Positions 1 through 22,167 of a stretch of 22,167 nucleotides of DNA are shown here, piece after piece (the first letter of the stretch is position 1; each line of letters starts with the position of its first letter). Source of the stretch: a virus; IMG/VR virus record IMGVR_UViG_3300042539_002307, positions 1-22,167 of that record. The stretch is one strand, 5' to 3'. The notes under the pieces are model-generated. The model was not told the DNA's origin, ran no database searches, and worked only from the letters and a program-made list of their open reading frames with translations. The position numbers were made by a program, and so were the translations under genes.

Positions 1-2789
1 TCACTGTCATTGACAGCACCATCCAAGCTGCTAACTGGCGTTTCATTGATAGCTTCGTAACGTCCAGGCAAGTTACCTGAACGCATGTAAGCTTCGTTGT
101 TCAAGTTGTTGTTGGGGCGACGGTGTGCTGGAACAAATTCACCACCTTGTGCTCTAACCAACCACTGTACATAACCAGCACCATACCATGAGTATTCTAC
201 TCCCAACATCTGCATTTTGTTAGCATCAATAGTAAAAGCACTGGGACCAGTTCCGTCCAATGGATCAATATTGAAATCAGCTTGAACCACACGAATTTCT
301 TGACGCAACGACATTTTGACTCTGGTCTCATTTTCGACGCCGCGGAATGTAGGCACCACAGTCATTCTGTTGTTGTCCAACACAGATGTTACACTGTGTG
401 TCATACCTTGAATCACCACAGTGTCGCCGTTGTTGAGTTGCTCTTGGAAACGGCATGTGCCATCACCGGTGACCAAGTTGGATCCCACACCTACCGAAAC
501 TAGTCCGGCCAGTTGTTGAGTACTTGATCGCTGAACTGCGTTGAGTGTCTGTCCGTTGTGTTCCCAGAACAATCCGTTTTGATCATCAAAGATACCAGCA
601 CGCACACTGGCGCCGTGCCATTGTGTAATACTAACTCGAGGTTGTTGTCCCAGTTCAGGTGCAACACTGCCCAGCGAGTTTTGAGCTTCAACTACAAAAC
701 TGGTGTCGCTGCCGATGCTGGTCACTGTATAATCTGTATCGTTGTAGCCAGAAGTGGTAACTCCGCTGATAGTGATTGTGGCTCCAGCGTTTAGACCGTG
801 CTCAAGATCTGTAGTAACAGTAATGTTGCTACCAACCACTGTACCACTTGCAGTCAAAGCTGCAATGTCAAACGTTGGCTTGAGCATGGTACCAGATGTG
901 AACAAGATACCTTTACCAGACTGATAACGGAAGTATTTCTTGGTTTGTCGAACAGCGGCAGCACCTCTAGTGGGCGTACCTGCTGCCAGTACAACACCGC
1001 CGTCGAACGGTCTTGGCAAGAATGCTGCGTTGCTACGCACGTTGATAGCACCAGCAATGGTTCCGCTTACTGCGGCACCTGCTTTGGCAGTGTAGGTAAA
1101 TGTAGTAGTACTAGGAACAGCAGTAACAAAGAAACTGCCAGTTGCATAAGCAGCATTGGTGCCTGAACTCAAAGCAACCAAAATTGGTGTTCCTGGGACC
1201 AGGCCGTGAGCATAAGTGGTAGTTACTGTGATAGTGCTAGGAGTCAACCCATCACTCACAATGCTCACAATGTCAAGATCTGCACCAGTGTAAGGGAACG
1301 CCTGTCGTACCACACTGTCGTATTGGTTCAATGGATACCCTGGTGCAAGATTTGGTAGTCTACGTGGATAGTATGCAAAGTTGTTGTCGTTGGCATAGTA
1401 AACATAGCTTACACCTTCGGCATTGCTGCTGGCTTGGTTTTGGTTGCTCACATATTCTCCAGCAGTTAAGCCGTGTGCATCAGCATTGACTGCAATTTGA
1501 GGAATGTTGGTGTTGCCAGTAGCGTCATAGATACCAGTCATACGGATCACAGGAGATCCAACACCGGCTGCTGACAATGCAGTAGTATTGAATTGCCCAC
1601 GTGCAATGGTTTGAGTTCCGTTGACTGCTGTGCTTACTGCACTCATGTTAACTAACTCAACGTTGCTGCTGAGTCTCTGCATCACTGTGCCAGACACAAA
1701 ACTGTTTGCTGGTGATGTGTTGTACCAACCGCGAGTGAGTTGCAGTGTAGTACCATCTGTAACTTCGTAGACTCTTGCAATTTCAATGTTATTGACTGCA
1801 AAAACATCGTTGCCAATGGTGATGTTTGCTGATCCACCGTTGGATTGGTTTGACTGTCTTACAACTGTAAGAGCATTAGTTGAAACGTTGGTAACTGACA
1901 TTACTTCGTAAACACCTGCTGAGTCAGTTTCAACAATGATATAGCTGCCATCTGCAATACCAGCTGCTGCCACGTTGGCGCAGTTGACTGTGGTTGTTCC
2001 AACGCTGGTGATATTTGCTACAGCAGTAGTAGTACCACCTGTGCCTGGATTTCCAATAATGATAATATTGTCACCTGCGCTCATGCCAGATGTGCTGGCC
2101 ACTGTGAATGTGCGTTCAGCAGAACTGTTGACGTTGGCTGTGAGTCTAGTACTTACAAAAGGTGTCACGTTACCTTGTGTTTGGCTGATTATCAATGCAA
2201 AATCGTTGGCCACCCATTGTGCAGTGCTTTGGTTTTGCAGTTTAACACTGGTGTCAATGTTGCTAGTGATCTGATCATCGCCGGCCAACATGGTGGCGTA
2301 GCCGTTGGTATTGATAAGAATGTCTGCACCAATGTCTTCGTAGAATGCCGGAATGTTGTTGATGGTACTAAAGTTTTGCCATTTGGTATTTTGTAGACCA
2401 TATTCAAAGTCAGCGTCAATCAAGGCCTGTGGATTGCTCACACGTTCACGACCAATTGCATCTAGACCAAAGCTCCATGGTTGCACTATCATTTCTGTAT
2501 TTTCAACCCAGATAGCCAATTTATCATTTGGATCCATTGATGAAGTGTCAGTGTCCAGCGTTAGAGTAGTTACTCCGTCATAGGCTGTGGGAAAGTCCGC
2601 AGTAACGCCAGCGGCGTAGGTTACTACACCACCCAGTGCTGGGTCTCCAAAATTATAGATGCAAATACCATCTGTTGTGTTGTAGACAGCTAAAAATTCA
2701 GGTAAATTTACCCGGCCTGCTATCTTGATAGTTCCTACGCCAGCAGTGCTAGGGGCAAAAATATAATTATTAACTCTTTGTCGTGCCAT
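1..2789 (-). CDS. Large virion structural protein, 3' end beyond left edge (at least 929 residues)
   Basis: The reading frame opens with ATG at 2789 (MARQRVNNYIFAPS) and I find no in-frame stop down to base 1, so the C-terminus lies outside the window. A GGAG ribosome site sits in the last codons of the preceding gene, which ends only 3 nt upstream. By my own translation, residues about 500-570 and 643-703 are two copies of a beta-rich module with the pattern ITVTT..HGL..G..I followed by a VTS/VTA.PSxTTF-like strand. Another HGLTAG element lies near residue 435. The visible C-terminal part contains EYSWYGAGYVQWLVRAQ and AHRRPNNN followed by YMRSGNLPGRYE. From memory these resemble a conserved large structural protein of T4-like marine phages, but its virion position is unknown to me. 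Its place at the end of the fibre run suggests a tail, baseplate or fibre-associated role. Confidence is high for coding and low for exact role. Confidence 0.85.
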   Translation of the reverse strand, partial: MARQRVNNYIFAPSTAGVGTIKIAGRVNLPEFLAVYNTTDGICIYNFGDPALGGVVTYAAGVTADFPTAYDGVTTLTLDTDTSSMDPNDKLAIWVENTEMIVQPWSFGLDAIGRERVSNPQALIDADFEYGLQNTKWQNFSTINNIPAFYEDIGADILINTNGYATMLAGDDQITSNIDTSVKLQNQSTAQWVANDFALIISQTQGNVTPFVSTRLTANVNSSAERTFTVASTSGMSAGDNIIIIGNPGTGGTTTAVANITSVGTTTVNCANVAAAGIADGSYIIVETDSAGVYEVMSVTNVSTNALTVVRQSNQSNGGSANITIGNDVFAVNNIEIARVYEVTDGTTLQLTRGWYNTSPANSFVSGTVMQRLSSNVELVNMSAVSTAVNGTQTIARGQFNTTALSAAGVGSPVIRMTGIYDATGNTNIPQIAVNADAHGLTAGEYVSNQNQASSNAEGVSYVYYANDNNFAYYPRRLPNLAPGYPLNQYDSVVRQAFPYTGADLDIVSIVSDGLTPSTITVTTTYAHGLVPGTPILVALSSGTNAAYATGSFFVTAVPSTTTFTYTAKAGAAVSGTIAGAINVRSNAAFLPRPFDGGVVLAAGTPTRGAAAVRQTKKYFRYQSGKGILFTSGTMLKPTFDIAALTASGTVVGSNITVTTDLEHGLNAGATITISGVTTSGYNDTDYTVTSIGSDTSFVVEAQNSLGSVAPELGQQPRVSITQWHGASVRAGIFDDQNGLFWEHNGQTLNAVQRSSTQQLAGLVSVGVGSNLVTGDGTCRFQEQLNNGDTVVIQGMTHSVTSVLDNNRMTVVPTFRGVENETRVKMSLRQEIRVVQADFNIDPLDGTGPSAFTIDANKMQMLGVEYSWYGAGYVQWLVRAQGGEFVPAHRRPNNNLNNEAYMRSGNLPGRYEAINETPVSSLDGAVNDS

Positions 2790-2792
2790 TTC

Positions 2793-3185
2793 TTAAACTC
2801 CAAATATGATTTGATTTGCTGTCAACGTTGCTTGAGTTGTCGTTGAAAACTTGTTGTAAGCGATAGTGCCATTGGCAATTTTACTGTTGGTCACTGTGCC
2901 ATCGCTGGGTGTTCCAGTATATAGTGTATCCCCCATTATGATTGCAAAGAATGGAGTTAGTGCGGCTGGCGGTGTGGTAAAGCTGATATTTGACCCGGAA
3001 ATACTAAACGCCACTCCTGGGTTCAAGACCACATTGTTCAAACTCACCATCATTGCATATGCAGTGGGAGGCGAAAACGATGTACCACCTACAGTGATAG
3101 GAAAAGTACTTGTACTTCCGTCAAACACCGGAGCATCCATGTATCGATACTGACCAATCTGAGGAGTATTACCTAAATATGCCAT
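2793..3185 (-). CDS. Small fibre-adaptor-like virion protein (130 aa)
   Basis: This 130-residue protein starts MAYLGNTPQIGQYRYMD. Its first 85 or so residues follow the same plan as the N-terminus of the 1,275-residue fibre encoded just upstream: M-x-Y-I/L-G-x-x-P, a GST/GTGS turn, an aliphatic strand with a V-L-N or V-L-I element, a PG, an I-x-F-x-x-P-P element, then an I-x-G strand. Residues about 93-120 (SDGTVTNSKIANGTIAYNKF) look like the linker that usually leads into a fibre shaft, but the protein stops soon after, so it is an adaptor without a shaft. It begins 9 nt after the preceding stop with GGAAA as ribosome site, and its own final codons supply the GGAG for the next gene. It is probably a short tail-fibre or baseplate attachment protein. 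Family function is inferred. Confidence 0.8.
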   Translation of the reverse strand: MAYLGNTPQIGQYRYMDAPVFDGSTSTFPITVGGTSFSPPTAYAMMVSLNNVVLNPGVAFSISGSNISFTTPPAALTPFFAIIMGDTLYTGTPSDGTVTNSKIANGTIAYNKFSTTTQATLTANQIIFGV

Positions 3186-3194
3186 TTTGTTTCC

Positions 3195-6100
3195 TTATAG
3201 TCTTCCGACCACTACTTCAATTATGCCAGACTCACCAGCAAAATCTTCCAGTGCCTTGCCGATCACCGACCCCATAGTAGGAGTAGCACATGCCATTGCA
3301 TGTCCATTGCCTGCTGACACCATCATTTGTCCTTTTCGAACTGGACCAATGACTTTGGTTGGTACTCGACCAGTTAGAGCCAGCGCTACTGCGCAATCAC
3401 AGTTCAATGTTGAATTCATCAAGTGAGCTGGGTTTGTTGAAACTACGCCAGCAACTGCTGTGTCACCGACTGTGTCAGCGATAGTAACTTCTTGGTTGCC
3501 ACCAAACACCAGCACAGTACCTGGCTCATAGTCTGCATCAGCGCAATACATTTCAGCCAAGTCAGCATACTGTGCTGTGGTTGCTTTGGCAAACACTGTA
3601 TTAAATGTAGTAGTTGAGCTACCAATGTTACCAACACCCGATGACGCACCGTTGACAATGGCTGTTGCGGCTGCACCTGAGTTGACTGTAATAGCACCGC
3701 TTACAGCCAAACTTGTTAGCGTACCAACCGAGGTAATGTTACCTTGAGCTGCGGTAGTGACTGTGCCAGCTGTGGTAGCAGATGTTGCAGAACCGCTCAA
3801 TGTTGCAGTAATAGTACCAGCACTAAAGTTACCGCTAGCATCACGAGCAACAACTTTGCTTGCTGTGTTAGCCGATGTAGCGTCAACTGCGGCTGTAACC
3901 GCAGAACTACCGTTATAGCTAGTACCAGTTAAGTAACTACCCAATGTTAGTGCGTTGGTTGCTGTTGCGGTTACTGTAGCAGAACCTCCAAGAGCAATAG
4001 CAGTACCGTTAACAGTAATACTTGCATTTGCTAATCTAGCCTGAGCCAGTGTACCTGAACTAATGTTGGTAGCACTGATGCTAGTAACGTTAGCACCAGA
4101 ACCGTTTAGTGTTCCAATGAAGTTGCCAGATGTAGTATTACCAGTGACTGCTAAACTACCCAAAGTACCAACACTTGTAATATTAGTTTGTGCAGCCGTA
4201 GTTAAAGTACCTACAATGCTAGTACCTGATAGGTTACCGCCACTGATATTACCTGTCACGTTCAGACTACCCAAAGTACCAACACTTGTAATATTAGTTT
4301 GTGCTGCGGTTGTTAATGTACCTACAATGCTAGTGCCTGATAGGTTACCGCCACTGATATTACCTGTCACATTCAGACTTGTCAAGGTGCCAACACTTGT
4401 AATGTTAGCTTGTGCAGCATTAGTTACTGTGCCAGCTGTAGTAGCACTAGTAGCAGCACCACTCAGTGTGGCAGTAATAGTATTAGCAGCAAAGTCACCC
4501 GCCGAGTCACGCAAGACTACAGTACTGGCACTGTTTGCAGTGTTTGAGCTCAATGTAACTGTGATATTGCCTGTGCCTGCGCTGGTACTGATACCAGTTC
4601 CGCTGACGGCAAGATTGCCAACACCTGTGTGAGTGTGGTCTGCCCTGGCATATTTTAAGCTGGTTCCAGTTGCAGCACTGCCAATATTGGTAGGGGTAAC
4701 TGCACTGGCCTGTCCAACAACATATGCTGTAGTTGCCAATTGATTGGTATTGGTATCGGCTGCCGCATTAGCAGATGTAACAATGTTGGTAAATGAGCCA
4801 TTGTTGGCAGTAATGTTGCCGCTAGCACTGACGCTGGCTCCAATTACTGCCGCAGTAGCAATTACGTTGCCGCCGGCTACGTTAGCAGTAGACGTGATGT
4901 TGCCCGAAGATGAAACTAGTCCTGCAGTAACTAGATTTCCACCAGTGACGTTGCCGGTCGCGTTGACTGCACCGCCTGCTGATACCAAACCATTGGTTAC
5001 TAAATTGCCGCCAGTGATATTGCCACTGGCGCTGATGGTTGTAGCACCTGTAATTGTACCAGTTAGCGCCAGGCTTGCAGCATTGACTGCTCCAACTGCG
5101 GTGATTAAACCACCTGTGACGATGTTGCCACCGTTAATGTTTCCAGTTGCAGTAACTAGTCCCGCAGTGCTAATGTTACCACCATTGACGTTACCTGTGG
5201 CGCTGACGTTTCCAGTTGCGCTGAGTGTAGTTGCTGCGATTACATTGGCACCAGTAATGTTTCCACCAGCACCGCTGGTAACTAGATTTCCACCTGTAAC
5301 GTTGCCACTTGCACTTACAACACCTGTAACTGCTAGGCCAGTAGTGGATACTACCAATACGTTGGCTGTGCCAGCACTTTGAACAGTTACATCTCCGTTG
5401 GCTATGACTCGAACGTTGGATGTACCGTTGGTCAATTGAGAAGTGCTCAATCCAGACAGTAAAGATCCGTTACCAAGGATAAAGTTACCAATAATATTAC
5501 CAGTTGCACTGACCAATCCACCTGTGTTGATGTTGCCGCCAGTGATATTGCCTGAACCACTGATTGTACTACCGCCAATAATTGCACCAGTTGCAGAAAC
5601 AATTGCAGTGTTGACGTTACCGCCGTTGATGTTGCCAGTTGCAGAAACAAATGCAGTGTTGACGTTACCGCCATTGATGTTGCCAGTTGCACTAACCAAT
5701 CCACCTGTGTTGATGTTACCACCAGTAACATTACCCGAACCGCTTATTGTGGTACCAGAGATTGCAGTACCTGTTATTGTACCGCTAGATGTAATCAATC
5801 CGGTGCTGATAATGTTTCCGCCGGTGACGTTGGCTGCACTAGTAATGTTGCCAGTAGCAGTAATCAACCCACCAGTTTGAACGTTGGCTGCAATAACGTT
5901 GCCTGCGGCACTGAGGTTACCAGTAGTAGTCGCTAAACCTGTGATAGCTACACCAGTTGAACTTACTGTAGCAATTGTGGTTCCGTTTACGTTTTGAACA
6001 ATGCTGCCGTTAGGGCTAGCAATAATTACTTTGGAATTGGCATTGAGAATTTGTGTGGTATCTGTTGAAATACCTGTTAGAGCACTACCATTACCTACAA

Positions 6101-7022
6101 AATATGCCGCATTGACGTTACCCGACGCACTGACTGTTGCAGAGACAAAATCTTCCAAGACAAAACTCACGTTGCCAGTATCTACCACTGTGGTAGGTTT
6201 AGCAGTCAAGTTGCCAAACAGCTTCCAGCGGCCGTCTGTGATGTCTCTGAACAATCCTGAGTATCTGGTGACTCCATCGTTGTATTCGGTTACAAAACCC
6301 GAATCATAGGTATCGCCCGGGTTGGCATTGGCCAAGAAAATAAAGGGATCAGTAACGTCCAAACTGTCAGTACCTGTTGTGGTAAATGTTCCGTTGACAA
6401 CAAAATCTCCCACGCAAGTGATGTTTTGTCCAACATTCAAGTTACCTGCAATACCTACACCGCCGCCGAAAACTCCCGAACCTGTTGCAACGTTTGAGCT
6501 AACGGTGTTGCTTCCAATAGCCAACGATCCGCTAGAGTTGATATTGCCTGATATGCCGATACCACCGTTGAGTACCAAAACACCAGTGGTATTACTGCTG
6601 CTGGCTGCATTGGCGTTAATTGTGATCTTGTCAGCACCTGCCACTGCCACAGTCATTGAAGTGGCATTTGCCCAATACAAACCTGTGTTGTTGGCTGCAA
6701 GACTATATACGCTCGGTGCGCCTACTGTTCCTGCAGGGAACGCTGTGGTCTGCAAATCAAGTGTGTTTAGTGCACCACCTCGAAAGGTAACAGTAATATT
6801 GTTTGAACCCAACGGGGGTGCAGACGAAAATATTATAGAAGTACCTTCAGCATCGTAGTCAATGCCAGGACGTTGAGCAGTACTACCGATCAGCACATCC
6901 AAGTCGCTGGCCGATGCTACGCTGCGATTCAACGAAAATTGGTAAGCGCTTCCGGTGCCACTAATGTACTGAGTACTAGTGTTCAACAGCGGAATATTTG
7001 GATTTAGACCGATATAACTCAT
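3195..7022 (-). CDS. Repetitive tail-fibre-like protein with C-terminal domain (1,275 aa)
   Basis: Residues 1-90 are an adaptor-like domain starting MSYIGLNPNIPLLNTSTQY. Residues about 224-286 form a non-repetitive island with DPFIFLANANPGD and DGRWKLF, a type of insert also seen in the giant fibre. A shaft of SATGNINGGNVNT-type units follows. Further on are phage-fibre signatures: TNQLATTAYV, LKYARADHTHTG, RDSAGDFAANTITATLSG, and 37-residue modules containing TAAQTNITSVGTLGSL. Residues about 1139-1275 are a globular-looking C-terminal domain beginning NTVFAKATTAQYADLAEMY and ending IIEVVVGRL. It is paralogous to the end of the 955-residue fibre and possibly related to phage intramolecular-chaperone or Peptidase_G2 domains; I am not sure of that link. 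The C-terminal domain holds several cysteines that its paralogue lacks. The ATG overlaps the upstream stop as TAATG, implying translational coupling. It is likely a trimeric fibre or appendage protein. Confidence 0.88.
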   Translation of the reverse strand: MSYIGLNPNIPLLNTSTQYISGTGSAYQFSLNRSVASASDLDVLIGSTAQRPGIDYDAEGTSIIFSSAPPLGSNNITVTFRGGALNTLDLQTTAFPAGTVGAPSVYSLAANNTGLYWANATSMTVAVAGADKITINANAASSSNTTGVLVLNGGIGISGNINSSGSLAIGSNTVSSNVATGSGVFGGGVGIAGNLNVGQNITCVGDFVVNGTFTTTGTDSLDVTDPFIFLANANPGDTYDSGFVTEYNDGVTRYSGLFRDITDGRWKLFGNLTAKPTTVVDTGNVSFVLEDFVSATVSASGNVNAAYFVGNGSALTGISTDTTQILNANSKVIIASPNGSIVQNVNGTTIATVSSTGVAITGLATTTGNLSAAGNVIAANVQTGGLITATGNITSAANVTGGNIISTGLITSSGTITGTAISGTTISGSGNVTGGNINTGGLVSATGNINGGNVNTAFVSATGNINGGNVNTAIVSATGAIIGGSTISGSGNITGGNINTGGLVSATGNIIGNFILGNGSLLSGLSTSQLTNGTSNVRVIANGDVTVQSAGTANVLVVSTTGLAVTGVVSASGNVTGGNLVTSGAGGNITGANVIAATTLSATGNVSATGNVNGGNISTAGLVTATGNINGGNIVTGGLITAVGAVNAASLALTGTITGATTISASGNITGGNLVTNGLVSAGGAVNATGNVTGGNLVTAGLVSSSGNITSTANVAGGNVIATAAVIGASVSASGNITANNGSFTNIVTSANAAADTNTNQLATTAYVVGQASAVTPTNIGSAATGTSLKYARADHTHTGVGNLAVSGTGISTSAGTGNITVTLSSNTANSASTVVLRDSAGDFAANTITATLSGAATSATTAGTVTNAAQANITSVGTLTSLNVTGNISGGNLSGTSIVGTLTTAAQTNITSVGTLGSLNVTGNISGGNLSGTSIVGTLTTAAQTNITSVGTLGSLAVTGNTTSGNFIGTLNGSGANVTSISATNISSGTLAQARLANASITVNGTAIALGGSATVTATATNALTLGSYLTGTSYNGSSAVTAAVDATSANTASKVVARDASGNFSAGTITATLSGSATSATTAGTVTTAAQGNITSVGTLTSLAVSGAITVNSGAAATAIVNGASSGVGNIGSSTTTFNTVFAKATTAQYADLAEMYCADADYEPGTVLVFGGNQEVTIADTVGDTAVAGVVSTNPAHLMNSTLNCDCAVALALTGRVPTKVIGPVRKGQMMVSAGNGHAMACATPTMGSVIGKALEDFAGESGIIEVVVGRL
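4155..4376 (-). repeat. Two direct 111-bp repeats (37-residue fibre module)
   Basis: Copies begin at 4155 and 4266, with a third diverged start at 4377. The period is 111 bp and each encodes a module NITSVGTLGSLNVTG, NISGGNLSGTSIVG, TLTTAAQT. The first two are nearly identical in DNA apart from a few synonymous changes, suggesting recent duplication within the 1,275-residue fibre gene. Confidence 0.85.
5591..5686 (-). repeat. Two direct 48-bp repeats (16-residue fibre unit)
   Basis: Copies beginning at 5591 and 5639 encode SATGNINGGNVNTA-type units and differ at very few bases. They are the closest-matching neighbouring pair I saw in the shaft of the 1,275-residue fibre. Confidence 0.75.
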
Positions 7023-7354
7023 TATGTAATTTCCAGAATGCTAAGAACTGCGTCCACAGAGCTTGCAGCACTGCTTTGCACAAAAACTTTATCACCTGTG
7101 ATCAAGACCAGCTTCTGATCGCCACCAACTGCTACCAAGCTAGAGCCTGATGATATTGGTGCATTAGATGAGATGAAAGTGTTTGCCGCTCCATCGTTGA
7201 TGAATACATTGGCTGTGATAGAACTGCCTGTTTTGTTGGTAACAGTAAGTCCCACAACTACCACGGTAGTATTTGCAGCCACAGTATAGGCACCAATGGC
7301 TGTGGCCGTGGTTCCTAAGCTTTGACTCAGTTTTCTTGTAAAAGTATTTGCCAT
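7022..7354 (-). CDS. Small conserved virion-type protein (110 aa)
   Basis: This compact protein begins MANTFTRKLSQSLGTTATAIGAYTVAANTT and ends SSAASSVDAVLSILEIT. It is beta-rich with regular alternation: VVVVGLTVTNKTGSSITANVF, then a GSSLVAVGGDQKLVLITGDKVFVQSS segment. It has no signal peptide or membrane segment. From memory, similar small proteins with GGDQKLVL and SVLEI elements sit beside fibre genes in T4-like marine phages and are called structural, but I know of no assigned function. It lies between the end of the giant fibre gene (6 nt gap, with AGGA in that gene's last codons as ribosome site) and the 1,275-residue fibre, with which it shares one base in TAATG. That coupling suggests stoichiometric production with the fibre. 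Possible roles are a fibre cap, a connector or a decoration protein. Confidence 0.82.
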   Translation of the reverse strand: MANTFTRKLSQSLGTTATAIGAYTVAANTTVVVVGLTVTNKTGSSITANVFINDGAANTFISSNAPISSGSSLVAVGGDQKLVLITGDKVFVQSSAASSVDAVLSILEIT

Positions 7355-7360
7355 TTCGTT

Positions 7361-10300
7361 TTATCCTAATGCTATCGATAATGCTATTGCATCGTTAATC
7401 GTTGCTGCTAGTGCTCCGTTGATATTTATGACCCCTGAAACTGCCACGTTACCGCCTGTGATGTTGCCGGTTGCGCTAACTTGACCGCCTGTGGTAATGT
7501 TGCCGCCTCGAACATTTCCGGTAGCACTGACTAATCCACCTGTGTTAACATTGCCGCCAACTACATTACCGGTAGCGCTAACAGTCACACCTTGTATCAA
7601 TGCAACACCAATCACGTTGCCACCAGTAATATTGCCAGTGACTGTGGCAAGACCACCACTGATCAAATTGCCACCAGTAATATTTCCTGTTACTACTGCT
7701 GTGGTTGGTACTGTCAGTGCATTGATATTGCCAGAACCAGTAACTGACAGGTTACCAACAGAAATGTTGCCTGTGGCCGTTACGTTGCCTGTGGTAGTGA
7801 AACTTGCAGCAGTGACTGAACCATCTACACCAAGATTGCCAAGTACATTACCTGTTAGACTCAAGGTGCTACTAATCAAGTTGCCGCCAGTGATGTTGCC
7901 TGTAGCGCTGACTCTCCCACCAGTGATCAAGTTACCACCAGTGACTGAACTAGTAGCACTGATCAATCCGCCTGTTACAAAGTTTGCACCTAACACATTA
8001 CCTGTAGCTGACAAGTAGCCAGTGGCTTCACCGTTAGTGATTGTCAAGTTTAGACCAGTAATGTTACCACTGGCTGACAGTTCGCCACCTGTTGAAATAT
8101 TGCCGCCTGTAATAGTACCGCTAGCACTAACTATACCGCCAGTAATAATATTACCACCAGAGATATTGCCTGTGCTAGTCACAATGTTGCCGGTAGCTGT
8201 TATCGCACCATCAGCTGTGATATTGCCACCGTTGGCAGTGCTGATTGGTCCACCAACCGTGAAAGTGTTTCCAACTTTGTTGAATACCAATCCTGAAGAT
8301 CCCAGTGCCGCACCATTATCGTTGTAGATGATTTGAGTATTAGAAGATCCAGATAGTATCAAGGTACCAATCAAATTGCCACCGCTGATGTTACCTGTAG
8401 CACTAATCAATCCACCTGTGTTGATATTGCCGCCAGTGATGTTGCCTGTGGCAATGACCAATCCTGAAGACACAAGGTTTGCACCGCGTACATTGGCCAA
8501 ACTTACCACGTTGCCTGTGGCAGTAACATAACCACCAGTGATGACGTTGCCGCCGAGCAAGTTTCCAGCAGCACTAGCATAGCCCAATGATACCAAATTA
8601 CCAGATGTAAAATCAGCCGTTACTGTAGTGTTGCCAGTGACATCTAGTGTGCCATTGACTACCACGTTGCCGGTAGCACTCAAATTAGTTGTGTTAACAT
8701 ATCCAACTGCAACTATGTTAGCATTGCCAAATATTTCACCAGCTGAGTAAAAACCGCCACTTAGTGAAGCATTTCCTGCTGCAATATTACCAACAGTTGT
8801 GATATTACCTGTTGCACTAATCCTACCACCAGTGTTGATGTTACCGCCGTTAACGTTGCCTGTGGCACTGATGATACCACTTGTGTTAACATTGCTACCA
8901 GTAATGTTACCTGTAGCAGTCAAAATTCCTGTGGCAACATTGCCGCCAGTGATATTGCCAGTTGCTGTAATCAGTCCTGCTGTATTGATGTTAGCGCCAG
9001 TAACGTTGCCTGTAGCAGTTAAAATTCCTGTGGCAACATTGCCACCAGTGATATTTCCTGTGGCTTGCACTCCAGCTGATGTGTTAACGTTGCCTGTGGC
9101 GGTGATTAACCCGGCTGTAGCAATATTGCCACCAGTGATATTTCCTGTGGCTTGCACTCCAGCTGATGTGTTAACGTTGCCTGTAGCAGTAACCAGTCCG
9201 TTGGAAATAACGTTTCCAACTATAGCATTTCCAACTACTTCCACAATGCCCGATGCACTCAAATTACCAGTTGAAATATTAGCAGTAACTACAAGATTAG
9301 TTAAATTACCAACACCAGTGGCAATCACACCAGTCAATTGACTACCATTACCAATAAAGTAAGGTGCTGTAACGTTACCGGTTACCCCAAGTGCTGTGGT
9401 AATATTACCACTCAAGCTAACTGTTGCTGCCTGAACCGCACCAGTGGTGATAATGTTACCACCTGCAATGTTTGCAGTAGTTGTCACATTGCTTGCAGAA
9501 GTCAATGCGCCAAGCACATTACCACTTACGCTTAGGCCAACAGTGTTTACGTTGCCGCCTGAAATATTTCCAGTGACTGCTAAACTGCCCAGTGTTCCTA
9601 CCGCAGTAATATTGGTTTGACTTGCGGTAGTTAGTGTTCCAACAATACTAACCCCTGACAAGTTACCGCCAGTGATATTGCCAAATGCGCTTACCTGTCC
9701 CAAAGTAGTGATGTTTCCGCCATCTACATTGCCTGCTGCAATCACAGCACCTTGTGCGCTGACCAGTCCTGTAGTGTTGATGTTGCCACCTGTTACATTG
9801 CCAACTGCGCTGACTCTGCCTGCAGAATCTACGTTTCCGCTAGTAGCTGTACCAGTTACATTCAGCGCACTGACCACATTACCACTCAAACTCAATCCTG
9901 TGGCATTTAGGTTACCACCTGTGATATTGCCTATTACAGAAACTTTGCCACTTGCAGTCAAGTCGCCACCAGTTATGATGTTGCCACCTGTGATGTTGCC
10001 CACTGCTGACACAACAGTTGAGGCAATCACTGCACTAGTATTGACGTTACCGCCATTGATGTTGCCAGTTGCACTGACCAATCCACCTGTGTTGATGTTA
10101 CCACCTGCGATGTTGCCTGTAGCACTAGCACTGGTAGCGTACACACCTGTAGCGTTGACATTGGCAGCACTTACGTTGCCGCTAAATTGTGCAGCACTAG
10201 CAATAACATTGCCGCCGCTGATGTTGGCGCTGCTGATCAAGTTGCCAGTGGCTTGTACATATCCTGTTGTGATAAGATTAGCACCAGTGATGTTTCCAGT

Positions 10301-13300
10301 TGCACTAATAGTCTGACTAGCAGTGATAACATTACTTTCCAAAGATCCAACTTTGAATGTGCCATAGCTGTTAACTGTAACAATCTCGTTGGCTATTGAC
10401 ACATCTGCGGCTGCAAACATTTTGGCATTGAGATTGTCATATCCAAAGAATGCTTGTTTTTCTGATCCTGCATAGTACCAAAGATCTATACCACGATCTT
10501 TACCATCGTTGGTTGTCAATGGTGTGTTGTTGGGACCGCGACCCATTTCAATAATTGGGTCTTCAACTGCTAGTGTGCTAACATTTACATAACTGATGTT
10601 GCCATTAACTGCTAGATCGCCACCAACTACTACGTTTCCAGTTGTGGTCAATGAGGCTGCACTGACAGCGTTGCTTGTGGTAATAGATCCTGTTGCACTG
10701 ATCAAGCCTGTAAGATTTACGTTACCTGCATCCACGTTGCCGGTTACTGACAGTGATGGAAGAGTTCCAATGCTGGTTGCTACTACGCCAGTGAGCTGGC
10801 TACCATTGCCAAGGAAGAATGGCGCTGTGACGTTGCCAGTTACATTCAGCGGGCTAATAACGTTGCCACCCAAACTCAGTCCTGTACCAACGTAGAAGTT
10901 GGCCTGTACGTTGCCTGTGGCACTGAGTGCAGCACCTGTGACTGTTCCAGTTGCTGAAACGTTGCCTGATGCCGCAAGTCCAGCAGTGTTGATGTTACCA
11001 CCTGTAATATTGGCAGTGGTTGTGATAGCACCAGTTGTGTTGATTGCACTCAACACGTTGCCACTCAAGCTCAAGTTGGTTGTGTTGACGTTACCACCGT
11101 TGATATTGCCAGTAGCAGTAATCAATCCTGAGGTGTTGATGTTTCCGCCAGTGATGTTGCCAATGGTGTTGACTCCGCCGGTTGAGCTCAGTACACCTGC
11201 TGTGTTGATGTTACCGCCGCGAACGTTGCCAGTTGCAGTAACAACACCAGCAGTGGTAATATTGGCACCATCAATGTTGCCTGTAGCTGTGATCAGTCCA
11301 CCGGTTGAAATATTACCCCCGACAACGTTGCCAGTGACATTCAAGCTGCCCAGTGTACCAACAGCAGTGATATTGGTTTGGCTAGCAGTGGCCAATGTAC
11401 CTGTGACAAATGTACCTGTTAGGTTACCAGCAACCAAGTTGCCAGTTGCACTGACTGTGCCAGTGATATTCAATCCGCTTGCAGCAAATGTAGCCACTCC
11501 AGAACCAGCAACACCAACCGTGACGTTGCCCGAACTTGCTGCTACAACGTTAGAAGTTCCGTTGACGATGCTGGTAGGTGTGCCGCCACCTCCGCTGATA
11601 CCTGTGAGCAGCGCACCGTTACCTATGAAATAGTTGGCGCTGATGTTGCCTGAACTGGTGATGTTGCCGGCTGCGGTAATCAACCCAGCAGTCGAAACGT
11701 TGCCACCAATCACATTACCAGTGGCGCTTACCAAACCACCTGTGTTGATGTTGCCACCTGTGACGTTGGCTGTGGCTGTGAATGTAGTTGCGCTGATGAC
11801 GTTGGCACCGCTGATGTTACCAGCTGAACCAGATGTTACAAAGTTAGCAGCTACTACGTTGCCAGTGGCACTGACCAACCCGGCTGTGTTGACGTTACCG
11901 CCTGTGATGTTGCTGGTAACGTTTAGAGCGCTTACAACGTTACCACTCAGACTCAATCCTGTGGCATTTAGGTTGCCACCTGTGATGTTTCCTGTGGCAG
12001 AGATTAGTCCTGCTGTAGTTACGTTACCGCCAATTACATTGCCTGTAGCACTGACTGTGACACCTCTAACCAATGTAGCATTAACGTTGGCGCCGCCATT
12101 GATGTTCCCACCAGTAATGTTACCAGTGGTGCTGATTGTGTTTGAACCAAACCCTGCTAGCAAAGTAGCAACGTTGGCGTTTCCATATGTTGCTGGTAAG
12201 CCAGTTAGTTGACTACCGTTACCTAATATAAAGTTACCGCTGATATTAGCAGTAGTTGTAATGTTAGCTGTGGTGTTGATTGCGCTTACAACGTTACCAC
12301 TCAGGCTCAAACCTGTGGCATTTAAGTTGCCACCACCAATGTTGCCAGTGACTGCTAGACTACCAAGGGTACCAACTGATGTAATGTTTGTTTGAGCAGC
12401 AGTAGTCAGCGTACCAACAATGCTAGTACCACTCAAGTTACCACCACTGATGTTACCAGTTACTGCCAATGATCCAAGTGTACCAACTGAAGTAATGTTT
12501 GTTTGTGCAGCAGTAGTTAAAGTACCAACAATGCTAGTACCACTCAAGTTGCCACCAATGATGTTACCAGTGGCACTAATCACGCCAGCAGTGTTGATGT
12601 TGCCACCGGTTACGTTGCCGCTTGCACTAACAGTTGCACCTGCAACTGCGCTGGTAACTGAAATATTACCAGCAGCGATATTACCAACTGTGCTTACGTT
12701 GCCAGCAATTACATTACCTTGCGCACTGACGTTTCCGAGTATTGCAAGTACGTTGGAATCTTTGTTGTAGGTTAGGCCGCCAACTGCGTCTGCATTGCCA
12801 TTGGTGTTGAACAGTACTTGAGTATTTGAACCTGGCGCAACCAAGTTACCTGTGATGTTGCCAGCAAAGTTACCAACAAAGTATCCAGCAGTGGTAATGT
12901 TACCAGTTGCTGATACTTGACCTTGTGTGGTCAAATTACCACCAGCTACGTTACCCGTAGCAGTAACAGATGCTGGGTTAAATGCGCCTGACAAACTTAA
13001 ATTGCCACCTGCAATGTTGGCGGTGGTTGTGATGTTGCCTGTAGCACTCACAATACCTGTGTTAACGTTGCCACCTATGATGTTGCCTGTTCCACTGACC
13101 ACCCCAGAACCAAACAATAAGTTGCCACCAGTGATGTTGCCAGAACCTCCTATTGTGCCGGAGCCAAATGCCACATTGCCATTGAATACTGCTCCATTAA
13201 CATTTCCGCCGGTTATAGTGCCTGATCCAACAGTTAAGTTGCCGCCGGTTACGTTGCCGGCTACGCTCAAAGGAACGTTTTGCACCTGCACAAGCACGTT

Positions 13301-14950
13301 GCTTACCACAAGATTGTTGTTGCCGCCAGCACCAATGTTTACAATATTGCCAGAACTCGGTGCAAGTATGTTCGTGACGGTTAAGTTTGTACTGGTAACA
13401 TTGAGTATATCTCCTGTTGTTCCCTGGATGTTGCCACCGCTAATATTGGCAGTGGTTGTGATATTGGCAGTGGTGTTTATTGCACTTAGAACATTGCCGC
13501 TTAGGCTCAAGCCTGCGGCAATCAAGTTACCGCCAGTGATGTTGCCAATTGCATTAAGGTTACCAGATGCACTTACTGTGCCGCCGGTTATTAAATTACC
13601 ACCAGTAATGTTACCAGTCGCAACAATCAATCCACCTGTAAGGACGTTGCCACCTGTGATACTAGCAGTTGCGCTGATCAACCCGGCTGTGGTAATGTTA
13701 CCGCCTGTGACATTGCCAGTTGTAACAATGTTAGCAGTGTCTGTACCTGATGCTAGGTAATTTGATACATCTGCATTGCCATAACTTGAAGCAACACCTG
13801 TCAAGAAAGCGCCGTTACCTAAGATATAATTACCGCTGACGTTAGCACCACTGGTAATGTTACCTGATGCACTGATTACACCTGTTACATATTCTCCTGT
13901 TGCAGCAAATGTAGCAACACTTGTGCCAGCAACACCTACTGTGACGTTGCCACTTGCGGCTGCTACCACGTTTGATGTGCCATTCACAATCGATGTTGGT
14001 GTTCCGCCACCTGATATACCAGTCAACAACGAGCCGTTACCAACAAAGAAGTTACCTGAAATATTGGCTGTGGTTGTGACATTGCCTTGCAATGCTGCCA
14101 AGTTACCGGTGTATGTGGGCAAGTATGCTGCTACATTGGCGTTAGAATAGTTGCCTGCTGGCAAGTTTGTCAGCTGACTACCATCACCAAGAAAGTATGC
14201 GCCTGTAACGTTGCCAGTTGTGCTGATGTTGCCAGGTGCTATGAATCTACCAGCATTGTCAAAAGTCCATTGGTATGTGCCGTCTAATGCCCGAACACTG
14301 ACCTGACCATCGCCAGTGATAGAAAGGTCTGAGGGACTGGTTTGTACTATACCAGCATTGGCCCAGTTCAGGCTACCGCCTGTGATGTTCACATTACCTG
14401 CTGTGACATTGCCTGTGGTTGATATGGCATTGCTTCCAAATCCTGCTAGTAACGTAACAACGTTTGAATTGCCATAAGGCGTAATTGTGCCTGAGCCTGT
14501 GAGTACTGTGGTCTGCCCTGACTCGTTGGTCAAGATAACAGAAGTTGCATTGGCACTGATTGAAGCATTGCCAAGGAAAATTGTGCTGTTGGCCAAATAC
14601 AAGTCGTTGAACGCATTGGTTGGACTACCAATGTTTTTGGCCACGTTGCCTGTGGGCAATAGATTACCAGAAATTGTAAGGTCTGTTTTGGAGAATACAG
14701 CAACGTTGCCGATACCGTCAACGCTGACTGTGACATTAGCGCCTGAGCCTCCAATGCTTACATTAGATGTGCCGTTGGTGATTGCAGCACCGCCGGATGC
14801 TACAATACCAGTAAGAGCAGCACCGTTACCTATAAAATATGTAGCAGCAACGTTGCCTGAGGCAGTGACGTTACCCGATGCGGTTATATTAGCGCCTCGT
14901 ATATTACCAGATGCGCTTATGCCAGTGGTGCCGTCGAGTTCAATAGCCAT
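7361..14950 (-). CDS. Giant repetitive fibre-like protein (2,529 aa)
   Basis: The gene starts MAIELDGTTGISASGNIRGAN and runs 7.6 kb without interruption. Almost the whole protein is built from units of 16-17 residues of the type GLVSATGNITGGNINTA, punctuated by FIGNGSQLTG turns, GLSLSGNVVSAINTT segments and 37-residue modules with TAAQTNITSVGTLGSLAVTG. Charged, aromatic and cysteine residues are rare, and Gly, Asn, Thr, Ser, Ala and Val dominate, as expected of an extended beta-helical or beta-solenoid fibre. One non-repetitive island lies at residues about 1445-1540 (EDPIIEMGRGPNN, then GIDLWYYAGSEKQAFFGYDN). Unlike the other long fibres here, it ends in a plain repeat followed by a short Ala/Ile-rich tail (INDAIALSIALG), with no globular C-terminal domain. 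A CATAAATA late-promoter candidate and an AAAGGA ribosome site precede the ATG. A long tail fibre or whisker-like appendage is most likely. Confidence 0.88.
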   Translation of the reverse strand: MAIELDGTTGISASGNIRGANITASGNVTASGNVAATYFIGNGAALTGIVASGGAAITNGTSNVSIGGSGANVTVSVDGIGNVAVFSKTDLTISGNLLPTGNVAKNIGSPTNAFNDLYLANSTIFLGNASISANATSVILTNESGQTTVLTGSGTITPYGNSNVVTLLAGFGSNAISTTGNVTAGNVNITGGSLNWANAGIVQTSPSDLSITGDGQVSVRALDGTYQWTFDNAGRFIAPGNISTTGNVTGAYFLGDGSQLTNLPAGNYSNANVAAYLPTYTGNLAALQGNVTTTANISGNFFVGNGSLLTGISGGGTPTSIVNGTSNVVAAASGNVTVGVAGTSVATFAATGEYVTGVISASGNITSGANVSGNYILGNGAFLTGVASSYGNADVSNYLASGTDTANIVTTGNVTGGNITTAGLISATASITGGNVLTGGLIVATGNITGGNLITGGTVSASGNLNAIGNITGGNLIAAGLSLSGNVLSAINTTANITTTANISGGNIQGTTGDILNVTSTNLTVTNILAPSSGNIVNIGAGGNNNLVVSNVLVQVQNVPLSVAGNVTGGNLTVGSGTITGGNVNGAVFNGNVAFGSGTIGGSGNITGGNLLFGSGVVSGTGNIIGGNVNTGIVSATGNITTTANIAGGNLSLSGAFNPASVTATGNVAGGNLTTQGQVSATGNITTAGYFVGNFAGNITGNLVAPGSNTQVLFNTNGNADAVGGLTYNKDSNVLAILGNVSAQGNVIAGNVSTVGNIAAGNISVTSAVAGATVSASGNVTGGNINTAGVISATGNIIGGNLSGTSIVGTLTTAAQTNITSVGTLGSLAVTGNISGGNLSGTSIVGTLTTAAQTNITSVGTLGSLAVTGNIGGGNLNATGLSLSGNVVSAINTTANITTTANISGNFILGNGSQLTGLPATYGNANVATLLAGFGSNTISTTGNITGGNINGGANVNATLVRGVTVSATGNVIGGNVTTAGLISATGNITGGNLNATGLSLSGNVVSALNVTSNITGGNVNTAGLVSATGNVVAANFVTSGSAGNISGANVISATTFTATANVTGGNINTGGLVSATGNVIGGNVSTAGLITAAGNITSSGNISANYFIGNGALLTGISGGGGTPTSIVNGTSNVVAASSGNVTVGVAGSGVATFAASGLNITGTVSATGNLVAGNLTGTFVTGTLATASQTNITAVGTLGSLNVTGNVVGGNISTGGLITATGNIDGANITTAGVVTATGNVRGGNINTAGVLSSTGGVNTIGNITGGNINTSGLITATGNINGGNVNTTNLSLSGNVLSAINTTGAITTTANITGGNINTAGLAASGNVSATGTVTGAALSATGNVQANFYVGTGLSLGGNVISPLNVTGNVTAPFFLGNGSQLTGVVATSIGTLPSLSVTGNVDAGNVNLTGLISATGSITTSNAVSAASLTTTGNVVVGGDLAVNGNISYVNVSTLAVEDPIIEMGRGPNNTPLTTNDGKDRGIDLWYYAGSEKQAFFGYDNLNAKMFAAADVSIANEIVTVNSYGTFKVGSLESNVITASQTISATGNITGANLITTGYVQATGNLISSANISGGNVIASAAQFSGNVSAANVNATGVYATSASATGNIAGGNINTGGLVSATGNINGGNVNTSAVIASTVVSAVGNITGGNIITGGDLTASGKVSVIGNITGGNLNATGLSLSGNVVSALNVTGTATSGNVDSAGRVSAVGNVTGGNINTTGLVSAQGAVIAAGNVDGGNITTLGQVSAFGNITGGNLSGVSIVGTLTTASQTNITAVGTLGSLAVTGNISGGNVNTVGLSVSGNVLGALTSASNVTTTANIAGGNIITTGAVQAATVSLSGNITTALGVTGNVTAPYFIGNGSQLTGVIATGVGNLTNLVVTANISTGNLSASGIVEVVGNAIVGNVISNGLVTATGNVNTSAGVQATGNITGGNIATAGLITATGNVNTSAGVQATGNITGGNVATGILTATGNVTGANINTAGLITATGNITGGNVATGILTATGNITGSNVNTSGIISATGNVNGGNINTGGRISATGNITTVGNIAAGNASLSGGFYSAGEIFGNANIVAVGYVNTTNLSATGNVVVNGTLDVTGNTTVTADFTSGNLVSLGYASAAGNLLGGNVITGGYVTATGNVVSLANVRGANLVSSGLVIATGNITGGNINTGGLISATGNISGGNLIGTLILSGSSNTQIIYNDNGAALGSSGLVFNKVGNTFTVGGPISTANGGNITADGAITATGNIVTSTGNISGGNIITGGIVSASGTITGGNISTGGELSASGNITGLNLTITNGEATGYLSATGNVLGANFVTGGLISATSSVTGGNLITGGRVSATGNITGGNLISSTLSLTGNVLGNLGVDGSVTAASFTTTGNVTATGNISVGNLSVTGSGNINALTVPTTAVVTGNITGGNLISGGLATVTGNITGGNVIGVALIQGVTVSATGNVVGGNVNTGGLVSATGNVRGGNITTGGQVSATGNITGGNVAVSGVININGALAATINDAIALSIALG
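7423..7430 (-). promoter_or_regulatory. Late promoter candidate CATAAATA inside the end of the giant fibre gene
   Basis: The minus strand reads CATAAATA at 7430-7423, the same octamer plus following T as in front of the giant gene, about 70 nt before the ATG of the 110-residue gene. It could drive the 110-residue, 1,275-residue and downstream genes separately. It lies within coding sequence, so it may be coincidence. Confidence 0.4.
8939..9184 (-). repeat. Fibre repeats with 99-bp and 87-bp periods, including a 60-bp exact duplicate
   Basis: A 60-bp stretch at 9038-9097 recurs without change at 9125-9184, a period of 87 bp (29 residues, NVNTSAGVQATGNITGGN type). A related copy lies 99 bp earlier, from 8939. 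All periods are multiples of three, so gain or loss keeps the giant fibre gene in frame. Confidence 0.8.
12371..12592 (-). repeat. Two direct 111-bp repeats in the giant fibre gene
   Basis: Copies starting at 12371 and 12482 encode the same 37-residue TAAQTNITSVGTLGSLAVTG module found in the 1,275-residue fibre and, as a single copy, in the 955-residue fibre near 16500. The period is again exactly 111 bp. Confidence 0.75.
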
Positions 14951-14972
14951 TTAATTCAGTCCTTTAATCTTA

Positions 14973-14980
14973 TATTTATG
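14973..14980 (-). promoter_or_regulatory. Late promoter candidate CATAAATA for the giant fibre gene
   Basis: The minus strand reads CATAAATA at 14980-14973, one base from TATAAATA and matching the NATAAATA form I recall for T4-like cyanophages. The TAA inside it is the stop codon of the 205-residue gene. A start about 6 nt downstream leaves a short leader with AAAGGA before the ATG at 14950. Confidence 0.6.
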
Positions 14981-15593
14981 GTACCACATTGAATGTAGAT
15001 GAGTCGGGTACAGTAATTTGCAATCCACTAGGGATTGTTAATGGGCTCACCATCATAGCTGATACGTTTGCCTGCACCGCGATGTTGGCAGAAATAGTTC
15101 TAGGTGTTGCAATAACACCATTTACAAAAAGTGATGTCTGACTCACAGTAACCACGTTGCCGGTACCTGATATACCAATGGTTACATTGCCGTTAGCGGT
15201 ACCGATGGACACATTGGATGTGCCGTTTACAATAGCTTGACCATTGCCAGACCCGCCTGAGATGCCAGTAAGCAGACTACCATTACCTACAAAGTAGCCA
15301 GCATAAATTGTGTCAAATCTCAAGCTATTGCTACCAATATCATGCACATTGCTGATGTTGGGCAATATACTTGCATTGGCTTGTATCACCCCAATTCCAT
15401 TGGGCTTGAGCACAATGTTGGTGTTGGTGGTTGTGGTTGTTATTGTGTTGTTGGCAATTCGAATATTGCTGCCAACTGGCCCAGCAGTGTATATTTCAGT
15501 AAAATTACTGTTTACCGCTTCAAACGCATCGCGCAACGGTTCGCCGGTACCGTCGTTTGCATTTTCGCCAATATTGATTATCTGTTGAGACAT
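14976..15593 (-). CDS. Short fibre-like protein with minimal shaft (205 aa)
   Basis: I place the start at the ATG at 15593, giving MSQQIINIGENANDGTGEPL, because this is the familiar N-terminus of a phage fibre/baseplate domain (NIGxxANDGTGxPLRxAFxxxNxNFTEIY). The 16-residue extension to the ATG at 15641 has unrelated composition and a poorer context. Residues 1-36 are that domain. Residues about 60-110 include VLKPNGIGVIQAN and SLRFDTIYAGYFVGNGSLLTG. The last 35 residues (NVSAMMVSPLTIPSGLQITVPDSSTFNVV) form a typical terminal tip strand of marine phage fibres. It therefore has the two ends of a fibre with almost no shaft. The stop codon lies inside the CATAAATA promoter of the giant fibre gene. 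It is probably a short fibre or an attachment partner of the longer ones. Confidence 0.85.
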   Translation of the reverse strand: MSQQIINIGENANDGTGEPLRDAFEAVNSNFTEIYTAGPVGSNIRIANNTITTTTTNTNIVLKPNGIGVIQANASILPNISNVHDIGSNSLRFDTIYAGYFVGNGSLLTGISGGSGNGQAIVNGTSNVSIGTANGNVTIGISGTGNVVTVSQTSLFVNGVIATPRTISANIAVQANVSAMMVSPLTIPSGLQITVPDSSTFNVVP

Positions 15594-15687
15594 TACAATC
15601 CAAATCCTTTGGTTGTATTTACCAAAAGATTCAGACTGCAATTTTGTGGAAAACAGGGTTGCCTGTGTCGCTGCAGGCGATTTTTAG
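15594..15687 (-). other. 94-nt gap between the 955- and 205-residue fibre genes
   Basis: This is the longest gap within the fibre run. The minus strand holds GGTAAATA (15623-15616), a poor late-promoter match at the usual spacing from the ATG at 15593, and a weak ribosome site (GGAT). A 5-bp hairpin GCCTG/CAGGC (15661-15678) has its T run on the plus-strand side, where no gene ends. Confidence 0.4.
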
Positions 15688-18555
15688 TTAGATTCTGCCT
15701 ACCACAACTTCAATGGTTCCAGAGTCGCCGTCGAAGTTTTCTAAAGCTTTGCCAATTACTGATCCAGTCGATGGATCTGATTCTGCTCGTGCTCGGCCGT
15801 TACCAGCAGACACCATCATGTCACCTTTGCGTACTTTTCCTGTTACCATGCAAGGTACTCGTCCTTGCAAGGCAACTACCGCAACATGGTCAGAATCTAG
15901 TCCAGCATTCATTAGATAGCTAGGGTTAGCAGATACCACGCCAGCTACTCGTCGATCGCCATCGCTGGTACTTTGAGTTACTTCATGGTCCCCGCCAAAA
16001 CTTACAACTGTGCCTGGTGTGTATTCAGCATCTGCGGCATATTTTTCTGCCAAGTCGGCATACAGCGCTGTGGTTGCTGTAGCAAACACTTGGTTAAAAT
16101 AGCTAGAAGCACTGCCAATGTTGCCTACAGCATTGGTGCCAGTATGAGTAATGTTGTTGACTGACAGGGTACCAGTTGTTCCAGATGTGATCAAATTGCC
16201 ACTAGTGACATTGCCAGTAACACTCAAACTACCCAGCGTGCCCACTTCGGTAATATTAGTCTGGCTTGCTGTTGCAACAGTACCTATTAGATTACCGCCG
16301 CTGATGTTGGCAGTTGTAGTAATGTTGGCTGTGGTGTTTATTGCACTTAGAATGTTGCCACTCAGGCTCAATATACCAGTGTTGACGTTGCCGCTTGTGA
16401 TGTTGCCAGTTACACTAACTGTAGCACCTGTATGAGTAGTGGCATTAACGTTGGCTCCGCCCAAGATGTTGCCACCAGTAATGTTGCCAGTAACACTCAG
16501 AGAACTCAGTGTACCTACTGATGTGATGTTGGTTTGTGCTGCCGTGGTCAATGTGCCCACAATGCTGGTGCCGCTTAGGTTGCCGCCAGTGATGTTACCA
16601 GTGGCACTGATTGTTGTGCTTGACGTCACAGCACCAACCAACGGACCATAAAATGCTGCTGCTGTAATATTGCCCGATGCGCTCATGCGCCCGATGTTTA
16701 CGTTACCAGAGCCGTTGGGAGTCAACACAATGTTGGCATTGGCTGCTGACGTTTGAATATCCAGTTGCGCACTGTCAACGATAGCGCCACTCAATATCAA
16801 ATTACCACCACTGATATTGCTTGTTGTTGACAAATTTCCAGAAGTAATGTTGCCTGTTACTGCCAAACTGGTCAATGTGCCCACAGATGTAATGTTGGCC
16901 TGAGTAGCGTTGGTTACTGTGGCTGCTGTGCCGCTGACATTACCAGTAACGTCGATAACATATGTTCCGCTCAAACGGTCAGAACTCACTGTACCAGATG
17001 TTAATGCGTTGGCGTTGATATTGTTGGTCAGCAGAGTGCCAATGTTAGCAGTGTTTGTTACCAACAAGTTAGCAGTGTTGATATTGCCAGTGGCGCTGAC
17101 ATTCCCTGCGGTATTAACGTTGGCTGCTGCAATGTTGCCAGTTACACTAACTGCACCAGTGAAGTTAGCTCCGCCATCATACAATACCATGATATTACCA
17201 ATAGCATTGATTGTAGCAAAAATATTACCATTTGAGCTGGCCACGGCCATAACTGTAGTGCCATTGGCAATTTGTTGAGCAGCAACGTTGGAAACCGCAG
17301 TGACGTTTGATAAGAAGCCACCGTCGCCAATAAAGAAGCCACCCGATGTAGTAATGTTGCCCACAGCAACAAGCTGCCCTGATGTGTAAACTGCACCAGC
17401 ATTGACGTTGCCAGTTGCGCTTACTAAACCACCAGTGGCTATGTTAGCACCAGTAACGTTACCAGTGGCACTAACATTACCGCTTGATGCAATCATTGCT
17501 GCGCTGACAACGTTGCCAGCACTGAAGTTATTGGCAATTATGTTGCCTTGTGCTGTGACCACTCCTTGAGTGATTAAATTATCGCCGGTGATGTTGCCCA
17601 CAGCAGTGATCTGAGCATCACTGACAATGTTTCCGCCACGAATATTGCCTGTGGCGGTAACGCCAGCAGCGCCAGCAGTGACGCCTCCACCAGTTATGAC
17701 ATTACCACCTGTGATGTTGCCAGTTGCGCTGACTTGACCTGCTGTATTAACATTACCGCCACCAATGTTGCCAGTGACCGTGGCAAGACCTGCTGTAATC
17801 AAGTTGCCGCCAGTGATGTTACCAGCTGCTTGTAGTGTACTGCTAAAATAACCTGTTCCTGTCACACCAAAAGTAGTAGTTGGGTTTGCATTAGCAACAC
17901 CAACGTTCCCTGTTGGCAGAATAGTCATCACCACAGCTGGAGTAGTGGTTGTGCCTGTTAAAATTTCTACTTTGGCATTGCCTGCTGCGTCAGTGTAGGT
18001 AGATCTGATTGCTGTAGCTACTCTGGCACCCGGAGTTGTGGCATCGTTTGAATACCATTCTACTGCTCCGATTACAGTATTGGCCAGGCCTGTAGTGTCT
18101 GTGTCTGAAAATCTAATAGTAGGTTGAGTTACACTAGAATCTCTAGTGATTGTTACGTTACCAATTGTGTTGACGTTGCCGCCATTGACGTTACCAGTAG
18201 CACTTACAATACCGCCTGTGTTGATATTGGCACCTGTTATGTTACCAGTTGCAGAAGCTACTCCTCCAAAATATGCACCAGTATTGGCAAAAACAGCAAC
18301 GTTTGATGTGCCATACACTCCCACAGTAACATTACCGCCCAGTCCAGACGACAACACCTGAACGTTGGAGTTGCCTGAGAAAATTTGGCTCACTGATAGG
18401 TTACCTGTTAAACTGGTGTTACCAGTAACAGTTAAATTGCCATCGACTATGACATCAGCTTGTGCATTGCCCAGAGCGCTGGTTAGAGTAATGCTGTCAC
18501 CAGAATTCAGCGTTTGTATGGTGTAGTCGCCGTTGACAATTTTATAAGTAGCCAT
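15688..18555 (-). CDS. Repetitive tail-fibre-like protein with C-terminal domain (955 aa)
   Basis: The protein starts MATYKIVNGDYTIQTLNSGD and passes through a DVIVDGNLTVTGN element into a shaft of SATGNITGGN-type repeats. Residues about 138-225 are a non-repetitive insert (PTIRFSDTDTTG, VIGAVEWYSND, VEILTGTTTTPAVVMTI, ending TGNVGVANANPTTTF), of a kind common in phage fibres. The C-terminal domain, residues about 822-955, begins FNQVFATATTALYADLAEKY and contains FGGDHEVTQSTSDGD, RVAGVVSANPSYLMN, GRVPCMVTGKVRKGDMMVSAGNG and GSVIGKALENF before ending EVVVGRI. It is paralogous to the end of the 1,275-residue fibre. Such domains often assist trimer assembly or form the receptor-binding tip, but which applies is not visible. 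The ATG directly follows the stop of the 194-residue gene, with AAAGGAT as ribosome site and an AATAAATA late-promoter candidate 18 nt upstream. Confidence 0.88.
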   Translation of the reverse strand: MATYKIVNGDYTIQTLNSGDSITLTSALGNAQADVIVDGNLTVTGNTSLTGNLSVSQIFSGNSNVQVLSSGLGGNVTVGVYGTSNVAVFANTGAYFGGVASATGNITGANINTGGIVSATGNVNGGNVNTIGNVTITRDSSVTQPTIRFSDTDTTGLANTVIGAVEWYSNDATTPGARVATAIRSTYTDAAGNAKVEILTGTTTTPAVVMTILPTGNVGVANANPTTTFGVTGTGYFSSTLQAAGNITGGNLITAGLATVTGNIGGGNVNTAGQVSATGNITGGNVITGGGVTAGAAGVTATGNIRGGNIVSDAQITAVGNITGDNLITQGVVTAQGNIIANNFSAGNVVSAAMIASSGNVSATGNVTGANIATGGLVSATGNVNAGAVYTSGQLVAVGNITTSGGFFIGDGGFLSNVTAVSNVAAQQIANGTTVMAVASSNGNIFATINAIGNIMVLYDGGANFTGAVSVTGNIAAANVNTAGNVSATGNINTANLLVTNTANIGTLLTNNINANALTSGTVSSDRLSGTYVIDVTGNVSGTAATVTNATQANITSVGTLTSLAVTGNITSGNLSTTSNISGGNLILSGAIVDSAQLDIQTSAANANIVLTPNGSGNVNIGRMSASGNITAAAFYGPLVGAVTSSTTISATGNITGGNLSGTSIVGTLTTAAQTNITSVGTLSSLSVTGNITGGNILGGANVNATTHTGATVSVTGNITSGNVNTGILSLSGNILSAINTTANITTTANISGGNLIGTVATASQTNITEVGTLGSLSVTGNVTSGNLITSGTTGTLSVNNITHTGTNAVGNIGSASSYFNQVFATATTALYADLAEKYAADAEYTPGTVVSFGGDHEVTQSTSDGDRRVAGVVSANPSYLMNAGLDSDHVAVVALQGRVPCMVTGKVRKGDMMVSAGNGRARAESDPSTGSVIGKALENFDGDSGTIEVVVGRI

Positions 18556-19140
18556 TTACAGATCCTTTGTGTTATTTATTCTGTTCAAGAACTCTGTCAT
18601 GGGCAGGGTGGTGTAGTTTGCAACATCATCAAATTCTTTGATGTGCGCTGTGGTGTCGCCAAACACTCTAACAAAGGGTATTTTGGGATAATCACGCATG
18701 ACTGTGACCAGTTGCCTAGCCCAGTTGCCTGAATATGTGGGCACTGCTGAGCTTTTTTTGTAAAACTCTGTGTTGGCGTACACATTGTTGAATCGATTGT
18801 TTACTGGTCCCATGTCAAAACCCACAAGATATACAATTTTAACGTTATCAAAACAGGCTATGCTAGCAGCGATAGGTCCCGAACTGTAACCAAAATACTT
18901 TTGCGGAACAGGATGTGCTCCTAGATGTGGTATAGGCCTGCGTGTGTAAAATCTATTGTGTTTGGCATATCCTTCAGTTTGAATACGCTCACTGATGGGT
19001 TTGTCTGTGCTGACTAAAACGGTGGGCGTAAAATCTCTGTAGAGAGCATTACAGCCGTAGATGTTGCCCAAATGACGCATGTTGTCTAAATCAACTTGCT
19101 GTCTACTAACGCCATTGCCTAATACAAATGCTACAGTCAT
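18556..19140 (-). CDS. Putative sugar/nucleotide-handling enzyme, GNGxSR family (194 aa), possibly MptE/DUF115-like
   Basis: This is one of the few non-structural-looking proteins here. Visible motifs are an N-terminal beta strand ending in GNGVSR (residues 8-13), YGCNALYRDF (28-37), LVSTD (42-46), SSGPIAASIA (86-94) and a hydrophobic strand IVYLVGFDMG (102-111). This Rossmann-like order, a glycine-rich loop, GCN, D after a strand, SGP and then GxD, recalls the MptE/DUF115 group, which includes the Maf flagellin-modification proteins; it also recalls small phage proteins annotated loosely as glycosyltransferases. I make that assignment from memory and with limited confidence. Its ribosome site GGAGG lies inside a terminator hairpin, and its stop TAA is directly followed by the ATG of the 955-residue fibre. 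The position suggests a role in modifying fibre proteins or surface glycans. Confidence 0.8.
   Translation of the reverse strand: MTVAFVLGNGVSRQQVDLDNMRHLGNIYGCNALYRDFTPTVLVSTDKPISERIQTEGYAKHNRFYTRRPIPHLGAHPVPQKYFGYSSGPIAASIACFDNVKIVYLVGFDMGPVNNRFNNVYANTEFYKKSSAVPTYSGNWARQLVTVMRDYPKIPFVRVFGDTTAHIKEFDDVANYTTLPMTEFLNRINNTKDL
18573..18580 (-). promoter_or_regulatory. Late promoter candidate AATAAATA for the 955-residue fibre gene
   Basis: The minus strand reads AATAAATA at 18580-18573 inside the last codons of the 194-residue gene. RNA starting near 18567 would carry AAGGAT followed by the ATG at 18555. Spacing to the gene closely matches that of the giant fibre promoter. Confidence 0.55.
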
Positions 19141-19173
19141 AAAAAATCCTCCCAGTAGTTATCTAGGAGGATT
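19141..19173 (-). terminator. Rho-independent terminator/attenuator containing a ribosome binding site
   Basis: On the minus strand an 8-bp stem AATCCTCC/GGAGGATT (arms 19173-19166 and 19152-19145) with a 13-nt loop is followed by four more T (six in a row with the end of the stem) and then the ATG at 19140. It lies 17 nt after the stop of the 264-residue gene and has the form of an intrinsic terminator. The GGAGG in its 3' arm, 7 nt before the ATG, is the only good ribosome site for the 194-residue gene, so the hairpin could limit both read-through and translation. Confidence 0.72.
19148..19152 (-). promoter_or_regulatory. Shine-Dalgarno GGAGG of the 194-residue gene, within a hairpin
   Basis: The minus strand reads GGAGG at 19152-19148, 7 nt before the ATG at 19140, which fixes that start. 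The same bases form the 3' arm of the terminator stem, so they would be base-paired in the folded transcript. Confidence 0.75.
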
Positions 19174-19189
19174 CTGGGGTTACGCCAAA

Positions 19190-19984
19190 TTAAGATGTAG
19201 CTTTAACAACCTGTGCCAATTGTAGACTGCCGTTTTGAGCGTCAGCACCACCAATGATTTCAGCACCAGACCATGTAACTGTGCCTTCGTCTGTGAAGAA
19301 GTTAACAGGATAGAAGTTTTCGCCACTCTGGATGTTTGTACCAGCATTGCTGTCACTGTAGTTGCCATAAGTCATTCCGTTCCAGTCACGGATCCACTTG
19401 TTGGTGATATAACTAGCATATACAGCAGAACTGTCACCAACTGAGAACTCAATACTCATGTAACCAGCGTCAGGCGTGCCGGTGTTTTGTAACACACATT
19501 GCCCAACTGGATATGCTGTGCCCGAACCTGAACCAACGGCTGTGGCAGTGAAAATGTCACCAACAGTTACATTTGTTCCTGCGCCAACTGCGGCCCAATC
19601 TGTTGTGCCCACGCTAGCAACACTGTAGGCTTGGCCAACAATAAAACTCTCATCGGCTGTGGTACTAGCAACATAAGCTACCAAGAACTTGTGTGAGCCT
19701 TTTTGGCGGATGATGCGACCGTTGCCAGCACCTGTAGAGCTGCCATCAGCTAACTCAATGTTAACTTGTGGAAGAATAATAGGGTTTGTTGCCGTAGTTG
19801 CTGTGGTACTCAAACCACCAACAACGCCTAGATAATCGCTAGCGCTCAATGTGCTAGCACTGTTATAAACTGGATCTGTTAAGCTACCAAAGTTAGGGAA
19901 GCCGACATCAATGCCAACTGCTGCGCCAGGTGCGCCGGAACCTTGATTGGTGCCGTATTTTTGTATTTTTAGGGGTCTTGCCAT
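19190..19984 (-). CDS. Virion-type protein, possibly capsid-associated, with inserted TTDW module (264 aa)
   Basis: The protein starts MARPLKIQKYGTNQGSG, followed by VGFPNFG and SDYLGVVGG, a pattern I recall from small structural proteins of T4-like marine phages. RIIRQKGSHKFLVAY (90-104) and CVLQNTGTPDAGYMSIEF (163-180) look like two parts of one conserved core. Between them, residues 114-157 are a self-contained module (VGQAYSVASVGTTDW, then a GDIFTATAVGSGSGTA strand) that turns up in many phage virion proteins and seems to be inserted here. There is no signal peptide. It has the strongest expression signals in the window: a perfect TATAAATA 83 nt upstream and AAGGAG 7 nt before the ATG, with a terminator after the stop. 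High-copy expression and closeness to gp23 suggest a capsid decoration or other abundant virion protein. The function is inferred, not recognised. Confidence 0.82.
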   Translation of the reverse strand: MARPLKIQKYGTNQGSGAPGAAVGIDVGFPNFGSLTDPVYNSASTLSASDYLGVVGGLSTTATTATNPIILPQVNIELADGSSTGAGNGRIIRQKGSHKFLVAYVASTTADESFIVGQAYSVASVGTTDWAAVGAGTNVTVGDIFTATAVGSGSGTAYPVGQCVLQNTGTPDAGYMSIEFSVGDSSAVYASYITNKWIRDWNGMTYGNYSDSNAGTNIQSGENFYPVNFFTDEGTVTWSGAEIIGGADAQNGSLQLAQVVKATS

Positions 19985-19991
19985 TTGATTT

Positions 19992-19997
19992 CTCCTT
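19992..19997 (-). promoter_or_regulatory. Strong ribosome binding site AAGGAG of the 264-residue gene
   Basis: The minus strand reads AAGGAG at 19997-19992, 7 nt before the ATG at 19984. It is the best unobstructed Shine-Dalgarno match I saw in the window and supports that start. Confidence 0.75.
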
Positions 19998-20066
19998 GTA
20001 GAAGCCCAATGCGGGTTCTAGCCGCTACGCAGATGGTCTGCATAAGTCGCCGAATTGCGAACAGTG

Positions 20067-20074
20067 TATTTATA
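20067..20074 (-). promoter_or_regulatory. T4-type late promoter, TATAAATA
   Basis: The minus strand reads TATAAATA at 20074-20067, an exact match to the T4 late promoter core recognised by gp55 sigma. The start site would fall about 6 nt downstream, giving a leader of about 75 nt before the ATG at 19984. It lies in the 131-nt gap between the divergent 264-residue and TPR-glycosyltransferase genes. I saw no equally good promoter for the rightward gene in this gap. Confidence 0.75.
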
Positions 20075-20115
20075 GAAAATAGCAAATACCGCCACTGGCA
20101 GCATTAAATATCCGT

Positions 20116-21264
20116 ATGAATCCCCACGAACTAATCGAAACTGGTAATCAATATCGATCCAGCAATCAACCCGAAAACGCTTTATCTTGTTATGCACAAG
20201 CATTTGCGCAAGACCGTAACTACGCCGCGGCATTCAACAACTACGGCAACGTACTGCGTGAAGTAGGTGAGCCACAAGGTGCTATTCCGTTCTTACAAAG
20301 GGCTATCCAACTTGATCCTACCAACGTCACTGCACAATTTAATTTGTCAATTGCTTATTTGCTAGCAGGAGATTATGACCGTGGTTGGCCACAATACGAA
20401 TGGCGCTGGAACTATGAACACTTATCTGGTACTATGCCTCCATTCCAGAAGCCACGTTGGCGCGGCGAAGATCTAAAAGGCAAAACTATCCTTGTAGTAG
20501 GCGAACAAGGACACGGTGATAACATCCAATTTGTGCGCTTCTTGTACAACCTGCATGTTATGGGCGCAGAAATCATTCTGCAGGTCACTGATGGGCTTGT
20601 GCCTCTGTTGGGCTCTAGTTCTATTATCAAACGTGTTAGCGGATACGATTACTCGGTGGATGACTTTGATTACTGGACTCCTATAATGAGTATTCCTGGT
20701 ATCCTTGGTGTTACTTTAGAAAACTTGCCGCGGCCGGTTAACTATTTGAACGCAGATACTAGATTGCAAAAACAGTGGCTTGACTACTTTGGTCCAAAGA
20801 AAAAAATGCGTGTGGGCTTTAGCTGGAGTGGCCGCAGAGATAACTGGCTCAACAACCACAAAGGCATGCCATTTGCAAAGATTGTAGACTTAATCAAAGC
20901 TAACTCACAGTACGAATGGATCAACTTGCAAGCAGATTGCACAACAGAAGAGGAGGCCACACTCAAAGAACTAGGAGTACATTGCTTGCCGCCTAACCCA
21001 AACATGTGGGCAGATACTGCTGCTCAAATGATGCACATGGATGTGGTTGTTAGTGTAGACACTGCGGTAGCTCATTTGGCTGCTAGCTTGGGACGCCCAA
21101 CTTGGCTCATGTTAAATTGGTTCGCAACCGATTGGCGCTGGGGCGTTAAGCGTGAAGACAACCCTTGGTACAGCACCATGCGCATATTTAGACAACCTGC
21201 AATGGGAGATTGGGATAGCGTGAACAAGAAAGTTACCCAATTCCTCTCGTGGTTTAAGGTGTGA
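20116..21264 (+). CDS. TPR-domain glycosyltransferase, GT9/OGT-like (382 aa)
   Basis: This is the only convincing plus-strand gene. Residues 3-100 hold about two and a half tetratricopeptide repeats (NPENALSCYAQAFAQD-type, then AAAFNNYGNVLREVG..GAIPFLQRAIQLDP and AQFNLSIAYLLAGDY). The rest is a two-domain glycosyltransferase fold of the heptosyltransferase-like type found in bacterial TPR proteins: VVGEQGHGDNIQFVRF (128-142), VGFSWSGR (233-240), and the nucleotide-sugar binding region SVDTAVAHLAASLGRPTW (313-330), then DWRWG, NPWY and FRQ. All expected landmarks are present and length is normal for such fusions, so it looks intact. Bacterial relatives sit in polysaccharide or flagellin-glycosylation loci. 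Here the TPRs may dock a virion protein such as a fibre. The ATG at 20116 lacks a clear ribosome site, suggesting weak expression. It runs opposite to all its neighbours and could be a later acquisition. Confidence 0.9.
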   Translation: MNPHELIETGNQYRSSNQPENALSCYAQAFAQDRNYAAAFNNYGNVLREVGEPQGAIPFLQRAIQLDPTNVTAQFNLSIAYLLAGDYDRGWPQYEWRWNYEHLSGTMPPFQKPRWRGEDLKGKTILVVGEQGHGDNIQFVRFLYNLHVMGAEIILQVTDGLVPLLGSSSIIKRVSGYDYSVDDFDYWTPIMSIPGILGVTLENLPRPVNYLNADTRLQKQWLDYFGPKKKMRVGFSWSGRRDNWLNNHKGMPFAKIVDLIKANSQYEWINLQADCTTEEEATLKELGVHCLPPNPNMWADTAAQMMHMDVVVSVDTAVAHLAASLGRPTWLMLNWFATDWRWGVKREDNPWYSTMRIFRQPAMGDWDSVNKKVTQFLSWFKV

Positions 21265-21265
21265 G

Positions 21266-21274
21266 TGTTATAAT
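21266..21274 (+). promoter_or_regulatory. Candidate extended -10 promoter (TGTTATAAT) after the glycosyltransferase gene
   Basis: The plus strand reads TGTTATAAT, a perfect extended -10 element (TGnTATAAT), just after the stop at 21264. No -35 match is present at normal spacing. It would start RNA near 21281, where no protein gene follows on this strand, hence the small RNA proposal. Confidence 0.4.
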
Positions 21275-21282
21275 ACAAGAAC

Positions 21283-21290
21283 AATAAATA
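21283..21290 (+). promoter_or_regulatory. NATAAATA motif on the plus strand
   Basis: AATAAATA occurs here on the plus strand. It fits the relaxed late-promoter form NATAAATA and would start an RNA near 21296, ending at the shared hairpin. The surrounding DNA is very AT-rich, so a chance match is quite possible. Confidence 0.3.
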
Positions 21291-21397
21291 TCATTTTATA
21301 TTACTGTATAAAAGCAAGGTCGTTAAACTTTATATTATCTGCCCCGACTCCTCCTGGATTGACCTGCCTGGATGTTGGGGCATTCTTATACTCAACA

Positions 21398-21421
21398 AAA
21401 AACCTGCCGAAGCAGGTTTTT
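21398..21421. terminator. Bidirectional hairpin terminator between converging genes
   Basis: AAAAACCTGC (21398-21407), a CGAA loop, then GCAGGTTTTT (21412-21421) make a 10-bp symmetric hairpin with T runs on both strands. It ends the leftward capsid mRNA 22 nt after its stop and the rightward glycosyltransferase mRNA about 135 nt after its stop. This keeps the abundant capsid transcript from running antisense into the glycosyltransferase gene. Confidence 0.88.
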
Positions 21422-21443
21422 GATTTTCCATCCTGGGAATGGA

Positions 21444-22167
21444 TTAGCTGAAAGACAAGTTGCTAACAGCAATTTCGCCAACGTAGTCACCTGCGTTACC
21501 AAAGCTGCTTGCAGTGTTGGTAAGTTCGATGTATCCGTAACGAGTCATGAAGCTCACGACTGGTTCGAATGTTGTTGGGTCAAGAACAACACCACTGCTC
21601 ATCAATGGAATGTATGGGCAGTAGAATGCAGGAGCGTCAGCTTCTGAAGAACCCTTGTAACCAACCAACACAGGTGTTGTGTCGCTAGCATAAGAGTCAA
21701 CGAACACACGCATAGCGCCGTTCAATGTACCAACAAACTTGGTGTTGGTAGGAGCTTCAAATGTACCTTCTGTAGTACGAGCAAATGCAGAAGTAGTTGC
21801 AGATTGCAACACTGTCAATGCAGCGCTAGAAACAACAGCGTAGTTACCTGCGCCACGACGTGTACGTTGGGCGATCAAGTTAGCAACACGGTTGATCAAC
21901 ACTGCCAAAGCGGCGTGTTCGTCACCAACGAATGTAGCAGTACCAGAAACGGTAGCTTGGTTGTATGTGAACTCAGTAGAAGCCAAGCTGCGTAGGGACA
22001 GGAGAATCTCCTGGTCAATTTCAGCTGTAATTTCTTGAGCCAATGCTGCCATGATTTCGGCTTCAACGTCGATACCATGCATGGCTTGTGCGTCTTGAGC
22101 AGATTCAAAAGTCCAACGTGCTTGCAACTTACGAGTCTTGGCTTCAACAGCTTGCTTCAAGATCTGG
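21444..22167 (-). CDS. 23: Major capsid protein gp23, C-terminal half (5' end beyond right edge)
   Basis: The frame is open to the right edge, so the N-terminus lies outside the window. A TTG at 22160 is internal, since in-frame codons continue upstream. About 240 residues are visible, roughly half of a T4-type gp23. Clear family signatures are VEAKTRKLQARWTFESAQDA, then AMHGIDVEAE, EITAEIDQEIL, RRGAGNYAVVSS, a VFVDSY strand, VLVGYKGSSEADAPAFYCPY and PVVSFMTRYGY. It forms the hexameric shell of the T4-like head, and in T4 it is trimmed by the gp21 protease near the N-terminus, outside this window. Its strong terminator follows 22 nt after the TAA, fitting a very abundant late mRNA. The assignment rests on sequence recognition and is secure. 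Confidence 0.95.
   Translation of the reverse strand, partial: QILKQAVEAKTRKLQARWTFESAQDAQAMHGIDVEAEIMAALAQEITAEIDQEILLSLRSLASTEFTYNQATVSGTATFVGDEHAALAVLINRVANLIAQRTRRGAGNYAVVSSAALTVLQSATTSAFARTTEGTFEAPTNTKFVGTLNGAMRVFVDSYASDTTPVLVGYKGSSEADAPAFYCPYIPLMSSGVVLDPTTFEPVVSFMTRYGYIELTNTASSFGNAGDYVGEIAVSNLSFS

Follow-up and report, generated by a model that had tools for sequence, protein, structure and literature searches.

A freshwater lineage of T4-like giant phages is proposed here to glycosylate its own virion proteins, a proposal for which the chances appear evenly balanced. It may further be, although this is put forward more tentatively, that this widespread jumbo lineage possesses a late module of two enzymes dedicated to virion glycosylation, with a fixed place between capsid and fibre genes and built of flagellin-type parts, namely a FlmG-like TPR-glycosyltransferase (GT) and a minimal GT42/Maf-like transferase lacking the usual histidine.

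Organization and conservation of the locus

The window corresponds to a virus record of 22 kb (22,167 nt of IMGVR_UViG_3300042539_002307). The GT gene (product of 382 aa, positions 20116-21264, plus strand) lies opposite in strand to every late gene around it: the C-terminal part of the gp23 major capsid protein gene at the window edge (21444-22160, minus strand; Pfam Gp23, 6e-76), the gene of a probable virion protein of 264 residues (p264; 19190-19984, minus strand), the gene of a Rossmann-like 194-residue putative glycosyltransferase, a remote relative of GT42, Maf and MptE proteins (s194; 18556-19140, minus strand), and the fibre genes, starting with the 955-aa repetitive fibre gene adjoining s194 (15688-18555, minus strand). 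The preliminary description had placed the 194-, 264- and 382-residue reading frames at these same positions, and had noted that s194 and the 955-aa fibre gene abut, stop to start, as TAA-ATG, which is found at 18553-18558. The closest isolates by the gp23 C-terminus are jumbo T4-like phages (Phosso, 76%; PA5oct, 72%; CBB and GAP32, 68%), and the relatives that share the block include a contig of 300 kb.

Of about 90 loci from many freshwater contigs, nearly all repeat the order gp23, reversed GT, p264, s194 and a virion-protein gene. When p264, s194 and gp23 were used as other baits against bait bias, s194 was found in 25/25 and GT in 22/25 of the distinct p264-bait loci with room, and p264 in 21/21 and GT in 17/21 of those recovered with s194. 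With these independent baits s194 and p264, constant neighbours, are thus nearly always paired, with GT alongside in approximately 80-90%. GT and its divergent neighbour p264 are on opposite strands in all 223 of 223 cases, and p264 lies 5' of s194 in 158 of 167 distinct cases with room. The picture from gp23 as bait (29 loci extending 6 kb or more downstream) is looser: GT is present in 8/29 and s194 in 11/29, p264 and s194 occur without GT in 5/29, p264 and GT without s194 in 2/29, and none of the three is found in 15/29. Since these loci may hold either enzyme alone or neither, GT and s194 make up a pair that is frequent without being obligate, and both are missing from many phages whose gp23 is close.

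Both enzyme genes are under purifying selection, with dN/dS of about 0.03-0.09 in most computable pairs and 0.21 in one divergent s194 pair; these low ratios, together with the presence of relatives in many contigs, argue that both are real genes. Between the window and one relative (L005), gp23 is 99% identical with a dS of 0.31, as against dS of 1.15 for the adjacent s194 and 2.4 for p264, a contrast that suggests that the neighbouring cassette has recombined or been exchanged. The slot between the GT 3' end and gp23 (21265-21443 in the window) is a variable insertion site (e.g. in L092, L100 and L090). It was considered as a sugar island and rejected as such, its cargo being mixed: NUMOD3/HNH homing endonucleases, a YadA-head protein, a methyltransferase, an unknown 391-aa protein and, in a single lineage (L090 and near-identical relatives, there without s194), a GT17 gene.

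The TPR-glycosyltransferase

The first enzyme had been recognized as a TPR-glycosyltransferase from the sequence, and profile and structural searches agree. Pfam TPR and Glyco_transf_9 domains are matched in 26/26 relatives; in the window protein TPR_2 scores 9e-12 and Glyco_transf_9 matches over a short stretch at 22.8 bits, barely over the cut-off of 22. The AF2 model (pLDDT 89.9) shows the paired helices of the N-terminal TPRs, followed by a C-terminal GT9-like GT-B domain. Foldseek retrieves SPINDLY (E=3.5e-10), O-GlcNAc transferases and ADP-heptose transferase II (1psw; E=5e-9, TM 0.50/0.57), with 1psw and 3tov as the best TM matches. The GDNIQFVRF and DTAVAHLAASLG regions, previously described as intact, are indeed in frame, and their key residues belong to the many that are invariant across 26 diverse relatives, including HGDN 133-136 (with G134-D135) and VDTA 314-317 (with D315-T316).

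The protein therefore resembles GT41 enzymes (OGT, SPINDLY) and GT9 heptosyltransferases, matched by Foldseek at E of 1e-10 to 1e-6, and shares with GT9 the Pfam match and the GD and DTxxxHLA motifs, whereas it has fewer TPRs than OGT or SPINDLY. An architecture with TPRs at the N-terminus and a GT-B domain at the C-terminus is also that of FlmG, the transferase responsible for flagellin O-glycosylation in Caulobacter (PMC7591256); in contrast to FlmG, GT is phage-encoded, shorter (382 versus 596 aa) and placed in a capsid/fibre block. Bacterial relatives, mostly weak, were found at only four loci of one scan, and their genomic context was uninformative.

The small Rossmann-like protein s194

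A sugar-transferase-type fold for s194 is suggested by its single-domain AF2 model (pLDDT 88.6), for which the best structural match in Foldseek is the GT42 sialyltransferase CstII (2drj; E=2e-3, probability 1.00, TM 0.47). Sequence comparisons point the same way from further off. Besides a PHROG family of unknown function (1.8e-33), s194 weakly matches PHROG 4603, alpha-2,3-sialyltransferase (E=0.0042), and the one PDB entry matched by sequence profile, a GT42 sialyltransferase (E=0.8), aligns with it at the GNG..S and CN motifs. With hhalign, one CST-I protein gave P=4e-4 and MptE/Maf domains gave P=0.003, as compared with 0.06-0.7 for unrelated controls against the same profile, all being raw pairwise P-values accompanied by low HH probabilities. 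The motifs GNG..S, CN and IYL.G.D align with those of CstII and the Maf PF01973 domain, and s194 has motifs that are invariant across 32 diverse relatives.

No Pfam or NCBIfam family is reached by s194. PF06002 (CST-I, GT42) gave no match at E<=1 with the window protein or its relatives, and the MptE/Maf family PF01973 was matched, below cut-off, by 4/32 members at E of at least 0.039 and not by the window protein. The catalytic histidine of CstII, His188, has no evident counterpart in that the s194 alignment contains no invariant or nearly invariant His; the CST-I protein has a His that hhalign places near G138-N139-W140 of s194. Membership of GT42 thus fails, because a conserved His is missing and the profile stays below cut-off. 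The central PF01973 domain of Maf proteins has been reported to be CstII-like (PMC11339370). The initial tentative assignment of s194 as MptE/Maf-like holds at the level of the superfamily, and not at that of the family. Unlike CstII and Maf, s194 comprises only 194 aa, and the flanking domains of Maf are absent. It is best regarded as a putative, remotely recognizable GT42/Maf-superfamily-like transferase, whose similarity to GT42 lies below normal significance.

Thiamin pyrophosphokinase is the second match of the model in Foldseek (E=3.6e-3, probability 0.99), and this, with the few weak MptE-like Pfam matches and the missing invariant His, would fit a pyrophosphokinase-like (thiamin/MptE) or otherwise nucleotide-binding protein, leaving GT as the only sugar enzyme of the locus. 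The top matches by both structure and profile are nevertheless to GT42 and are aligned at the three conserved motifs, and such a non-glycosyltransferase role for s194 is considered rather unlikely.

Relatives of s194 also occur in Pelagibacter phages, where they are not beside fibres but are either flanked by uvsY and uvsW or close to ssDNA-binding and metabolic genes. Pelagibacter phage HTVC008M (L368) has three, at 752-4983 and at record positions 77489-78319, adjoining genes for a carbamoyltransferase and phytanoyl-CoA dioxygenase-like proteins as well as uvsY/uvsW.

Promoter and RNA elements

Several conserved promoter and RNA elements surround GT. A minus-strand TAAATA core is present in 60/60 distinct p264/GT intergenic sequences; in the window it forms part of TATAAATA (20067-20074, minus strand), an exact match to the T4 late promoter consensus serving p264. 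On the other strand, a second TAAATA is located 4-7 nt 5' of the GT start, again in 60/60 distinct sequences, being represented in the window by the late-promoter-like element ATTAAATA (20103-20110, plus strand), 5 nt from the start. In T4 late promoter geometry transcription begins at about the position of the GT start codon, and a leaderless GT mRNA is accordingly to be predicted. Other TAAATA elements of the window precede the 955-aa fibre gene by 18 nt (AATAAATA, 18573-18580, minus strand, late-promoter-like, within the s194 3' end), the 2529-aa fibre gene by 23 nt and a 110-aa gene by 69 nt. No enrichment of TAAATA was seen along the whole 300-kb contig, so the case for late promoters rests on positional conservation.

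Directly 3' of the p264 late promoter element, the freshwater-2 structured RNA (RF02980; 19982-20062, minus strand) takes up essentially the whole p264 5' leader, with an Rfam score of 66.8 bits against a gathering threshold of 49.9 (E=2.6e-9). Eight related loci were searched: it is in the same place in six (L030, L051, L090, L158, L170 and L179) and absent from L145 and L177, both without p264. The gap between p264 and s194 holds a terminator-like covarying hairpin followed by a U-run (19138-19173, minus strand), in which 6/11 pairs have changed on both sides with 99.6% pairing retained. The loop is conserved as TAnnTAC, the 3' arm contains the s194 Shine-Dalgarno sequence, the hairpin with its U-run abuts the s194 start codon, and the hairpin is unique within the 300-kb contig. 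As it is kept after p264 in L197 and L096, where s194 is missing, it is most simply explained as a p264 terminator, beyond which little transcription would reach s194; such a small dosage would suit an enzyme.

Candidate acceptors

The fibres had been proposed, next to the capsid, as substrates, with their composition in mind, and the 955-, 1275- and 2529-aa fibres are in fact rich in Ser, Thr and Asn (N 10-13%, T 15%, S 9-11%, with G 15-19%). The genes that follow s194, compared across 182 distinct s194 genes with families called from the N-terminal pattern and by eye, usually start within a few dozen bases (with a gap of 0 nt in 102) and usually encode a homologue of the fibre N-terminal region or a gp10-like protein. 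Among roughly 120 complete cases, about 40 encode proteins of 196-223 aa in which repeat motifs number a few at most. With about one-third of these products short and poor in repeats, it is p264 and a short domain of attachment type that constantly accompany s194, and not Ser/Thr-rich repeats. The argument for repetitive fibres as the substrate loses weight on this account, and also because N-glycosylation sequons, tried and discarded as a fibre signature, occur no more often than the motif read in reverse (in the 955-aa fibre 37 forward versus 38 reversed, in the 2529-aa fibre 138 versus 119). The proposed link between enzymes and fibres is likewise loosened by the finding of GT and s194 without each other.

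As the fibre-specific argument weakens, p264 would rise as a candidate acceptor, and it may be an equally good target. Over residues 113-158 it matches a virion structural protein of a cyanophage. An inserted domain of p264 was examined as a marker of GT substrates (61/98 with GT, 6/17 without) and set aside as too lineage-confounded.

Proposed role and alternatives

In the scheme proposed, where folds, motifs, purifying selection, synteny and late-type elements are observed and catalysis, donor, acceptor and benefit to the phage are inferred, the locus would constitute a module for protein glycosylation that is expressed late. In GT, the TPR domain would hold the acceptor protein while the GT9-like GT-B domain passes on to it a sugar taken from a nucleotide-sugar donor, in the manner of FlmG with Caulobacter flagellins; s194 would probably add or extend a second sugar, or may work alone in phages without GT. 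The acceptors would most likely be phage virion proteins, with p264 and the protein encoded right after s194 as prime candidates. Sugar donors may be made by the host or partly by the phage, large contigs of the lineage (L137, L138 and L140) carrying nucleotide-sugar epimerases. In the sugar clusters of these contigs genes for a DegT-type aminotransferase, a glycosyltransferase and radical SAM proteins appear, by eye, to lie nearby. Phage synthesis of CMP-nonulosonate was rejected, no CMP-sugar synthetase (PF02348) being matched in 12 contigs, mostly fragments. Against a virion module stand this lack of PF02348, the lack of an invariant His in s194 and its sub-significant similarity to GT42, the separability of the enzymes, the many phages of closely related gp23 that have neither, the Pelagibacter phage relatives that are not beside fibres and the lack of TAAATA enrichment over the 300-kb contig.

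The chief rival as regards the target is the host surface: acting late in infection on LPS, capsule or flagella, the enzymes might block superinfection or the loss of progeny to debris. Phage glycosyltransferases altering host antigens are well known, GT9 enzymes, including the closest structural neighbours of GT, are typically LPS heptosyltransferases, and sugar-metabolism genes are found elsewhere in the large contigs. The TPR plus GT-B architecture, however, points to protein acceptors, the late-type promoter element and the fixed place in the capsid/fibre block speak for another use, and no membrane or transport partner is recognizable beside GT or s194; modification of the host surface is accordingly judged unlikely. 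In T4 itself, the best known role of glycosyltransferases is the glycosylation of DNA, and GT might be thought to act on hypermodified bases of the phage DNA. GT has a TPR domain, which the DNA glucosyltransferases of T4 lack, as well as a late-type element and a capsid/fibre location, all of which makes a DNA target most improbable. The late, virion-linked role suggested at the outset fits both synteny and promoter elements; indeed, it is the synteny and the TAAATA before every GT that speak more for late action directed at the virion than for host takeover.

Relation to known systems and significance

Glycosylation of virions by the phage itself is already known, and what is new is the enzyme pair, no earlier description of a TPR-GT with a GT42-like partner having been found in the literature searched. 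As cited in PMC12619734 and PMC12363180, mycobacteriophages glycosylate their own capsid and tail tube, and the latter source refers to Freeman et al. 2023 for virion glycosylation in Che8, Corndog and Myrna. These phages resemble the present proposal in using phage-encoded glycosyltransferases, which there act on capsid and tail tube; they differ in that their targets have been demonstrated and that both hosts and phages are unrelated. In another aquatic jumbo lineage, a 2025 survey counted several putative glycosyltransferases among the core genes and discussed the same possible roles (PMC12619734).

The orphan cis-regulatory RNA freshwater-2 gains a phage context as the leader of a virion-block gene, and a minimal family of glycosyltransferases could be defined by s194. 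Few phages have been shown to glycosylate their virions, and a conserved single-copy module, with late-type elements and adjacent candidate acceptors, would make such glycosylation testable in an abundant group of freshwater phages.
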